From positions 62,001 through 126,000 of the forward strand of contig NZ_LMCM01000008.1 of assembly GCF_001426245.1 (NCBI RefSeq): 64,000 nucleotides of DNA, written 5' to 3'. Made by a program: the position numbers and the translations under genes. Shown piece by piece: positions 1-64,000 of the stretch (position 1 is the first letter of the stretch; each line of letters starts with the position of its first letter). The DNA is from Phycicoccus sp. Root101. GTDB taxonomy: Bacteria > Actinomycetota > Actinomycetes > Actinomycetales > Dermatophilaceae. The notes under the pieces were generated by a model that saw nothing but the letters and a program-made list of their open reading frames with translations, was not told where the DNA came from and made no database searches.

Positions 1-1
1 C

Positions 2-244
2 ATGTCGGTGATGATGGTCGGGCTATGGGTCCTGGTGGCTGTGGCCATCGTGGCTGTGATGCGCTGGCCATGGGGTGCACGTGACCGCACGATGGTCGCC
101 AGGACCGACAACGGTTCGGCGCCCCCGGTCGGGCACGAGGTATCCCCGGCGGCGCGAGCCCTGCTCGAGCAGCGGTTCGCCGCAGGTGACATCGACGAGA
201 CCGAGTACCGGTCCCGGCTTGCCGCCCTGATGAGCAGGGCATGA
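2..244 (+). CDS. Small membrane protein with SHOCT domain (5' end may lie outside window)
   Basis: An 80-residue protein with one hydrophobic segment at about residues 4-20 and a C-terminal SHOCT motif (about 53-76, LLEQRFAAGDIDETEYRSRL), a short helical domain often found at the ends of small membrane proteins. Its stop overlaps the start of the multicopper oxidase by four bases (ATGA), so the two are probably translated together. The start codon is the second base of the window, so an upstream start cannot be excluded. A role in copper handling is inferred only from the neighbour. Confidence 0.7.
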   Translation: MSVMMVGLWVLVAVAIVAVMRWPWGARDRTMVARTDNGSAPPVGHEVSPAARALLEQRFAAGDIDETEYRSRLAALMSRA

Positions 245-1788
245 GCCGATCGAGCACGCGACACCGGGTCGACCCCGCGTACACCGACCCGCCGTCCGTG
301 TCCTTGGCGCGACGGGCAGTACTGGCGGGGGGCGCCGGGCTGGCCGGGTTGGGAGTCCTTGCGGCGTGCGGGTCCCCGACGTCGCGGCTCGTCCGCCCGA
401 GCTCCCCCGTGGTGGGGGCAGTCGACCGTGCCCGTCGGCACACCGGTCGGACTGTGACCTCCCGACTGGTTGCGGCGCCGGGACGGGTCGACCTGGGCGG
501 ACCTGTGGTCGACACGTGGTCGTTCGGGTCGGTGCCGGGACCCGCGATCCGTGCCCGAGCAGGTGACCGCGTCGTCGTCGACCTGAGCAACGGCCTTCCG
601 GCGCCCACGACGGTGCACTGGCACGGGATTGCGCTGCGAAACGACATGGACGGCGTCCCCGACATGACGCAGGCCCCGGTCGCCCCGAACACCTCGTTCC
701 GGTACGACTTCACCGTCCCTGACCCGGGCACGTACTTCTTCCACCCACATGTCGGCGTCCAGCTCGACAGGGGCCTCTACGGCGTTCTGGTGGTGGACGA
801 CCCGGCCGAACTCGGCGCGTACGACCACGAGTGGGTCGTGGTCGTGGACGACTGGGTCGACGGCACCGGCCGCACCCCCGACCAGGTCCTGGCCTCGCTC
901 AGGGCCGCCACCGGGTCCGGCATGGGCGGCATGGGCATGGGCATGGGTGGAGGTGGCATGGGTGGTGAGTCGATGACGTCACCGTTGCTGGGTGGCGCCG
1001 GCGATGTCGCCTACCCGCACTACCTGGTCAATGGCCGCGTGCCATCGGCGCCGGTGACACTGACCGGTCGTCCCGGGGAGAGGGTCCGGGTACGCCTGGT
1101 GAACGCAGCCTCGGACACCGCGTTCCGCGTCGCGGTCGGCGGGCACCAGCTGAGCCTTACCCACGCCGACGGGTTCCCCGTGGTGCCCATGACCGGCGAC
1201 GCGGTCCTGCTCGGCATGGGTGAACGCGTCGACCTGCTGCTGCCCCTGGGCGACGGTGCGTTCCCGCTGGTGGCGTCGGCCGAGGGCAAGCAAGGCCAGG
1301 GGATGGCTGTGGTGCGCACGTCCACCGGGCCCGTGCCGACCCCGCAGGTGCGTCCGGAAGAGCTCGATGGGCGGGTCCTGACCGTCGCCGACCTGACACC
1401 AGCGGAGCCTGCGGCCATGCCTGTCCGCCGTGTGGACCGGACTCACGACGTCGTCCTGGGCGGGTCGATGAGCGGGTACGAGTGGACCGTCAACGGGCGC
1501 ACCTTCGATCGGCAACGGCCACTGGACGTGCGCCAGGGGGAACGAGTGAGGTTGCGGCTGAAGAACGCGACGATGATGTTCCACCCGGTGCACGTGCACG
1601 GCCACACCTTCGCCGTCGTGGACGGCAACGGTCGGCCCGGGGTGCGCAAGGACACGGTCATCGTGTCCCCGATGCGTACGGTCACGGTTGATCTCGACGC
1701 AACGAACCCGGGCCAGTGGATGACGCACTGCCACAACGCCTACCACGGTGAGGCCGGGATGATGACGACGCTTTCGTACCGGACCTGA
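241..1788 (+). CDS. Tat-exported multicopper oxidase (lipoprotein)
   Basis: A 515-residue multicopper oxidase, probably oxidising Cu(I) or organic substrates at the cell surface. The N-terminus has a twin-arginine motif (residues 24-25, ARRAVLAGG) followed by a lipobox ending at Cys43 (LAAC), so it should be exported folded and anchored. All four copper-binding His clusters are present: HWHG (about 126), HPH (about 168), HPVHVHGH (about 448) and HCHNAYHGEAGMM (about 496), which includes the type 1 Cys and axial Met. A Met/Gly-rich loop at about 226-244 resembles the copper-binding Met loops of CueO-type enzymes. It follows a SHOCT protein with a 4-base overlap and precedes a DUF305 lipoprotein, a common copper-resistance pairing. 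Confidence 0.93.
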   Translation: MSRSSTRHRVDPAYTDPPSVSLARRAVLAGGAGLAGLGVLAACGSPTSRLVRPSSPVVGAVDRARRHTGRTVTSRLVAAPGRVDLGGPVVDTWSFGSVPGPAIRARAGDRVVVDLSNGLPAPTTVHWHGIALRNDMDGVPDMTQAPVAPNTSFRYDFTVPDPGTYFFHPHVGVQLDRGLYGVLVVDDPAELGAYDHEWVVVVDDWVDGTGRTPDQVLASLRAATGSGMGGMGMGMGGGGMGGESMTSPLLGGAGDVAYPHYLVNGRVPSAPVTLTGRPGERVRVRLVNAASDTAFRVAVGGHQLSLTHADGFPVVPMTGDAVLLGMGERVDLLLPLGDGAFPLVASAEGKQGQGMAVVRTSTGPVPTPQVRPEELDGRVLTVADLTPAEPAAMPVRRVDRTHDVVLGGSMSGYEWTVNGRTFDRQRPLDVRQGERVRLRLKNATMMFHPVHVHGHTFAVVDGNGRPGVRKDTVIVSPMRTVTVDLDATNPGQWMTHCHNAYHGEAGMMTTLSYRT

Positions 1789-1871
1789 CGCCCCCACCCG
1801 GACAACGGTAGCCGGAGGTCGAGTGGCCCGACCACACGGGGAGGACGCCGCGGACCTGGTCCTATTGGTTC

Positions 1872-1889
1872 TTCATCGAACCTTCATCG
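1872..1889 (+). promoter_or_regulatory. Direct repeat upstream of DUF305 gene, possible response-regulator site
   Basis: TTCATCG occurs at 1872-1878 and again at 1883-1889, an 11-base period typical of sites for OmpR/PhoB-type response regulators. It lies about 120 bases before the DUF305 start, in the only sizeable gap between the two copper genes. No matching regulator gene is next to it in the window, so the binding protein is unknown. Confidence 0.4.
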
Positions 1890-2008
1890 GATACCGACCA
1901 GACCCTCAGGGGACGAACCGGACAGTGGTGCGTGAGGGTGCCGGGCCTGCGAGTCCCCCCTTACGGCTCGGCACCCGCGTCCTGCCCCCAACGCAAGGAG
2001 TTCACGCC

Positions 2009-2620
2009 GTGCGCACCACTGCTCGTGCCCTGTCCGTCACCGCTGTCCTGGCGGGCACCGTCGCCCTCAGCGCCTGCGGCGGAACCAACACTGACCACAA
2101 CGGCATGACCGGGATGGGGAGTGCGAGCTCGAGTGCAACGTCCGCGGCCAAGGTCGACCCTGCCGACGTGATGTTCGCCCAGTCGATGGTGCCGCACCAC
2201 CAGCAAGCCGTCGAGATGGCGAACCTGGCCCTGACCCGGGCCTCCTCGGCCGACGTCAAGGCTCTCGCCACCAAGATCAAGGCCGCTCAGGACCCCGAGA
2301 TCGCCACCATGGACGGATGGCTGGGCACGTGGGGTGCACCCACCGGCTCCGCGGACATGAACGGTATGGCCGGCATGGACCACGGAAGTGACGGCATGAT
2401 GAGCCAGGTCGACATGACCAAGCTGAGCCAGGCGTCCGGCGCCCAGTTCGACCGGATGTGGCTGACGATGATGATCGCCCACCACCAAGGGGCTCTCACC
2501 ATGGCCAAGGACGTCCTGACCACCACGAAAGACCCGCGAGTGCGCGTCCTTGCTCAGAGCATCGTCGACGGTCAGACGAAGGAAATCACCACGATGAATG
2601 GGCTGCTCTCGGGGAGCTGA
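2009..2620 (+). CDS. DUF305 family lipoprotein
   Basis: A 203-residue secreted protein with a signal peptide and lipobox ending at Cys23 (LSAC). It carries two copies of the DUF305 ferritin-like signature, MVPHHQQAVEM near residue 59 and MIAHHQGALTM near residue 155, joined by a Met/His-rich linker (about 112-130). DUF305 proteins are often found with copper oxidases and copper exporters, and the His/Met content fits metal binding; the biochemical role is not settled. The GTG start at 2009 is preceded by AAGGAG at 1995-2000 and gives the full signal peptide; longer upstream readings have no ribosome site. Confidence 0.85.
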   Translation: MRTTARALSVTAVLAGTVALSACGGTNTDHNGMTGMGSASSSATSAAKVDPADVMFAQSMVPHHQQAVEMANLALTRASSADVKALATKIKAAQDPEIATMDGWLGTWGAPTGSADMNGMAGMDHGSDGMMSQVDMTKLSQASGAQFDRMWLTMMIAHHQGALTMAKDVLTTTKDPRVRVLAQSIVDGQTKEITTMNGLLSGS

Positions 2621-2675
2621 ACGTCAGGGTCCGCCTCGCAGGGTACGTGACGTGAGCTCGCCCGGTCAGGGTTCC

Positions 2676-3077
2676 TCAGCGGGGTGATGGGTCAGCGTCA
2701 GAAGGGGCCGAGGTGCCAGCACCAAGGGCATGCCGGTGCGTGCCCTCCGAGCCGAGGTCGGAATCGGCGTGCTCCGCATGGGACAGCGCCTCAGCCAACA
2801 AGGCGTGCACATGGGTGTTGGCGGTCGTGTAGTAGATGAACGTTCCTTCCCGGCGTCCCCGCACCAAGCCAGCCAGTCGCAGCTTGGCCAGGTGCTGACT
2901 CACCGAGGTCGGCGTGACCCCGGCAAGCTCGGCGAGGCAGGTCACTGATGACTCGCCTTGCATCAGTGCCCACAGCAGCTTGATCCGCGTCGGGTCGGCC
3001 AGCATCCGGAAGGTCTCCGCGGCGAGCTGGGCCTGGTCGTCATGCGGCATGGACAGGGCGGGGAGGTCGTCGTGCAC
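2676..3077 (-). CDS. ArsR/SmtB family metal-sensing repressor
   Basis: A 133-residue winged-helix repressor. The DNA-recognition part reads LAELAGVTPTSVSQHLAKLR (about residues 48-67), followed by the wing EGTFIYY. The last helix (THVHALLAEALSHAEH) has the His spacing of the alpha-5 metal site used by Zn/Ni/Co sensors of the SmtB/CzrA/NmtR group. The C-terminus adds a His-containing tail. It is divergent from a cation diffusion facilitator and the gap holds a perfect palindrome, so it most likely represses that exporter until metal binds. It starts with GTG. The exact metal cannot be read from sequence. Confidence 0.88.
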   Translation of the reverse strand: MHDDLPALSMPHDDQAQLAAETFRMLADPTRIKLLWALMQGESSVTCLAELAGVTPTSVSQHLAKLRLAGLVRGRREGTFIYYTTANTHVHALLAEALSHAEHADSDLGSEGTHRHALGAGTSAPSDADPSPR

Positions 3078-3093
3078 ACTGCAAACCCTACCG

Positions 3094-3125
3094 CCTGCAT
3101 ACCTTCACAGGTATGCAGGTATGAT
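3094..3125. promoter_or_regulatory. Palindromic operator and -10 of the CDF transporter
   Basis: CCTGCATACCT at 3094-3104 is mirrored perfectly by AGGTATGCAGG at 3109-3119, separated by 4 bases. This matches the usual architecture of ArsR/SmtB operators. A -10-like TATGAT at 3120-3125 abuts the right arm and ends 6 bases before the ATG at 3132, so the transporter mRNA may be leaderless and the repressor would block the promoter directly. Confidence 0.75.
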
Positions 3126-3131
3126 GGATGC

Positions 3132-4220
3132 ATGCGCTCCGAGCAGGCGAACCAGCCCCACCAGCCACACGAGATGGACGGCCTGCACGGTCGCGGCCAT
3201 GAGCACGACCAGGGCGACCACGACCACGACCACGACGGCCACAAGCACGAGCACCACGAGCACGGGTGGCTTGACCGGGTTCGCCACGCGTTCACCCCGC
3301 ACTCCCACGATGCGGCGGACTCCGTCGACGACGCGTTGGAGTCCAGCGCCCGCGGCATTCGCGCGGTGAAGGTCAGCCTTGTCGGGCTGGCCTTGACGGC
3401 TGTTCTCCAACTGCTGGTCTTTCTCGCGTCAGGGTCGGTCGCGCTACTTGCCGACACCATCCACAACTTCTCCGACGCGTTCACCGCCATCCCCCTGTGG
3501 GTGGCGTTCTGGCTCGGCCGGCGCCCACCGACGCGCAGGTACACCTACGGGTTCGGCCGCGCCGAAGACCTTGCCGGCCTGTTCGTCATCCTCATGATCG
3601 CCGCGTCCGCAGTCCTGGCCGGATGGGAGGCCATCCGCCGGCTCCTGGACCCGGCACCGGTGCACAACCTCGGCTGGGTCGCTGTCGCCGGGTTCTTGGG
3701 CTTCCTCGGCAACGAAGCCGTGGCCATCTACCGGATCCGCGAAGGTAACGCCATCGGCTCCGCCGCCCTTGTCGCAGACGGCCACCACGCCCGCACCGAC
3801 GGCCTGACCTCATTGGCGGTCCTGGTCGGTGCGGGAGGTGTTGCTGTCGGCTGGAGCTGGGCGGACCCGGTGGTGGGTCTGCTCATCACCGTCGCCATCG
3901 TCATGGTGCTTCGCACGGCGGCGCGCGAGGTGTTCCGACGCCTGATGGACGGCGTCGAACCGGACAAGGTCGAGGCCGCAGAGGACGCTCTGGTTTCCAT
4001 GCCGCACGTCACCGGAGTGCGTGACCTGCGGATGCGGTGGGTCGGGCACGAGCTCTTGGCAGATGTCACCCTCGACGTGGACGCGGACGTGAGCGCAGCG
4101 GCCGCGCACGACCTGGCGCACGAGGCACAGCAACGGATGGTCGCCGCCGTTCCTCGTCTACGACGAGCAGTCGTCCACGCCTACCCGGCGACAGTTGAGG
4201 GTGGGCAAAGCGTTCGGTAA
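3132..4220 (+). CDS. Cation diffusion facilitator metal exporter
   Basis: A 362-residue CDF family transporter exchanging Zn2+/Co2+/Cd2+ type cations for protons. Residues 1-45 form a very His/Asp-rich cytosolic tail (repeated HD pairs) likely to bind metal. About six membrane helices follow; helix 2 has HNFSD (HxxxD) and helix 5 has HARTD (HxxxD), the tetrahedral metal site of the family. The C-terminal ferredoxin-like domain (about 285-360) carries HVTGV and the HxD-type regulatory region. It is divergent from, and presumably controlled by, the SmtB-type repressor. The start at 3132 keeps the His-rich tail intact. Confidence 0.92.
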   Translation: MRSEQANQPHQPHEMDGLHGRGHEHDQGDHDHDHDGHKHEHHEHGWLDRVRHAFTPHSHDAADSVDDALESSARGIRAVKVSLVGLALTAVLQLLVFLASGSVALLADTIHNFSDAFTAIPLWVAFWLGRRPPTRRYTYGFGRAEDLAGLFVILMIAASAVLAGWEAIRRLLDPAPVHNLGWVAVAGFLGFLGNEAVAIYRIREGNAIGSAALVADGHHARTDGLTSLAVLVGAGGVAVGWSWADPVVGLLITVAIVMVLRTAAREVFRRLMDGVEPDKVEAAEDALVSMPHVTGVRDLRMRWVGHELLADVTLDVDADVSAAAAHDLAHEAQQRMVAAVPRLRRAVVHAYPATVEGGQSVR

Positions 4221-4237
4221 GTGCTAACTGACCGTTC

Positions 4238-4564
4238 GTGGTGGCTGGCCAACAGGTGGATGGGCTCAGCGCCCTCGGGGACCCCACGCGACGCGCCATC
4301 TTCGAGTGCCTGGCCGGACGGACCCGCGCCGTGGGTGAGCTGGCCGATGCCCTGCCCGTGAGCCGGCCCGCGGTCTCCTAGCACCTGAAGGTCCTCAAGG
4401 CCGCCCGCCTGGTCACCGAGCAGGCCGAAGGCACTCGCCGCATCAACCGGCTCAACCCCGAGGGTGTGGCCGCGATGCGCGACCAGCTCGACACGTTCTC
4501 GAATCGGGCCCTGACCGGGTGCGCGCGGAACACCAACGAACCGACACCGAGGGAGCAGTCATGA
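4238..4564 (+). pseudogene. ArsR-type regulator interrupted by one stop codon
   Basis: Read from GTG 4238, the frame encodes a typical ArsR family winged helix (DGLSALGDPTRRAIF, then VGELADALPVSRPAVS), then a TAG at 4379-4381, then HLKVLKAARLVTEQAEGTRR and on to TGA at 4562. The family motif is SRPAVSQHLKVLK, so the stop sits exactly where Gln (CAG) is expected; a single C-to-T change explains it. The reading frame overlaps the next gene start by ATGA, the usual pairing of ArsR regulators with AHSA1/SRPBCC genes. The product, if any, would be truncated in the recognition helix. Confidence 0.85.
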
Positions 4565-5042
4565 CCCCGAGCGCTGCGCCCGTGGTGCGCAAGAAAGTGG
4601 TGGTGGACGTCCCGGTTGAGCGGGCGTTCGCCCTGTTCACCGACGGGTTCGGCGACTTCAAGCCGCCCGAGCACAACCTGCTGGCAGTGCCCATCGCGAC
4701 GACCGTGTTCGAGCCGTGGGTCGGAGGTCACATCATCGACCGCGGCACGGACGGGTCGAGTGCCGGTGGGAACGAATCCTCACCTACGACCAGCCGAGCC
4801 GGGTCGTGTTCAGCTGGGACATCGGGCCGACCTAGCAGGTCGAGACCGACCCGGCGAAGGCCAGTGAGGTCGATGTCCAGTTCACGCCGTTGAGCGGTGG
4901 TCAGACACGTGTCGTGCTCGAGCACCGCCACATCGACCGGCACGGGCCCGGCTGGGAAGCGGTCCATGAAGGCATCGACGGCGACCAGGGCTGGCAGCTG
5001 TATCTGGACCGGTATGCCGCCATCACCAACGGGGCGTCCTGA
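4561..5042 (+). pseudogene. AHSA1/SRPBCC family gene with frameshift and nonsense codon
   Basis: Residues from 4561 read KKVVVDVPVERAFALFTDGF and VFEPWVGGHIIDRGTDGS, a standard AHSA1-like N-terminus. Near 4755 the homologous reading jumps to another frame (CRWERILTYDQPSRVVFSWD), then meets TAG near 4833 at a position that is Trp in relatives, and continues as VETDPAKASEVDVQFTP to GWQLYLDRYAAITNGAS before TGA at 5040-5042. At least one indel and one nonsense mutation therefore inactivate it. It follows the broken ArsR gene and overlaps the next broken gene (TGATG). Confidence 0.85.
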
Positions 5043-5579
5043 TGGCACCGGTCGCCGTGAGCATGGACGTCAACCGCGCCGCTGTGGACGTGTTCGCCTA
5101 CGCCACCGCCAACCGGCCGTCCTGATGCCACCGGTCACCGTCCGCACCTACGCCGCCACACAGCGAACCTGTTGGCGTACGCGGCCAAAGCCACCCGCTT
5201 CAGCCAGTGGTGGAGCGGAGTCGTCGACGGACGTATCACCACGAGTGGCGTCCGCAAGGTTGGAGACTGGCACCGGTGCCTGACGTCGCGCCGCATCGGC
5301 GGCGCCGTCTGTCCCTACGACTCCAACGACACCCGGAGCTACCGCTGCGGCGGTGGTTGGGTGCAGGCCCTCCACGGACCCATCCGCGTCTGGTGGACCT
5401 CATCGTCGAGCTTCTCGATGATGCCCGCTCACGGGTGACCACCACCGTCGACTTCGAAGGCCGCGGCGGCGGCAATGTTCTCGTCCATCATGGTGCGCCA
5501 CCAAGCCGCGAAGAAAACGCTGGCCAAGCTCGCGGCGTTGAAGGCACGCCTGGAAGTGCGGGGCGTACGACTGACCTAG
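5042..5579 (+). pseudogene. SRPBCC (polyketide cyclase-like) gene, heavily fragmented
   Basis: Pieces of one SRPBCC-family protein can be followed across frames: VSMDVNRAAVDVFAYATA at 5060-5110, TRFSQWWSGVVDGR near 5190-5235, LTSRRIGGAV near 5280-5312, DDARSRVTTTVDFEGRGGG near 5420-5475 and KTLAKLAALKARLEVRG near 5515-5565, ending at TAG 5577-5579. Several indels are needed. An imperfect 23-base direct repeat (5036-5058 and 5119-5141) around the first fragment suggests a local duplication. It is non-functional. Confidence 0.75.
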
Positions 5580-5664
5580 CACCGGCGCGCGCCCCCCTCG
5601 ATGTCTTGCTGGAGGGTTGCCACGTGCGGCTGCGCGCAGGCCGTACACAGCGGGGGTCTGACGA

Positions 5665-6066
5665 CTACTTCGCGGTGGCGAGGATGTGGCAGATGTCGTC
5701 GTCGGCGCAGTCTGCGGGGTCGAGGGCCTGGCTGCGCCCGAGGAGCCTTTCGAGCTCGGCTTGCAGAGCAGCGAGGTGGCGGATACGGGCCCGGACGTCG
5801 GTGAGCTTGGTGTCGATGAGGCTTCCGACGTGCGCGCAGGGAGCGGTCCCGTCGTCGCGAATCTCGATGATGCTGCGGATCTCGGCCAGGGTGAGCCCGG
5901 CCTCCTGAGCTACGCGGATGAAGCGCAAACGGACCAGCATCGAGTCGTCGTAGACGCGGTACCCGTTGGCGCCGCGGTCAGCGTCTGGCAACAACCCTTT
6001 GCGCTCGTACAGTCGGACGGTCTGGGCGCTCACCCCAGCGGCGTCGGCAAGCTCACCGATCAACAC
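5665..6066 (-). CDS. MerR family metal-responsive regulator
   Basis: A 133-residue MerR regulator: N-terminal winged helix (LIGELADAAGVSAQTVRLYE, residues 2-21, then the wing NGYRVYDD), a long dimerisation helix, and a short metal-binding tail. Cys residues occur in APCAHV (about 77) and in DCADDDICH (about 119 and 125), the region that binds metal in MerR/ZntR/PbrR proteins; the Cys spacing is shorter than in MerR or CueR, so the metal is uncertain. It starts with GTG and is divergent from the thioredoxin-like/flavoprotein pair, whose promoter has the long spacer expected for MerR control. Confidence 0.88.
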   Translation of the reverse strand: MLIGELADAAGVSAQTVRLYERKGLLPDADRGANGYRVYDDSMLVRLRFIRVAQEAGLTLAEIRSIIEIRDDGTAPCAHVGSLIDTKLTDVRARIRHLAALQAELERLLGRSQALDPADCADDDICHILATAK

Positions 6067-6086
6067 GTCTGCTCACCCCGCTCCTC

Positions 6087-6118
6087 TTGACCTTCTACCA
6101 CGGTACAACGTCTACGGT
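6087..6118 (+). promoter_or_regulatory. MerR-type promoter with 20-base spacer
   Basis: TTGACC (6087-6092) and TACGGT (6113-6118) are separated by 20 bases instead of 17. Over-long spacers are the mark of promoters activated by MerR proteins through DNA untwisting. GACC and GGTC mark an imperfect dyad across the spacer. The -10 lies only 7 bases before the ATG at 6126, so the transcript is probably leaderless. Confidence 0.65.
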
Positions 6119-6125
6119 CGCAGGC

Positions 6126-6428
6126 ATGGACGTCTCCTTGCTGTACTTCGATGACTGCCCGAACTGGACGCTGGCCCATGAGCGGCTAGCCGCCATCGCG
6201 GCGCAGCGCCCCGACATGGTGCTGACGCTGCACCGTGTGGAAACGGTCGAGGAAGCCGAAAGGGTCGGGTTCCACGGGTCGCCGAGCATTCTGGTCGACG
6301 GCGTCGACGTGTTCGCCGAACCAGGCGCCGGGGTGGGGTTGTCGTGCCGGGTCTTCCGCACACCAGACGGCCTGGCCGGCGCACCCACCATGGACCAACT
6401 GAAGGCCAAGCTCGGAGCCGGGGCGTGA
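6126..6428 (+). CDS. Thioredoxin-fold protein of a MerR-controlled cluster
   Basis: A 100-residue protein starting MDVSLLYFDDCPNW, with a thioredoxin-like fold ending in FHGSPSILVDGVDVF (cis-Pro region) and GLSCRVF. Actinobacterial relatives are often labelled thioredoxin family or alkylmercury-lyase-like and sit beside MerR regulators. It has a single Cys at the CP position and another at about residue 75, not a CxxC. The ATG at 6126 fits the promoter and the family N-terminus. Its stop overlaps the next start (TGATG), so it is co-translated with the flavoprotein reductase. The substrate is unknown. Confidence 0.78.
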   Translation: MDVSLLYFDDCPNWTLAHERLAAIAAQRPDMVLTLHRVETVEEAERVGFHGSPSILVDGVDVFAEPGAGVGLSCRVFRTPDGLAGAPTMDQLKAKLGAGA

Positions 6429-7780
6429 TGCCGGGCCGCTACGACCTGATCGTGGTCGGGGCCGGCATGGCCGGGGTGGCCGCGGCGAACAAGTGCGCCT
6501 CGGCCGGGTGGAAGGTCGCCATCGTTGACGCGTTGCCGTACGGCGGCACGTGCGCGCTGCGCGGCTGCGACCCCAAGAAGATCCTGCGGCGAGGTGCCGA
6601 GATTGTCGACAGCGCGGCACTGATGCGCGGCAAAGGCATCGACGAGGCCGGCCTGGCCATCAACTGGACCGATCTCATCAAGCACAAGCGCGGGTTCACC
6701 GACCCTACCCCGGGAAGTATCGAAGGCACCCTGGTCGGCAATGGCGTCGACACCCTGCACGGGCGCGCCCGGTTCAACGGCCCCACCACCATCGCCGTCG
6801 ACGGCAGCTCCTACGAGGCGGCGCACTTCCTGGTCGTCACCGGCGCCCGGCCCCAGCCGCTGACCTTCGCCGGCCACGAGCACCTGGTCGACAGCACCGG
6901 GTTCATGGACCTGCCCGAGCTGCCGGAACGGATCTTGTTCGTCGGTGGCGGGTTCATCTCCTTCGAGTTCGCGCACATAGCGGCACGCGCAGGCAGCAGC
7001 CCCGTCATCCTGGACCAGGGGTCGCGGCCGCTGAAGGCGTTCGACCCCGACCTCGTCGAGCTCCTCGTCACCCGTGGCACCGCCGCCGGCATCGACCTGT
7101 GGCGGGACACCACCGTCACCGCGGTCGAACCGTCGGGCTCCGCGTACCGGGTCAGTGTGGAACGGGACGGTCAACCTGACGTGGCCGAGTTCGACCTCGT
7201 CGTGCACGGCGCGGGCCGCATCCCGGACCTGGCCGGCCTCGACCTGGACGCCGCCGGCGTCGACTGGGACGAGAACGGTGTCCAGGTGGCACCGCACCTG
7301 CAAAGCACCAGCAACCCGGCCGTGTACGCCGCCGGGGACTCGGCAAACACGCCCGGGATGCCGCTGACCCCGGTCGCCGTATTCGAAGGCAAGGTCGCCG
7401 ACTCCAACCTGCTCAAAGGGACCACGACCGTCCCCGACTACACCGGCGTCCCCACCGTGGTCTTTACCATTCCCGAACTGACCCGGGTCGGGATGCTCGA
7501 ACAGGACGCCCGCGACCGCGGCCTTGACGTCGACGTCCGCCACCACGACACCAGCGGCTGGTACTCCAACTACCGCATCGGGGAGACCACCGCAGCCACG
7601 AAAATCCTCATCGACCGGACCAACGACCGCATCGTTGGGGCGCACCTGCTCGGCCCCGGCTACGGCGAGCTCGTCAACGTTCTCAGCCTCGCCATGAAGC
7701 TCGGACTGACCACCCGCCAGCTGAAGTCGATGACCGCCGCCTACCCGACCGTCGGATCAGACCTCGGCTCTCTGCTCTGA
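6428..7780 (+). CDS. MerA-like pyridine nucleotide-disulfide oxidoreductase
   Basis: A 450-residue FAD/NAD(P)H disulfide oxidoreductase. It has the FAD motif GAGMAGVAAA (about 11-20), the redox-active disulfide in GGTCALRGCDPKK (about 38-50), an NAD(P)H motif VGGGFISFEFA (about 174) and the second FAD motif VYAAGDSA (about 299). It ends AAYPTVGSD: the catalytic HP dyad of glutathione reductase is Tyr-Pro here, as in MerA relatives. It lacks both the N-terminal HMA domain and the C-terminal vicinal Cys pair of true mercuric reductase, so Hg(II) reduction is doubtful. It is coupled to the thioredoxin-like gene by a one-base overlap. Confidence 0.88.
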   Translation: MPGRYDLIVVGAGMAGVAAANKCASAGWKVAIVDALPYGGTCALRGCDPKKILRRGAEIVDSAALMRGKGIDEAGLAINWTDLIKHKRGFTDPTPGSIEGTLVGNGVDTLHGRARFNGPTTIAVDGSSYEAAHFLVVTGARPQPLTFAGHEHLVDSTGFMDLPELPERILFVGGGFISFEFAHIAARAGSSPVILDQGSRPLKAFDPDLVELLVTRGTAAGIDLWRDTTVTAVEPSGSAYRVSVERDGQPDVAEFDLVVHGAGRIPDLAGLDLDAAGVDWDENGVQVAPHLQSTSNPAVYAAGDSANTPGMPLTPVAVFEGKVADSNLLKGTTTVPDYTGVPTVVFTIPELTRVGMLEQDARDRGLDVDVRHHDTSGWYSNYRIGETTAATKILIDRTNDRIVGAHLLGPGYGELVNVLSLAMKLGLTTRQLKSMTAAYPTVGSDLGSLL

Positions 7781-7892
7781 TACCTGCAGCTCTGACACCT
7801 GCACGGCCAGCAGACCAAGACGCCTGGGACCCGCCCCAGACGGGTCCGGGGCGACTCTGGTCACCGGCGCGCTTCGGGGGGACGATGGGGTC

Positions 7893-8198
7893 ATGGCAGC
7901 GCAGGCAGCACTACAGGACGAGCAAGCACACCGCCCGTCGTGCTGGTGCTGCGGGAACACCTTCGACGAGCAAGACCTGAGCAGGCTCGGAACCCACCCC
8001 GAGGTCGGGCTGTGCGCCGGCTGCGCGCACTGGCTGCACCGGCGCGCCCGCTCCGCGTCCGAGGCCGGCCGCCGCACGCCGGGCGCGACGGCACGCCGCG
8101 CTGTCGCTGCGGTGCGTGGGCAAGTTATGAGCGCCGGAGCCCAAGACTGGCCCGTGGTCGGGTCGTTGCTGCGGCGCCTGGACCGGCACCTACCCTGA
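7893..8198 (+). CDS. Small Cys-rich zinc-ribbon-like protein, unknown function
   Basis: A 101-residue protein not recognised by name. Cys17/Cys20 (CWCCGN) and Cys41/Cys44 (CAGC) form two CxxC knuckles 20 residues apart, as in small zinc ribbons, followed by an Arg-rich helix (HRRARSASEAGRR). It lies between the MerA-like flavoprotein and a broken DinB-like gene inside the mobile region. Codon use matches its neighbours. Confidence 0.6.
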   Translation: MAAQAALQDEQAHRPSCWCCGNTFDEQDLSRLGTHPEVGLCAGCAHWLHRRARSASEAGRRTPGATARRAVAAVRGQVMSAGAQDWPVVGSLLRRLDRHLP

Positions 8199-8214
8199 TG
8201 AGGCGGGGCGCCTG

Positions 8215-8756
8215 GTGACTGCGGGGGAGGGCGTCGGCGGGGTCGTGGACCGGGTCTCCGTCGTCGCCGACCTGTCAGCGTGCCGGGACGACCTGCACCA
8301 CCTTCTGGCCACAGCGACCCCGACCAGGCTGCGGGCGCGGACCAACGGCACGAGGTGGAGCAACGAGCAGTTGCTGTTCCACATGGTGTTCGGGTTCCTG
8401 GTCGTGCGGCGGCTCCTGCCGCTGGTGCGCCTGGTGTCGGGGCTGCCGCCGTGGGTCGGTCGCAGCTTCGCCCGGGCATTGGACTTCGGCCCAGGCCCGT
8501 TCCAGGGTGAACTACGCAGGCTCGGTCGGTGGAGCACTCTTGTTCAACCATGCTCGGATGGGCCGGTTGTGCGATCACACCATCGACCACCTGGTCGCCA
8601 CCCTGGAGCGGGAGCCAGAACGGCGGCCGGGGAAGGGGATGCCGTTCCCGACCAGTTGGGACCGTACTTCGAGCCGTTCATGACGTTGGCGGACGCGTAC
8701 GGGTACCCGGGCTGCATTACGCACATCACCGCGCTCAGCTCACCCTCGGCGACTGA
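8215..8756 (+). pseudogene. DinB-superfamily gene broken by several frameshifts
   Basis: The first part reads RARTNGTRWSNEQLLFHMVF and VVRRLLPLVRLVSGLPPWVG, typical of an actinobacterial DinB-like protein. Near 8505 the homology moves to another frame (VNYAGSVGGALLFNHARMGR, then DHTIDHLVATLERE), returns near 8660 (YFEPFMTLADAYGYPG), and finishes in a third frame as HHRAQLTLGD with TGA at 8754-8756. At least three indels are needed, so no intact protein is made. A hairpin follows 75 bases later. Confidence 0.8.
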
Positions 8757-8831
8757 CCGGTGTGCCGCCGAGCTCAGCCTGCAATCCCCGTTCAGATTCG
8801 ACCCCCGCTACTTCTAGTAGCACCATGGAGC

Positions 8832-8856
8832 GGCCCTCACACTAACTGTGAGGGCC
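8832..8856. terminator. Hairpin, likely terminator
   Basis: GGCCCTCACA (8832-8841) pairs perfectly with TGTGAGGGCC (8847-8856) around a 5-base loop. It follows the broken DinB gene and has no long U-tract, as is common in high-GC actinobacteria. Confidence 0.6.
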
Positions 8857-8979
8857 ACTTCTGCATGGGCAACCATTTCGCCTAGCCTTGCTTCTCCGTC
8901 GCTGGGCAAGGACTGGGCCACCATTCAACGAAAGTGGTGGATGCGGTCAGCGGTCGATCATCCGTTGCATGGCCTCGGT

Positions 8980-9366
<387 letters not shown>

Positions 9367-9480
9367 TCAGGTCCAGCCGGCGTCTGCGAATCGCTGCCTA
9401 TCAGAAGGCTAGCGACCAACCCTCCGGGCGCTCAGGACGGCGGATTTCGCCATTCAGAGCGGGGTTGGGCATGCCAGCGT

Positions 9481-10692
9481 TCAGCCCCCAGACTCTCCCC
9501 AGATCGCGTTGCCGAGCTTGGCGGCGGCCTCGATCCGCATGCTGTCAATGACGTGTTGGTAGCGGGTGAGGAGCACGGCTTGGCTCCAGCCCATGAGGCT
9601 CATGACGACGCGGCCGTCGATGCCTTGCGCGAGAAGAATGGTTGCGGCGGTATGGCGGGCGTCGTGCAGTCGGGCGTCTCGGATGCCAGCACGCGCGAGG
9701 TGTGTCTTCCAGGCCCGGTGGTCGCTGCGCGGGTCGGTAGGAGAGCCGTCGGGTCGGGGAAAGACGAGGTCGAAGTCTTGCCACGCGGACCCAGCGTGGA
9801 GGCGCTCCGCAGCCTGCGCGCGGCGGTGGCTCACCAGTTGGGGGACCATCTGTAAAGGGATAGCCAGAACCCGGCGTCCGGCCCCGGTCTTGGTGTCGTC
9901 GAACCGCAGGCCTCCAGAGTGGCGGCACGGGCACAGCGCGGGCCTATGTTGAGGCTCGACCGCCTTGCAACCGTGTTCCCACGGCTGCCGCTGAAGCTGG
10001 CGGCGGACGGCGAGAGTGCCGGTCTCGAGGTCTATGTCCTCCCACTTAAGTGCTAGGGCCTCGCCTTGGCGCAGCCCCAGCGCGAGCGCGACCGACCACC
10101 GGGCTGCATTGCGATCGTCGGTCGCGACTGCCAGCAAGCGGTGCACCTCCTGAATGGTGAGTGGCTGGACCTCGGTGTGCAATACGCGCGGGACGGTGGC
10201 ATACCGACACGGGTTTGTGGAGACGAGTCCGCGGCGTACGGCGATGGCGAAGGCGGCGCGCAGGGTGCGATGCAGGTTGCCGGCCGTGGTGGGACTAACG
10301 GTGATCGCGACACGGTCGAGCAGGTCATCGATCTGGCGCACGGTGACCTCGTGCAGCTTGACGTTTCTCAATTGCTGACAGTGGGTGCGGATGAGGGCCT
10401 CGTATGTGGTGAACGTCTTGGGTTTGCGGCTTCGCTTGATGTGCACGAGCCATTCGTCGAGCCAGTCCCCGAAGGTTTGCCGACCATTGGATGCCGCGAG
10501 CCCAGAATTGTGTGCACGCTCGTTCTCCAAGGCCGTCACGCGCTCGGTCACGGCGCCTCTGGTACGACCGCGCACGTGCCTGCGCACCGGCTTGCCGTTC
10601 TCGTCGCGGCCCATGGTGACCCATCCGTGCCAGGCCCCAGTGGAGTCCCGGTAGATCGAGGACCGGCCATTGGCGGACCGGGTCCGGCTCAT
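9481..10692 (-). CDS. Tyrosine recombinase (integrase)
   Basis: A 403-residue site-specific recombinase. The N-terminal arm-binding region is at about 1-60 (YRDSTGAWHGWVTMG), the SAM-like core-binding domain at about 70-160 and the catalytic domain at about 175-390. Catalytic residues are visible: Arg in ALGLRQGEALAL, His and Arg in LHDARHTAAT, Trp in MGWSQ and the nucleophile Tyr in LTRYQHV. A Cys/His insertion (LCPCRHSGG) is common in actinophage and ICE integrases. Its start overlaps the stop of the excisionase-like gene by ATGA, and it lies about 530 bases from a tRNA-Lys, the likely attachment site. Confidence 0.95.
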   Translation of the reverse strand: MSRTRSANGRSSIYRDSTGAWHGWVTMGRDENGKPVRRHVRGRTRGAVTERVTALENERAHNSGLAASNGRQTFGDWLDEWLVHIKRSRKPKTFTTYEALIRTHCQQLRNVKLHEVTVRQIDDLLDRVAITVSPTTAGNLHRTLRAAFAIAVRRGLVSTNPCRYATVPRVLHTEVQPLTIQEVHRLLAVATDDRNAARWSVALALGLRQGEALALKWEDIDLETGTLAVRRQLQRQPWEHGCKAVEPQHRPALCPCRHSGGLRFDDTKTGAGRRVLAIPLQMVPQLVSHRRAQAAERLHAGSAWQDFDLVFPRPDGSPTDPRSDHRAWKTHLARAGIRDARLHDARHTAATILLAQGIDGRVVMSLMGWSQAVLLTRYQHVIDSMRIEAAAKLGNAIWGESGG

Positions 10693-11012
10693 GAGGCGAC
10701 CTGACGCGCCGCGTAGCTGCGCAGGTCATCGGGGCGGAACAAGGTGCGTTTGCCGACTTTGACATGGCGGAGCTGGTTGTCCGAGCGCAGCAGCCGGAAC
10801 ATGGTTGCCCTGGACACGCCGAGCCATTGCGCGGCTGCGGAAACGTCCAATAGATGGTCGTCAGCCGCGGGTGAGGATAGCGACGCCAGGGCCTCCAGAT
10901 CCCTGCGGATGGCCGCCTCGTGTTCGGCGATCGACTGCAGCCGCGCTTCGATGCGCACCGCGATCGAACGAACCTCGGCGGTGGTCATCTCGGTCACGCC
11001 ATCTAACGCCAT
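10689..11012 (-). CDS. Excisionase-like helix-turn-helix protein
   Basis: A protein of about 107 residues starting MALDGVTEMTT. An N-terminal coiled-coil-like helix (about 10-45) is followed by a MerR/excisionase-type helix-turn-helix: LLDVSAAAQWLGVSRATMFR and GKRTLFRPDDLRSYA. Such proteins direct excision or regulate the integrase. Its stop overlaps the integrase start, so the two are coupled. ATG at 11012 is chosen; ATG at 10988 is an alternative. The reading frame also stays open further upstream without recognisable content. Confidence 0.82.
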   Translation of the reverse strand: MALDGVTEMTTAEVRSIAVRIEARLQSIAEHEAAIRRDLEALASLSSPAADDHLLDVSAAAQWLGVSRATMFRLLRSDNQLRHVKVGKRTLFRPDDLRSYAARQVAS

Positions 11013-11174
11013 GCGCGGGCCGCTGGTGGTCGCAGGGAACTGTGGCAGATCTTCCCTGCGACTTGCCGAGAGCCTCTGAACCGGACGGTTCCCCAAGCTG
11101 TCTTGACGGCGCGGTGAGTCTCTCAATTGCACCGCTAACTGCACCAACCGAGCAGAGGGGGTACACATAGGGCG

Positions 11175-11193
11175 TCTCATTTCTCTAATGAGA
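11175..11193. repeat. Short palindrome beside tRNA-Lys, possible attachment-region site
   Basis: TCTCATT (11175-11181) is mirrored by AATGAGA (11187-11193) around TCTCT. It sits 25 bases from the 3' end of tRNA-Lys, between it and the excisionase gene, where recombinase or excisionase arm sites are expected. It could also be a weak terminator of the tRNA transcript. Confidence 0.4.
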
Positions 11194-11217
11194 GGCCGTC
11201 TGACCTGCGGTAATGCG

Positions 11218-11293
11218 TGGTGGGCCCCGTGGGGCTCGAACCCACAACCTACGGATTAAAAGTCCGCAGCTCTGCCAATTGAGCTAGAGGCCC
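11218..11293 (-). tRNA. tRNA-Lys (anticodon TTT)
   Basis: Read on the minus strand it begins GGGCCTCTAGCTCAATTGG and ends with the T arm GGTTCGAGCC and acceptor GGGGCCCA followed by an encoded CCA. The anticodon loop is CTTTTAA, giving anticodon TTT (Lys). All four arms fold: acceptor 7 bp with one G-U pair, D arm, anticodon stem GCGGA/TCCGT and T arm. The 3' end faces the integrase, so it is the probable attachment site of the element to the left. Confidence 0.96.
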
Positions 11294-11351
11294 GTGGGGC
11301 AGGACGCGGCTCCTCGCGGGAGATCTCGCCCGGGCACCCGGCGGCCACAGG

Positions 11352-12683
11352 CTATCGGGCGATGGCGCCGGTGGTGACCGAGGTGCGGCTGACCGACGGG
11401 TAGTCGGGCTTCGAACCGGTGACGACCACCTTCAACCGGTAGCCGGCGTCCTTGGCCACGGTGGCGTAGGTCGCGCGGGTCGCCCAGGGGATGGCCGAGG
11501 ATCTACCCGTCGAGGCCACGCGGTACCAGCGGTAGGCCAGCGTCACGGGAGCGGGTTCCCAGGTGCCGGGGTTCGCCGTCAGGGTCGACCCGACCTTGCG
11601 CGCACCGGTCACGACCGGGGTGGGGGTGGCGAAGAGGATGCCCGGGACCGGAGTGGTCGCCTCGGATCCCCGGGCGACAGAGGGATATCCGTCCTTGGAG
11701 CCGGTGACGGTGACGGAGAGCTTGAAGCCCCGGTCTGTTGACGTGATGACGTACTTCGGGCGCACTGCCCCGTTGAGGGGACTGGCCATCCCGGAGGACG
11801 AGACCCTGTACCAGCGGTAGGTCAGCGTCACGGGTGCCGGCTGCCAGCTCCCCGGGGTGGCGGTCAGCGTGGAGCCCACCTCGACCGCCCCGCTGATGAC
11901 GGGGGCGGGCGTCCGCGACAGCGCGAACTTCGGAGTGGCCGGTGCGCTGGGCTGGGACTCCTCGCTGGTGCCACGACTGTTGGTGGCCGCGATCGTGAAC
12001 GTGTAGGTCACCCCGTTGGTGAGTCCCTTGAACAGCCACGAGCACGTCGAGGCGGTCATGGTCTGTCCGCCCGGGGAGGCGGTGATGCGGAACGAGGTGA
12101 CTGGCGAGCCGCCGTTGAAGGGGGCGCCGTTGCACCGGATCGCAACCATGCCGTCGCCGACGGCGGCGATCCACACTCCCGGCGGTGCGGTCGGGACCGA
12201 CGGGACCGAGCTGTTGTAGACGGTCATGGTCGTCGAGTCCTGGTGCGAGGCGGTCTCCGTGTTGCCCAAGGTGTCCTGAAGCGGGTCCACCACGACGAAC
12301 CAAGTCTTGGGGGTGGTGCTGGGAACGGTGATGCGGCGCTCGTACTTCCCGTTCTTGGGCGTGCCCGAGACCAGGACCATCGGTCCGAAACCGGCGGTGT
12401 CGGCACCGTTCACCGCTCGGAAGCCGGCCGTGGGGGTTCTGGCGCCGGTGGCGTCGGTGACGAGGGCCGTCACCACGACCTCCTTGCTGCCGTTGGCGAG
12501 GTTGACGACGTTCCCGTTGTGGGTCTGGTAGACCAGCACGGGCGCGGCCGTGTCGACGGCGGCGGGGACGGCAGCGGAGGCCGTCCCGGGGCTGATCGCC
12601 GCGACGGCGGCGAGCAGGGCGACCCCTGCCAGGAGCGGGACCGGGGACCTTCGAGGTGAGCGCACGGTCCGGACGCTAGCCAC
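11352..12683 (-). CDS. Secreted protein with fibronectin-III-like and Ig-like repeats
   Basis: A 443-residue exported protein. It has a signal peptide (about residues 10-38, ending ASA), an N-terminal beta-rich region, a fibronectin type III-like domain (about 155-255; FRITASPGG, NGVTYTFTIAATNSRGTS) and two tandem Ig-like repeats of about 85 residues. Each repeat has the pattern VGSTLTAxPGxW, then VTLxYRWYR, and ends VTGSKxxYPSV. Such repeats are frequent in actinobacterial surface proteins and probably mediate binding. No enzymatic motif is seen. It starts with GTG. It is the first chromosomal gene beyond the tRNA. Confidence 0.82.
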   Translation of the reverse strand: MASVRTVRSPRRSPVPLLAGVALLAAVAAISPGTASAAVPAAVDTAAPVLVYQTHNGNVVNLANGSKEVVVTALVTDATGARTPTAGFRAVNGADTAGFGPMVLVSGTPKNGKYERRITVPSTTPKTWFVVVDPLQDTLGNTETASHQDSTTMTVYNSSVPSVPTAPPGVWIAAVGDGMVAIRCNGAPFNGGSPVTSFRITASPGGQTMTASTCSWLFKGLTNGVTYTFTIAATNSRGTSEESQPSAPATPKFALSRTPAPVISGAVEVGSTLTATPGSWQPAPVTLTYRWYRVSSSGMASPLNGAVRPKYVITSTDRGFKLSVTVTGSKDGYPSVARGSEATTPVPGILFATPTPVVTGARKVGSTLTANPGTWEPAPVTLAYRWYRVASTGRSSAIPWATRATYATVAKDAGYRLKVVVTGSKPDYPSVSRTSVTTGAIAR

Positions 12684-12769
12684 ACCATCCGCCGAGATGT
12701 GGCGAATTGCCCGAATCCCGGCCGTTCGTCCGAGGGGAGCGGAGGCGGGCTGTCGTGGTCCGCGGGTCG

Positions 12770-13156
12770 TCAGGTGGTCGTCGGGGTGGCGCGGGCGACG
12801 AGGTCGCGAAGCACCGTCGTGAGGGCCCGCGGGCTGAACGGCTTCAGGATGTACTCGTCCGCACCGGCGTCGAGGCCGTCCTGGCGGTCCTCGGGGCGGG
12901 CCATGGCCGTGAGCATGACGACGGGGGTGCCCTCGAGGTGGCGGTGGGCGCGCATCGCTCGCACGACGTCCAGGCCGCTGAGGCCGGGCATCCGCACGTC
13001 CACGACGACGACGTCGGGCGTCAGCCCGTCGCCGATGAGCGACATCGCCTGCTCACCGCTGCCCGTGGCGACCGGGTCGAGACCCGCCTTGGAGGCAGAG
13101 ATGGACACCAGGTGCCTGATGTCCTCGTCGTTCTCGACGACCAGAGCTACTGCCAT
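12770..13156 (-). CDS. Stand-alone receiver-domain response regulator
   Basis: A 128-residue CheY-like receiver with no output domain. The acidic pair is in VVENDED, the phospho-acceptor Asp in VVVDVRMPG (about residue 53), the Thr in MLTAMA and the Lys in LKPFS. Single-domain receivers act through protein partners or phosphorelays. No histidine kinase is adjacent, so the partner is unknown. A 12-base palindrome lies about 50 bases upstream. Confidence 0.9.
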   Translation of the reverse strand: MAVALVVENDEDIRHLVSISASKAGLDPVATGSGEQAMSLIGDGLTPDVVVVDVRMPGLSGLDVVRAMRAHRHLEGTPVVMLTAMARPEDRQDGLDAGADEYILKPFSPRALTTVLRDLVARATPTTT

Positions 13157-13204
13157 GACCTGCCTTCCAACCTCGTTCGGTGCCCGTGCGACTCATGCCA
13201 CTGT

Positions 13205-13216
13205 GACAACGTTGTC
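13205..13216. promoter_or_regulatory. 12-base perfect palindrome upstream of the receiver gene
   Basis: GACAACGTTGTC is a perfect dyad about 50 bases upstream of the receiver protein start. It could be an operator for a dimeric regulator. The rest of the gap (13157-13355) has an A-rich stretch near 13283-13297 and nothing else recognisable. Confidence 0.3.
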
Positions 13217-13355
13217 TGCCCATCGGTCCGGACACCGCATACCTGCAGGGGTCCCGGACCAGAATGATCTGAACGGACGAGGACAAAAAACCCAAAAGGT
13301 ATGCCGCGGTCAGCCGCTCGCCCGGAGGGAACCTACCCGGGCGGTGCGTGGCGGT

Positions 13356-14306
13356 TCACAGCAGCCGGGCGCGCCGCCACAGCCGCGCGGACGGCCCTCC
13401 GATGAGCCCGGCGTCCGCGAGGAGCGTCGTGAGGTTCTCCGCGCTCGCGCGGAGCTTGTCGCCGTAGTGGTCGTTGGCCCGCGCAGCGGCGACCGAGGCG
13501 TCGGGGTCGAGGTTGGCGGCGGCATACACGTCCCGGTGGACGAGGTTGTCGATGATGACGTTCGCGACGATCCCGAGGACCAGGCGCTGCTGGCCGCGCT
13601 GGGCCCTGGACATGTCGGCAGCACGCCGCGCGATCTCTTCGCGGGCGAACCGCATGTGCCGGGCCTCCTCGATGACGTGGATCCGGCTGACCGCACGGGT
13701 CAGGGGTTGGACGCGCTCGTCGGCGATGAGCTCGCGCTGGAAGATGTCGAGCACCTCCTCGGCGACGAGGATCGAGGCGAACAGGTCGGGGCCGTGCGCG
13801 AGCGTCTTGAACAGCCGGCCCAGCTGGTGCGACCGGTGCTCGGGGCGGTACGACGGGGCACCGTACTTCTCCGCGGTCCGGGCGAACATGATCGAGTGGC
13901 GGCACTCGTCCGCGATCTCGGTGAGGGCGAACTGCACGTGCGGAGTCGCTGGGTCCTGGTCGTAGACGTCGCGCAGGATCATCTGCATGAGGATCATCTC
14001 GAACCAGATCCCCACGCCCGAGACGGAGCAGAACTCGTGCTCGGTGAGCGTGATCCTCCGGTCCTCGTCGAGGCCGTCCCACAGGGGGGTGCCGTAGAGC
14101 GAGGACCACTCGGGGCTGAGGCCGTACAGGCCTTGCTCCAGGGGTTCGGTCCAGTCGATGTCGACCTGCGGGTCGTACGAGTGCTTGGCGGCCGAGGCGA
14201 GCAGGCGCCGGGCGGTGGTGTCGCGGTCGTGGCGGGGCTGGATGCGTGCGAGTCGGTCGGCGGCGTCCTGGCGAGAGCTGGGGGGTGCGGTGTTCACGGT
14301 GGTCAT
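13356..14306 (-). CDS. AurF-type diiron oxygenase
   Basis: A 316-residue protein of the AurF (p-aminobenzoate N-oxygenase-like) family with a ferritin-like four-helix bundle. Iron ligands fit TEHEF (about 110), TEIADECRHS (about 143; ExxxxxxH), AEEVLD (about 182) and IEEARHMRFAREE (about 213). These enzymes use a diiron centre and O2 to oxidise amines or other small substrates; the substrate here is unknown. The ATG at 14306 is chosen because the sequence beyond it is the operator region shared with a divergent TetR gene, a frequent pairing. Confidence 0.82.
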   Translation of the reverse strand: MTTVNTAPPSSRQDAADRLARIQPRHDRDTTARRLLASAAKHSYDPQVDIDWTEPLEQGLYGLSPEWSSLYGTPLWDGLDEDRRITLTEHEFCSVSGVGIWFEMILMQMILRDVYDQDPATPHVQFALTEIADECRHSIMFARTAEKYGAPSYRPEHRSHQLGRLFKTLAHGPDLFASILVAEEVLDIFQRELIADERVQPLTRAVSRIHVIEEARHMRFAREEIARRAADMSRAQRGQQRLVLGIVANVIIDNLVHRDVYAAANLDPDASVAAARANDHYGDKLRASAENLTTLLADAGLIGGPSARLWRRARLL

Positions 14307-14321
14307 GGTGACTCCATAGGT

Positions 14322-14342
14322 GTAACCGTCAGTAACAGTTAC
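14322..14342. promoter_or_regulatory. Inverted-repeat operator between AurF-type and TetR genes
   Basis: GTAAC at 14322-14326 is mirrored by GTTAC at 14338-14342, and GTAACAGTTAC (14332-14342) is itself a perfect 11-base palindrome, so three half-sites crowd the 37-base gap. This fits autoregulation by the TetR protein and control of the oxygenase gene. The TetR ATG follows at 14344, suggesting a leaderless or nearly leaderless mRNA. Confidence 0.65.
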
Positions 14343-14343
14343 C

Positions 14344-15009
14344 ATGGTTAGCGTGAAGTCCGGAGATGTCAAGGGTCCGCCCGCACCGCCCGCGGGCCGC
14401 CCCGACGGTCGCCGCGAGCGTTGGCGGACCCACCGCGAGGAGCGCCGCCGCGAGTTCGTTGACGCGGCCATCGCCGCGATCCGGGCGGTCGGGCCGCAGA
14501 TCAGCCTCGACGACGTGTGCCGCCAGGCGAAGGTGACCAAGCCGGTGCTCTACCGCCACTTCCGAGACAAGGACGACCTGCACCGGGCGGTCCTGGAGCA
14601 GGTGGCGACGGAGATCCTCATCCCGCGGATCATCGGCGAGCTCGCCCGGGTCCACGGCGACGACCGTGACCTGCTGCGCGCGGCCATCGGGGCGTACGTC
14701 GCCCTCGTGCGCGAGGAGCGCGACCTCTACCGCTACGCCATGGCGCACAACGACCTCGGCGAGGGCGGCGACTTCGTCGGCAGTGTCGAGGCAGCCATCG
14801 CCGGTGCCGTCGGCATCCTCGTCGCCACACGCCAGGACGAGCCGACCGACGACGCGGAGACCGTCGCCTACGCCATCGTCGGCATGGTCCAGCTCGCGAC
14901 GAACCGCTGGCTCGACCGGCCGACGGTGAGCGAGGAGGCGTTCGTGGCGACACTCACCGACCTGGCGTGGGTCGGCCTCTCACCTCGGGTCGCCGCCGGT
15001 CCGGACTGA
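14344..15009 (+). CDS. TetR family transcriptional regulator
   Basis: A 221-residue TetR-type repressor. The helix-turn-helix is at about 50-75: SLDDVCRQAKVTKPVLYRHF, followed by RDKDDLHRAV. The C-terminal ligand domain (about 85-215) is all-helical. It is divergent from the AurF-type oxygenase with palindromic GTAAC/GTTAC sites in the gap, so it probably controls that gene and itself. The inducer is unknown. Confidence 0.9.
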   Translation: MVSVKSGDVKGPPAPPAGRPDGRRERWRTHREERRREFVDAAIAAIRAVGPQISLDDVCRQAKVTKPVLYRHFRDKDDLHRAVLEQVATEILIPRIIGELARVHGDDRDLLRAAIGAYVALVREERDLYRYAMAHNDLGEGGDFVGSVEAAIAGAVGILVATRQDEPTDDAETVAYAIVGMVQLATNRWLDRPTVSEEAFVATLTDLAWVGLSPRVAAGPD

Positions 15010-15011
15010 GC

Positions 15012-15422
15012 TCAGCGGCTCTCCTCCAGGCAGGTCGCGTGCGAGATCGACCGCGGGCAGCCGTGCCAGTCGGACCCGATCGCCGCACCGAGCACGACCG
15101 TCCCCACGAGCGCCGTGACGAGGGCGAGGACTGCGCTGCGCGCGTTGCGCCGCAACGCTGCTCGCACGAGCAAGGTGACGAGCAGGCAGGCGCCGGCGAG
15201 GAGCAGCATCAGCCGGGTGCCCCCGGGGTCCGTCGACCGGCCGAACCCGCCGCCCGAGCACCCCGAGACCCCGCACAACCCGAACCACGCGAGGAAGCCG
15301 AAGAACGCGAACCCCGCCACGCCCACCACGAGCAGGACCGTCGACACCACCGTCGTGGCGACCCGACCGGCCCGTGGCCGGCCGCGCAGGGAGTTGGACG
15401 GGCTCGTCGTCGAGTCGGTCAT
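15012..15422 (-). CDS. Small multi-pass membrane protein, unknown function
   Basis: A 136-residue protein beginning MTDSTTSPSNSL, with hydrophobic helices at about 22-45, 66-85 and 93-113. Between helices 1 and 2 it has a Gly/Cys-rich loop (LCGVSGCSGGGFG), and it ends with a Cys-containing tail (HGCPRS, HATCLEE), so outside disulfides or metal binding are possible. The ATG at 15422 is preferred because the longer frame upstream has no membrane or family character. It lies 3 bases from the convergent TetR stop. I do not recognise the family. Confidence 0.6.
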   Translation of the reverse strand: MTDSTTSPSNSLRGRPRAGRVATTVVSTVLLVVGVAGFAFFGFLAWFGLCGVSGCSGGGFGRSTDPGGTRLMLLLAGACLLVTLLVRAALRRNARSAVLALVTALVGTVVLGAAIGSDWHGCPRSISHATCLEESR

Positions 15423-15528
15423 GACCCCACCATGGCGTATGCCGCCGGGTTGGAGGGGTGCGCGGGTCATCATCCGCACCCGACGGGTCGCGGCGGAACC
15501 CCGGCCCCGGTCGGTCCGTTGGCTGACC

Positions 15529-15876
15529 ATGAGCACCCTGACCTGTCCCAAGTGCACCTCCGAGATGCGTTCGTACGAGCGCAACCGTGTCCACGTCGAC
15601 CAGTGCACGGGGTGCGGAGGGCTGTTCCTCGACCGCGGCGAGCTCGAGACCCTCGTCGCGGCCGAGAACGCCTGGCACCAGCCCGCGCCGCCGCAGGGGC
15701 AGCAGTACGCCCAGCAGCCGCCCCAGCAGCAGGGGGCGTGGCAGCAGCCCCCCGTGCAGGGTCAGCAGGCGCCGTACCGCCAGACGTCGAAGGTCCCGGG
15801 CCACGGGTACGGCGGCCAGCAGGGGTACGGCCACGGCCGGCGCAAGAAGTCCTTCCTCGACGACCTGTTCGGCTGA
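15529..15876 (+). CDS. TFIIB-type zinc-ribbon protein with Gln/Pro-rich linker
   Basis: A 115-residue protein. Residues 1-45 form a zinc ribbon (TCPKCTSEM and DQCTGCGGLFLDRGELE), a family seen in many bacteria and thought to bind nucleic acid or protein. A low-complexity Gln/Pro/Gly/Tyr linker follows (about 48-105), ending in a basic patch and a short acidic tail (GRRKKSFLDDLFG). This ribbon-linker-tail layout is common in actinobacteria. Function unknown. Confidence 0.78.
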   Translation: MSTLTCPKCTSEMRSYERNRVHVDQCTGCGGLFLDRGELETLVAAENAWHQPAPPQGQQYAQQPPQQQGAWQQPPVQGQQAPYRQTSKVPGHGYGGQQGYGHGRRKKSFLDDLFG

Positions 15877-15925
15877 GGGGCCGCGCCCCGAGCGGACGCC
15901 GGCTCCTGCTGGGACACTGGTCCCG

Positions 15926-16573
15926 ATGAGAAACGAGCCCAGCGGCCGTCCCGGCCCCCGCCGTCCCGCCTTCTTCAGCCCTGCGGCCATGGAGTCGCAG
16001 GGCGGCACCGTCCCCGACCCCGCCCAGGTGACCGAGATCGCCCACGAGACGGCCGCCGTCCTCGTCGGGACGGGCCGTGCCTCGACCGACCCCGCCGTGA
16101 CCGCGCGGCTCGTCTCCCTCGTCGACGACCTCGGCCTGTCGACCGTGGCCGAGCTCTGGGCCGACCGCCCTGCGCGGAGCCTCCCTGGCGCGCTGTGGCG
16201 GCTCTACGCCCTGCGTGAGTGGGTGCGCCGGACGCCCGAGGACGCGGCCTCCGACTACTCGGCAGGCGTGCGCTTCACCGACGTCAACCACGTCGTCGCG
16301 GGGGTCGCCGAACCACCCGGCCCGACCGAGCTGCGCGAGCTCACCGACGCCATCCTCCGGGGGGTCTTCGAGGGGGACTTCGCCGTTGCGCTGCAACGGG
16401 CTGCGGCCTTCTGCCGCGTCGTCGCCGCTGGTCGTGCGGATCGCGCGCACACCACCGACGTGCAGGACCGCGAGGCCGCCGGGGTGCAGACCCAGCGGGC
16501 CGCCTCGATGCTCTCGACCGCCGGTGACCTCGAGGCGTGTGCAGCCCTCTGGCGGGCCGGCGAGCTGCGCTGA
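15926..16573 (+). CDS. Conserved actinobacterial hypothetical protein
   Basis: A 215-residue soluble protein beginning MRNEPSGRPGPRRPAFFSPA. It is mostly helical; conserved-looking stretches are WRLYALREWVRRTPEDAA (about 91-108) and LRELTDAILRGVFEGDFAVA (about 133-152). I do not recognise a named domain. Similar proteins occur widely in actinobacteria as hypotheticals. It starts at ATG 15926, about 50 bases after the zinc-ribbon gene, and may share its transcript. A strong secondary structure lies about 130 bases downstream. Confidence 0.65.
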   Translation: MRNEPSGRPGPRRPAFFSPAAMESQGGTVPDPAQVTEIAHETAAVLVGTGRASTDPAVTARLVSLVDDLGLSTVAELWADRPARSLPGALWRLYALREWVRRTPEDAASDYSAGVRFTDVNHVVAGVAEPPGPTELRELTDAILRGVFEGDFAVALQRAAAFCRVVAAGRADRAHTTDVQDREAAGVQTQRAASMLSTAGDLEACAALWRAGELR

Positions 16574-16704
16574 CCGGCGCGCGCGCTGGCCGACCCGGCC
16601 CTGCGCCATACCCCTGTCTGGAGCGGTGACGCCACCCGAACTCCGGTTCTCCACAAGGGGCCGAACGGGGGAACAGACCGCCGGGGTGCGGGGTTATGGT
16701 GTGG

Positions 16705-16791
16705 TGTGCGCCGGGCCGCGGTAGCCCCGGGTCCCAAATTAAGCCGCTACGAGCGGCCTCGTGCCGTGAGGCGCTCCCGGCCCGGCGCACA
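16705..16791 (+). ncRNA. Candidate structured RNA (three-way-junction-like fold)
   Basis: TGTGCGCCGGGCCG (16705-16718) pairs perfectly over 14 bp with CGGCCCGGCGCACA (16778-16791). Inside, GCCGCT/AGCGGC (16743-16748 with 16752-16757) or alternatively GTAGC/GCTAC (16721-16725 with 16746-16750) form a hairpin, and CCTC/GAGG form another. A -10-like TTATGGT at 16694-16700 lies just upstream of the outer stem, so the plus strand could be transcribed starting at the stem. It could instead be an elaborate bidirectional terminator between convergent genes. I do not recognise a known RNA family. Confidence 0.45.
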
Positions 16792-16796
16792 TGACC

Positions 16797-17000
16797 TCAG
16801 CCCTGCGGCGAGGCTCCTGCGCAGTCGCCCACGTGCTGCTCCGCGTCGCGACGCGACACCTGGCGGGACCGCCGCCCGGGACCGCTCCACCCGCACACCC
16901 GGCACACGGCGTGGCTGAACGATCCCCGGTCCTCGACCTGTGGCGGCTCGCCCGTCCGGGCGCCGTCGACCTCGTGCGGCATGGGTCCATCATCCGACAT
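16797..17000 (-). CDS. Small C2HC zinc-finger-like protein
   Basis: A 67-residue protein starting MSDDGPMPHEVDG. The second half has CRVCGWSGPGRRSR (Cys33, Cys36) and AEQHVGDC (His56, Cys60), a CxxC...HxxxC zinc-binding pattern with a basic stretch between the halves. This arrangement and the conserved-looking core support a real gene despite its size. It is convergent with the gene ending at 16573. Function unknown; a nucleic-acid role is possible. Confidence 0.55.
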   Translation of the reverse strand: MSDDGPMPHEVDGARTGEPPQVEDRGSFSHAVCRVCGWSGPGRRSRQVSRRDAEQHVGDCAGASPQG

Positions 17001-17122
17001 AGAAGAAAGTGACTAGTCCGTATGGTCGGGACATGACCCAGATGGGTGGTTCGCGCCGTGCGCGGGTCAAGACATCGCAAACTAATGTCCGGGTCGTCTC
17101 CGGACTCCGTTAGCGTTTTGCC

Positions 17123-17341
17123 ATGACCACGGACCCGCACGCCGGTGCAGAGCTCACCGACGACGCGCTCCAGGACGAGATCGAGCTGGTCGGTGACCTG
17201 GTCGTGGCTGCGTCCGCGAGCGAGCGGCCCCTCACGGACGACGAGATCGACCGGGCGCTCGGGATCGAGCGAGGTCAGTGCGTCGACACCGACTCCGCCG
17301 CCGACCGGTCCCACCGCAGCTGGAAGCGGCAGAACGCCTGA
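17123..17341 (+). CDS. Small acidic conserved protein
   Basis: A 72-residue acidic protein with the central motif LQDEIELVGDLVVAASASER (about 17-36) and PLTDDEIDRALGIE (about 37-50), which looks like a short helical domain conserved in actinobacteria. It lies about 100 bases upstream of the DUF47-PiT operon, but a PhoP-box-like repeat and its own promoter region separate them. Function unknown. Confidence 0.6.
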   Translation: MTTDPHAGAELTDDALQDEIELVGDLVVAASASERPLTDDEIDRALGIERGQCVDTDSAADRSHRSWKRQNA

Positions 17342-17344
17342 GTC

Positions 17345-17366
17345 GCTGAACGCCCGGTGAACGCCA
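17345..17366. promoter_or_regulatory. PhoP-box-like direct repeat upstream of DUF47-PiT
   Basis: GCTGAACGCCC (17345-17355) and GGTGAACGCCA (17356-17366) are adjacent 11-base repeats matching the reverse complement of the actinobacterial PhoP-box unit with core GTTCACC. It lies about 80 bases before the DUF47 start. The orientation is opposite to that at pstS, relative to the gene. Confidence 0.6.
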
Positions 17367-17447
17367 GGTACCCGTCGGGTTGCACTTTGCAGGCGGGTAG
17401 CCCGTAGCATCGTCCCCGGCCATCCCCCCGCCTGACCGGAGAGAACC

Positions 17448-18074
17448 GTGGGCTTCCGCCTCACCCCGCAGGAGAACAGCTTCTACGACCTGTTCGCCAG
17501 GTCCGCCGCCTACCTGATCGACGGCTCCCGTGAGCTCACCACCATCCTCGGTGTGGCCCACGACGAGCGCGAGACCGTGGCCGCGCGGATGCGCGAGATC
17601 GAGCACGCCGCCGACGAGGCGACGCACGAGATCATCCGCAAGGTGAACAGCTCGTTCATCACGCCGTTCGACCGTGAGGACATCCACGGCCTGGCGTCCA
17701 CGCTGGACGACTGCATGGACCTCATGGACGCGGCGGTCGACCTGATCGTGCTGTACCGCATCGGTGACCTCCCCGCCGGCGTCTCCGACCAGGTCGAGGT
17801 CCTCTCGCGGATGTCCGAGCTGACCGCCGAGGCGATGCCGCGGCTGCGCTCGATGAAGGACCTCTCGGAGTACTGGATCGAGATCAACCGCCTCGAGAAC
17901 CAGGCCGACCAGATCTACCGCGGCCTGCTCGCGGCGCTGTTCAACGGCGAGTACGGCACCGACGCGATCACGATCATGAAGCTCAAGGAGGTCATCGAGG
18001 AGCTCGAGGCCGCCGCCGACGCCTTCGAGACCGTCGCGCACAAGGTCGAGAGCATCGCGGTCAAGGAGTCCTGA
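17448..18074 (+). CDS. DUF47 family PhoU-like protein
   Basis: A 208-residue all-helical protein of the DUF47/PhoU-like family, which regulates or couples to PiT phosphate transporters. Typical stretches are NSSFITPFDREDIHGLASTL (about 65-84) with acidic metal-binding positions, and EIEHAADEATHEII. It starts with GTG and lies 8 bases before the PiT gene, the canonical DUF47-PiT operon. A PhoP-box-like repeat sits upstream. Confidence 0.92.
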   Translation: MGFRLTPQENSFYDLFARSAAYLIDGSRELTTILGVAHDERETVAARMREIEHAADEATHEIIRKVNSSFITPFDREDIHGLASTLDDCMDLMDAAVDLIVLYRIGDLPAGVSDQVEVLSRMSELTAEAMPRLRSMKDLSEYWIEINRLENQADQIYRGLLAALFNGEYGTDAITIMKLKEVIEELEAAADAFETVAHKVESIAVKES

Positions 18075-18082
18075 GTCCTCCC

Positions 18083-19084
18083 ATGGATTGGCTTCCTGTA
18101 GGAATCGTCATCGTCCTGGCGATGGGGTTCAACTACACCAACGGTTTCCACGACGCGGCGAACGCGATCGCGACCTCGGTCTCGACGCGCGCCCTCACGC
18201 CGCGGGTGGCCCTGGCCATGGCCGCGGTCGCCAACATGGTCGGCGGAGTCACGGTCTACTTCTTCGGTGGTGTCGCCGCGACGATCGGCAAGGGCATCAT
18301 CGAGGCGCCCCAGGGCAACGAGGGCCTCGCGATCTGTGCCGCCGCGCTCATCGGCGCCATCGGCTGGAACCTGCTGACCTGGTGGTACGGCCTGCCGTCC
18401 TCCTCGTCGCACGCCCTCATCGGCGGCCTCGGTGGTGCGGCCCTCGCGGCAAGTGCCACGGTCAAGTGGACGGGCATCCTCGAGAAGGTCGTCGTCCCGA
18501 TGGTCCTGTCGCCGATCGTCGGCGTGATCGCCGGATACCTGGTGATGACCGCGATCCTCTGGCTCTTCCGTCGTGCCCAGCCCGGCAAGGTCTCGCGCGG
18601 CTTCCGCTACGCGCAGACCGCCTCGGCTGCGGCCATGGCCCTGGGCCACGGCTTCCAGGACGCGGCCAAGACCGCCGGTGTCGTCGTCCTCGCCCTCACG
18701 GTCGGTGGCCACTACGACGGCGAGAAGGTGCCGCTGTGGGTGCTCATCCTCAGCGCCCTCGTCATCAGTGCCGGCACGTATGCCGGTGGGTGGCGCATCA
18801 TGCGCACGCTCGGCCGCCGCATCATCCACCTCGACCCGCCGCAGGGTTTCGCCGCCGAGACCACGGCTGCCTCGATCCTCTACGTCGCCGGCATCACCTT
18901 CGGTGCCCCGATCTCCACGACCCACACGATCACCTCGGCGATCATGGGTGTGGGCGCGACGAAGCGCCTCTCCGCGGTGCGGTGGGGCGTCGCCGGCAAC
19001 ATCGTCGGTGCGTGGGTGCTGACCTTCCCCGGCGCCGGCATCGTGGCGGCCCTGAGCTTCTGGGCCATCAACCTGTTCATGTGA
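18083..19084 (+). CDS. Low-affinity inorganic phosphate transporter (PiT family)
   Basis: A 333-residue PiT permease, moving phosphate (often as metal-phosphate) with protons. Both signature repeats are present: GFNYTNGFHDAANAIATSVS near residue 13 and the C-terminal AAETTAASILYVAG with STTHTITSAIMGVG near 275. About ten hydrophobic helices span the protein. It is co-transcribed with the DUF47 regulator. It complements the high-affinity Pst system found at 26-30 kb. Confidence 0.94.
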   Translation: MDWLPVGIVIVLAMGFNYTNGFHDAANAIATSVSTRALTPRVALAMAAVANMVGGVTVYFFGGVAATIGKGIIEAPQGNEGLAICAAALIGAIGWNLLTWWYGLPSSSSHALIGGLGGAALAASATVKWTGILEKVVVPMVLSPIVGVIAGYLVMTAILWLFRRAQPGKVSRGFRYAQTASAAAMALGHGFQDAAKTAGVVVLALTVGGHYDGEKVPLWVLILSALVISAGTYAGGWRIMRTLGRRIIHLDPPQGFAAETTAASILYVAGITFGAPISTTHTITSAIMGVGATKRLSAVRWGVAGNIVGAWVLTFPGAGIVAALSFWAINLFM

Positions 19085-19154
19085 CCCGGGGTCGCCGGGT
19101 CTTTGCCGACCGGTCCTGACGGGCAGGCGCGTGGGCCCGTGGAGGGCTCGTGGG

Positions 19155-19379
19155 TCAGAGCGGCGGCTCGGGTACGGCCACCAGCCGCAGGGCGACGTGG
19201 GGGCACGAGAGGACCGCCTCCTGGGCGAGTGCCACCTGCTCCGGGGTGACGTCCGCCGTGATGACGGGGTAGCCCCACTCGTCCAGTGAGACGGCCTCGG
19301 GCAGCAGCTCGGCGCACAACCCCCTGGCGCGGCAGGCCGGCCAGTCCACCTTGAGGCGGCGCAGCCCCGAGCCGCTCAT
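19155..19379 (-). CDS. Single-cluster ferredoxin
   Basis: A 74-residue ferredoxin. The cluster Cys residues are in DWPACRARGLCAELLP (CxxxxxC) with a third Cys in LSCPHVALRL, the three-Cys pattern of [3Fe-4S] ferredoxins of actinobacteria. Its start overlaps the stop of the NuoF-like gene by ATGA. It is the last gene of an operon with a NuoF-like NADH module, a haem membrane protein and ApbE, so it likely carries electrons between them. Confidence 0.85.
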   Translation of the reverse strand: MSGSGLRRLKVDWPACRARGLCAELLPEAVSLDEWGYPVITADVTPEQVALAQEAVLSCPHVALRLVAVPEPPL

Positions 19380-20659
19380 CGGTCGTACCCGCAGCGGCCG
19401 TCGGCGTGGCGCGCGACCTCGTCCGGGCAGGCGGTGAGCAGCGACCGCACCAGTCGGGCGGTGCCGTCCGGGTGAGCGCACGCACCACGGCGCTCTACGG
19501 CCTCGGCCAGGTCGATGAGGCGACCGGTGTCGTGGACGTGGCCGGAGCGCGAGGCCAGGTGGCCCAGGGTCAGGCTCATGGCCGGCAGGCCGTTGAAGCA
19601 GGGACCGCACCGGCCTGCGGTCGACGCGGCGAGGTAGGTCGTGATCTCCGCGGTGGTCTGCACCGGGCACTCGCCGGGGTCCGGCACGATGACGACCCCG
19701 GCACCGAGCGCGAGTCCGGCGTCCTTCATGGCCGCCCTGCTGACCCGCTGGCCCTGCAGCTGTCCCGGCGCCGACCAGGTGCCGTGGTAGCCGCCGAGCA
19801 GCACGGGGCGGTCGAGCTGCTCGACGGAGAGCACGGCGTCCCACGGGGTGCCCGTGGCGACCTCGACCACCCTGGTGCCCACCCCGTCCGTGACGGTGAG
19901 CAGGACGGTGCCGGGCTCCTCGGGGAGGCCCAGCGCGGCATACCCGGTCGCGCCGAGGTGGACGAGGGAGGCGAGCTGCGCGTAGGTCTCGGCGTTGGAG
20001 AGCAGCGTCGGACGCCCGCGGTAGCCGCTCACCGCCTCCGGCTGCCAGGCGGTGACCGGCAGGCCGGGACGACCCGACAGGAGCTCGATGACCGCACGGG
20101 CCTGACCGCTGACGAATCCCGGTGCGGCGAGGTGGCTGCGCCACCGGAGGCGTTCGCCGTCGGCGACGCGCTCGGCGATCGCCGCGCCCAGGGCGTCGCC
20201 CGTGGTGGGGCGCTCGCGAGGGGTCACCACGTGGATCTCCTTGGTGCACAGCGCTCGCGCGGCGAGGACCGCACCGTCGAGCACGCGGTGGGGCGCGACC
20301 ACGGCGAGCGCCGAGTCCTTGGCGCTGCGCGGCTCACCCTCGGCCGCGTTGACCACGACCAGTGGGCGCCGACCACGGCCGGCGGCGGCGAGCTTCGTGG
20401 CGAGGGGGAAACCCGCTCCGCCACGGCCTCGCACGTCGACGTCGCGGGCGAGCTCGAGAACGGCCTGGAGGGTCAACGTGGGCAGGGGACCGAAGCGTTC
20501 ACGGTGCGTCGCCAGGGATGGGTCGTCGGCCACGGTGGCGAGCAGGCGCGGGCCCCGCAGGACCTTCACGTCGGTCACCGGGACGTCGCGGCCGGTCTCA
20601 CCCGGGAGCGGACCGACGGTGCCGGGGACGGCGCGGCGGGGCACGCCGACGGCGGTCAC
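19376..20659 (-). CDS. NuoF-like FMN/NADH-binding flavoprotein with SLBB domain
   Basis: A 427-residue relative of the 51-kDa NADH-binding subunit of complex I. The FMN/NADH site motifs are present: GRGGAGFP (about 78-85) and NAAEGEP (about 104-110) with KD after it. An SLBB-type domain follows (about 235-300). The C-terminal cluster region reads TAGRCGPC (about 347-353) and GACAHPDG (about 395): only three of the four usual Cys ligands remain. It starts with GTG overlapping the upstream gene by GTGA. In this operon it probably feeds NADH electrons to the ferredoxin rather than to complex I. Confidence 0.88.
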   Translation of the reverse strand: MTAVGVPRRAVPGTVGPLPGETGRDVPVTDVKVLRGPRLLATVADDPSLATHRERFGPLPTLTLQAVLELARDVDVRGRGGAGFPLATKLAAAGRGRRPLVVVNAAEGEPRSAKDSALAVVAPHRVLDGAVLAARALCTKEIHVVTPRERPTTGDALGAAIAERVADGERLRWRSHLAAPGFVSGQARAVIELLSGRPGLPVTAWQPEAVSGYRGRPTLLSNAETYAQLASLVHLGATGYAALGLPEEPGTVLLTVTDGVGTRVVEVATGTPWDAVLSVEQLDRPVLLGGYHGTWSAPGQLQGQRVSRAAMKDAGLALGAGVVIVPDPGECPVQTTAEITTYLAASTAGRCGPCFNGLPAMSLTLGHLASRSGHVHDTGRLIDLAEAVERRGACAHPDGTARLVRSLLTACPDEVARHADGRCGYDR

Positions 20660-21195
20660 GTCGTCCTCGCCGCGCGCTGGAGGATCGCGAGCCGCAGCAC
20701 GACGGCGGCGAGGAGGGCGCCGACGCACACGAGCACCACGGGTCGGCCGAGCGACGTCGAGGCGTCGGTGCCGATCCCGAGGGTGTGGACGACCGCCGCG
20801 GTCCAGGCGAGGTAGGACATCAGGTGGACCGCCCGCCAGGCGCGTTCACCGAGGCGCTGCTTCAGCAGGCTCGTGGCGCCGACGGCCAGGGTGAGGTCGA
20901 GGGCGAGCGTGCCCAGGCCCAGGTAGAGCGGGCGGTAGGTGCCCCCGAACGGCAGCAGGGCCTGCCACCAGCGGATGTCGACGAACTCGTCGACGACGGC
21001 GGTGACGGCGTGCGCGAGCAGCAGGAGGGTCGTCAGCAGGCTCAGCCCGCGGTGGGTGGACTGGGTGGCGAACCGCGGCCAGACCCTGCCGCCCTGCCCC
21101 GTGGACAACACGCCGAGGACGACCGTCAGGGTGAACACCGCCAGCAGGACCAGGCCCGTGCCGCGGTTGAGGTACCAGAGCAGCGGGCTCGTCAC
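20656..21195 (-). CDS. Ferric-reductase-like haem b membrane protein
   Basis: A 179-residue membrane protein with about five helices. Two His pairs lie on neighbouring helices: THRGLSLLTTLLLLAH (about 46 and 60) and VHLMSYLAWTAAVVH (about 123 and 136), the arrangement that binds two b haems in ferric-reductase-like transmembrane domains. There is no flavin or NAD domain, so the electron donor must be separate, presumably the NuoF-like protein and ferredoxin encoded next. It starts with GTG overlapping the apbE stop. Confidence 0.85.
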   Translation of the reverse strand: MTSPLLWYLNRGTGLVLLAVFTLTVVLGVLSTGQGGRVWPRFATQSTHRGLSLLTTLLLLAHAVTAVVDEFVDIRWWQALLPFGGTYRPLYLGLGTLALDLTLAVGATSLLKQRLGERAWRAVHLMSYLAWTAAVVHTLGIGTDASTSLGRPVVLVCVGALLAAVVLRLAILQRAARTT

Positions 21196-22199
21196 CGGCC
21201 ACCCCCTCGTCGGGGGGCAGCCAGGTCGGCCGAGTCGTCTTCCGCGCTGGCACGCCAGGCACTCGTGGGATGGCGTTCGCCCTGCTCGTCGACGAGCAGC
21301 GCGGCGACACCGCGCTGCTCGAGCCACGCGGGGGCCGCGTCGCCCAGCACGAGCGCCGCCGTCGTCGCGGTGTTGGCCGCGGTGCACGTGTGGCCCAGCG
21401 CGGTCACGGACCGCCAGGGACCGGCGACGGGGAGGCCGTTCGCCGGGTCGAGGACGTGGTGCCACTCGCGGCCACCGCGCATCCAGCGCCGCGCGCGGAC
21501 GGTGGACGTCGCGACGCCGCCGGACTCGAGGAGCAGGCTCACCGTGTCGTCGGGGTGGTCGGCGAGGTCGGTCCGGGTCTCCCCGACCACGACCGGCCAG
21601 CGGTACCGGCCGTGGAGCGAGGTGTGGTGCGGGGCGTCGGTCACCCTCACGTCACCGCCGACGCTGATGGCGGCCGGCGCACCCAGGGTGGTGGCGAGGT
21701 CCGCGGCCACGAGGTCCGCGGCATACGCCTTGCCCGTTGCGCCGAGGTCGAGCCGCGCGCCGTGCGGCACGAGGACGGCATCGGGACGAACCCCGATCTC
21801 CCGCCACGCACCGGGGCGCACGACTCCGGGAAGGGCGGTCGGGAGGTCGGTGGCACGGGACAGCAGGTCGAAGGTGCGGTCGTAGCCGGCGGCCTCCATG
21901 GCCTCGCCCAGGGAGGGGTCCACCCGGCCCGCCGTCTCGTGCGCGGCCTCGAGGGCGATGCGCACCGCCCCCACGAGCACCGGGGACACGGGCGTCCACC
22001 GCCCCGGTCGCCGGTTGGCGCGGACCAGGTCGGAGTCGGCCCGGAAACGGCTGCACGACGCGTCCACCTCGTCGAGGACGTCCCGGGCGCGCGTGGTGGC
22101 GCGGGCCAGCTCGGCGGGGTCCGCCACGTGGAGCTCGACGGTGGTGCCCAGGGCTGACCACGTGCTCACGCCGACGTCGGGAGCGGTCACCGGCGGCAC
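21192..22199 (-). CDS. apbE: FAD:protein FMN transferase
   Basis: A 335-residue ApbE family enzyme that attaches FMN covalently to Ser/Thr of partner proteins using FAD. Family motifs are visible: DLGATGKAYAADLVA (about 171-185), ISVGGDVRV (about 196) and TCTAANTATTAALVLG (about 268), where Asn occupies the position that is often the metal-binding Asp. There is no lipobox, so it may act in the cytoplasm. It is linked to the haem protein by a 4-base overlap and lies one base from the upstream gene. No protein with a clear flavinylation motif is encoded in the operon. Confidence 0.88.
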   Translation of the reverse strand: MPPVTAPDVGVSTWSALGTTVELHVADPAELARATTRARDVLDEVDASCSRFRADSDLVRANRRPGRWTPVSPVLVGAVRIALEAAHETAGRVDPSLGEAMEAAGYDRTFDLLSRATDLPTALPGVVRPGAWREIGVRPDAVLVPHGARLDLGATGKAYAADLVAADLATTLGAPAAISVGGDVRVTDAPHHTSLHGRYRWPVVVGETRTDLADHPDDTVSLLLESGGVATSTVRARRWMRGGREWHHVLDPANGLPVAGPWRSVTALGHTCTAANTATTAALVLGDAAPAWLEQRGVAALLVDEQGERHPTSAWRASAEDDSADLAAPRRGGGR

Positions 22200-22200
22200 C

Positions 22201-22704
22201 TCAGGACCCCGCGGTGACGACCGGCGGGGGCGGGGGCGGAGGTGCTGGTGCGGGAGCGGGAGCCGGGGTGGCGGCTCGGGGTGCAGCGGCTGCGCGGGGC
22301 GCGGCGGCCGCCTGCGGCGCCGACTGCACGGTGGTGCGCGTGCCGCGCTGCTGGACCACGGCGGTGCCTCCTCCCACGCGGGCGGTGCCGGGCGCGGCCG
22401 CCACGTGGACGACCTTCGTGGTCACGACGGTCCGGGCGGGGCGCTGCTTGACGATGACCCGGGGGGTCAGGGCGGCCTGGGCCTGCGCGGCGAGCTGCTG
22501 GGCCCGGACGGCGCGGTCGTATGCCGCGCGGGCGGCGGCGGCCCTGGCCTCCTTGGCTGCCTGCTTCTGCTCGCTGGCGTGCGCGGCGGCGCCCGAGGCG
22601 GCGCCGACGGCGGCGACGGAGCAGGCCGCGGCCGCGCCGGTGATGAGCACGACGAGCGCGCGGTACCGGTCGCGGTGGCGGGTGGTCAGGGGCGGACGGG
22701 GCAT
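22201..22704 (-). CDS. Exported or membrane-anchored Ala/Pro-rich protein, unknown function
   Basis: A 167-residue protein. A single hydrophobic segment at about 15-42 is followed by an Ala/Gln/Arg-rich helical region (about 45-80), a Val/Thr-rich stretch (TVVTTKVVHVAAAPG) and a C-terminal Ala/Pro tail ending PAPPPPPPPVV. It is the first gene of the ApbE operon, one base before apbE. It shares the VVTxKV stretch with the divergent exported protein at 22942. It has no FMN-binding domain. I do not recognise the family. Confidence 0.6.
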   Translation of the reverse strand: MPRPPLTTRHRDRYRALVVLITGAAAACSVAAVGAASGAAAHASEQKQAAKEARAAAARAAYDRAVRAQQLAAQAQAALTPRVIVKQRPARTVVTTKVVHVAAAPGTARVGGGTAVVQQRGTRTTVQSAPQAAAAPRAAAAPRAATPAPAPAPAPPPPPPPVVTAGS

Positions 22705-22941
22705 GGGGAGTTCTCCGGCAGGGGGTGGGAGGACGGTCGGGCGTCGACCCAGCCTGACCGCACGTGCCCCAAGTCGTCCTCAGGAGTGCCCTAAGAGAAC
22801 CTCATGGCTTAGGTCCCGCATTCGTCATCCTTGCCCGGACTTGAGGAGGTCTTAACCTCCAGACGAGTTGGTCTTGAGCCGGCGCCGGGCACTCTGCTCC
22901 CGTCAGCACCACCCGTTGCCTGCCCCCGGAGGACCTCCCCC

Positions 22942-23457
22942 ATGTCTGTCAGCCGCCCCCTCGCCGTGTCGGTCGGCCTCGCCGCCGGGCTCGTGGCCGC
23001 CGTCGGTTTCTACACCGCTGCCGCCGGGGTCGACGCCCCGAAGCAGGTCACGGCGAAGCCGCAGCCCGTCCCCGCCGTGGCGGTCGTGACGCCGGCCCCG
23101 GTGGTCAGCCTCGCCCCCTGCGCCAAGCCGGCGAAGCTCGAGCACGGTGCCTGCGTGACGCACAAGGTGGTCACCAAGGTCCTGGTGGCCAAGGCCCCCG
23201 CCCCGGCCGCGGTGCGGCAGGCGGTCCGAGCCGCCGCTCCGGCCCCGGCCGCCGCGCACGCCGCTTCCGGCGCCAGCCACCACTCCACGGTGGCGGCGAC
23301 GCCGCGCCCTGCCGCGACGGCCGCGCACCACGAGGACGCCGAACCCGAGGACGCGGTGGAGGTCGAGCACGAGGACGCCGACCACGAGGACGACGGCGGC
23401 GCGAGCGAGCCCGGCGACGACCACGGCGACGACGCCGGCGAGCCCGGCGACGACTGA
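22942..23457 (+). CDS. Exported protein with His/Asp/Glu-rich tail, unknown function
   Basis: A 171-residue protein beginning MSVSRPLAVSVGLAAGLVAA, a clear signal or anchor segment. The middle has CAKPAKLEHGACVTHKVV, with two Cys 12 residues apart, then an Ala/Pro region and a strongly acidic tail rich in His, Asp and Glu (about 135-171), likely to bind cations. It is divergent from the ApbE operon and followed convergently by the two-component system. A SGAS tetrapeptide near residue 115 is reminiscent of flavinylation sites, but the usual Asp is missing. Function unknown. Confidence 0.6.
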   Translation: MSVSRPLAVSVGLAAGLVAAVGFYTAAAGVDAPKQVTAKPQPVPAVAVVTPAPVVSLAPCAKPAKLEHGACVTHKVVTKVLVAKAPAPAAVRQAVRAAAPAPAAAHAASGASHHSTVAATPRPAATAAHHEDAEPEDAVEVEHEDADHEDDGGASEPGDDHGDDAGEPGDD

Positions 23458-23459
23458 CC

Positions 23460-24761
23460 TCAGTGGGCCCGACCGAGGTCGACGGTGACCAGCGCGCCGC
23501 CGTCCTCGGTGCGTCCCAGCGTCGCGTTCCCACCCGACGTCCGCGCGATGCGTCGGACGATGTCCAGGCCCAGCCCCGTCGAACCGCTGCCGCTGTGACC
23601 CCGTCGGGTCGGGTCCTCCTGGTCGCCGAACCCGGGACCGGAGTCGGCGACGCTCACCTCGACCCGTCCGGTGCCACCGTCCGCCGGGACCGGGCGCACG
23701 GTCACGACGACGTCTGCGCCGTCCGGCGTGTGGGCGAAGACGTTGTCGAGGAGGTTGTCCAGCAGGTCGCGCAGGTCGACCGCGGCAAGGTCGACCTGCA
23801 GCGGCCCGGGGGGTGCCTCGAACCTGATGCTGCGTCCCTCGTCGCTCGCCAGCGGTTCCCAGAAGCGCACCCGGTCCGCGGCCACGGCCACCGCGTCACA
23901 CTCGCCACGCATCGCGGAGCGCACGGGTCTGCGGGCCTCGAGCACCACGGCGTCCACGGTGCGCTGGAGCTGGTCCACGTGGCCGCGGAGGCGTTCGGCC
24001 GTCTCCGGGTCCTGGACCGACTCGCTGTCCAGCCGCAGCGCGGTGACCGGCGTGCGCAGGCGGTGGGACAGGTCCGCCACGACCTCCCGCTCGGCGGCGA
24101 GCAGGTCGTCGATCCGCTCGGCGAGCTGGTTGAAGGCGGTGCCGACCTCCTGCACCTCCTGCGGCCCGGCCGGTTCGACGCGGGCGTCCATGTCGCCGGT
24201 CCGGAGCAGGTGCGCCACCCGCGCGAGGTCGGTGACGGGTGTCGCGATGCGTTCGGCAAGCCGTCGGGCGATGAGCAGGGCCAGGGCGAGCAGCACCAGC
24301 CCGAGCGTGCCGATGCTGAGCCAGGCCATCGTCACCCCGCGGTGCATCGCCTCGGCCGTCACCGTGGTGAGCACGACGGCGGTGCCCCGGTCCAGGGCGA
24401 TGGGGACCAGGACCGCTGCGCCGGTGGCGGAGCGGTCGGTGAACGCCGAACCCCCTTGCCGGGCCTTCTCGACCAGGGCCGACTGCGCCGGCGACGGGGT
24501 GGACCCGACGGTCTGGCCCGTCGGGAGGACCACGGTCGTGTGGTACCCGCGGCCTTGGGCGACCTGGCTGACGGCCACGCCGATGTCGCTGGTCGAGGCG
24601 ACGCTCGACACGATGACCGCCACGCCCTGGGCCTGCTGCTGGGCGGTCGCGGTCGCCCGGTCCTCGGCGAGCGTCCGGACGAGCAGGCACATGGGGATGA
24701 TGAAGGCCACGATGATGGCCGAGGACGTCGCGGCCACGAGGAGGCTGATCCGTCGACGCAC
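23460..24761 (-). CDS. Sensor histidine kinase (OmpR-partner type)
   Basis: A 433-residue membrane kinase: helix 1 (about 5-28), an extracellular sensor of about 125 residues, helix 2 (about 160-182), HAMP (about 183-235), HisKA with phospho-acceptor His in ADLSHRLRTPVTAL (about 257) and the ATPase domain with N box LLDNLLDNVFAH, G1 DSGPGFG and G2 GSTGLGLDIV. The GTG at 24761 lies just after the response-regulator stop. Position beside the ApbE operon suggests the pair controls it. The signal is unknown. Confidence 0.92.
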   Translation of the reverse strand: MRRRISLLVAATSSAIIVAFIIPMCLLVRTLAEDRATATAQQQAQGVAVIVSSVASTSDIGVAVSQVAQGRGYHTTVVLPTGQTVGSTPSPAQSALVEKARQGGSAFTDRSATGAAVLVPIALDRGTAVVLTTVTAEAMHRGVTMAWLSIGTLGLVLLALALLIARRLAERIATPVTDLARVAHLLRTGDMDARVEPAGPQEVQEVGTAFNQLAERIDDLLAAEREVVADLSHRLRTPVTALRLDSESVQDPETAERLRGHVDQLQRTVDAVVLEARRPVRSAMRGECDAVAVAADRVRFWEPLASDEGRSIRFEAPPGPLQVDLAAVDLRDLLDNLLDNVFAHTPDGADVVVTVRPVPADGGTGRVEVSVADSGPGFGDQEDPTRRGHSGSGSTGLGLDIVRRIARTSGGNATLGRTEDGGALVTVDLGRAH

Positions 24762-24763
24762 CG

Positions 24764-25453
24764 TCAGTCCCGGTCCGGCGCGGCGAGGCGCAGCCCCACG
24801 CCACGGACGCTGCGCAGGTACCGCGGATGAGCAGCCGTCTCGCCGAGCTTGCGGCGCAACCACGACAGGTGGACGTCGAGCGTCCGGTCGCCCCCGCCAT
24901 ACGCCTGCTGCCACACCTCGCTGAGGATCTCCCGGCGGCTCACGACCTCGCCGGCCCGCTGGGCCAGCAGCAGGAGGAGGTCGAACTCCTTGCGCGACAG
25001 GTCCAGCGCGTCGCCTCGCAGGGTGGCCTGGCGCGTGGTGGGGTCGACGACCAGCTCGCCCACCTCGAGGGGTCCCGCAGCCGGGGCGCCGCTGCTCGTC
25101 CGTCGCAGGACCGCGCGGATGCGGGCCTCCAGCTGGTCCGAGCCGAAGGGCTTGGTCACGTAGTCGTCGGCCCCGGCGTCGAGGGCGCGCACGAGGGCGG
25201 CGTCCTCCTCACGAGCCGTCACGACGATGACCGGCACCTGGCTCACCCCGCGCAGCATCGACAGCAGGGTCAGGCCGTCCACGTCGGGCAGGCCCAGGTC
25301 GAGGACGACGAGGTCGGGCTGGTGGTCGAGAGCCTCCTGGAGGCCGGCCATGCCGGTGGAGCAGGAGCTGACCGAGTGCCCGCGGTCGTGGAGCGCACGC
25401 ACGAGGGCCGTGCGGATGCCACCATCGTCCTCGACGACCAGGAGGCGGGCCAC
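24764..25453 (-). CDS. OmpR family response regulator
   Basis: A 229-residue regulator. The receiver has VVEDDGG, phospho-acceptor Asp in LVVLDLGLPDVDG (about 51), VTAREED and KPFGSDQLEAR. The C-terminal winged helix (about 130-225) has LDLSRKEFDLLLLLA and RTLDVHLSWLRRKLG. It is upstream of, and co-transcribed with, the histidine kinase. It starts with GTG. Target genes are unknown; the adjacent electron-transfer operon and exported proteins are likely candidates. Confidence 0.93.
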   Translation of the reverse strand: MARLLVVEDDGGIRTALVRALHDRGHSVSSCSTGMAGLQEALDHQPDLVVLDLGLPDVDGLTLLSMLRGVSQVPVIVVTAREEDAALVRALDAGADDYVTKPFGSDQLEARIRAVLRRTSSGAPAAGPLEVGELVVDPTTRQATLRGDALDLSRKEFDLLLLLAQRAGEVVSRREILSEVWQQAYGGGDRTLDVHLSWLRRKLGETAAHPRYLRSVRGVGLRLAAPDRD

Positions 25454-25542
25454 GGCGATAACGTTACGGCACGGGCCGTCGCGCCCGAGGCCGATGAGCG
25501 TGATCCGGGTGGGCCCTGCGACCGGGTGGAACGGAGGTCCCG

Positions 25543-26232
25543 ATGAGCCGTCGCACCGGCACCGTGGTGGCCGCCGTCGCCCTGTGGCTGGCCATCGTGG
25601 CGAGCACCTCGACGGTGGCGTGGATCGTCATCGACCGCGCGGGTCGGGGGGCCTACCTCACCGACGGTGCCCGGCCCGAGCTCACCCAGGCCGGCCCCGG
25701 CACGACCACGACGGACGTGACCGAGGGCACCGTGTCGGCGACGTCGTCGGTCCCGTCGAGCACGTCGCCACCCACGTCGTCCGCAGGGCGACCCCCGACG
25801 ACCTCGCGACCGGCCCGGACCACCCCGAGCCACTCGGCGCCGGCGCCGCGGTCCACGGTGCCGAGCCCGGCCGTCACCCCACCCCGCACCGGTTCGCGTC
25901 CGTCCTCGACGCCGCGACCCGCCCCCAGAACCTCCGCTTCCTCCCCGGTTCGCCCGCAGACGGTGGACGACTCCATCAGCGTCACGGGGGGCTCGGTCGG
26001 CGTCAGCTGCCGGGGGACCACCCTGACGCTGCGCTTTGCCACCCCGAGGAACGGCTGGTCCTACGAGCTAGACCGTTCGTCGACCGAGATCGAGGTGCAG
26101 TTCCGGCAGAACGGCAGCGAGCAGGAGTCCGAGGTCCATGCCCGGTGCTCAGGCGGGGCGCCCGTGTTCGAGACGAGCTCCTCGGACGGCGGGTCCGAGC
26201 GCTCGTCCGGCACCGCCACCCCCGACGACTAG
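25543..26232 (+). CDS. Membrane-anchored Ser/Thr/Pro-rich protein, unknown function
   Basis: A 229-residue protein with one N-terminal membrane helix (about 8-30), a long Ser/Thr/Pro linker (about 55-140) of the type that spans the actinobacterial wall, and a small beta-rich C-terminal domain (about 145-205) with two Cys (SVGVSCRGTTLTL and EVHARCSGG) that may form a disulfide. It is divergent from the two-component system and convergent with pstB. Function unknown. Confidence 0.65.
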   Translation: MSRRTGTVVAAVALWLAIVASTSTVAWIVIDRAGRGAYLTDGARPELTQAGPGTTTTDVTEGTVSATSSVPSSTSPPTSSAGRPPTTSRPARTTPSHSAPAPRSTVPSPAVTPPRTGSRPSSTPRPAPRTSASSPVRPQTVDDSISVTGGSVGVSCRGTTLTLRFATPRNGWSYELDRSSTEIEVQFRQNGSEQESEVHARCSGGAPVFETSSSDGGSERSSGTATPDD

Positions 26233-26236
26233 TGGC

Positions 26237-27013
26237 TCAGCCGAAGCGACCGGAGATGTAGTCCTCCGTGGCCTTCACGCCGGGGTTGTTGAAGATCCGC
26301 TGGGTGTCGTCGATCTCGATCAGCTTGCCCGGCTTGCCGGTCGCCGCCAGGTTGAAGAACGCGGTGCGGTCCGAGACGCGAGCCGCCTGCTGCATGTTGT
26401 GGGTGACGATGACGATCGTGTACTTGCTCTTCAGCTCGCCGATCAGGTCCTCGATGGCCAGCGTCGAGATCGGGTCGAGGGCCGAGCAGGGCTCGTCCAT
26501 GAGCAGCACCTGAGGCTCGACGGCGATCGCGCGGGCGATGCACAGGCGCTGCTGCTGCCCACCGGAGAGACCGGCACCCGGCTTGCTCAGGCGGTCCTTG
26601 ACCTCGTTCCAGAGGTTGGCCCCCTGCAGCGACTTCTCGACGACCTCGTCGAGCCGCTTCTTGCCCTTGACGCCATTGAGCTTCAGGCCGGCTGCGACGT
26701 TGTCGTAGATGGACATCGTGGGGAACGGGTTCGGCCGCTGGAACACCATGCCGACGGTGCGACGCACGGCCACCGGGTCGACGCCCGAGTCGTAGAGGTC
26801 CTGGTCGTCGAGCATGACCTTGCCCTCGACGCGGCCGCCGGGGATCACCTCGTGCATGCGGTTGAGCGTGCGCAGGAAGGTCGACTTGCCGCAGCCGGAC
26901 GGTCCGATGAACGCTGTCACCGAGCGCGGTTCCACGGTCATCGTCACGCCTTCGACAGCCTTGAACGCGCTGTAGTAGACGTTCAGGTCACTGACGTCGA
27001 TTCGCTTGGCCAT
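26237..27013 (-). CDS. pstB: Phosphate ABC transporter ATPase
   Basis: A 258-residue ATPase of the high-affinity phosphate importer. The Walker A is GPSGCGKST (about 38-46), the signature [16 protein letters not shown] (about 148), Walker [14 protein letters not shown] and the switch His in [11 protein letters not shown]. PstB-specific features include [16 protein letters not shown]. It is the last gene of pstSCAB; a 77-base gap separates it from pstA. Confidence 0.96.
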
Positions 27014-27090
27014 GAGGGGGATTCGTCCTTCGCTTGCGGAGTTCAGTTCGGGTTCGGGGATGCGTGCGGTGAGGTATGGCGCGGGGCCGG

Positions 27091-28035
27091 CTACTTCTTG
27101 ACCGAGCCGAAGCGCGAGACCACCCGGCCGGCGATGTTGAGCAGGAGCACGAGCAGGATCAGGGTGAGTGCAGCCGCCCACATGCGGTCGACCGCAGGCT
27201 GCAGGGACTCGGTGCGGTCCTGGTTGATCATCGTCGGGAGTGTCGGCATCAGTCCACCGAAGAGGTCGTTGGCGATCGACTTCGTGTACGGGCCCAGGAT
27301 GAGCAGGGGTGCGGTCTCGCCCATCACGCGGGCCAGGCCGAGCAGGACGCCCGTGACGATGCCGGAGAAGGCCGTCGGCAGGACGACCCTCATGATCGTC
27401 TTCCACTTCGGCACCCCGAGCGCGTACGACGCCTCGCGGAGCTCGTTCGGCACGAGCTTGAGCATCTCCTCGGTCGAGCGGACGACGACCGGGATCATCA
27501 GCAGCACGAGCGCGAGGCAGACCGCGAAGCCGACCCGCTGGAACTTGAACGTCGTCACCCAGAGGGCGTAGATGAACAGGCCGGCGACGATCGACGGGAC
27601 GCCGGTGAGGATGTCGACCATGAACGACACGACCTTGGCGAGCCGCCCCCGCCCGTACTCGACGAGGTAGATCGCGGTGAGGATCCCGATCGGGACCGAG
27701 ATCAGGGCGGTCGTGAGGCCCTGGATCAGGGTGCCCTGGATCGCGTGCACGGCCCCGCCGCCCTCGCGCCGGGCCGTGATGCCGCGCTGGGAGTTGCCCC
27801 ACCACTGTGCGTCGAGGAGCAGGTGGTAGCCCTTGGAGCCGACCGTCCAGAGGATCCAGACCAGCGGGACGAGGGCGAGCAGGAAGGCCCCCCACATGAC
27901 GACGCGGGCCAGCTGGTCCTTGAAGGCCCGGCCGCGGGCCTTGTGGCCGAGGTCCGTCGATGCGCCGCCCCTCGAGGCGGGTGGGGTGGTCGACGAGGAC
28001 GTCGCCGACGTCGTGGCGGTGGTGGAGGTCGTCAT
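27091..28035 (-). CDS. pstA: Phosphate ABC transporter permease
   Basis: A 314-residue permease with about six membrane helices and the EAA loop around [20 protein letters not shown] (about 196-215). The N-terminus has a Thr/Ser-rich extension. Its ATG overlaps the pstC stop by 4 bases. It pairs with PstC to form the membrane channel for phosphate delivered by PstS. Confidence 0.95.
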
Positions 28036-29045
28036 TCGCTGAAGGCCTTCCTGCGGTCGATCACGATGCGGGCGATGGCGTTGACGACAAAGGTCAGGAT
28101 GAAGAGCACGAGGCCGGCGGCGATGAACGCCCCTGCCTTCTGCGGGGTGTCGAACTCGGCGGCGTTGTTGGCGATCCGTGACGCGAACGTCTCACCACCG
28201 TTGAGCAGCGAGAACGTCCACTTCGCCCCGTCGGGGAGCGTGGAGAGGATGATCGTCACGGCGATCGTCTCACCGAGCGCACGACCCAGGCCGAGCATCG
28301 CGGCGCTGATCACGCCGGGCTTCCCGAACGGGAGGACGGAGATCCGGATCATCTCCCACTTGGTCGCGCCGAGCGCGAGGGCGCCCTCACGGTGGGTGAT
28401 CGGCGTCTGCGCGAACACCTCGCGGGACAGGGCGGTGACGATCGGGAGCACCATGATCGCCAGCACGATGCCGACGAACAGGATCGTGCTGCCGCCGCTG
28501 ATGTTGGCGTCGGAGAACAGCGGGATCCAGCCGAGGTGGTCGCGCAGGAAGTTCTGCACGGGCTCGAACACCGGCCCGAACGTCCGCAGGCCCCAGATGC
28601 CGAACACGATCGACGGCACGGCGGCCAGCAGGTCGATCAGGCTGGCCGCGGGCCGCGACAGCCAGGTGGGGGCGTACTGCGTGATGAACAGGGCGACCGC
28701 GACGCCGACCGGCACCGCGATGAGCATCGCGATGGCGCTGGCGGTGACGGTGGTCCAGAGCAGCTCGACGATGCCGAACCGCAGGTTGTTGCTGTCGTTG
28801 ACCGACCACTCGCGCGAGGTCAGGAAGCTGGCCTTGTCGTTCGCGATCGCCGGGATGGCCTGCCAGAGCAGGAACACCCCGACGAGCGTCACGAGGGCGA
28901 TGACGAAGATGCCGGCGCCCTTGGCCGCACCACCGAAGAGGCGGTCGCCGAGGCGGCCGGTGCCGGCGCCGTCGCCGCTGAGCGGGGCGCTGCCGTGGGG
29001 TCCGGGGGTCTCGTCGGCCAGGGATACGCCGGTCACTGATGACAC
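28032..29045 (-). CDS. pstC: Phosphate ABC transporter permease
   Basis: A 337-residue permease with about six to seven membrane helices and the EAA loop near [20 protein letters not shown] (about 223-242). It starts with GTG. It lies between pstS and pstA in the usual order and overlaps pstA. Confidence 0.95.
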
Positions 29046-29128
29046 GTGATGCCTATCGCGGTGGGGGGAAGGACGGACAGCGGTGAGCCGGGGCTGGTGG
29101 TGGCCAGCCCCGGCTCACCGCGGTGGGG

Positions 29129-30247
29129 TCAGGACAGTGCGTCGATCGCCGCGGCGACCTTGGTGCGGACCTCGTCGGGGAGCGGCGCGTAGCCGATCTC
29201 CTCGAGGGAGGCCTGGGTCTCCTTGGAGGCGAAGCTCTTGAGGAAGGCCTTGGTCAGCTTGGACTTGGCGGCGTCCTTGCCCTTGGAGCAGACGATCTCA
29301 TAGGTCACCAGGTTGATCGGGTAGGCCCCGGCCTCCTTGGTGGCGTAGTCGAGCTTGAGGCGCAGGTCGTTGCCCTCGCCGTCGGCCTTCGCGGTGGCGA
29401 TGGCCTTGCCGACCGTCTCGCCGTTCAGCTCCACGGCGCCGGCGCCGTTGTCGATCTGGGCGATGCCGAGCTGGTTGTCCTTGGCGTAGGACCACTCGGC
29501 GTAGGTGATGCCACCCTCGGTGGACTTCACGGCGCCCGCGACACCGGCGGACTTCTCCTTGCCCTCACCCTTGCCCGTCCAGGCCTTGGCCGGCTCGGCG
29601 GTCCAGGCGGAGGGGGCGGCAGCGTTGAGGTACTTGGTGAAGTTCTCCGTGGTGCCGGACTCGTCCGAGCGGAAGAAGACCTTGATCGGCTCGGAGGGGA
29701 GCGTGACGCCGGAGTTGATCTTGGCGATCGAGGCGTCGTTCCAGGTGGTCACCTTGCCGTTGAAGATGTTGGCGATGACCTCGGGGGTCAGGACCAGCTT
29801 GTCGACACCCTTGACGTTGTAGGACACGGCGATCGGGCCGGTGACCATGGGCAGGTTCCACGCGGGGGAGCCGCAGAACTTCGCGGCCTCGTCGGCCTCG
29901 ATCTTGCCGTCCTTCTCCGTCGTCTTGAGCGCGGAGTCGGAGCCGGCGAAGTCGACCTGGCCGGCGAGGAACTGCTTGATGCCCGCGCCCGAGCCGGTCG
30001 GGTTGTAGTTGATCGTGGCGCCCGAGCAGGTGTCCTGGAAGGCGGAGATCGCTTCGTCGATGGCGTTCTTCTGGGCCGACGAACCCTCGGCGTTCAGGGT
30101 GCCGGTCGGGCAGTCGGACGAGCTGGAGCCGCCGGACGAGGAGCCGCCGGCGGTGGCGCCGGTGTTGTTGTCGGAACCGCACGCCGTCAGCGCGAGGGAG
30201 CCGACCACGGCGACGCTGGCCAGCAGGCCGAAACGCTGGATCTTCAC
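29129..30247 (-). CDS. pstS: Phosphate-binding lipoprotein
   Basis: A 372-residue periplasmic-type binding lipoprotein. The signal peptide ends with lipobox LTAC (Cys about 24), followed by a Gly/Ser linker. Phosphate-binding motifs include LNAEGSSAQKNAID, NYNPTGSGAGIKQF, FAGSDSALK and FFRSDESGTTENFTKYL. It starts with GTG at 30247. A PhoP box lies about 95 bases upstream, so it should be induced by phosphate starvation. Confidence 0.95.
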   Translation of the reverse strand: MKIQRFGLLASVAVVGSLALTACGSDNNTGATAGGSSSGGSSSSDCPTGTLNAEGSSAQKNAIDEAISAFQDTCSGATINYNPTGSGAGIKQFLAGQVDFAGSDSALKTTEKDGKIEADEAAKFCGSPAWNLPMVTGPIAVSYNVKGVDKLVLTPEVIANIFNGKVTTWNDASIAKINSGVTLPSEPIKVFFRSDESGTTENFTKYLNAAAPSAWTAEPAKAWTGKGEGKEKSAGVAGAVKSTEGGITYAEWSYAKDNQLGIAQIDNGAGAVELNGETVGKAIATAKADGEGNDLRLKLDYATKEAGAYPINLVTYEIVCSKGKDAAKSKLTKAFLKSFASKETQASLEEIGYAPLPDEVRTKVAAAIDALS

Positions 30248-30341
30248 GGTGTTCAAACCTCTCACAGGGGAAAATTCGGGGCGGGCGGGATGCCCGACGA
30301 CTGTGAAGGTAGGCAGGGCGGGTGACGCCGTGGCCCGTCGT

Positions 30342-30363
30342 GGGTGAACGCAGGGTGAACACC
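30342..30363 (-). promoter_or_regulatory. PhoP box of the pst operon
   Basis: On the minus strand the site reads GGTGTTCACCC then TGCGTTCACCC, two direct 11-base units each with GTTCACC, the consensus of actinobacterial PhoP boxes. It is 95 bases upstream of the pstS start, in the pstS direction. The remaining part of the 30248-30494 gap shows no other feature. Confidence 0.8.
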
Positions 30364-30494
30364 AGCCAGACATTGGTGGGCGTCGTACCGTCCCCCCGGC
30401 GGGTTCCACGTGAACGGCCGGTCAGCACCCGGTCAGCAGCGGCCTGTCGGCTGGACGAGGGGTTGGACGGGGGGCGCACGAGGAGCCCCGTCGC

Positions 30495-31445
30495 TCAGGG
30501 CAGGTGGCGCTCCACCGCGACGACTCGCGCGGCCTCACCCTGGCCGACCAGGTGGGCCACGAGGACCTCCCCCTTGGCCATGGAGTCGGTGGCGGCGGTG
30601 GTCAGGGTCTGCGCCACGGAGGCCGCGTCGGGCTCGTCCGGGTGCACGAGCGGCAGCAGCGCGCCGAGCAGGTCCGGCAGCACGGGCCCGTGGCTGCATA
30701 GGACGGCGGGGGCCCCACGTTCCAGCAGCCGAAGCAGGTGACGGGGCGCGCGGGTGGCGTCCGCGGCATACCCCTCCTCGCTCAGTCCGTCCTTGGTCCG
30801 CAACGAGGCCCCGGTCGCTGCCGCATAGGGGCGCAGGGTGTCGGCGCACCGCACCGACGGGGAGCTGACCAGCCGCGTGACGGCGTATGCCGCGAGGAGG
30901 CTCGCGACCTCGGCGGCCCGGCCCTGCCCGGCCCGGTCGAGGGGGCGGAGCCGGTCGTCGCCGGACCACGAGCCGCGCCCCACGGCGTGGGCGTGCCGGA
31001 CGAGCGCCAGCGGCCAGGTCGTCAGCGTCCCCGCCTTGTCGGCGCGCACCAGCGCGCGGAGCTGGTCACGGTCGCGGGCGTAGTCGAGCCGGTCGGAGGC
31101 GCTGACGACGTCGAGCCAGCGGACCTCGTCGATCTCGTTGCGCAGGGCGCCGGCGGGCCTGGTCGCCTCGGCCGCCCAGTAGTGCACGGTCTTGGTCGCC
31201 GGGGTGCCGGCGGCGTCGAGCACGGTGTACTCGGCCGTGGGGAGGGGACGACCGAGGCCGACCTCCAGGGAGGTCTCCTCCTCGGTCTCCCGGACGGCCG
31301 CCACCGGCCACGCCTCACCCGGGTCGAGCTTGCCCTTGGCCCACGACCAGTCGTCGTACTTCGGCCGGTGGACGAGCGCGACCTCGAGCTGTCCCCGGCG
31401 CCGGCGCCACGGGATGGTCCCCGCGGCAGGGATGGGGGCGGTCAA
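30495..31445 (-). CDS. mutT1: MutT1-type Nudix hydrolase fused to histidine phosphatase
   Basis: A 316-residue two-domain protein. Residues 1-135 are a Nudix domain with box [20 protein letters not shown]; the Gly near the end of the usual box is Ser here. Residues about 150-316 form a histidine-phosphatase domain with [10 protein letters not shown]. This is the architecture of mycobacterial MutT1, which hydrolyses 8-oxo-dGTP and dinucleoside polyphosphates, and the gene is next to ppk1 there too. The TTG start at 31445 overlaps the ppk1 stop by TTGA. No ATG or GTG is better placed. Confidence 0.88.
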
Positions 31446-33730
31446 CGTCGGCGGGCCTTGCGCCGGCGCTTGGCGTGCACCTCGATCATCGCGGCCTGGA
31501 GGTCGGCAAGGGGCTGGCCGTCGGTGTCGAGGCTGACCCGCGTCCACCGGCCGTCGCCGCTGAGCCGCCAGTGGGCGTACTCGTCGCTCATGCCGCGGGC
31601 CAGCAGCGACTGCAGGTCCTCGACGTGCCGCGGGTCGGCGATGCGCAGCAGGGCCTCGACCCGGCGGTCGAGGTTGCGGTGCATCATGTCGGCGCTGCCG
31701 ATGAACACCTCGGGCTCGCCCCCTCCACCGAAGTGGAAGACGCGGGAGTGCTCGAGGAACCGCCCGAGGATCGACCTGACCTGGATCGTCTCCGACAGGC
31801 CGGGGACGCCGGGGCGCAGCGCGCAGATGCCCCGAACCCACACGTCGACCCGGACCCCTGCCTGCGAGGCGCGGTAGAGCGCATCGATGAGCTCCTCGTC
31901 CACGATCGAGTTGACCTTGATCTGGACGAGTCCGCCACGCCCCTCCTGGGCGTGCTCGATCTCCATCTCGATGCGGTCGACGAGGCCGGAGCGCACCGAG
32001 CGCGGCGCGACGAGCAGGCGCTTGAACTTGCTGCGGGGCGCGAACCCGGACAGCTGGTTGAACAGACGCGCGAGGTCCTCGCCGACCTGCGGGTCCGACG
32101 TGAGGACACCGAAGTCCTCGTAGATGCGCGCGGTCTTGCCGTTGTAGTTGCCCGTGCCGATGTGGCAGTACCGACGCAGGGTGCCGTCGTTCTCCTGCCG
32201 CACGACCATGCAGAGCTTGGCGTGGGTCTTGAGGCCGACGATGCCGTAGACGACGTGGACACCCGCGTGCTCGAGCTTGCGGGCCCAGGAGATGTTGTTC
32301 TGCTCGTCGAACCGCGCCTTGATCTCCACGATCGCCAGCACCTGCTTGCCGGCCTCGGCGGCATCGATGAGGGCGTCGATGATGGGGGAGTCGCCGCTGG
32401 TGCGGTAGAGCGTCTGCTTGATGGCCAGCACGCTCGGGTCGGCCGCTGCCTGCTCGATGAACGACTGCACGGACGTCGAGAACGAGTCGTAGGGGTGCTG
32501 GAGCAGCACGTCCTTGTCGCGCACGACGGCGAGGATGTCAGCCGCCTTCGCGGTCTCCGCCGGGGCGAGGTCGGGGTGCGACTGGCCGCGGAACGGCTCG
32601 AACCGCAGGTCGGACCGCTCGAGGTCGGCCACGAGGTTGAGGCCGCGCAGGTCGAGGGGGGCAGGCAGGCGGTAGACCTCGCTGTCGCTGACCCCGAGCT
32701 CACGGACCAACATGTCGAGCACGTGGTCGTCGATGGTCTCGTCGACCTCGAGCCGGACGGGCGGCCCGAACCGGCGTCGCGTCAGCTCCTTCTCCAGCGC
32801 GGTGAGGATGTTCTCGGCGTCGTCCTCCTCGACCTCGAGGTCCTCGTTGCGGGTGACCCGGAAGGTGAAGTGCTCACGGACCTCCATGCCCGGGAAGAGC
32901 ATGTCGAGGTGGGAGGCGATGACGTCCTCGAGCGGCACGAACCGCGTCGAGAACAGGTCGGAAGTGGCCGGCTCTCCGCTCGAGGGCTCGATGTGCAGCA
33001 GGCGGGGAAGCAGCGGCGGCACCTTGACGCGGGCGAAGTGCTCCTTGCCCGTCTTGGGGTTGACCAGCACCACAGCCAGGTTGAGCGAGAGACCGGAGAT
33101 GTAGGGGAACGGGTGGGCCGGGTCGACGGCCAGGGGGGTGAGGACCGGGAACACCCGGTCGGCGAAGAGCTCCGTCAGCAGGTCCTGCTCGGGGTCGCTG
33201 AGCTCGTCCCAGCGGACGATGGAGATGCCCTCGTCCTCCAGCGCCGGCTGCACCTTGTCCTTGTAGACGATGCTCTGCATCGCCTGCAGCTCGTGCGCCA
33301 CGAGCGAGATCTGCTCGAGCACCTCGCGCGGCTCCAGCCCCGAAGCGGACCGGATGGCGAGGCCCGTGGCGATGCGGCGCTTGAGGCCGGCCACACGAAC
33401 CATGAAGAACTCGTCCAGGTTGGACGTGAAGATGGCGAGGAACCGGGCACGCTCCAGCAGCGGCACCGACTCGTCGGCGGCCAGCTGCAGGACGCGTTCG
33501 TTGAACTGGAGCCAGGAGATCTCGCGGTCGAGGAACCGGTCGCCCGGCAGTCCGCTGTCGTCGGGCTGGCTCGTGGCGTGGACCACGCGCATGAAGCGGC
33601 CGTTGGACGCCCGCGGCTGGGCGCTCGCGATCGACACCTCCTGCCCCGGGAAGTCGGTGTCGTCGCTGCCGTCGTGGGACTCCGCGGCGAGGGAGCCGGC
33701 CTCGTCGGCCGCCCGGCTGGTCACACTCAT
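31442..33730 (-). CDS. ppk1: Polyphosphate kinase 1
   Basis: A 762-residue PPK1, which makes polyphosphate from ATP. It has the N-terminal domain starting with [18 protein letters not shown], the head domain, and two C-terminal phospholipase D-like domains with catalytic His in [16 protein letters not shown] (autophosphorylated) and [15 protein letters not shown]. The first 60 residues are a Ser/Asp-rich extension of unknown role. It is translationally coupled to mutT1 and lies 4 bases after mshD. Length and motifs are complete. Confidence 0.96.
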
Positions 33731-33734
33731 GCGC

Positions 33735-34673
33735 TCATCCTGACAGTGCTCCGTGAACGGTGCGCGAATACATCACGTCCACCATGATGCTGGCGAACCC
33801 CAGTCCCGTGTAGGTCCGTATCGCGGCCTGGTTGTCCCCGTCGACGTAGAGCTCGACCTCGGCCAGCCCGAGGGAGGCCAGGTGGGCCAGGCCCAATGCG
33901 GTGAGTGGGCGGCCCAGCCCGCGCCCCTGGTATGTCGGGTGCACCCCGACCACGTAGACCTCCCCCTTGCCGTCCTCGACCTTGGTCCAGTGGAATGCGG
34001 CGACCTCGTCGGGCTGCTCGTCCGCGACCACGAGGATGAAGCCGGCCGGGTCGAACCACGGCAGCGCCATCCGCTCCTGCAGGTCGGCCAGGGTGATCCG
34101 GCCCTGCTCGGGGTGGTGGGCGAAGGCGGCGGCGTTCGTGGCCAGCCACGCCTTCTCGTCGCGACCCGGCTCGAACGCCCGCGCGGAGAAGCCCGCAGGC
34201 AGGGCGCTCGCCGCCGGGTCGAGGTCGCCCTCGCCCAGGGGCCGGGCCATCTTGTGCAGCTCGCGCACCGCGGTCAGCCCCAGGCGGTCGGCCAGGGCCA
34301 CGGCTGCCGGCAGCCGCCCGTGGGACCACAACCGGGCCTCCGGGGACTGCTCGAGGACCGCCTCTGCGAGCGCCCTGCCGACGCCGGCACGGCGTGACGG
34401 CGGGTCGACGACGAGCTCGCCGGACGCCGTAGGGTCGTCCGTGCCCTCGAGCTGGGCGTACCCCGTGAGCTGCTCCGCGGCATACGCGAGGAGGTGGCGG
34501 ACCCGACCGGGTCCGGAGGCGAGGTTCAGGACGGTCTGCTCGGACAGGGCCCCGACACCGTCCTCGGCGGCGGCGCGCGCCTGGAGTGCGCGGACGAGCC
34601 CGCGTTCGGTGTCGTCCAGGGTGTCGGTGACGCGAAGCGCAGGAGAAAGCACGGAAAGCATTGCACCACGCAT
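33735..34673 (-). CDS. mshD: Mycothiol synthase
   Basis: A 312-residue tandem-GNAT protein that acetylates Cys-GlcN-Ins in the last step of mycothiol synthesis. The N-terminal GNAT half (about 1-150) and the active C-terminal half (about 155-312) are both present; the latter has the acetyl-CoA motif [20 protein letters not shown] and [19 protein letters not shown]. Synteny with glnR and the pst genes matches mycobacteria. The start at 34673 could instead be the next ATG, four codons downstream. Confidence 0.93.
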
Positions 34674-34757
34674 CTTCCTTTTCGGGCGACGGCCCCGTTA
34701 GCGTGCACGGGTCCGGCTACCGCCGGTTTCCTCCCCTTTTCGCACAAGGACGCACAC

Positions 34758-36593
34758 ATGACCTCTTTGCGTACCCGACGCCTCTCCGGCGTCGTCGCCG
34801 TGGCTGCCATGGCAGCCGCCGGCCTGGCGATGACGGGTGGCAGCTCCACCGCCGCCCCGAACGGTCCCACGATGGACATCCAGCTGCTGTCGTTCAACGA
34901 CTTCCACGGCAACCTGCAGCCCCCCTCGGGCTCCAGCGGCCGCGTCGTCACGGACCACAAGCTCGTCACGGACCCCAAGACCGGTGTGGTCTCCGCCGCC
35001 GACGTCACCACCGACGCGGGTGGCTCCGAGTACCTCGCGACGCACCTCAAGGAGGCCCGCAAGGGTCACCCGTACTCGCTGACCGTCGCCGCCGGTGACC
35101 TCATCGGCGCCTCGCCGTTCCTGTCGGCCGCCTTCCACGACGAGCCGACCATCGAGGCGATGAACGCCCTCCACCTCGACGCGAGCGCCGTGGGCAACCA
35201 CGAGTTCGACGAGGGGTACAAGGAGCTCCAGCGGATGGCCAACGGCGGCTGCCTCGACGACGGTGCCGGCGCGAACAACCAGGACTCCTGCCCCGGTGGC
35301 AAGACGTTCACGGGTGCGAACTTCGACTACCTCGCGGCGAACGTCGTGCAGTCGGGGACGAACAAGACGATCCTGCCGCCCTACACGATCAGGAACATCA
35401 AGGGCGCCAAGATCGGCTTCATCGGCATGACCCTCAAGGACACGCCGTCGATCGTCACTGCCGCCGGTGTCGCCGGACTGCAGTTCAAGGACGAGGTCGC
35501 GACCGCGAACGCCCTCGTGCCGGTCCTGCGCTCCAAGGGCGTCAACGCGATCGTCGTGCTGATCCACCAGGGCGGTGTCCCGAACCAGCAGGTCTGGTAC
35601 GGCCCGGACAACAAGCCGTACACGGTGAACCCGACGTACGACTACACCTGCGGCAAGGGTGGCAGCCTCGCACCCGACAGCCCGATCCTGCCGATCGCCA
35701 AGGGCCTCGACCCGGCCATCGACATGATCGTGTCCGGTCACACCCACCAGCCGTACGTGTGCGACGTGAAGGACCCCAAGGGCCAGCCGCGCATGGTCAC
35801 GTCGGCGTCGTCGTTCGGCCGCTTGTTCACCGACACCGACCTCACCTACGACCGTCGGACCCAGGACATCGTCCGCACCTCGGTCAAGAGCGCCAACATG
35901 ATCGTCAGCCGTGACGTCCCGAAGGACGCCGCACAGACCAAGATCATCACCGACTACTCGGCCCTGGCCCGCCCTATCGCCAGCCGTGTCCTCGGCAAGA
36001 TCACGACCGACGTGACGCGCACCGGCAACGCCGGCGGCGAGTCCCAGCTCGGCGACCTCATCGCCGACGCCCAGCTGGCCGACCCGTCCGTGGTCACCGC
36101 CGGCAAGAAGCCGGACATCGCGTTCATGAACCCCGGCGGCATCCGCGCCGACCTGAGCTACGCCAACAGCCCGTACAACGAGGCCCCGGGCGATGTCGTG
36201 TTCGAGGAGGCGTTCACGGTCCAGCCGTTCAACAACTACCTCGTGTCGCTCGACCTCACGGGTGCCCAGGTCAAGCAGCTGCTCACCGAGCAGTGGAGCG
36301 GGTCGAACGCCGGCAGCGGCAAGAAGATCCTGCAGGTGAACAAGGCGTTCAACTACACCTACACGGGCACCACGCTCGGCGCGGTGACGCTGAACGGCCA
36401 GCCGCTCGTCGACACCCAGACCTACCGCATCGTGACGAACAACTTCCTCCAGGGTGGTGGGGACAACTTTCCGACCATGGCCAAGGGGACGAACGTCTAC
36501 TACGGCGGCCTGGACATCGACGCGTTCGCCAACTACCTCGAGGCGAACTCGCCCTACACCCCGGGACCGCTGACGCGGATCTCCGGCAGCTGA
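34758..36593 (+). CDS. Secreted 5'-nucleotidase/2',3'-cyclic phosphodiesterase
   Basis: A 611-residue exported metallophosphoesterase that releases phosphate from extracellular nucleotides. The signal peptide covers about 1-34. The N-terminal metallophosphatase domain has FNDFHGNL (about 46), AGDLIGASP, GNHEFDEG and VSGHTHQPYVC; the C-terminal nucleotidase domain has GNAGGESQLGDLIADAQ and MNPGGIRADLSY, with substrate-binding Phe in the NNFLQGGGDNF region. It ends at a strong terminator. A role in phosphate scavenging fits the surrounding phosphate genes. Confidence 0.93.
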   Translation: MTSLRTRRLSGVVAVAAMAAAGLAMTGGSSTAAPNGPTMDIQLLSFNDFHGNLQPPSGSSGRVVTDHKLVTDPKTGVVSAADVTTDAGGSEYLATHLKEARKGHPYSLTVAAGDLIGASPFLSAAFHDEPTIEAMNALHLDASAVGNHEFDEGYKELQRMANGGCLDDGAGANNQDSCPGGKTFTGANFDYLAANVVQSGTNKTILPPYTIRNIKGAKIGFIGMTLKDTPSIVTAAGVAGLQFKDEVATANALVPVLRSKGVNAIVVLIHQGGVPNQQVWYGPDNKPYTVNPTYDYTCGKGGSLAPDSPILPIAKGLDPAIDMIVSGHTHQPYVCDVKDPKGQPRMVTSASSFGRLFTDTDLTYDRRTQDIVRTSVKSANMIVSRDVPKDAAQTKIITDYSALARPIASRVLGKITTDVTRTGNAGGESQLGDLIADAQLADPSVVTAGKKPDIAFMNPGGIRADLSYANSPYNEAPGDVVFEEAFTVQPFNNYLVSLDLTGAQVKQLLTEQWSGSNAGSGKKILQVNKAFNYTYTGTTLGAVTLNGQPLVDTQTYRIVTNNFLQGGGDNFPTMAKGTNVYYGGLDIDAFANYLEANSPYTPGPLTRISGS

Positions 36594-36621
36594 GGCGCCA
36601 GCAGCACCCTGAGCACCGACG

Positions 36622-36654
36622 AAGGCGCCCCTCCCGTTTCGGGAGGGGCGCCTT
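36622..36654 (+). terminator. Strong intrinsic terminator after the 5'-nucleotidase gene
   Basis: AAGGCGCCCCTCCCG (36622-36636) and CGGGAGGGGCGCCTT (36640-36654) form a perfect 15-bp stem with a TTT loop, followed by TCGTGT. It can also act for the convergent glnR transcript. Confidence 0.9.
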
Positions 36655-36698
36655 TCGTGTGACGGATGGTGTGCCGGGACCGGGTGCGGCACGGCGGG

Positions 36699-37388
36699 TC
36701 AGGCGTCGGCGTGCACGTCCTCGGACGGGACGAAGCGGTACCCGACGTTGCGGACGGTGCCGATGAGCACCTCGTGCTCCGAGCCCAGCTTGGCCCGCAG
36801 GCGCCGGACATGGACGTCGACGGTGCGGGTGCCCCCGTAGTAGTCGTAGCCCCAGACCTCCTGGAGGAGCTGGGCCCGGCTGAACACGCGGCCCGGGTGC
36901 TGGGCGAGGTACTTGAGGAGCTCGAACTCCTTGTAGGTCAGGTCGAGCAGGCGACCGCGCACGCGCGCGGAGTAGGTCGCCTCGTCGATGGTCACGTCAC
37001 CGCTGGTGATCTGGACCTCGTCCGGCTCCTGCATCTCCTGCAGCCGTCCGGCGGCCAGGCGCAGGCGCGCCTCCACCTCGGCGGGACCGGCCGACTCGAG
37101 CAGGACCTCGTCGACGCCCCACTCGGCAGTGATCCCCGCGAGGCCGCCCTCGGTGAGGATCGCGATGAGGGGGACCGACATGCCGGTGGCGCGCAGCACG
37201 CGGCAGAGGGATCGGGCCACCGCCAGGTCGCGGCGGGCGTCGAGCAGCACGGCGTCCGCAGGGGGAGCATCGACCAGGGCCGTGGGCTCGGCCGGGATGA
37301 TCCGCACCTGGTGCGTCAGGAGCCCGAGTGCCGGCAGCACCTCGGCGCTCGGCGCCAGGGCGTTGGTCAGCAGCAGCAGACGGGCCAT
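36699..37388 (-). CDS. glnR: GlnR, OmpR-type global nitrogen regulator
   Basis: A 229-residue orphan response regulator. The N-terminus reads [20 protein letters not shown] and later [20 protein letters not shown], the distinctive GlnR receiver. Its phosphorylation pocket is atypical, with one Asp in LLDARRDLA and no acidic pair at the start. The C-terminal winged helix (about 130-225) has [20 protein letters not shown] and [16 protein letters not shown]. GlnR controls nitrogen assimilation genes in actinobacteria. The neighbourhood (mshD, pst) matches other actinobacteria. A single GGTGAAC unit lies about 40 bases upstream. Confidence 0.92.
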
Positions 37389-37533
37389 GCCTACGAAGGA
37401 TACGGTTCGAGGGGCGCCCTCGAGCGGGTGAACACATGCTGAGACCCTTGTCTCACGATGAGACCGGCTCCCGGTGGGGGCCGGTCACGAAGGGCCCGCA
37501 CCACCGAGGGAGCCGGGCCGGGAGGAGAGCGGT

Positions 37534-37803
37534 ATGCCGTCCGAGCAGGATCCCGCGACGAGCGCGGGCCCGGTCACGGTGCGCTACTGGGCGGCGGCCC
37601 GGGCAGCGGCCGGGACCGACCAGGACGTCGTGGACGGTGGGACGGTCGCTGCGACCGTCGCCGCTGTCACCGCGCTGCACCCGGCGCTGGCCCCGATCGC
37701 CGCAGTGAGCACCCTGCTCCTCGACGGGAGGGCCGTCACCCGTGACGCCGTGGTCGCCTCGGGGTCGGTGCTGGAGGTACTGCCCCCCTTCGCCGGTGGG
37801 TGA
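37534..37803 (+). CDS. MoaD/ThiS-like sulfur carrier protein
   Basis: An 89-residue ubiquitin-like protein ending PPFAGG; the terminal GlyGly is the site that is adenylated and thiocarboxylated in MoaD/ThiS proteins. The fold pattern VTVRYWAAARAAAG (about 15-28) and VLEVLPPFAGG fits MoaD of the molybdopterin synthase small subunit better than ThiS. No other cofactor gene is adjacent, so its partner is not defined. It starts at ATG 37534. Confidence 0.82.
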   Translation: MPSEQDPATSAGPVTVRYWAAARAAAGTDQDVVDGGTVAATVAAVTALHPALAPIAAVSTLLLDGRAVTRDAVVASGSVLEVLPPFAGG

Positions 37804-37810
37804 TGCGAGG

Positions 37811-38677
37811 ATGCGGGCTGTGTCCGACGTTCCCGAGCAGCAGGCGCCGGCCCCGGTCGCCCCGATGACCCGGCGCGAACGCCGGGCCCGCAGCCGCAAC
37901 ACCCCCGCGGTCCTGCCGAAGAGGGCCCTGCTCGCGCGTCCACTGACCATGGCGACGACCATCGCGTTCGCCGCGCTCGTCGGACTGACCGGCTACGCCA
38001 GCCCCGACTTCGTCGCGGTCGCGGTGGCCCTCGCCGGCCTGGTGCTCGCCTGGGGCTGGCCCCAGCTCCTGAGCCTGCCCAGCCCGCGGGGGACGTCCGC
38101 CGTGCTGGCTGTGGGCACGGTCCTCATGACCGCCAGCGTGCTCCTCACCCGCGAGGCCCCGTACCTCCAGTGGCTCCCGGCAGCCCTGGCCGTCTCGGTC
38201 ATCGCGGCCTTCCTTCACCAGCTCATGCGCCGCGACGGTCGACCCCGCCTCACCGAGTCGGTGACCTCGAGCGTCACCGGCCTCGCCGTTGTCTCGGCCG
38301 GCATCGCCCTGGCCCCTGTCCCGCAGATCCTGCACGGCGAGCACGCCCTCGCGGCGGCCATGGCCGGCCTGGGCTTCGGCGTCCTCGCCGACCCGTTGAT
38401 CAAGGTGCAGCGACTACGGCAGTGGGCCCTGTTCATCTCGATGGTGGTCGGCGGGGCCGCGGGGATGGTGGTGTCGGTCCTGGCCGGACACCCCAAGCCG
38501 TGGCCCGCGGCGCTGCTCGGCCTGCTCGCAGCCGCGGTCGCGCACGCCGCTCGCAGGGTGATGGCGGTGCTGCCGGCGACGGCCATGCCGCGCGCCCAGC
38601 TGGCGGTCGGCGCGTCCTCGTCGCTGCTGGTCGGCGTGGTCGCCTACGTCGTGGTCCGCTCGCCCTTCTTCGCCTGA
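37811..38677 (+). CDS. Multi-pass membrane protein, unknown function
   Basis: A protein of about 288 residues. After a basic, Pro-rich N-terminus it has roughly eight hydrophobic helices (starting about 48) without a transporter signature I recognise. It begins eight bases after the MoaD-like gene stop and may share its transcript. ATG 37811 is used; GTG 37820 is an alternative. A long palindrome lies downstream, between it and the convergent DsrE-like gene. Confidence 0.7.
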   Translation: MRAVSDVPEQQAPAPVAPMTRRERRARSRNTPAVLPKRALLARPLTMATTIAFAALVGLTGYASPDFVAVAVALAGLVLAWGWPQLLSLPSPRGTSAVLAVGTVLMTASVLLTREAPYLQWLPAALAVSVIAAFLHQLMRRDGRPRLTESVTSSVTGLAVVSAGIALAPVPQILHGEHALAAAMAGLGFGVLADPLIKVQRLRQWALFISMVVGGAAGMVVSVLAGHPKPWPAALLGLLAAAVAHAARRVMAVLPATAMPRAQLAVGASSSLLVGVVAYVVVRSPFFA

Positions 38678-38759
38678 CCGTCCCGCACGGACCTCCTGCA
38701 CACCCCTCCCGGCCGCACCCTCCCGTCCGCACCTTCCCGCGCGCACCTTCTCGCGCGAG

Positions 38760-38818
38760 ACGCCGGTTGCGCGGCATACCGCGGGATGGTGACCCGAGGT
38801 GTGCCGCGCAACCAGCGT
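38760..38818. repeat. Long intergenic inverted repeat
   Basis: GGTTGCGCGGCATACC (38765-38780) and GGTGTGCCGCGCAACC (38798-38813) pair over 16 bp with one mismatch, extended by ACGCC/AGCGT to 21 positions, around a 17-base loop. It lies between convergent genes, so it could be a bidirectional terminator, but the size and composition resemble a REP-like dispersed element. The rest of 38678-38830 holds pyrimidine-rich CCGCACCTTC-type repeats. Confidence 0.7.
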
Positions 38819-38830
38819 TTCGCGGGTGGG

Positions 38831-39229
38831 TCAGTAGACGAGCGCCTGGGCGCCGTCGGCCATGACCTCCTCGACGAACGCGGCCGCCCCCCGGACCACC
38901 ACGCCCTCGACCAGGTCGGCCTCGGTGAGGTCGCGACGGGCGGCGCACTGGCCACAGACCGTGACGGTGCCGGTGGCGAGGACGGCGTCGAGCAGGTCGC
39001 GCAGGGGTGCCGCGTGGGCGAGCCGGACCTGTTCGGCCCGACCGGGGACCGCCATCCAGGCGGCGTCACCGGTCAACCACAGGCTGACCTCGACCCCGCT
39101 CGCGGCGGCGGTCGCCGCGACCGTGAGGGCCTGGTTGAGGCGTTCGGTCGACTCGGTGCCGGCGGCGTCGGGGTCCGACGGGGCGCCGCTGGTGGCCTTG
39201 ACGACCAGACGTGTACGGGGAGCGGTCAT
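38831..39229 (-). CDS. DsrE-like sulfur-relay family protein
   Basis: A 132-residue protein of the DsrE/YchN fold: RLVVKATSGAPSD at the N-terminus, GVEVSLWLTGDAAWM in the middle and a CGQC motif (about 92-95) followed by DLTEADLVEGVVVRGAAAFV. The CxxC could carry persulfide sulfur. Members of this family are often soluble homotrimers or hexamers; physiological partners are unknown here. ATG at 39229 gives the best start. Confidence 0.8.
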   Translation of the reverse strand: MTAPRTRLVVKATSGAPSDPDAAGTESTERLNQALTVAATAAASGVEVSLWLTGDAAWMAVPGRAEQVRLAHAAPLRDLLDAVLATGTVTVCGQCAARRDLTEADLVEGVVVRGAAAFVEEVMADGAQALVY

Positions 39230-39253
39230 GGCCCACAGGCTACGATCTGGCGC

Positions 39254-39352
39254 GTGCACTACTTCTACATCGGCCTGCTGGTCGCCTCCGCCCTCGTCAT
39301 CACCTGGTTCGCCGGGTTCGTCGTGTACCGCCTGGTGAAGACGCCTCGCTGA
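39254..39352 (+). CDS. 32-residue single-helix membrane protein
   Basis: GTG 39254 begins a 32-residue product (HYFYIGLLVASALVITWF, then a basic end VYRLVKTPR). It is one membrane helix with positive-inside topology. Its stop overlaps the ATG of the nitrobindin-like gene (TGATG), a coupling signal that argues it is translated. Function unknown; it is easily missed because of its length. Confidence 0.6.
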   Translation: MHYFYIGLLVASALVITWFAGFVVYRLVKTPR

Positions 39353-39849
39353 TGGTGTTCCACCTCGACACCGACCTGCCCCGAGAGCTGGCACCGCTGG
39401 CCTGGATGATCGGTCGCTGGGAGGGTGCCGGCGTCGTCGGCTACCCCACGATCGAGTCGGCCAACTTCGGCCAGGAGATCGAGGTGAGCCACGACGGCCG
39501 CCCCTTCCTCACCTGGCAGAGCCGTACCTGGCTGCTGAACGAGGCCGGCGAGCAGGTGCGCCCGCTGGCGACCGAGCTGGGGTTCTGGCGCCCGGTCGAG
39601 GGTGGGGAGGTCGAGCTGGTGCTCGCCCACCCGACAGGCATCGTCGAGCTGTACTTCGGCACCGCAGAGCCGGCCAAGGTCCAGCTCCGCACCGACGGGG
39701 TGCTGCGCAGCCCGCACGCCAAGGAGTACAACGCCGCCACGCGCCTGTACGGGTTGGTCGACTCCAACCTCCTGTGGGCCATGGACATGGCCGCCGTCGG
39801 CCAGAAGCTGCAGAGCCACGTGTCTGCCGAGCTCAAGCGCGTGGGCTGA
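39352..39849 (+). CDS. Nitrobindin-like haem protein (DUF1794/FABP-like)
   Basis: A 165-residue beta-barrel protein with the nitrobindin signature GRWEGAG (about 22-28) and a C-terminal His in QSHVSAEL that matches the haem ligand. Relatives bind haem and isomerise peroxynitrite. Its mycobacterial counterpart also lies near glnR. It overlaps the small membrane protein gene and is followed 4 bases later by the phosphatase gene. Confidence 0.88.
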   Translation: MVFHLDTDLPRELAPLAWMIGRWEGAGVVGYPTIESANFGQEIEVSHDGRPFLTWQSRTWLLNEAGEQVRPLATELGFWRPVEGGEVELVLAHPTGIVELYFGTAEPAKVQLRTDGVLRSPHAKEYNAATRLYGLVDSNLLWAMDMAAVGQKLQSHVSAELKRVG

Positions 39850-39853
39850 GGCG

Positions 39854-40441
39854 TTGACCCACCGCCCGGCGCGGATCCTCAACGTCTGCACCGGCAACAT
39901 CTGCCGCTCACCGTTCCTCGAGCGCGCCCTGCAGGCCGAGCTCGACCGGTCCTGGGGCGTGGGTGCGGTCGAGGTCGCGAGTGCCGGCACCGGAGCACTC
40001 GCCGGTCACCCGATGGAGCCGCAGGCGCGGGACCGGCTCGAGGCTGCCGGCTACTCCGCCGACGGGTTCGTGGCCAGGCACCTCGAGGAGGACCTCGTGG
40101 CCGGTGCCGACCTGGTCCTCACCGCCAGCCGGGCCCACATCGGCCGGGTGACGACGTTGCACCCGCGCGTCCTGCGGCGGGTGTTCGCCTTCCGGGAGTT
40201 CGCCCACCTGTTGTCAGCGGTCCCGGCCGACGCCCTGCACGGCCCGGTCGACAGTGCCCGCGAGCACGTGGCACGGGCCACCCGGCTCGCCTCGGCCGAG
40301 CGCGGGATGGGTTCGCCGCTGTCCGACGACGAGGCCGACGTGGTCGACCCCTACCGCCGCTCGCCTGAGGTCTTCGACGCCATGGCGGCCCAGGTCATGG
40401 ACGCGCTGCCGACGGTCGTCCGGGCGCTCTCGCGCCCCTGA
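39854..40441 (+). CDS. Low-molecular-weight protein-tyrosine phosphatase
   Basis: A 195-residue LMW phosphatase. The P-loop CTGNICRSP (about 13-21, CxxxxxR) and the general-acid Asp in VVDPYRR (about 168) are present. Such enzymes reverse tyrosine phosphorylation and are often linked to cell-envelope polymer synthesis; the convergent LCP gene fits that. The TTG start at 39854 is the only one that keeps the strand before the P-loop. It is slightly longer than typical members. Confidence 0.88.
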   Translation: MTHRPARILNVCTGNICRSPFLERALQAELDRSWGVGAVEVASAGTGALAGHPMEPQARDRLEAAGYSADGFVARHLEEDLVAGADLVLTASRAHIGRVTTLHPRVLRRVFAFREFAHLLSAVPADALHGPVDSAREHVARATRLASAERGMGSPLSDDEADVVDPYRRSPEVFDAMAAQVMDALPTVVRALSRP

Positions 40442-40444
40442 CGG

Positions 40445-41461
40445 CTACGGCGTGCGGGTGACGTCCTCGTAGGAGGACATCGCGTCGTTCTGCAGGGCGT
40501 CCCCGAGGTCCTGCATCCCCTGGACGTCGAGGATGTCGATGGACGCGCCGGCGGGGGAGGTGCCGTACCCGGTGAAGGGGGCCGTGATGAAGGCGATGTC
40601 CTTGCCGCGCAGGTTGCGCATGGCAACGGCCTCGCTGCGCATGTCGCCGGTGGAGAAGTCCTTGTCCACCGTGAGGTTGGACGTGCCGGCCTCGACGAAC
40701 TGCGCCAGCTTCACCGGGTTGCCGAGCACGTCCTTGCTCAGCGACTTGAGCATCAGCGCCTTGATGAAAGCCTGCTGCCGCCGGCCGCGGGAGATGTCTC
40801 CCTCGCTCAGCTCCTTGCGCTCGCGCACGAAGGCGAGGGCCTCCTCGCCACCCATCTGCTGGTAGCCCTTGGTGAACGTGTAGCCCCGGCTGGAGCTCGA
40901 CTCCTCCACGTAGACGTTGACGCCACCGACGGCGTCGGTCATCCGCTTGAAGCCCTCGAAGTCGATGATCGCCACGTGGTCGACCGGCACGCCCACGAGA
41001 CCCTGGATGGTCTGCACGAGCAGCGGGGCGCCGCCGTAGGCGAAGGCCGCGTTGATCTTGTCCTTGCCCCGGCCCGGGATGTCGACGTAGAGGTCACGCG
41101 GGAAGTGGACGAGGTTGACCGTCTTGCGGTTGGCCGCGACGTGCATGAGCACGATGACGTCGGAACGGGCGCCGGCGAGGCCGGCCCGCGCGTCGGAGCC
41201 GATGATGAGGAAGTTCTGGGCGTCCTTGGCCCCGGCCTTCTTCGTCGGTGCGTCGGTGGCCCCGCTCACGCCGGGCGTGGGGAGCAGGGAGCTGCGCTTG
41301 ACGTTCGAGTTGACCGTGTTGTTGAGGAACAACAGGTAGCCCGCGACGGAGCCGACCACGAGCAGCACGACCAGGGCGATGACGATGGCCAACGTCCTGC
41401 GCAGGCGGCGTCGCTTCGGGCGCGCGGGCGGGGTCTGGGTCTCTTCGAATTGGTCCAGCAC
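40445..41461 (-). CDS. LytR-CpsA-Psr family cell-wall ligase
   Basis: A 338-residue membrane-anchored LCP protein that transfers wall polymers to peptidoglycan. A basic N-terminus (RPKRRRLRRT) is followed by one helix (about 25-45); the LCP domain (about 85-270) has SDVIVLMHV, FPRDLYVDIPG, DKINAAFAYGG and FIKALMLKS-type pyrophosphate-binding residues (RxxRGRRQQ). It starts with GTG 41461 and ends 3 bases from the convergent phosphatase gene. Confidence 0.92.
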   Translation of the reverse strand: MLDQFEETQTPPARPKRRRLRRTLAIVIALVVLLVVGSVAGYLLFLNNTVNSNVKRSSLLPTPGVSGATDAPTKKAGAKDAQNFLIIGSDARAGLAGARSDVIVLMHVAANRKTVNLVHFPRDLYVDIPGRGKDKINAAFAYGGAPLLVQTIQGLVGVPVDHVAIIDFEGFKRMTDAVGGVNVYVEESSSSRGYTFTKGYQQMGGEEALAFVRERKELSEGDISRGRRQQAFIKALMLKSLSKDVLGNPVKLAQFVEAGTSNLTVDKDFSTGDMRSEAVAMRNLRGKDIAFITAPFTGYGTSPAGASIDILDVQGMQDLGDALQNDAMSSYEDVTRTP

Positions 41462-41533
41462 CCGGCCAGTGTAGGTGGCGCACCCGGGCAGATCGTGCAG
41501 GTCGCCGTCACGCTCGACCGTACAGTGGGGGGC

Positions 41534-41953
41534 GTGCAGGACGTCGGCGAGCGGTTGCGGGCCCAGGGGCGCAGGATGACGCCCCAGCGCCAGCGCGTGC
41601 TCGACGCCGTGGCCACGCTGGGCCACGCGACCCCCGAGGACGTGGTCGCCCGGGTGTCCGCCGACGGCGGGGCCACTCTCGCACCGTCCACCGTCTACCG
41701 GGCCCTGGAGGCCCTGGAGTCGCTCGGGGTCGTGGGGCACACGCACCTCGACCACCGCGCGCCGAGCTACCACCTGGCCGACCACGCCGACCACATCCAC
41801 CTCGTCTGCCGTACCTGCGGACGCGTCGAGCAGTGCGACCGCGACCTGGCCGAGTCCTTCACCGGGAATGTTCTGGCCGCGAGCGGCTTTGTTGCTGACG
41901 TGACCCACATGGCGGTGCACGGCCTGTGCGCCGACTGCGCGAGCCGATCCTGA
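41534..41953 (+). CDS. Fur family metalloregulator
   Basis: A 139-residue Fur family protein. The winged helix (about 10-70) reads RMTPQRQRVLDAVA and STVYRALEALESLG; the metal/dimer domain has HADHIHLVCRTCGRVEQC (about 85-102) and a C-terminal CADC, together two CxxC pairs forming the structural zinc site. Whether it senses iron, zinc or peroxide is not decided by the sequence. It starts with GTG and precedes the YgfZ-like gene by 39 bases, suggesting a link to Fe-S metabolism. Confidence 0.9.
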   Translation: MQDVGERLRAQGRRMTPQRQRVLDAVATLGHATPEDVVARVSADGGATLAPSTVYRALEALESLGVVGHTHLDHRAPSYHLADHADHIHLVCRTCGRVEQCDRDLAESFTGNVLAASGFVADVTHMAVHGLCADCASRS

Positions 41954-41992
41954 CCGCCTGAACGGCCACCCGATGACAGAGGTGCACCCCGC

Positions 41993-43078
41993 ATGACGCA
42001 GACCCCGACCACCCCCACCGAGCTCCGCGACCCCACGGTTCCCGCCCAGGACGTTCCTGCCCCCGTGACCCGGTCGGTCCTGCTGTCTCGGCCCGGCGCG
42101 GTGGAGGGTGACGGGCCGGACGCGGGGGTGGCGGCCCACTACGGCGACCCGCTGCGCGAGCAGCGCCTCCTCGTCGAGGGCCTGGCCGTCGTGGACCTCT
42201 CCCACCACGGGGTGGTCACCGTCACCGGTCCAGACCGCCTCTCGTGGCTGCACTCCATCACCACCCAGCAGCTGACCGGGCTCGGCCCGCGGGAGTCGCG
42301 CGAGTCGTTGGTGCTCAGCCCCAAGGGCCACATCGAGCACGACCTGCACCTCGTCGACGACGGTGAGACGTCCTGGATCATCACCGAGCCCGGCACCGCT
42401 CCGGCGCTCGTGCGCTGGCTCGACTCGATGCGGTTCATGCTGCGGGTCGAGGTCGCGGACGTCAGCGCAGACTGGGCGGTCCTCGGCGAACCCTCCGGTG
42501 CCGAGGCCCAGCCCGGTGAGCTCCTCGCGTGGCGTGACCCGTGGCCGGGGCTGGTCGGTGACACCGCGGCATACGGCCCGGTGGAGGGGCACCCCGCGGA
42601 AGGGCGCGCTTGGCGCGAGGTCCTCGTGCCCGTCGCCGAGCTCGAGGCGACGGTCGGCGACCGCGACCTGGCTGGTTCGTGGGCGGCCGAGGCGCTGCGC
42701 GTCGCCGCCTGGCGCCCGCGCCTGGGGTTCGAGACCGACCACCGCACCATCGCCCACGAGACCGACTGGCTGCGCACGGCGATCCACCTGCACAAGGGGT
42801 GCTACCGCGGTCAGGAGACGGTCGCCCGGGTCCACAACCTGGGGCGTCCGCCGCGCCGCCTGGTCTTCCTGCACCTCGACGGGTCGGGCCACACCCTTCC
42901 GGAGCGCGGGGAGCCGGTGCTGCTCGGCGACAAGACCGTCGGGCTGCTCACCTCCGTGGCCCGCCACCACGAGGACGGCCCGATCGGGCTCGCGCTGGTC
43001 AAGCGCAACACCCCCCTCGACGCGACCCTCGTCGTCGGTGGCGTGAGCGGCAGCCAGACGGAGGTCGTCGCTCCCTGA
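41993..43078 (+). CDS. ygfZ: YgfZ/GcvT-like folate-binding protein
   Basis: A 361-residue protein with a GcvT-like fold and the family signature KGCYRGQE (about 270), including the conserved Cys. YgfZ proteins use folate in repair or maturation of certain Fe-S enzymes. The N-terminal DRLSWLHSITTQQ and C-terminal GxVTS-like strand fit the family. It follows the Fur gene in the same direction. Confidence 0.9.
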   Translation: MTQTPTTPTELRDPTVPAQDVPAPVTRSVLLSRPGAVEGDGPDAGVAAHYGDPLREQRLLVEGLAVVDLSHHGVVTVTGPDRLSWLHSITTQQLTGLGPRESRESLVLSPKGHIEHDLHLVDDGETSWIITEPGTAPALVRWLDSMRFMLRVEVADVSADWAVLGEPSGAEAQPGELLAWRDPWPGLVGDTAAYGPVEGHPAEGRAWREVLVPVAELEATVGDRDLAGSWAAEALRVAAWRPRLGFETDHRTIAHETDWLRTAIHLHKGCYRGQETVARVHNLGRPPRRLVFLHLDGSGHTLPERGEPVLLGDKTVGLLTSVARHHEDGPIGLALVKRNTPLDATLVVGGVSGSQTEVVAP

Positions 43079-43118
43079 TCTCGGCCCGGGTGCCGACGAC
43101 CGCCGGAGGCGTCCTGCC

Positions 43119-43976
43119 ATGATGTCCGCCATGGCCACGACCCCCGGCACCCTGATCACCGTCGCGCCCACGGGCGCCGAGCTGTCCAAGTCCGACTTCC
43201 CGCAGCTGCCGACGACGCTCGAGGAGCTCGTCGAGACCGCGGTCGCCTGCGAGGCTGCCGGTGCCTCGATGATCCACCTGCACATCCGCGACGGTGAGCA
43301 CCGCCCGACGCTCGACCACGGCCACCTCAAGGCCGCCGTGGACGCCCTTCGTGAGCAGACGTCGCTCGTCGTCCAGCTGTCCACCGGCGGCAGCGTGCAC
43401 GACCCCCTCGAGCAGCGCCTGACCGTGCTCGACGCGGAGCCGGACTCCTGCTCGCTGACCTGTGGCACCACGAACTTCGGCGACGACGTCTTCCTCAACC
43501 CCTACGGCTTCATCTCCGACCTGTACGTCCAGGCGCAGGAGCGCGAGGTCGTCCCGGAGTTCGAGCTGTTCGACCTCGGCCACGTCGCCGCCCTGGCCCG
43601 CCTCATCGACGCGCACGGCCTGCCCTTCGGGGGGAAGGTCCACGTCGACTTCGTGACCGGTGTGCCCGGCGGTATGCCGGGAAACCCGGCCGCCCTGCTC
43701 GCCGGCGTCGCGATGCTCCCGGCCGAGGTCACGTCCTGGGCCGCGACGGGGATCGGCCGCACGCACCTGCCGATCGCCGCCGCCGCACTCGCCGCGGGCG
43801 GCCACCTGCGGGTCGGGATGGAGGACAACGTGGTGTTCTCCCGCGGGGTCCAGGTCCAGCACAACCGCGAGCTGGTCGAACGCGCCGCTCACCTCGCCGA
43901 AGTCATGCAGCGCCCGGCGATGTCGACCCAGGACGCGCGTTCGATGCTCGGGGTCAAGGACCGCCGCACCGCCTGA
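43119..43976 (+). CDS. BKACE family beta-keto acid cleavage enzyme (DUF849)
   Basis: A 285-residue TIM-barrel enzyme of the 3-keto-5-aminohexanoate cleavage family, which condenses beta-keto acids with acetyl-CoA. Metal and catalytic motifs are present: AAGASMIHLHIRDGEHRPT (HxHxR, about 48), VDFVTGVPGGMPG (about 176) and GGHLRVGMEDN (about 226-236). The natural substrate cannot be read from sequence. It begins ATGATG at 43119; ATG 43131 is an alternative. Confidence 0.9.
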   Translation: MMSAMATTPGTLITVAPTGAELSKSDFPQLPTTLEELVETAVACEAAGASMIHLHIRDGEHRPTLDHGHLKAAVDALREQTSLVVQLSTGGSVHDPLEQRLTVLDAEPDSCSLTCGTTNFGDDVFLNPYGFISDLYVQAQEREVVPEFELFDLGHVAALARLIDAHGLPFGGKVHVDFVTGVPGGMPGNPAALLAGVAMLPAEVTSWAATGIGRTHLPIAAAALAAGGHLRVGMEDNVVFSRGVQVQHNRELVERAAHLAEVMQRPAMSTQDARSMLGVKDRRTA

Positions 43977-44049
43977 CCTGTCGCGGTGTGGTCACCATCA
44001 CGCTGCCTGCAGTTTGCGTTCTGCTAACTGGAGCAAGCATGATGGAGGC

Positions 44050-44556
44050 ATGAGCCGACTTCCACTGGGACCCCTGGGCGGTGACAGCCTCGGTGACTAC
44101 CTGCGTGAGCAGCGTCAGTCCGCGAAGCTCTCGCTGCGCCAGCTGTCCGAGCTGGCAGGCGTCTCGAACCCCTACCTGTCGCAGATCGAGCGGGGCCTGA
44201 AGAAGCCCAGCGCCGAGATCCTCCAGCAGCTCGCCAAGGGCCTCGAGGTCTCCGCCGAGTCGCTCTACGTACGGGCCGGGATCCTCGACGAGCGCCACGG
44301 CCACCCGGCCGAGGCGCCCGACACCCGGGCCGTCATCGGCGCCGACCCGCGACTCAGCGACCGCCAGAAGTCCGCCCTGCTGGACATCTACGACTCCTTC
44401 GTCGGCGGCGACCCCGCCCCGACGAGCCGCACCCGCAAGGCCGCGGCGCCCCGCACGGGCGGCACGAAGGCCGCGACTCCCCGGAGCCGCAAGCCCTCGA
44501 CCGCCACGCGCACGAGCAAGCGCAGCACGCCCTCCACCACCACCCAAGGAGACTGA
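44050..44556 (+). CDS. XRE-type regulator upstream of the HbhA-like gene
   Basis: A 168-residue protein with an N-terminal lambda-repressor-type helix-turn-helix (LREQRQSAKLSLRQLSELAG, then VSNPYLSQIERGLKKPS, about 18-60), a helical middle, and a Thr/Lys/Arg-rich tail (about 122-168). In mycobacteria the same gene directly precedes hbhA. TTGC-N15-GCAA half-sites around 44016-44037, just before the start, may be its own operator. The stop lies one base before the next ATG. Confidence 0.85.
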   Translation: MSRLPLGPLGGDSLGDYLREQRQSAKLSLRQLSELAGVSNPYLSQIERGLKKPSAEILQQLAKGLEVSAESLYVRAGILDERHGHPAEAPDTRAVIGADPRLSDRQKSALLDIYDSFVGGDPAPTSRTRKAAAPRTGGTKAATPRSRKPSTATRTSKRSTPSTTTQGD

Positions 44557-44557
44557 C

Positions 44558-45268
44558 ATGGCACTCGTTGCCGACATCCGCAAGAACGTCATCGACACCA
44601 CCCCCGTGTTCGCCGTGGTCGGCCTGACCGACCTCGCCGTCGAGAAGGTCCGCGACGCCCGCGTCCGCGCCACCACGGTCGGCCTCGAGCTCACCAACGA
44701 CCTCAAGGCAGACCTGAACCCGGCTGCCATCCAGACCAAGGCCCAGGCGCGCGTGTCCGGTGTGGCCGAGCAGGCCCAGGAGCTCCCGGCCCTGGCCCTG
44801 AACCGCAGCCTCGAGCTGGCCGGCAAGGCGCAGGAGTCCTACGAGACCGTCGCCGCCCGCGGCGAGAAGCTCGTCAAGCGCGTGCGCACCCAGAAGGCCA
44901 CCAAGGACCTCATCGCCCAGGCCGAGACCACGGTCGCCCTCGGCAAGGGTGCGGTCACCACCGTGCGCAAGTCTGCCAACGAGCTCCAGCGCTCCGCCAA
45001 GGCCACGCTGACCACCGGCCGCAAGGAGGCCGCCACGGTCGCCGACGCCGTCGCCAGCTCGGTCGCCGTCGAGACCACCGAGGTCGCCACCGCGGCCAAG
45101 GAGTCCGCGAAGCGCACCCGCACGGCTGCCAAGCGCACCTCCACCACCGCCAAGAAGTCGGCCACCGCGACCAAGACCGCCACCAAGCGCGCGACCACCG
45201 GTGCCCGCAAGACCGCCTCCACCGCGAAGAAGGCCACCGCCACGACCGCGGCCAAGGTCGGCGACTGA
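44558..45268 (+). CDS. HbhA-like Lys/Ala-rich protein
   Basis: A 236-residue protein. The N-terminus MALVADIRKNVIDTTPVFAV resembles the start of mycobacterial HbhA; a long coiled-coil helix spans about 20-170, and the C-terminus is built of Lys/Ala/Thr repeats of the AAKRTSTTAKKSATATKTA kind. HbhA binds heparan sulfate in pathogens; in non-pathogens a role in lipid inclusions, adhesion or aggregation is possible. AAGGAG at 44546-44551 is its ribosome site. The gene ends at a 15-bp hairpin. Confidence 0.85.
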   Translation: MALVADIRKNVIDTTPVFAVVGLTDLAVEKVRDARVRATTVGLELTNDLKADLNPAAIQTKAQARVSGVAEQAQELPALALNRSLELAGKAQESYETVAARGEKLVKRVRTQKATKDLIAQAETTVALGKGAVTTVRKSANELQRSAKATLTTGRKEAATVADAVASSVAVETTEVATAAKESAKRTRTAAKRTSTTAKKSATATKTATKRATTGARKTASTAKKATATTAAKVGD

Positions 45269-45296
45269 TCACGGTCCTGCCCTGAGCAGACTCTGC

Positions 45297-45330
45297 GCAG
45301 GCCCCCACCCGGCAACGGGTGGGGGCCTGC
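45297..45330 (+). terminator. Intrinsic terminator after the HbhA-like gene
   Basis: GCAGGCCCCCACCCG (45297-45311) and CGGGTGGGGGCCTGC (45316-45330) form a perfect 15-bp stem closed by a GCAA tetraloop. There is no U-tract. Confidence 0.85.
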
Positions 45331-45363
45331 GTCGTCCCGCGGGCCGTGGCTAGGCTCGGGAGG

Positions 45364-46347
45364 GTGAGCACGCCGCATACCGTCACCCCGCCCGCCCTCG
45401 ACGACGCCCCCGTCCTCGCGCACTACGTGCGCGGCGGGTTCGTGGAGTCCGCCCACCGGGCCTCGGTGGTCGTGACCGCCGCGGACGGCGGCGAGCACCT
45501 GCTGGCGCTCGGCGCCGTCGACGACCCGGTGTTCCCGCGGTCGTCCAACAAGCCGGTCCAGACGCTGGCCATGGTCCGTGCGGGCCTGCGTATGCCGCCG
45601 GCGCACCTCGCGCTCGCCTCCGCGAGCCACTCGGGCGAGGACTTCCACCTCGCCGCGGTGCGCGAGATGCTCGCCTCCGTCGGGCTGACCGAGGGCGCGC
45701 TGCAGAACACCGCTGACTACCCCGTCAACGAGGAGGCCCGCGAGGCGGTCATTCGCAGTGGCGGCGGCAAGCTCCCCATCACCCAGAACTGCTCCGGCAA
45801 GCATGCCGCGATGCTGGCCACCTGCGTCGTGAACGGCTGGGACACCGCCACCTACCGCGACCCCTCGCACCCGCTGCAGGTCGCGATCGCGCAGACGCTG
45901 GCCGAGCTGACCGGTGACGAGATCACCTCGACCGCCGTCGACGGCTGCGGTGCGCCCGTCATGGCCGTCACGCTCGCCGGTCTCGCCCGCGCGTTCGGGA
46001 CGATGGCGTCCGCGCCCGCCGGGACCCACGAGGCCGAGGTGGCCGACGCCATCCGCGCGAACCCCGCGTACCTCGGCGGCACCGGCCGCGACGTCACCGC
46101 CCTCATCGAGCACACCCCCGGCCTCATCGCCAAGGACGGCGCCGAGTCCGTGTATGCCGTGGGGCTGGCCGACGGGCGCGGGATCGCCCTCAAGGTCGCC
46201 GACGGCTACCCGCGGGCCAAGCCAGTGATCCTGGCTGCCGTGCTGCGCCACCTCGGCGTGGAGTCGGCGGCCATCGCCCAGCTCGAGCACTCCCCGGTCC
46301 TCGGGCACGGGGAGCCGGTCGGCGCGATCGTGGCCGTCAACCTCTGA
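45364..46347 (+). CDS. Type III-like (R. etli-type) asparaginase family protein
   Basis: A 327-residue member of the asparaginase family typified by the Rhizobium etli enzyme, unrelated to E. coli asparaginase. Typical motifs are RSSNKPVQTLAMV (about 59-71), ASASHSGEDFHL, NCSGKHAAMLATCV (about 142) and TSTAVDGCGAPVMAV (about 190). It converts Asn to Asp and ammonia if fully active. It starts with GTG 45364 and is followed 21 bases later by dtd. Confidence 0.87.
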   Translation: MSTPHTVTPPALDDAPVLAHYVRGGFVESAHRASVVVTAADGGEHLLALGAVDDPVFPRSSNKPVQTLAMVRAGLRMPPAHLALASASHSGEDFHLAAVREMLASVGLTEGALQNTADYPVNEEAREAVIRSGGGKLPITQNCSGKHAAMLATCVVNGWDTATYRDPSHPLQVAIAQTLAELTGDEITSTAVDGCGAPVMAVTLAGLARAFGTMASAPAGTHEAEVADAIRANPAYLGGTGRDVTALIEHTPGLIAKDGAESVYAVGLADGRGIALKVADGYPRAKPVILAAVLRHLGVESAAIAQLEHSPVLGHGEPVGAIVAVNL

Positions 46348-46368
46348 CCCGGGCAGCCTGAGCCAGTC

Positions 46369-46794
46369 GTGCGCGCGGTCGTGCAGCGGGTCTCCTCGGC
46401 CTCGGTCACCGTCGACGGCGAGGTCGTCGGCGCGATCGAGCGCCCGGGGCTGCTGGTGCTGGTCGGTGTCACCCACGACGACGGCCCCGAGCAGGTCGCG
46501 ACGTTGGCCCGCAAGATCGCCGACCTGCGGATCCTGCGCGACGAGCGGTCGGTCTCGGACGTCGGTGCGCCGGTGCTGGTCGTCAGCCAGTTCACCCTCT
46601 ACGCCGACACCCGCAAGGGCCGTCGGCCGTCGTGGGGTGCAGCCGCACCGGGACCGGTGGCCGAGCCGCTGGTCGAGGCCGTGGTCGAGGCCCTGAGGGG
46701 CCGGGGCATCGACGTGGCGACGGGACGGTTCGGCGCGGACATGCAGGTCTCCCTGGTCAATGACGGCCCGGTGACACTGGTCCTCGAAGTCTGA
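46369..46794 (+). CDS. dtd: D-aminoacyl-tRNA deacylase
   Basis: A 141-residue protein with [18 protein letters not shown] at the N-terminus, the catalytic-pocket motif [16 protein letters not shown] (about 78-93) and the C-terminal [18 protein letters not shown] with the cross-subunit Gly-x-Pro region. It removes D-amino acids and glycine mischarged on tRNA. It starts with GTG. Length is normal. Confidence 0.95.
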
Positions 46795-46811
46795 CGTCTA
46801 GGCTGGGGCCC

Positions 46812-47150
46812 ATGTTCGCACTCGGGAGCCTCCAGGCCGTGGTGACCCTGCTGCTCAGCCTCCTGGCCTTCGCAGCCGAGGTCTTCGCGCTCGTCGACGG
46901 CCTGCGGTACCGGCCCGAGGTCTACCTGGCGGCGGGCAAGCGCACGAAGAAGTTCTGGACGATCGTCCTCGGGGTCGCGGTGGTCCTGGGCTTCGTCTCC
47001 ATCGGCGGCGGCGGCCGGATCTTCTCCATCGGCCTCATCGCCTTCGTGGCGGCCGCCATCTACCTCGCCGACGTCCGGCCCGCCCTCCGGTCGATGGTCG
47101 GTCGTGGCGGCAGCGGGAACCAGCACATGGGCCCCTACGGACCGTGGTGA
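46812..47150 (+). CDS. DUF2516 family membrane protein
   Basis: A 112-residue protein with three hydrophobic helices (about 3-28, 51-68, 72-90) and the family stretch EVFALVDGLRYRPEVYLAAG. In mycobacteria a DUF2516 protein lies just after hbhA; here asparaginase and dtd lie between. It overlaps the next gene slightly. Function unknown. Confidence 0.82.
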   Translation: MFALGSLQAVVTLLLSLLAFAAEVFALVDGLRYRPEVYLAAGKRTKKFWTIVLGVAVVLGFVSIGGGGRIFSIGLIAFVAAAIYLADVRPALRSMVGRGGSGNQHMGPYGPW

Positions 47151-47578
47151 ACGACGTGGCCGACGAGCTGGTGGACGACAGGGTGAAGGACGACGTGGTG
47201 AAGGACGACGGGGGAGTGCAGATGCGGGACCCGCGCGACGAGACGTTCGTCCAGGAACGTCCCTGGGGGCAGTTCGAGCAGTTCGTGTCCAACGAGCGCG
47301 TGACGGTCAAGATCATCACCGTCCAGCCGGGCCACCGACTCTCGCTGCAGACCCACGAGAACCGTGGTGAGTTCTGGCAGGTCCTGGACGGTCCCATGGA
47401 GGTCACCGTCGGTGACCGCACGTGGGTCGCGGCCTCGGGCGAGAAGGTCTGGGCACCGCAGGGATCGGTCCACCGCATGGCCAACCACGGCGACGCCCCG
47501 GGCCGCATGCTCGAAGTCGCCTTCGGTGACTTCGACGAGGCCGACATCGTGCGGCTCCAGGACGACTACGCCCGCTGA
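47147..47578 (+). CDS. Type II phosphomannose-isomerase-like cupin protein
   Basis: A protein of about 143 residues whose core (FVQERPWGQFEQFVSNERVT onward) is the cupin domain found at the C-terminus of bifunctional mannose-6-phosphate isomerases. The metal-binding cupin motifs are LSLQTHENRGEFWQVL and VHRMANHG. It stands alone without the guanylyltransferase domain. GTG 47147 overlaps the DUF2516 stop; ATG 47222 is an alternative start. Its 3' end overlaps the convergent methyltransferase by 13 bases. Confidence 0.8.
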   Translation: MNDVADELVDDRVKDDVVKDDGGVQMRDPRDETFVQERPWGQFEQFVSNERVTVKIITVQPGHRLSLQTHENRGEFWQVLDGPMEVTVGDRTWVAASGEKVWAPQGSVHRMANHGDAPGRMLEVAFGDFDEADIVRLQDDYAR

Positions 47579-48372
47579 CCACCGGGGGTGACGGCGTCCC
47601 AGGCGACGGTGAGCTCACCCAGGCGCCAACGGCTCGGCCCGTCGAGCAGCGGCCAGCCGTCGTCCCGCAAGGTCGTCGCGGTGGCGAGGAACCGTTGCCG
47701 CACACCGAAGCTCGCGTGGTGCGCCGAATGTGCCCAGGCGCGGTCGAGGGCGCCGAGCCACGCGTGCACGGGTTCGCCGGGGACGTTGCGGTGGATCAGC
47801 GCCTTGGGCAGCCGCTCCGCGATGTCGGAGGGTGCGTCGAGTCCGCGCAACCGCCAGGAGAGCGTGAGCGAGACGGGGCCGGTGCGGTCGACGGCGACCC
47901 ACGTGCTGCGCCGACCCAGCTCGTCGCACGTCCCGTCGACCAGGAGGCCGTCGTCGGTGAGGCGCTCGCGCACGGTGTCCCACGCGGGCCCGACCTGCGA
48001 CTCGTCATACTGCCGAAGGACGTTGAACGCCCTCACCACGGTCGCCCGGCGCCCGTCGTCAAGCGGCACCTCGAACCCGCCCAGCCGGAAGGCCAGCCCC
48101 TCCCGCGCCAGGGACCGGCCCAGGGCGACGCGGGCCGGGTCGATCTCGACACCGACGACCTCGACGTCCGCACGCACCACGCGGAGGCGGTCGTGCAGCT
48201 CGACGGCGGTGACCGGTGAGGCGCCGTAGCCGAGGTCCACGACGACCGGCGGGTCCACGGCGCGGCGCAGGCGCCACGCCTGGGGGCCGGCCAGCCAACG
48301 GTCGACCCGGCGGAGGCGGTTGGGGTTGGTGGTTCCCCGGGTGATCGTCCCGACCGGCCGTTGCACCACCAC
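47566..48372 (-). CDS. Class I SAM-dependent methyltransferase-like protein
   Basis: A 268-residue protein with a SAM-binding motif I PPVVVDLGYGASPVTAVELH (about 41-60), an acidic end of strand 2 (VVGVEID) and a later strand VVRAFNVLRQYDES. The substrate is unknown. The start is one of three consecutive GTG codons at 48364-48372; longer upstream readings run into unrelated sequence. It overlaps the convergent cupin gene by 13 bases. Confidence 0.75.
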   Translation of the reverse strand: MVVQRPVGTITRGTTNPNRLRRVDRWLAGPQAWRLRRAVDPPVVVDLGYGASPVTAVELHDRLRVVRADVEVVGVEIDPARVALGRSLAREGLAFRLGGFEVPLDDGRRATVVRAFNVLRQYDESQVGPAWDTVRERLTDDGLLVDGTCDELGRRSTWVAVDRTGPVSLTLSWRLRGLDAPSDIAERLPKALIHRNVPGEPVHAWLGALDRAWAHSAHHASFGVRQRFLATATTLRDDGWPLLDGPSRWRLGELTVAWDAVTPGGQRA

Positions 48373-48412
48373 GGCAGCAGCGTACGGCGCACCGCGGCCT
48401 AGGGTTGGCTCC

Positions 48413-49195
48413 GTGCACTGGCGCGAGAGGAACATCAGCCGCAGCATGGTCGCGCTGGTGGCCTCGCTGAGCGCCCTCGCCCTGCTCGGGCTCTGGACCC
48501 AGCTGCCCGGGTGGCTGGGTCGGGACGCCGGCGTCAGCGACGTCTCGCCCGGCCTGCTGCGGGTGGCACCCGGTGCCAAGGGGGTGGCCACCCTCGGCGG
48601 CGGGGTGACGGTGTCCCTGTATCCCGACGGGATGCGGATCGTGCGCGGCCAGAGCCTGCTCACCCAGACCGTCATCGGCGGCTCGATGATCAGTGCGGTC
48701 GAGGGCCGGGCGACCGGCACCGGCGCGGACACCGACGAGCACGTCACCCGCCGCCTGAGCAACCTGTCGATCGACGAGCTGGTGTTCCTGCCCGGGCGGG
48801 CGACGTACTTCGGGACGGTCTCGGACGGGGCGCTCTCGATGCCGGTGGTGATCCGTATCGAGCTGGCCGGGTCGGTGATCCGCGTCGGCGCCTCCGTCAA
48901 CGGAGCGGACGGCATCGTGTGGCACCTCGACCACCGCCCGCTGACGACCGGACTGCGGCCGGCCCTCACGGCCCGCAACCTGCGCGGCACGGCGGCGTGG
49001 ATCTCCCCGGGGAGCGTCGAAGGGCAGGGCGCCTTCTCCACGAACCTGGGGACCGACGTCGGGGTGGGACCCGGACGGGTGGCACGCGGGGTGGACGTGC
49101 GGGCCGACGGCCGCATCGACGTGCACATCTGGTCCGACGCGGGGTTCCTCACCATCTCGTCGTACGCGCGTCCGCAGCCCGCCCCGTCGGGGTGA
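48413..49195 (+). CDS. Membrane-anchored hypothetical protein
   Basis: A 260-residue protein with one N-terminal membrane helix (about 12-33) and a predicted beta-rich extracellular part (for example VTVSLYPDGMRIVRG and RIDVHIWSDAGFLTISSY). No catalytic motif is evident and I do not recognise the family. It starts with GTG and lies 30 bases before mshA in the same direction, so they may be co-transcribed. Confidence 0.6.
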   Translation: MHWRERNISRSMVALVASLSALALLGLWTQLPGWLGRDAGVSDVSPGLLRVAPGAKGVATLGGGVTVSLYPDGMRIVRGQSLLTQTVIGGSMISAVEGRATGTGADTDEHVTRRLSNLSIDELVFLPGRATYFGTVSDGALSMPVVIRIELAGSVIRVGASVNGADGIVWHLDHRPLTTGLRPALTARNLRGTAAWISPGSVEGQGAFSTNLGTDVGVGPGRVARGVDVRADGRIDVHIWSDAGFLTISSYARPQPAPSG

Positions 49196-49225
49196 CGAGG
49201 GGTCCGCAGTGGCAGACTCGGGAGC

Positions 49226-50539
49226 ATGGGCTCCCGCGACCGCATCGACCGTGTCGCCATGCTCAGCGTCCACACCTCGCCGCTCGAGCAGCCGGGCACC
49301 GGTGACGCCGGTGGCCTCAACGTGTACGTCGTCGAGGTGGCCCGTGAGCTGGCCAAGCGGGACGTCGAGGTCGAGATCTTCACGCGCACGACCACGGCCG
49401 AGCTCGCCCCCACCGTCGAGCTCGAGCCGGGGGTGCTGGTCCGCCACGTGACGGCCGGACCCTACGAAGGGCTCGGCAAGAACGACCTCCCCGGCCAGCT
49501 GTGCGCCTTCGCCGCCGGAGTCATGCGCACGGGCGCGCACGCCCCCGAGGACCACTACAGCCTCGTCCACTCGCACTACTGGCTCTCGGGCCAGGTCGGC
49601 TGGCTGGCGGCCGACCGCTGGCAGGTGCCGCTCGTGCACACGATGCACACCATGGCCCGGGTCAAGAACCGCCACCTCGCGGACGGCGACGCCCCGGAGC
49701 CGTCCGGCCGCGAGATCGGCGAGCTCCAGGTCGTCGAGGCCGCCGACCGCCTCATCGCCAACACCGCGGGGGAGCGGGCCGAGCTGATCGACCTGTATGC
49801 AGCGGACCCCGACAAGGTGGTCGTCGTGCCCCCCGGGGTGGACCTGTCCGTCTTCTCGCCGGGCGACCAGCGCGCGTCGCGGGCCCTGGTCGGCGTGGCG
49901 CCGGACGCGAAGGTGCTGCTCTTCGTCGGGCGGATCCAGCCGCTCAAGGCCCCCGAGGTGCTCGTCAAGGCAGCCGCAGAGCTGATCGGCCGCCACCCCG
50001 AGTGGTGCGGACAGCTCGTCGTGGCGGTTCTCGGCGGGCCGAGCGGGTCCGGGCTCGAGCACCCGGAGTCGCTGCAGGAGCTGACGGTGGCGCTGGGGCT
50101 GACGGCGCAGGTGCGGTTCGTCCCGCCGGTGTCCCGCCCCGAGCTCGCCCACTGGTACCGGGCGGCCGACCTGGTCGCGGTGCCGTCGCACTCCGAGTCG
50201 TTCGGTCTCGTCGCCGTCGAGGCGCAGGCCTGCGGCACCCCGGTCGTCGCCGCTGACGTCGGTGGCCTGCCGACGGCCGTGGGTGACGCCGGCGTGCTCG
50301 TCGCCGGGCACGACATCCCCACCTGGGCCGACGCCCTGGAAGGACTGCTCATGGACCCCATGCGCCGAGAGGCCTTGTCTAACAAGGCTGTCGAGCACGC
50401 CGCACTGTTCGGCTGGGACCGCACAGCCGACCGGCTGTACGAGGTCTACATCGAGGCGATGCGCGCCCGCGAACGGGTCTCCGACCCGCCGTCACCCAAC
50501 GGTGCGCTCGTCGGCGTGCCCTCGGCGGTGACGCCGTGA
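49226..50539 (+). CDS. mshA: D-inositol-3-phosphate glycosyltransferase
   Basis: A 437-residue GT4 glycosyltransferase, the first enzyme of mycothiol synthesis. It has [20 protein letters not shown] (about 10-29) and [14 protein letters not shown] typical of Msh[13 protein letters not shown] (about 113), [13 protein letters not shown] and the donor-binding [20 protein letters not shown] (about 322-341). It is followed by a YbjN-like gene and gpmA, as in mycobacteria. Confidence 0.95.
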
Positions 50540-51090
50540 GCGGTCAGCCCGGCGCCGGGAGCAGGGACCAGTCCGCGCCGGCTGGGCTCGCCGGGGTGCT
50601 CGAGGGCTACCTCGCCGACGCCGGCATCGAGTGGGAGCCGGGCGCGCGCTCCGGCGAGTACGTGCTCACCCTGCCGGGCGAGAAGAAGCTCAAGACGGTG
50701 GCGTCGCTCGTGGCCGGCGAGTCGTCGCTGTCGGTGTCGGCGTTCGTCATCCGCAACCCCGACGAGAACCACGAGACCTTCTACCGCTACCTGCTCCGCA
50801 AGAACCTGCGCCTGCCCGGCCTGGCCTACGCCATCGACACCGCCGGTGACGTCTACGTCACCGGCCGCCTGCCCGCGGACGGGGTCGACGCGGCATACCT
50901 CGACCAGCTTCTCGGCGCGCTGCTGGACGCCGCCGACACGCACTTCAACGAGCTGCTCGCGATCGGGTTCCGCACGAGCATGCAGAAGGAGTGGGACTGG
51001 CGGGTGTCGCGCGGGGAGTCGCTGCGCAACCTCGAGGCGTTCCGGCACCTCCTCGACGGTCGGTCGGCGGCGGACGCCCCAACGTCCTGA
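50536..51090 (+). CDS. YbjN-domain protein
   Basis: A 184-residue protein of the YbjN/type III secretion chaperone-like fold: [20 protein letters not shown] (about 53-72) and [20 protein letters not shown] (about 77-96). The same gene follows mshA in mycobacteria. Its GTG start overlaps the mshA stop by 4 bases. Function unknown. Confidence 0.85.
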
Positions 51091-51156
51091 GACGCCCCTG
51101 AGACGGCCCTGAGACGGCCCCTGCGCGGTGCCGCGCACGGTCACTACGCTGGACCC

Positions 51157-51891
51157 ATGGCATACACCCTCATCCTGCTGCGCCACGGGCACTCCGACTG
51201 GAACGCCAAGAACCTCTTCACCGGCTGGGTCGACGTCGACCTCAACGACCAGGGTCGCGACGAAGCGGTCGCAGGCGGAAGGTTGTTGAAGGACAAGGGA
51301 GTTCTGCCGACCGTCGTGCACACGTCGGTGCTGCGCCGGGCGATCACCACGGCCAACCTGGCGCTCGACGCCGCCGACCGCCACTGGATCCCGGTGCGCC
51401 GTGACTGGCGGCTCAACGAGCGCCACTACGGCGCGCTCCAGGGCCTGGACAAGGCGGCCACCCGTGAGAAGTACGGCGACGAGCAGTTCATGCTGTGGCG
51501 CCGCTCGTTCGACACCCCGCCGCCGCCGATCGAGGTGGGTTCGGAGTTCGACCAGTCGGGCGACCCCCGCTACGCCGGTGTCGAGGTCCCCCGCACGGAG
51601 TGCCTCAAGGACGTCATCGCGCGGATGATGCCGTACTGGGAGGGCGCCATCCAGGACGACCTGCGGGCCGGTGAGACGGTGCTCGTCACCGCCCACGGCA
51701 ACAGCCTGCGTGCCCTGGTCAAGCACCTGGACCAGATCAGCGACGAGGACATCGCCGGCCTGAACATCCCGACCGGCCAGCCGTTGGTCTACACCCTCGG
51801 CGAGGACTTCATGCCGACCAAGCCGGCCGAGTACCTCGACCCGGAGGCGGCTGCCGAGGCAGCCGCCGCCGTGGCCAACCAGGGGCGCTAG
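51157..51891 (+). CDS. gpmA: 2,3-bisphosphoglycerate-dependent phosphoglycerate mutase
   Basis: A 244-residue glycolytic mutase. The catalytic motif [10 protein letters not shown] (His about 10), the substrate loop [13 protein letters not shown] (about 87-99) and second His in [16 protein letters not shown] (about 182) are all present. Length is normal. It lies upstream of the senX3-regX3 region as in mycobacteria, but here a sigma-factor operon intervenes. Confidence 0.95.
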
Positions 51892-51894
51892 CGG

Positions 51895-53298
51895 TCAGCG
51901 CGTGGTGCCTGCCGTCCAGACGTCGTCGGACGGCAGGTCCAGGGGCCACCGCCCGATCTGCGCGCCGTCGGCGTCGTAGGTGACGACCTCGTAGGACGCG
52001 ATCGACGGGTCCGTGGTCGGGGTGGTGACGAGGGCGGTCCCGTTGCGCACGGGGACGACCGCCGAGCTCGGATAGGCCAAGGATCCCGACGACACGAGAC
52101 GGACCGAGGCCGCGGTCGGGGCGAACACCTCGTGGGTCACCCGGTTGCCGTCGATCGCACCGTGGAGCACGAACGGACGGTCAGCAGCCGTGGCTGCGTC
52201 GATCGGGACGCCGGAGGCCGAGTCGGAGGCCATCGACTCGCTGCTGTCCTTGGCCCGCACGACGACCATGGCGCTGCGCAGCACCTGACCTCCGGGCAGG
52301 GTCGAGTCCACGACGATCACCTCGTTCGTGACCGGGCCCTTGGCGCCGAAGTCGGCGTGCTCGACGACCTGCGGGTCCGCAGCGCCGAAGAACCGGGTCG
52401 TGCTGCGGACGTCCTTGGGCTCCAACCCGAGCCTGACCGCGACTCCCGCCCCCATGGCATCCTCGGCCTTGGCCCGGAAGTCCTCGCCGGTGCAGTTCAG
52501 GCACACCGACCCCAGGTCCTCGCGCTGGGTCACGGGAGGGCCCGTCAGGGTGGCGGGCGTGTCGGCGACGGCGCCTCCCGAGGGGTGGATGCGCATCAGC
52601 GACGGTGGGGAGTCGTGGACGACGTTCGACCACGCTCCATCGGTCAGGGTGATCGGGCGGTAGGCATCGCGGGTCACCGTGCCGTCGATGCCGATCTGGA
52701 CGCCGGTCGAGAGCTCGAGCGTGCGGTTACCGGGAGTGGTCAGTGCGACGACCCTGCTGTCGGGGTCGTCGCTCTCGCGCAGGACGACGACGTCGGTGGC
52801 GTCCCCGCTCCACACAGAGACGCCGGCGAGCTCGTCGGCGCCGGCCCCCAGGGGTCCGGCGAACATGCTGACCCTGGTGGAGCCGCCGTCCTCTGGATCC
52901 CAGCCCACGACGACGCGCGTTCGGTCGAGGTCGGCGGCGTAGACGACGTGCGCCGTGAGGGACTTCTCCGTGACCGCGCTGATGAACGCCTTGTCCTCGG
53001 CGAGGGAGCCGCGCACCGGCCACGACGACATGGCGGCCCACCGTGGGTCGGAGGGGCCCGGCACGATGACCTGGGTGCGCTTGGCCGGCAGCGTCGACCG
53101 GCGGTCCCCTTGGCTCAGGCCGGGCACGAGGACCGCGACGGCGGCAACGGCTGCCACGGCACCGATCGCTGCGCCGCGGCGGCGTCGGCGGCTCGTGACG
53201 ACGGCGCCCGTGACCCGCTCGTAGGGGTCGAACGCGGGTCCGTCGAGCTCGTCGGCACGGGCCGCCAGGGCGTCGCGGAGCTGGGTCTCGAGGCTCAT
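51895..53298 (-). CDS. Putative membrane-anchored partner of the adjacent sigma factor
   Basis: A 467-residue protein: a short cytosolic N-terminus (about 1-38, MSLETQLRDALAARADELDG), one membrane helix (about 43-60) preceded by six Arg/Thr residues, and a large beta-rich outside domain with a CLNC motif (about 268). The layout of a small cytosolic head plus a sensor outside resembles anti-sigma factors. The ATG overlaps the sigma-factor stop by 4 bases. No recognised domain; the anti-sigma role is inferred from context. Confidence 0.65.
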   Translation of the reverse strand: MSLETQLRDALAARADELDGPAFDPYERVTGAVVTSRRRRRGAAIGAVAAVAAVAVLVPGLSQGDRRSTLPAKRTQVIVPGPSDPRWAAMSSWPVRGSLAEDKAFISAVTEKSLTAHVVYAADLDRTRVVVGWDPEDGGSTRVSMFAGPLGAGADELAGVSVWSGDATDVVVLRESDDPDSRVVALTTPGNRTLELSTGVQIGIDGTVTRDAYRPITLTDGAWSNVVHDSPPSLMRIHPSGGAVADTPATLTGPPVTQREDLGSVCLNCTGEDFRAKAEDAMGAGVAVRLGLEPKDVRSTTRFFGAADPQVVEHADFGAKGPVTNEVIVVDSTLPGGQVLRSAMVVVRAKDSSESMASDSASGVPIDAATAADRPFVLHGAIDGNRVTHEVFAPTAASVRLVSSGSLAYPSSAVVPVRNGTALVTTPTTDPSIASYEVVTYDADGAQIGRWPLDLPSDDVWTAGTTR

Positions 53299-53825
53299 GA
53301 CAGGCTCCTCTCGGGGGCGCCGTTGGTCTGTTGGAGCACGGTGCGGAGGCGGTCGAGGCCCCGGGAAGCCTGGCTCTTCACCGAGCCGAGCGACATGCCG
53401 AGCGCGTCGGCCGTGGCCGCCTCGGAGAGGTCGTCGAAGTAGCGCAGCACGACCACGGCGCGCATCCGTGGAGGAAGGCCGAGCACCGCCCGGGCGACCT
53501 CGTCGCGGGTGTCGTACGCGGCATACGCGTCGCCGGTGGCCCGGTCCGCGTGGGTGGGGACCTCGCCGAGGGTCTCGGCGACCCGGCGGCGACGCCACCA
53601 GGACGCGGACTCGTTCGCCAGCGCGGCGCGGGTGTAGGCGTAGGGGCCACCCGAGGTCTCGTCGCGGGAGATGTGGTCCCACCGGCGGTGCACCTTGACC
53701 AGCACCTGCTGCACGAGGTCCTCTGCCCGCCCCTGGTCGCCGGTGAGCAGGTAGGCCGTCCGGACCAGGGCGTGCCAGCGCGCCTGCACGAAGCGGCGGA
53801 ACTCCTCCTCGCCTCCTGCGTCCAC
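53295..53825 (-). CDS. ECF sigma factor, SigE family of actinobacteria
   Basis: A 176-residue ECF sigma factor. Region 2 (EEEFRRFVQARWHALVRTAY and GRAEDLVQQVLVKVHRRW, about 5-55) and region 4 (LPPRMRAVVVLRYFDDLSEA and GMSLGSVKSQASRGLDRLR, about 113-165) are clear. The pattern FxxFVxARxxxLxRTAYLLTGD is that of the Streptomyces SigE-type family. It starts with GTG and is coupled to the downstream membrane protein, likely its regulator. Confidence 0.92.
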   Translation of the reverse strand: MDAGGEEEFRRFVQARWHALVRTAYLLTGDQGRAEDLVQQVLVKVHRRWDHISRDETSGGPYAYTRAALANESASWWRRRRVAETLGEVPTHADRATGDAYAAYDTRDEVARAVLGLPPRMRAVVVLRYFDDLSEAATADALGMSLGSVKSQASRGLDRLRTVLQQTNGAPERSLS

Positions 53826-53942
53826 GTCCCACCCCTGCCTGCCCCGGCCGACCTGGTGTCGGCACCCACCCCCTGGACGCGGGTCAGCATGCCGCAGGTT
53901 GAGAGCGGTGGGAGATATTTCGGACGACTCACCCCGACACGC

Positions 53943-54011
53943 ACGCAAAGCGGGGGTTGTTCGGCAAGACCGGGTCATGCAGATCCCGTGTCCCCGAACA
54001 ACCCCCGCTTT
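53943..54011. repeat. 20-bp perfect inverted repeat between phoU and sigma gene
   Basis: GCAAAGCGGGGGTTGTTCGG (53943-53962) and its exact complement CCGAACAACCCCCGCTTTGC (53992-54011) flank a 29-base loop. It lies between tandem minus-strand genes, so it may terminate phoU transcription, though the loop is large and the arms longer than needed. The remaining parts of 53826-54061 show no gene. Confidence 0.75.
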
Positions 54012-54061
54012 GCCGTGCCGCGGTGAGGCGGTTGCGCCGTGTCGCGGGTGGTGCGGCGGAC

Positions 54062-54748
54062 CTACAGCGTGGGGCTGTGGTCCTCCTGCTCCTCGTGGTC
54101 CTCGGCGACGTCCCACTCGCCGGTGACGAGGTAGACGACCCGGTGGGCCACCGAGACGGCGTGGTCGGCGAACCGCTCGTAGTAGCGACCGACCAGCGTC
54201 ATGTCGACGGCCGCCTCGGTGCCGTGCTTCCACGTCCCGTCGATGAGGTGGCTGAACAGCGTGCGGTGCAGCTCGTCCATCGCGTCGTCGTCGCGCTCGA
54301 GCGTCTTGGCGTCCTCGACGTCCTTGGCCGCGATGACCTGGCCGCACTTGGCGACGATGCGCTCGGCGACCTGGCCCATCTGCAGGATGGTCGCCCGGAT
54401 GTCCGCGGGCACGGCCGACTCGGGGTACCGCAGCCGTGCGACCTTGGCGACGTGGCGGGCGAGGTCGCCCATCCGCTCGAGGTCAGCACTCATGCGCATG
54501 GAGGTGACCACCATGCGAAGGTCCGTGGCGACCGGCTGCTGCCGGGCCAGGAGGTCGATGGAGAGGGCGTCGAGCCCCTCACGCATGCGGTCGAGCTCCT
54601 TGTCGGCCTGGATGACCGACTCGGCGAGCTGGATGTCGGCGTCGAGGAGGGCGGTCGTGGCCCGGGACATGGCCGACCCCGCCAGGCGGGTCATCTCGAC
54701 GAGCTGGTCGGAGATGGTGTCGAGGTCCTCGTGAAAAGCGTCGCGCAT
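54062..54748 (-). CDS. phoU: Phosphate-signalling regulator PhoU
   Basis: A 228-residue protein of two three-helix bundles, with MRDAFHEDLDTISDQLVEMT at the start and the metal-binding repeats (ADKELDRMREGLDALSID and ERDDDAMDELHRTLFSHLID). PhoU links Pst transport to the phosphate two-component kinase. ATG 54748 gives the standard length. It is divergent from senX3 and shares a PhoP-box region with it. Confidence 0.93.
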   Translation of the reverse strand: MRDAFHEDLDTISDQLVEMTRLAGSAMSRATTALLDADIQLAESVIQADKELDRMREGLDALSIDLLARQQPVATDLRMVVTSMRMSADLERMGDLARHVAKVARLRYPESAVPADIRATILQMGQVAERIVAKCGQVIAAKDVEDAKTLERDDDAMDELHRTLFSHLIDGTWKHGTEAAVDMTLVGRYYERFADHAVSVAHRVVYLVTGEWDVAEDHEEQEDHSPTL

Positions 54749-54801
54749 TACTTCCCTAGCGTGAGTGCGGTGGAGCGTGCGAGCCGAGGCTCCCACGGGG
54801 C

Positions 54802-54834
54802 AGTGAACGGTCGGATGACCTCAGGTGAACATCT
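54802..54834. promoter_or_regulatory. Triple PhoP box between phoU and senX3
   Basis: Three consecutive 11-base units, AGTGAACGGTC, GGATGACCTCA and GGTGAACATCT, fill 54802-54834; the outer two match the GGTGAAC core and the middle one is degenerate. This is the layout of PhoP boxes in actinobacterial phoU-phoRP gaps, implying autoregulation of both divergent transcripts. Confidence 0.75.
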
Positions 54835-54902
54835 GGGGGTCCCGTGCGGGCCGGTCCTGATTCCGGACCGGACCGGTATGGCGCGCACCGTACATTGGGA
54901 TC

Positions 54903-56099
54903 GTGGATGCGACCACTGCCGCCGTGCTGGCCGGGTTCGCCGGGCTGCTCACCGGTGCCCTGGCCGTCATCGCCGTGCGCTACTCCGAGCGCCAGCAGAC
55001 GCAGCTGCCGGACACGACGCCCTTGGCCACCTCGCTGCCGCCGGGTGTGGGCGACGTCCTCGCGGTGCTGCGGTCGAGCGCCATCGTCGTCGACTCGGCG
55101 GACGCCGTCACCAAGATGTCGCCGGCAGCCGTCGCCTACGGCCTGGTGCGGGACGGCGAGCTCGTCCACGCCGAGCTGCGCCACCTCGCCCGGCAGGTCC
55201 GCCGCGACGGGGTGATCCGCGAGTCGCAGCTCGAGCTGTCACGTGGCCCGCTCGGCCAGGGCCGGTCCATCATGCAGGCGCGGGTCGCCCCGCTCGGCAG
55301 CAGCCACGTGCTGCTCCTCGTCGAGGACCACACCCAGGCCAGGCGCGTCGAGGAGGTCCGCCGGGACTTCGTCGCCAACGTCAGCCACGAGCTCAAGACC
55401 CCCGTAGGTGGCATCGGCCTGCTCGCCGAGGCGATCCTCGACGCGAAGGACGACCCGGTCGCGGTCGAGCGGTTCGCCGGCCGCATGCAGGTCGAGAGCC
55501 ACCGCCTCGCCCAGCTGGTCAAGGAGATCGTGGACCTGTCGCGCCTGCAGGTCGCCGACACGCTGCACGAGCCGCGCCTCGTCGACGTGACCGCTGCGGT
55601 GCACGAGGCCATCGACTACTCGCGGGTCGGCTCCGACGCCAAGCAGATCGAGATCGCCGAGGCGTGCGCGCCCGACCTCAAGGTGTTCGGCGACGAGGAC
55701 CTGCTCGTCACCGCCGTCCGCAACCTCATCGGCAACGCCGTCGCCTACTCGGGCAACGGCACTCGCGTCGCGGTCGGCGGTCGCCTCAACGGCGACATGG
55801 TCGAGATCACCGTGACCGACCAGGGCCAGGGCATCCCGCAGGCCGAGCAGGCGCGCATCTTCGAGCGGTTCTACCGCGTCGACGGCGCGCGCTCGCGCGC
55901 CACGGGTGGCACCGGCCTCGGCCTGGCCATCGTCAAGCACATCTGCGCCAACCACGGTGGCGACGTCACCGTGTGGAGCGAGGAGGGCCGTGGATCCACG
56001 TTCACGATCCGCCTCCCCGCCGCCGCCGACCGCTCCGGCGGCCGGATCGACCCTGCTTCCCCCACAGCCGCACCGTCCCAAGGAGACCCCCGCGCATGA
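54903..56099 (+). CDS. senX3: Phosphate-sensing histidine kinase (SenX3/PhoR)
   Basis: A 398-residue kinase. It has one or two N-terminal membrane helices (about 5-28), a PAS-like domain (about 50-150), HisKA with His in NVSHELKTPVGGIG (about 161) and an ATPase domain with NLIGNAVAYS, DQGQGIP and TGGTGLGLAIVKH. Gene order phoU, senX3, regX3 and the PhoP box identify it as the phosphate kinase. It starts with GTG and overlaps regX3 by ATGA. Confidence 0.94.
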   Translation: MDATTAAVLAGFAGLLTGALAVIAVRYSERQQTQLPDTTPLATSLPPGVGDVLAVLRSSAIVVDSADAVTKMSPAAVAYGLVRDGELVHAELRHLARQVRRDGVIRESQLELSRGPLGQGRSIMQARVAPLGSSHVLLLVEDHTQARRVEEVRRDFVANVSHELKTPVGGIGLLAEAILDAKDDPVAVERFAGRMQVESHRLAQLVKEIVDLSRLQVADTLHEPRLVDVTAAVHEAIDYSRVGSDAKQIEIAEACAPDLKVFGDEDLLVTAVRNLIGNAVAYSGNGTRVAVGGRLNGDMVEITVTDQGQGIPQAEQARIFERFYRVDGARSRATGGTGLGLAIVKHICANHGGDVTVWSEEGRGSTFTIRLPAAADRSGGRIDPASPTAAPSQGDPRA

Positions 56100-56779
56100 C
56101 CCGAATCCTGGTCGTCGAGGACGAGGTGTCGTTCTCCGACCCCTTGTCCTACCTGCTGCGCAAGGAGGGCTACGAGGTGGCCGTCGCCGAGACCGGACCG
56201 GAAGCCCTCGAAGACTTCGACCGGTCGGGTGCCGACCTCGTCCTGCTCGACCTCATGCTGCCCGGCCTGTCCGGGACCGAGGTGTGCCGTGCGCTGCGCC
56301 AACGGTCCAACGTGCCCGTGATCATGCTGACCGCCAAGGACAGCGAGATCGACAAGGTCGTGGGCCTCGAGATCGGCGCAGACGACTACGTCACCAAGCC
56401 GTACTCGTCCCGCGAGCTGCTGGCCCGGATCAAGGCCGTGCTGCGACGGCTGTCCGAGCCCGAGGACCTGGTCCCGGCGACCATCGAGGCGGGCCCGGTC
56501 CGCATGGACGTCGAGCGCCACATCGTCACCGTCTCCGGCGAGACGACGCAGCTGCCGCTCAAGGAGTTCGAGCTGCTGGAGATGTTGCTGCGCAACACCG
56601 GTCGTGTGCTCACGCGGATGCAGCTCATCGACCGGGTGTGGGGCAGCGACTACGTCGGCGACACCAAGACGCTGGACGTCCACGTGAAGCGGCTGCGCGC
56701 CAAGATCGAGCCCGACCCGGCCGACCCGCGCTTCATCGTCACCGTGCGCGGGCTCGGCTACAAGTTCGAGTCCGACTGA
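56096..56779 (+). CDS. regX3: Phosphate response regulator (RegX3/PhoP)
   Basis: A 227-residue OmpR-type regulator. The receiver has LVVEDEVSFSDPL, phospho-acceptor Asp in LVLLDLMLPGLSG (about 52), MLTAKDSEIDK and KPYSSRELLARIKA. The winged helix has LPLKEFELLEMLLRNTGRVL and TLDVHVKRLRAKIEPDP. It should bind the 11-base repeats found upstream of pstS and in the phoU-senX3 gap. A hairpin terminator follows 3 bases after the stop. Confidence 0.95.
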   Translation: MTRILVVEDEVSFSDPLSYLLRKEGYEVAVAETGPEALEDFDRSGADLVLLDLMLPGLSGTEVCRALRQRSNVPVIMLTAKDSEIDKVVGLEIGADDYVTKPYSSRELLARIKAVLRRLSEPEDLVPATIEAGPVRMDVERHIVTVSGETTQLPLKEFELLEMLLRNTGRVLTRMQLIDRVWGSDYVGDTKTLDVHVKRLRAKIEPDPADPRFIVTVRGLGYKFESD

Positions 56780-56782
56780 GAC

Positions 56783-56812
56783 GTATGGCGCGGAGTCGGC
56801 TCCGCGCCATAC
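56783..56812 (+). terminator. Hairpin terminator after regX3
   Basis: GTATGGCGCGGAG (56783-56795) and CTCCGCGCCATAC (56800-56812) form a perfect 13-bp stem with a TCGG loop. It begins almost at the regX3 stop codon and can also serve the convergent lipoprotein gene. Confidence 0.85.
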
Positions 56813-56830
56813 CCCCGTGGCCGGGGGAGG

Positions 56831-57364
56831 TCAGGGGGTGGCGGTCGTCGTGGTCGCGGACGGTGCCGGGGTGGGCGCGAGCGTCGCGTAGTAACCGGAG
56901 GCGGGCAGCACCGGAACCGTCACGACGGCAGCCGGGGCCGTCGGCGACTGGACCGTGAGCTGGACGACGTCGCCGGGGCTCACGGGCACCGAGGGCAGCT
57001 GCACCTGGGTGGTGTCGGACAGCCTGGCCTCGGAGTGTGCGGCGGACTGGGCGAACACCGGCTTGGCCTGCGGGAGGGCGAACGCGAGGCGCTGGGAGTC
57101 GCCGCTGGTGTTGGACACCGAGGCCGACAGCACGCCGGGCTGGTCCTTGCCTGAGCTGATCACCACGAGGTCGCGCAGCTGGACGCTGCCGAGGTCGACG
57201 GCCACGCCGTCGGCCGGTGCGTAGGCCTGGTCGGTCTGGATCGGCGACTGGGTCTGGCACGCGGACAGGGCCAGCGCGGCACCGAGCACGGCCACCGGAA
57301 CGAGTCGACGCAGGGGCGAGGGGCGGCCTGCGGAGCGGGCGGCCAGCGGGGTTCGGCGCATCAC
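56831..57364 (-). CDS. Small secreted lipoprotein, unknown function
   Basis: A 177-residue protein. The signal peptide with basic N-terminus (RRTPLAARSAGRPSPLRR) ends in lipobox LSAC (Cys about 36). The mature part is a beta-sandwich-like domain (LRDLVVISSGKDQPGVLSAS, VSPGDVVQLTVQSPT) similar in layout to actinobacterial copper-chaperone or DUF-type lipoproteins, but with no His/Met site. A Thr-rich tail ends it. Function unknown. Confidence 0.72.
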   Translation of the reverse strand: MMRRTPLAARSAGRPSPLRRLVPVAVLGAALALSACQTQSPIQTDQAYAPADGVAVDLGSVQLRDLVVISSGKDQPGVLSASVSNTSGDSQRLAFALPQAKPVFAQSAAHSEARLSDTTQVQLPSVPVSPGDVVQLTVQSPTAPAAVVTVPVLPASGYYATLAPTPAPSATTTTATP

Positions 57365-57560
57365 GGGGACAGCCTACCGGGCCTCGTGCCGACGGTGCGC
57401 ACCCGTGCGCGTTGCACGGAAGAGTACATCCTGTCAAGACCGAAATCATTGCCCCATAAGGCATTTCCATGCCCCTGACCAGCGCAAACGTGAACCGGAC
57501 TGCTTTCCCGTCCCCGGCGTGGCGTGATATTCTGAGGGTCGCGAAAGGGGAAAACAGCAC

Positions 57561-58043
57561 ATGGTTTTCAAGGTCGGCGAGACGGTCGTGTACCCCCACC
57601 ACGGGGCTGCACTGATCGAAGAAATCAACACCCGCACGATCAAGGGCGAGGAGAAGATCTACCTCAAGCTCAAGGTGGCCCAAGGCGACCTGACGATCGA
57701 GGTTCCTGCAGAGAACTGCGAGGACATCGGTGTGCGTGACGTCGTCGGACAGGAGGGCCTGGACAAGGTCTTCGCGGTCCTGCGCGCTCCCCACACCGAG
57801 GAGCCGACCAACTGGTCGCGCCGCTACAAGGCCAACCTCGAGAAGCTCGCCTCCGGCGATGTCATCAAGGTGGCCGAGGTCGTCCGCGACCTGTGGCGTC
57901 GGGACAAGGACCGTGGCCTGTCGGCCGGCGAGAAGCGCATGCTCGCCAAGGCACGTCAGATCCTCGTCTCCGAGCTGGCTCTGGCCGAGAAGACGAACGA
58001 GGACAAGGCTGAGGCCATCCTCGACGAGGTTCTCGCGTCCTGA
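57561..58043 (+). CDS. carD: CarD family RNA polymerase-binding regulator
   Basis: A 160-residue CarD protein that stabilises open promoter complexes. The N-terminal Tudor-like RNA-polymerase interaction domain starts [20 protein letters not shown]; the C-terminal helical DNA-binding domain has [17 protein letters not shown] with the Trp that wedges the promoter bubble, and [20 protein letters not shown]. It precedes ispD-ispF as in mycobacteria. AAAGGGGAAAA before the ATG is the ribosome site. Confidence 0.96.
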
Positions 58044-58714
58044 GCGCCGCCGTCGTCCTCGTGGCCGGTGGCCAGGGGACCCGGCTCGGGGCTGCCCAGC
58101 CCAAGGCGTTCGTCGACCTCGACGGAACGTCACTGCTCGAGCACGCCGTGACTCGAGCGCTCGGGGTACCTGAGGTGTCCCACGTCGTCATCGTCGCGCC
58201 CGTCTCCCACCTCAGGGAGGCGGGCGCGATCGCGTCCCGGAGCAGTCGCCCGCAGGATGTCGAGGTCGTCAGGGGTGGGGCCGAGCGCACGGACTCGGTT
58301 GCGGCGGGGATGCGCGCCCTGCGCCCGGACGATGGGATCGTGCTCGTCCACGACGCCGCGCGCTGCCTCGCGCCGTCGTCGTTGTTCAGCAGACTGGTCC
58401 ACGAGGTGCGCTCCGGCCACCCGGCGGTCGTGCCGGGTCTGCCGGTGACGGACACCATCAAGCAGGTCGACGACGACGGTGTCGTCGTGGCGACGCCCGA
58501 TCGGTCGCGGCTGCGCGCCGTCCAGACGCCGCAGGCGTTCCTGCGCGAGGTCCTCGAGCACGCGCACGCCTCGGGCGCCCACGCGACCGACGACGCCGCG
58601 CTGGTCGAAGCCGTGGGCGGTCACGTGCGGGTCGTCGAGGGGCACCGGCTCGCGTTCAAGGTGACGACACCGGACGACCTCGCCACCGCGCGGCGCCACC
58701 TCGATGACGCCTGA
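58040..58714 (+). CDS. ispD: 2-C-methyl-D-erythritol 4-phosphate cytidylyltransferase
   Basis: A 224-residue MEP-pathway enzyme. The nucleotide-binding loop [19 protein letters not shown] is at about 6-24, with VHDAARC (about 104) and [14 protein letters not shown] (about 169). There is no ATG, GTG or TTG between the in-frame stop at 58010 and GTG 58061. GTG 58061 would cut off the first beta strand, so CTG 58040, which overlaps the carD stop by CTGA, is the likely start. The gene ends inside a short tandem repeat. Confidence 0.93.
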
Positions 58715-58732
58715 CGCCTGACGCCTGACGCC
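58705..58732. repeat. Four tandem TGACGCC units at the ispD stop
   Basis: TGACGCC occurs four times in a row from 58705 to 58732. The ispD stop codon is the TGA of the second unit. Because the unit is 7 bases, a TGA falls in every reading frame. It may be slippage-prone but changes in copy number would hardly alter IspD. Confidence 0.85.
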
Positions 58733-58756
58733 TGACCCCAGACCTCTGGCGGGGGA

Positions 58757-59341
58757 TCAGCGGGTGAGCGCCGCGACCACCTCGTCCCACGTCGCCACGG
58801 GGGCGGTCGGTGCGGGAGCGTGCAGGGTGCTCATCCAGCCGTCGAGCAGACGACCCCGCTCGACGAGCAGGTCCGGCACGAACGTCGGCACCGGGAACCC
58901 CGCCCGCCACACCGCCTTGGCGCTGCCCCAGTTGCCGGCGTGCGCCTCCCAGCGCACCGTGCGGAAGGCGAGCTCCCCGAAGGCGTGCGCCACCACCACG
59001 CGGACGCTCTCCGACATCACACCCCGCCCGCGGAAGTCCTGGTGGGTGGCGAAGCCCAGTGACCCGGCCCCGGCGTCGACCGCCAGGATCCGCAGGTCGA
59101 TCGACGCGGCATACCGGCCGTCCACCTCCACGGCCCAGCAGATCTGGTCCGGCGACGGGGCGGTGAACTCCGTGACGTAGTCGACGGCCATCTCGCGGGT
59201 GTACTCGAGCGGCACGGTGGTGAACCGGCGCGAGAGCGGGTCGACCGCGCGCTCCAGGACGCCCTCGGCGTCGGACTCGCGGTGGGGGCGCAGGGTGACC
59301 AGGTCGCCGGTGAGGACGGGGATCGGCAGCGGTTCGCTCAT
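58757..59341 (-). CDS. GNAT family acetyltransferase
   Basis: A 194-residue protein similar to RimJ/RimL-type N-acetyltransferases: [15 protein letters not shown] (about 19-33), [20 protein letters not shown] (acetyl-CoA motif A, about 95-114) and [20 protein letters not shown]. The substrate, protein N-terminus or small molecule, is unknown. It lies on the opposite strand between ispD and ispF. Confidence 0.87.
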
Positions 59342-59415
59342 GCGCGGCAACGCTAACGGGGAGGCAGGGAGGGGCTCACCCGATTTTGCCCGCGCGGCGG
59401 TGGTTGGATGGCGCC

Positions 59416-59904
59416 ATGGTGCCCACCGGTATGCCGCGCACGGGGATCGGCGTGGACGTCCACGCCTTCTCGACCGACCCGACCCGGGAGCTGTGGGTGG
59501 CCGGCCTGCACTGGCCGGGGGTGGGCCTGGCCGGGCACTCCGACGCCGATGTGGCCTGCCACGCCGCCTGCGACGCCCTGTTCTCGGCCGCGGGGATCGG
59601 TGACCTCGGCCTGCATTTCGGCACCGACCGCCCGGAGTGGGACGGCGCGGCCGGCCGCACCCTGCTCGCCGAGGCCGCTCGGCTGGTGCGGGAGGCGGGG
59701 TTCGAGATCGGCAACATCGGCGTCCAGGTCATCGGCACCACCCCGAAGATCGGCACGCAGCGCCACCTCGCCGAGCAGGTGATGTCGGCGGCGGTCGATG
59801 CCCCCGTGTCGGTCAGCGGCACCACGACCGACGGGTTGGGCCTCACCGGCCGCGGCGAGGGCCTCGCCGCCATCGCGACCGCGCTGGTCTACTCCTCGTC
59901 CTGA
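59416..59904 (+). CDS. ispF: 2-C-methyl-D-erythritol 2,4-cyclodiphosphate synthase
   Basis: A 162-residue MEP-pathway enzyme. Zinc ligands are in GVDVHAF (DxH, about 13-15) and the third His in [20 protein letters not shown] (about 42-61); [17 protein letters not shown] (about 136-152) closes the active site. ATG 59416 is used; ATG 59431 would also retain all motifs. Its 3' end overlaps a convergent membrane-protein gene by 16 bases. Confidence 0.94.
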
Positions 59905-60254
59905 GGCCAGTCGGTCGCAGGGGCGGCTGTCCGCTCCGAGCGGTCGCTGACCACGGCCGCGACGAGCAGCCCCAGGCCGACCAGCTGCATCGTTGCGGCC
60001 AGCATCCCCAGTGCGTTGATGAGCAGGCTGCCACCCACCAGCATCCGGCCCGTTGTCATGATCGAACCACTGATCGTGAGGTTGGTCAGGACACCCAGCA
60101 GGAGGAGTCCGAATCCGGCCGCGCCCAGGTGTGCCCATCCGGCGTCGGGCTGCATCCTGCGGCCGACGACGACCACTCCGACCATCAGCACCATGGCGTT
60201 GAGCACGCCCGGTAGCAGCGCGAACGCTACTGCCGTGTGCGTGAATCCGTTCAT
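59889..60254 (-). CDS. Small four-helix membrane protein, unknown function
   Basis: A 121-residue protein with four hydrophobic segments (about 5-30, 42-65, 68-84 and 85-105) and a charged C-terminus. No signature residues are recognised. It overlaps the convergent ispF end by 16 bases. A long terminator-like palindrome lies upstream of its start, belonging to the next gene. Confidence 0.65.
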
Positions 60255-60299
60255 GCGGTTTCCCCCCTCATGTCGTGGCGGTCACGGTACCCCGACGGG

Positions 60300-60335
60300 C
60301 TCGGGCCCGGACCGCGTTCGCGGTCCGGGCCCGAG
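60300..60335 (-). terminator. 17-bp perfect hairpin, terminator of the phospholipase C gene
   Basis: CTCGGGCCCGGACCGCG (60300-60316) and CGCGGTCCGGGCCCGAG (60319-60335) are exact complements, best drawn with a TTCG-containing loop. It lies 21 bases past the stop of the minus-strand phospholipase C gene. Confidence 0.88.
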
Positions 60336-60355
60336 GTGGGTGTCGTGCGTCGGTG

Positions 60356-62002
60356 CTAGTGGCGACCGGGTCGGTCGTCGTCGCGCCCGTCGCGCCCGTC
60401 GTGCCGTCCACCGACGGCCACGGCCTGCGCGAGGTCGGAGACCTTGGCGTCACGCGGCGACAGCGGTGCCAGGCCCCACGCGTGCTCGATCGTGGCGAGG
60501 ATCGACGTGGTGTCGTAGCTCGCGTGGCTGACGCCCGAGTGCTTCATGCCGGCCGACAGCACCAGGGCGGGGACACGGGTGCCGGGGCCCCACGCGTCGG
60601 CCTTCGGCGGCGCGACGTGGTCGTAGGACCCGCCGAACTCGTCGTAGGTCACGACCACGAGGGTCTTGTCGGCCTGCGGTCCGCTGGTGATGGTCTTCAG
60701 CAGGTCGACGAGGTGGTCGCTCCCCGTGTGCTCGCTGGCGTACCCGGGGTGCTCGTTCTCGGAGCCGTAGGGCTTGACGAAGCTGACCTGGGGGAGCGTG
60801 CCGTTCTTCGCGGCGGCCAGGAACTTGTCCTCGTCCTGCAGGTGGGAACGTCCCGGGGCGCCGGCCGCATAGTTCGCGAAGTAGTTGAACGGCTGGTGGT
60901 GGTACTGGAAGTTGGCACCCGGGTGCCCGGCGACGGCGTCGTCCCAGCCCCCGGCATACCAGTTCCAGCTCACGCCCTTGGCGCTGAGGCGGTCGCCGAT
61001 GTTGGGGTACTTCGCGTCGTCGATGAGCGGGATCTTGGCGCCGCTGCCCGAGGGTGTCGAGGACGGCTGCACCGTGTTGACGGCGTAGTCGCCACAGGCG
61101 GCGACGGGGTCATCGCCCCCGGCGGCGCACTTCTGGGTGAGCTGACCGTCGACCACTGCGCTCGTCGGCGTGTACAGCGGGTACGTGTTCACCATCCCGT
61201 TGCGGTCCAGCACCGAGCTCTTCGCACCGAGAGCCCCGCCGGAGGTGTCCAGCGGTGCTCGGGCGGAGATGAGGAACTGGTGGTTGAGGAACGAGCCACC
61301 GAAGGCGCCCTGGAAGAAGTGGTCGGCGAGGACGTAGTTGGGGGCGTCGTGCGAGTGGAGGTACTGGTAGATCGGCAGGGCCTTGGTGTCGTACCGCCCC
61401 ATCGTCAGGCCGACCGCGTCCGACCCGGTGACGTAGCGGTCCTGCTTGCCACCGTCGAGCTGGTACTGCTCCTGGTAGAAGCGGTGCACCTGGTCGCGGG
61501 TGCAGCCACCGGGCAGCCCGCTGCCCTTCGCGACACCGTTGGGGGCGAAGACGCCCTCGGGCGCGCAGGTGGTGTCGGACGGCTTGATGTAGTCGTCGAT
61601 GGTGAAGGCCTTGTTGGCGAAGTTGCTCGCCGCGACGCCGTGACCGGCGTCCTGGCAGGTGTTCGGCTGCGGGGGCGTGGTCAGGTTGACGTCGTCCTGC
61701 AACAGGCATCCGTATGCCGTGCCGTCCTGGGCGACCTGCTTCACCGCGGGCGCGGTGGCACCGTCCACGCGGTCGCCGCCGACGCGGCCCCACGAGCCGT
61801 AGAGGTTGTCGAACGAGTGGTTCTCCTCGTAGATGACGACGAGGTTGGTGTAGCCGCCGGGCAGGGCTCCGGGCCGGGCGTGGTGCCCCGAGTGGTCGGG
61901 GCCTGCTCCGGTCGGGCTCGAGGCGAGGGCGGTGCCGGGTACCGCGAGCGCAGCGGCGCCGAGCAGCGCTGCGCCGAGGACGGCGGTGGTGCGTCTGGTC
62001 AC
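60356..62002 (-). CDS. Secreted phospholipase C/acid phosphatase family phosphoesterase
   Basis: A 548-residue exported phosphoesterase. A signal peptide ends near residue 28 (ALA). Catalytic motifs of the phospholipase C/AcpA family are visible: VVIYEENHSFDNLYGSWG (about 55-72), ADHFFQGAFGGSFLNHQFL (about 222), GSENEHPG and VVTYDEFGGSYDHVAPP (about 440). It has a His/Asp-rich C-terminal tail. Such enzymes release phosphate from phospholipids or phosphomonoesters; a PhoP-box-like repeat upstream supports phosphate control. It starts with GTG. Confidence 0.9.
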   Translation of the reverse strand: MTRRTTAVLGAALLGAAALAVPGTALASSPTGAGPDHSGHHARPGALPGGYTNLVVIYEENHSFDNLYGSWGRVGGDRVDGATAPAVKQVAQDGTAYGCLLQDDVNLTTPPQPNTCQDAGHGVAASNFANKAFTIDDYIKPSDTTCAPEGVFAPNGVAKGSGLPGGCTRDQVHRFYQEQYQLDGGKQDRYVTGSDAVGLTMGRYDTKALPIYQYLHSHDAPNYVLADHFFQGAFGGSFLNHQFLISARAPLDTSGGALGAKSSVLDRNGMVNTYPLYTPTSAVVDGQLTQKCAAGGDDPVAACGDYAVNTVQPSSTPSGSGAKIPLIDDAKYPNIGDRLSAKGVSWNWYAGGWDDAVAGHPGANFQYHHQPFNYFANYAAGAPGRSHLQDEDKFLAAAKNGTLPQVSFVKPYGSENEHPGYASEHTGSDHLVDLLKTITSGPQADKTLVVVTYDEFGGSYDHVAPPKADAWGPGTRVPALVLSAGMKHSGVSHASYDTTSILATIEHAWGLAPLSPRDAKVSDLAQAVAVGGRHDGRDGRDDDRPGRH

Positions 62003-62095
62003 GTGGATCCTCCTGGGTGCGGGTGCGCGGTCGGCGCCCCAGGACCAACCTGCTCGAACCACCCCGAGCCACCCATGACGGATGTCACGGGTGGC

Positions 62096-62117
62096 GGTGA
62101 ACTCTGGGCGAAGGGGG
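62096..62117 (-). promoter_or_regulatory. Weak PhoP-box-like repeat upstream of the phospholipase C gene
   Basis: GGTGAACTCTG (62096-62106) is followed by GGCGAAGGGGG (62107-62117), which matches the 7-base GGTGAAC core at five positions. On the minus strand, the gene direction, the first reads GTTCACC. It is about 95 bases upstream of the start, the same distance as at pstS. Confidence 0.45.
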
Positions 62118-62177
62118 TGCGGCGATCCGCCGCTGCGCAGGACCGACTTCCAGCCCGTCGATCCACGGGAGCTGCGG

Positions 62178-64000
62178 TCAGCCGAGCGACACGCCCACCC
62201 GTGACAGGGGCAACCGCAGGCGCACCCGGGTACCGCCCTCGGCGCGGGGCCCGACCTCGAACGAGGCCCCGGCCACCTGGGCACGGTCGCGCATGCCCGA
62301 GAGGCCGAGGTGCCCCGGGCGGTCGCGGTCCTCGTCCTCCCCGATGCCGCGTCCGTCGTCGTCGACGGTGACGACGGCATCGCCGTCCGAGACGGCGAGC
62401 TCGACCACGACGGTGGTGGCCCCGGCGTGCTTGCGCGCGTTCACCAGCGCCTCCTTGACCACCCGGTGGATGGTGACCCGCTCCGCCTCGGGGACGGGTA
62501 GGTCGGACTCACCGGCCACCCGGACCTCGACGTCGGTGCCGGCGAAGATGAAGGCGGCGGCGTCCTGCACGGCCTCGGCCAGGCTCAGCCCGTCGGGCAG
62601 CGACTCGAGGTCGAACAGCAGGTTGCGCAGGCGTTCGGTGGCGGTCGAGACGATCTCCTGGAGGGTCTCGACGTCGTTCGTCAGGGACGGCGCCTCGGCA
62701 GCGAGGTGCCGCCGCAGCAGGCCCAGGCGCAGGGCCACCGCGGCAAGCGCCTGGACCGGGTCGTCGTGGACGTCGTCGGCGATGCGGGCGCGCTCGTCCT
62801 CCTGGGCCTGGACGAGCCGCTGGAGCAGGCGGGCCCGCTGCTCGGCCAGGTCGTGCAGCGCCCGCTCGTTGCGGCGGCGCTCGCTGACGTCCCGCTGGAT
62901 GGTCGCCACGACCACGCCGTCGGCATCGGTGTCGTCGTGGACGACGAAGGTCGAGACCTCCACGGGCACGTTCGGGCGGCCGTCGACGGGCACGACCTCG
63001 GCCTCACCGGTGAACTGTCGACGGCGCAGGAGCTCGGGCCAGCGCCGGTCGAAGGTGGTCGCCCCGACTCCCGGCACGACCTCGGAGACGTGCAGGCTCG
63101 TCACGTCGAAGTCGCCCGGGAGCCCGAGCATCCGTCGCCCGGCAGGGTTGAGGTACATCAGCTGACCCCCCGCCCCGGCCATGCCGATCAGCTCGCCCGA
63201 GGCGTCGACGAGGGACTTGAAGAGGTTGAGGTCCACGGCGGCGACACCGACGACGCGGTGGGCCTCGACCTGCACCGAGCGCACGGTGAGCACACCCCGT
63301 GTGACGGCGAGGACGCCGCCGACCGCGTAGCAGGCCAGTGCGGGTCCGACAGCCGGGATGAGCAGACCAGAGAGACTGAGCATGGCGATGACGATCGCGA
63401 CGAGGACGGCGGGCACGACCACCGCCGACGTGAGGTCGGCGGCAGGGAGGTCACCTCTGCGCCGGACCGGCTGGGGTTTCGCCCGGGACGTCCCCACGGA
63501 AGGCCCGACCGCGGTTGCCACCAGGATCGTGCCCACCAGCGAGAGCGAGGCCACCCAGGTCCCCGGCCGCCACGCCCCCTGGGCCAGCAGGACGAAGTAG
63601 CTCACGTCGACCGCGACCACGGCCAGGACTCCCCCGAGCAGTACCAGGTCGGACGGGGACACCCGGGAGCGGGTCGTCGTGAGGAAGGCGGCACCGGCCA
63701 TGAGGAGCGCGACGTCGAGGGCCGGGTAGACGATGTTCATGACGACCGCCGAGGTGGGCACCCCGTCGGCGGTGAGGGTCCGCAGGGGGCCGTCGAGTGC
63801 GTGCGCGGCGAGACCGAGGGCGACCAGCGCCGCACTGACGCCGTCCAGCACGATCAGCGACCCGCGCCGTCGCGACAGGTCGCTCAGCCTGAGCGCCAGG
63901 GCCGCGAACAGGGTGAGCGAGGAGGCGACCCAGGCGGCATCCGCCCAGGACGGGTAGGAGGGGGTGCGGCCCAGGCTGAGGGCCGTCAGCGAGACGTCGA
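62178..64000 (-). CDS. PAS-containing NarX-type histidine kinase (5' end beyond window)
   Basis: At least 607 residues are present; the frame is open to the right edge, so the N-terminus is missing. Several membrane helices occupy the first ~230 visible residues, followed by a PAS domain (about 260-375), a HisKA_3 dimerisation domain with phospho-acceptor His in RARIADDVHDDPVQALA and an ATPase domain (HRVVKEALVNARKHAG, DDDGRGIG, GHLGLSGMRDRA). This type pairs with NarL/LuxR response regulators; none is in the window, and it may lie beyond the edge. The signal is unknown. Confidence 0.9.
   Translation of the reverse strand, partial: DVSLTALSLGRTPSYPSWADAAWVASSLTLFAALALRLSDLSRRRGSLIVLDGVSAALVALGLAAHALDGPLRTLTADGVPTSAVVMNIVYPALDVALLMAGAAFLTTTRSRVSPSDLVLLGGVLAVVAVDVSYFVLLAQGAWRPGTWVASLSLVGTILVATAVGPSVGTSRAKPQPVRRRGDLPAADLTSAVVVPAVLVAIVIAMLSLSGLLIPAVGPALACYAVGGVLAVTRGVLTVRSVQVEAHRVVGVAAVDLNLFKSLVDASGELIGMAGAGGQLMYLNPAGRRMLGLPGDFDVTSLHVSEVVPGVGATTFDRRWPELLRRRQFTGEAEVVPVDGRPNVPVEVSTFVVHDDTDADGVVVATIQRDVSERRRNERALHDLAEQRARLLQRLVQAQEDERARIADDVHDDPVQALAAVALRLGLLRRHLAAEAPSLTNDVETLQEIVSTATERLRNLLFDLESLPDGLSLAEAVQDAAAFIFAGTDVEVRVAGESDLPVPEAERVTIHRVVKEALVNARKHAGATTVVVELAVSDGDAVVTVDDDGRGIGEDEDRDRPGHLGLSGMRDRAQVAGASFEVGPRAEGGTRVRLRLPLSRVGVSLG

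Follow-up and report, generated by a model that had tools for sequence, protein, structure and literature searches.

The window analysed here, a stretch of 64,000 nucleotides from Phycicoccus sp. Root101, contains an RNA element that is missing from Rfam 15 and recurs throughout much of the sampled class to which its host belongs. Its structure, strand, promoter position, and conservation are all derived from comparison of homologous sequences. Judged in this way, the RNA is a three-way junction closed by helix P1, from which hairpins P2 and P3 protrude, with a C/G-rich strand running between P1 and P2 (Table 1). We consider it likely that the element is a stand-alone small RNA that would be transcribed from its own + strand promoter, often under the control of an ECF sigma factor, and would act in trans. 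The first-pass annotation had proposed an unrecognised structured RNA at this site, and both the silence of Rfam 15 and the compensatory changes described below agree with that proposal.

Table 1. Features of the RNA element and its surroundings in the window, and loci carrying other copies
Feature	Position or loci	Strand	Basis or remark
Structured RNA, whole element	16705..16791	+	Covariance models R1/R2 match 16704-16792
P1, 5′ strand, 14 bp	16705..16718	+	Perfect inverted repeat
P1, 3′ strand	16778..16791	+	Pairs perfectly with 16705-16718
Joining strand with AGCCCCGGG-NN-CCA (16723-16736)	16719..16742	+	CCCCGGG conservation
P2 hairpin GCCGC-UACGA-GCGGC	16743..16757	+	100% of cells paired
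P3 hairpin, loop GUGA	16761..16774	+	97.8% of cells paired
-35-like GGAAC, putative ECF SigR/SigH-type promoter	16670..16674	+	GGAAC-N18-GTT in the window
-10 region GTTATGGT: ECF-type GTT overlapping TATGGT (TANNNT)	16693..16700	+	Motif search
Upstream neighbour, 215-aa protein	15926..16573	+	Predicted all-helical, no known family
Long-form loci	L257, L260-L264, L266-L271, L274-L276		CCCCGGG and P3 kept
Rhodococcus plasmid places read	L302, L303, L305, L307-L321

Structure of the RNA

The perfect 14-bp outer stem noted in the first-pass annotation is borne out, its arms being separated by 59 nt in the inverted-repeat search of the window. Two inner hairpins are also present, as had been claimed, although P2 and P3 coexist in the consensus and are not alternatives to each other. 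The P3 loop is of the GNRA type in many but not all copies. The joining strand contains CCCCGGGTCCCA in the window, and the loop sequence CCCGGGTCCCAAATTAAGCC occupies positions 16726–16745 (computed as an offset from printed coordinates). The A/T-rich loop had been singled out as the conserved part; it is instead a variable stretch of the joining strand, and conservation lies in the GC-rich AGCCCCGGG..CCA.

The structure that was tested consists of P1, P2, and P3, and corresponds to the RNAalifold consensus minus five inner pairs, three of which make up a hairpin within the CCCCGGG strand. In 52 cores aligned with MAFFT, 98.5% of the cells are paired and double changes are found at 11 of the 22 pairs, a number equalled by none of 500 shuffles and far above that in slid controls. 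Compensatory changes across relatives, the check suggested for this region, are thus present beyond both types of control, as is characteristic of a structured RNA gene. P1 changes on both sides at 10 of the 12 pairs counted in the 52 copies, and G-U pairs are found among its pairs. Extension by 20 copies to a 72-copy alignment, which was fitted to the structure and hence leans its way, raises the double changes to 14 of 22 pairs; among these 72 copies, two of the five P3 pairs change on both sides, whereas in P2 one pair does so in 11 copies and the four remaining pairs are invariant. When 30 copies are aligned together with their flanks, conservation ends at the end of P1 and is restricted upstream to the promoter.

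Since the folding energy of the + strand alone is weak (z -1.79, with 10 of 200 shuffles folding equally well), the structure claim rests on comparison. The reverse strand alone folds somewhat better (z -2.43). P3 has a predicted probability of only 0.09-0.2 in the window sequence taken by itself, owing to rival pairings of the CCCCGGG strand. An RNA on the reverse strand was considered and rejected, with the promoter signals lying on the + strand and the palindromic element scoring 30.7 versus 109.4 bits with R1. Models R1 and R2, which were both built with the window copy among their input, score that copy at 109.4 and 105.6 bits, respectively, R2 placing it at 78704-78792 of the genome's contig C8.

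CCCCGGG is present in 93/93 short-form, 15/15 long-form, and 17/20 plasmid or phage copies, and the P3 motif GCCG-NNN-GGC in 90/93, 15/15, and 20/20 of them; these counts are in part circular, since the letters themselves add to the search scores and the long-form copies were chosen by eye. The long form, distinguished by an enlarged P2 arm, surfaced among weak matches and comprises 15 such copies, 12 of them distinct. Its carriers are genomes of groups f100 and f23, and it also occurs as a second copy in a Streptomyces-type genome (G247). As the longer arm replaces P2 in these copies, the core of the RNA appears to consist of the joining strand and P3.

Distribution in actinobacteria

A DNA search with a query of 161 bases finds the element in 52 of 58 relatives, with one match per genome, and the covariance models recover two of the six relatives that it missed (G040 and G041). 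The phylum and class searches with the models were run with stricter filters. R1 detects the RNA in 21 of 296 genomes sampled over the phylum, and R2 in 18 of 246 genomes of a second phylum sample, all matches of both models being in the class of the window. The specificity for this class rests on the phylum genomes outside it, which number about 225 of the 246 (an estimate from row order, obtained by subtracting the at least 21 in-class genomes listed). Within the class, R2 matches 237 of 394 genomes and 78 of 137 genera. A few weak matches among the 237 are doubtful; the one at L265 (G559) is counted there but looks like chance, and those at L272, L273, and L277 are read in the same way.

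The loop 14-mer, tried as a probe for contigs, was abandoned, as it hits at least 117 stretches, mostly from unrelated phyla. Seven of these stretches were tested with R1, which finds the RNA in two Kribbella contigs (L095 and L108), in a Pedococcus bigeumensis record (L117), and in L139, and does not find it in L141, L031, and L112. The genomes of group f21/g50 are referred to as Streptomyces-type, an assignment that we assume from the gene order in S. coelicolor, and Streptomyces would accordingly be among the carriers.

Promoter and 3′ end

The strand and the likely start of the RNA are fixed by the position and orientation of promoter signals, which were analysed in 93 copies (the 72 aligned ones and 21 of 26 new loci, the other five being genomes already used). 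SigR is an ECF sigma factor for thiol-oxidative stress. Its consensus is given as GGAAT-N18-19-GTT in PMC9205884, and a motif of this type, GGAA[TC]-N17-20-GTT, occurs within 90 nt upstream in 46/93 copies; the downstream and reverse-strand controls each give 0/93, and shuffles 0.5. The strict spacer of 18 or 19 is found in 45/93, the window copy included, and is absent in the other 48. GTT begins 7-14 nt ahead of the element in 43 copies and 33-34 nt ahead in three, a distance too great for transcription from the same start. A looser pattern, GGAA-N18-21-GTT, yields 49/93 at the price of one match in each control. All 11 copies from the genus of the window and all eight Streptomyces-type copies of the set have the ECF-type motif, as do 12 of the 15 long-form copies. 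Its absence in 47/93 copies means that stress control, where it operates, would not be universal.

The second signal, TANNNT, lies in the 18 nt preceding the element in 83/93 copies, as against a shuffle mean of 4.9 and counts of 2 on the reverse strand, 4 in a downstream slice, and 0 in an upstream slice. Both signals are present in 38/93 copies, TANNNT alone in 45/93, and at least one of them in 91/93. The window copy has both, with GGAAC at 16670 followed by N18, GTT at 16693, and TATGGT at 16695. The TTATGGT box reported earlier is thus located at 16694–16700, four bases before the stem rather than five, and the suggestion that the element has its own -10 agrees with the nearly fixed position of the motif ahead of the stem. 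The predicted transcript would start near 16701-16705.

The 3′ end is less uniform. Strict terminator hairpins follow 8/93 copies, four of them Streptomyces-type, against 0.95 expected, the same test being negative in 85/93. Thymines directly follow P1 in an Arthrobacter plasmid record and in L195. No terminator is recognised 3′ of the window copy, nor is there a T-run after its stem. The RNA would be roughly 90 nt long in the window if P1 marks its end; copies with a terminator hairpin would reach about 150 nt at most.

Neighbouring genes and plasmid copies

The 215-aa protein encoded upstream of the RNA has no Pfam or NCBIfam match, and a search of the PDB with its model (mean pLDDT 85.6) gives nothing down to the cut-off of E 0.001. 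Its family, represented by an alignment of 41 sequences, is usually encoded just upstream of the RNA. Homologues of the gene are detected in 56/74 loci (one genome being counted twice and two genomes contributing two loci each) and lie upstream on the same strand, 30-412 nt from the RNA, in 33 of 37 placed loci; none was detected in 18/74 loci, including Streptomyces-type ones. The gene is probably syntenic and separate from the RNA. The next likely + strand gene is a 72-aa ORF (17123–17341) ahead of the DUF47 and Pit genes, with no Pfam match above the cut-off and with tblastn matches in 20/74 loci. DUF47 and Pit homologues are each found in 28/74 loci.

Neighbours differ among lineages. Three f21/g50 loci have the order HU-like, malic-enzyme-like, RNA, HelR/HelD-like helicase, and anti-sigma-like gene, where the HU-like gene is presumed to be such from its sequence and the best NCBIfam matches of the three proteins tested in L239 are below the cut-off. 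A WhiB-like gene adjoins the RNA in two f22 genomes, with PF02467 above the cut-off in L235. The next downstream gene lies on the opposite strand in 11/18 loci and on the same strand in 7/18, according to a rough ORF caller. As these downstream neighbours vary, no single gene among them defines the element.

With the copy from the R. jostii RHA1 plasmid pRHL3 as query, BLAST finds 92 places in 67 Rhodococcus plasmid records, although many of these places cover only one third of the query and some represent the plasmids of the same strain twice. The plasmids are large and often mobilizable, with up to five places each. Eighteen of the 92 places were read, 10 before and eight after a gene pattern was noticed; several are on closely related plasmids, their gene tables have gaps, the fetched stretches vary in length, and the following counts have no control for gene frequency. 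A DNA ligase gene lies within the fetched stretch in 13/18 places (5/10 of the first and 8/8 of the last), being the next listed gene, and convergent, in 11/18. Genes for Lsr2, mIHF, and an SOS-response-associated peptidase are present in 7/18, 3/18, and 4/18 places, respectively, and in 11/18 the next gene runs on the opposite strand. All 18 copies match R2, those in L302 and L321 weakly, and 13/18 have the ECF-type motif, a wider stretch having been searched for the last eight. An Arthrobacter plasmid shares the order of the window, consisting of a hypothetical gene, the RNA, DUF47, and Pit. Matches also occur in two clones from the human gut that were deposited under the name 'Bacteriophage sp.' (L306, MT835541.1, with 82.7 bits with R2, and MT838127.1); they may be actinobacterial DNA.

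Despite these BLAST matches on Rhodococcus plasmids, the mobile-element-like fold once suggested finds no support in the window copy, given its single match per genome in 52 relatives and its conserved neighbours.

Comparison with known RNAs

No Rfam 15 family exceeds its gathering threshold at the window element, where the single sub-threshold match is the microRNA family mir-331 with 22.4 of 80 bits. In the loci of relatives scanned, for both forms of the RNA, Rfam 15 yields nothing beyond tRNAs, a cobalamin riboswitch, and sub-threshold matches away from the RNA. The only gathering-threshold match in the window is a tRNA gene (11221–11293, - strand).

The 6C RNA (RF01066) resembles the element in being an actinobacterial small RNA with C-rich parts, and its model finds no match at the element, its sole match in the genome being elsewhere (contig C10). 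Ms1/6S-like RNAs are likewise widespread, stand-alone structured RNAs of actinobacteria; the element differs from them in having no Rfam match, in its three-way junction, and in being shorter, the length and shape of Ms1/6S being taken as commonly described. RybB and MicA are Sigma-E-dependent small RNAs of enterobacteria, and the element would resemble them, as a small RNA turned on by a stress sigma factor, if its ECF-type promoter were active.

A further candidate for comparison is scr2952 of Streptomyces coelicolor, reportedly described by Vockenhuber et al. in 2011. In PMC8388888 it is one of 11 ncRNAs whose expression was confirmed and one of five conserved in more than half of the tested Streptomyces, and the scr RNAs are stated there to be in Rfam. 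By its name scr2952 should adjoin SCO2952, which is listed as a HelD homologue in PMC10719064, and the Streptomyces-type copy, situated between malic-enzyme-like and HelR/HelD-like genes, fits this name-based position. In contrast, Rfam 15 is silent on three 10-kb Streptomyces-type loci, although the same text places the scr RNAs in Rfam. The Streptomyces copy may be the orphan transcript scr2952, as suggested by name and neighbours only. A literature search of article listings and passages yielded no description of a class-wide family.

Possible function

We propose that transcription on the + strand would begin at the promoter directly ahead of the closing stem. In the genus of the window, the Streptomyces-type genomes, and many other copies this promoter has the SigR-like form GGAAT/C-N18-19-GTT, in most cases with a housekeeping-like TANNNT overlapping it. 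The likely working surface of the RNA is the CCCCGGG-NN-CCA strand, and action in trans appears most likely, with this strand pairing with G-rich mRNA sites or the folded core being presented to a protein. Long perfect antisense targets and pairing with rRNA were both sought and discarded. In 11 genomes of the genus, exact 12-nt complements of the joining strand occur 0-3 times per genome apart from the element itself, 11 sites in total, only two of which are homologous, compared with four for the backwards control pattern; for rRNA (all of 16S and 1916 bases of the 23S locus), 5 and 15 of 30 shuffles pair equally well. Because these searches came up empty, our preference extends to a trans-acting small RNA, often ECF-controlled, whose partner may be either an mRNA or a protein. 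The self-complementarity of CCCGGG also makes dimerisation possible.

A partly overlapping and more tentative explanation is that the RNA serves as a decoy or scaffold, with CCCCGGG, P2, and the P3 loop binding a conserved protein, much as 6S/Ms1 bind RNA polymerase and naRNA4 binds HU. CCCCGGG and most of P2 vary less than helix formation would require, and genes for Lsr2 and mIHF lie in some of the plasmid places, as does the HU-like gene one gene away in the three Streptomyces-type loci. The plasmid neighbourhood, however, was noticed before it was tabulated, in 18 of the 92 places, some of them on related plasmids, and with no gene-frequency control.

A cis-acting leader, similar to a riboswitch or attenuator, for the next gene on the same strand is rather improbable. 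The three-way junction does resemble an aptamer in that its unpaired strand is strictly conserved, terminators between the RNA and the gene are compatible with attenuation, and suitable same-strand genes exist, such as the malic-enzyme-like gene in three Streptomyces-type loci, DUF47 in L244, and DUF47 again on the Arthrobacter plasmid, to which the recurrent DUF47 and Pit homologues may be added. A role in cis is thus possible in some lineages. Nevertheless, most of the loci and plasmid places read have their next gene on the opposite strand, the functions of the same-strand genes vary, and the element does not keep a constant same-strand position before genes of one function. In the 30 aligned loci conservation halts with P1, leaving no sign of a shared expression platform.

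It is very unlikely that the upstream hypothetical gene, which often precedes the element on the same strand, has its 3′ UTR or terminator here, since promoter-like signals lie ahead of the stem in nearly all copies, the stem in the window has no T-run, and the gene homologue is undetected in 18 loci. Least credible of all is a DNA element (a recombination site, oriT, or a transposon end), which the perfect inverted repeat and the matches on mobilizable plasmids might suggest, but which is at odds with G-U pairs in P1 that suit RNA and break a DNA palindrome, with a promoter at a nearly fixed place, and with the single match per genome in 52 relatives.

Returning to a small RNA acting in trans, we can speculate further, with considerable reservation, that the copies form an uncatalogued class-wide family whose two forms differ in having a short or a long P2, controlled by an oxidative-stress sigma factor in much of the class and having CCCCGGG and P3 as a protein- or RNA-binding core. 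The Rhodococcus plasmid copies near genes for DNA ligase, Lsr2, mIHF, and the SOS peptidase might then belong to a chromatin and DNA-repair cassette of the plasmid under stress.

An RNA carried by 237 of the 394 sampled genomes of the class and yet missing from Rfam 15 is overlooked by Rfam-based annotation. It may represent a regulator shared across the sampled class, with Kribbella and Rhodococcus among the named carriers. Its promoter predicts control by SigR/SigH, a prediction open to testing in laboratory strains of Streptomyces or Rhodococcus, while the copies on plasmids would offer a second natural genetic system in which to find the role of this RNA.
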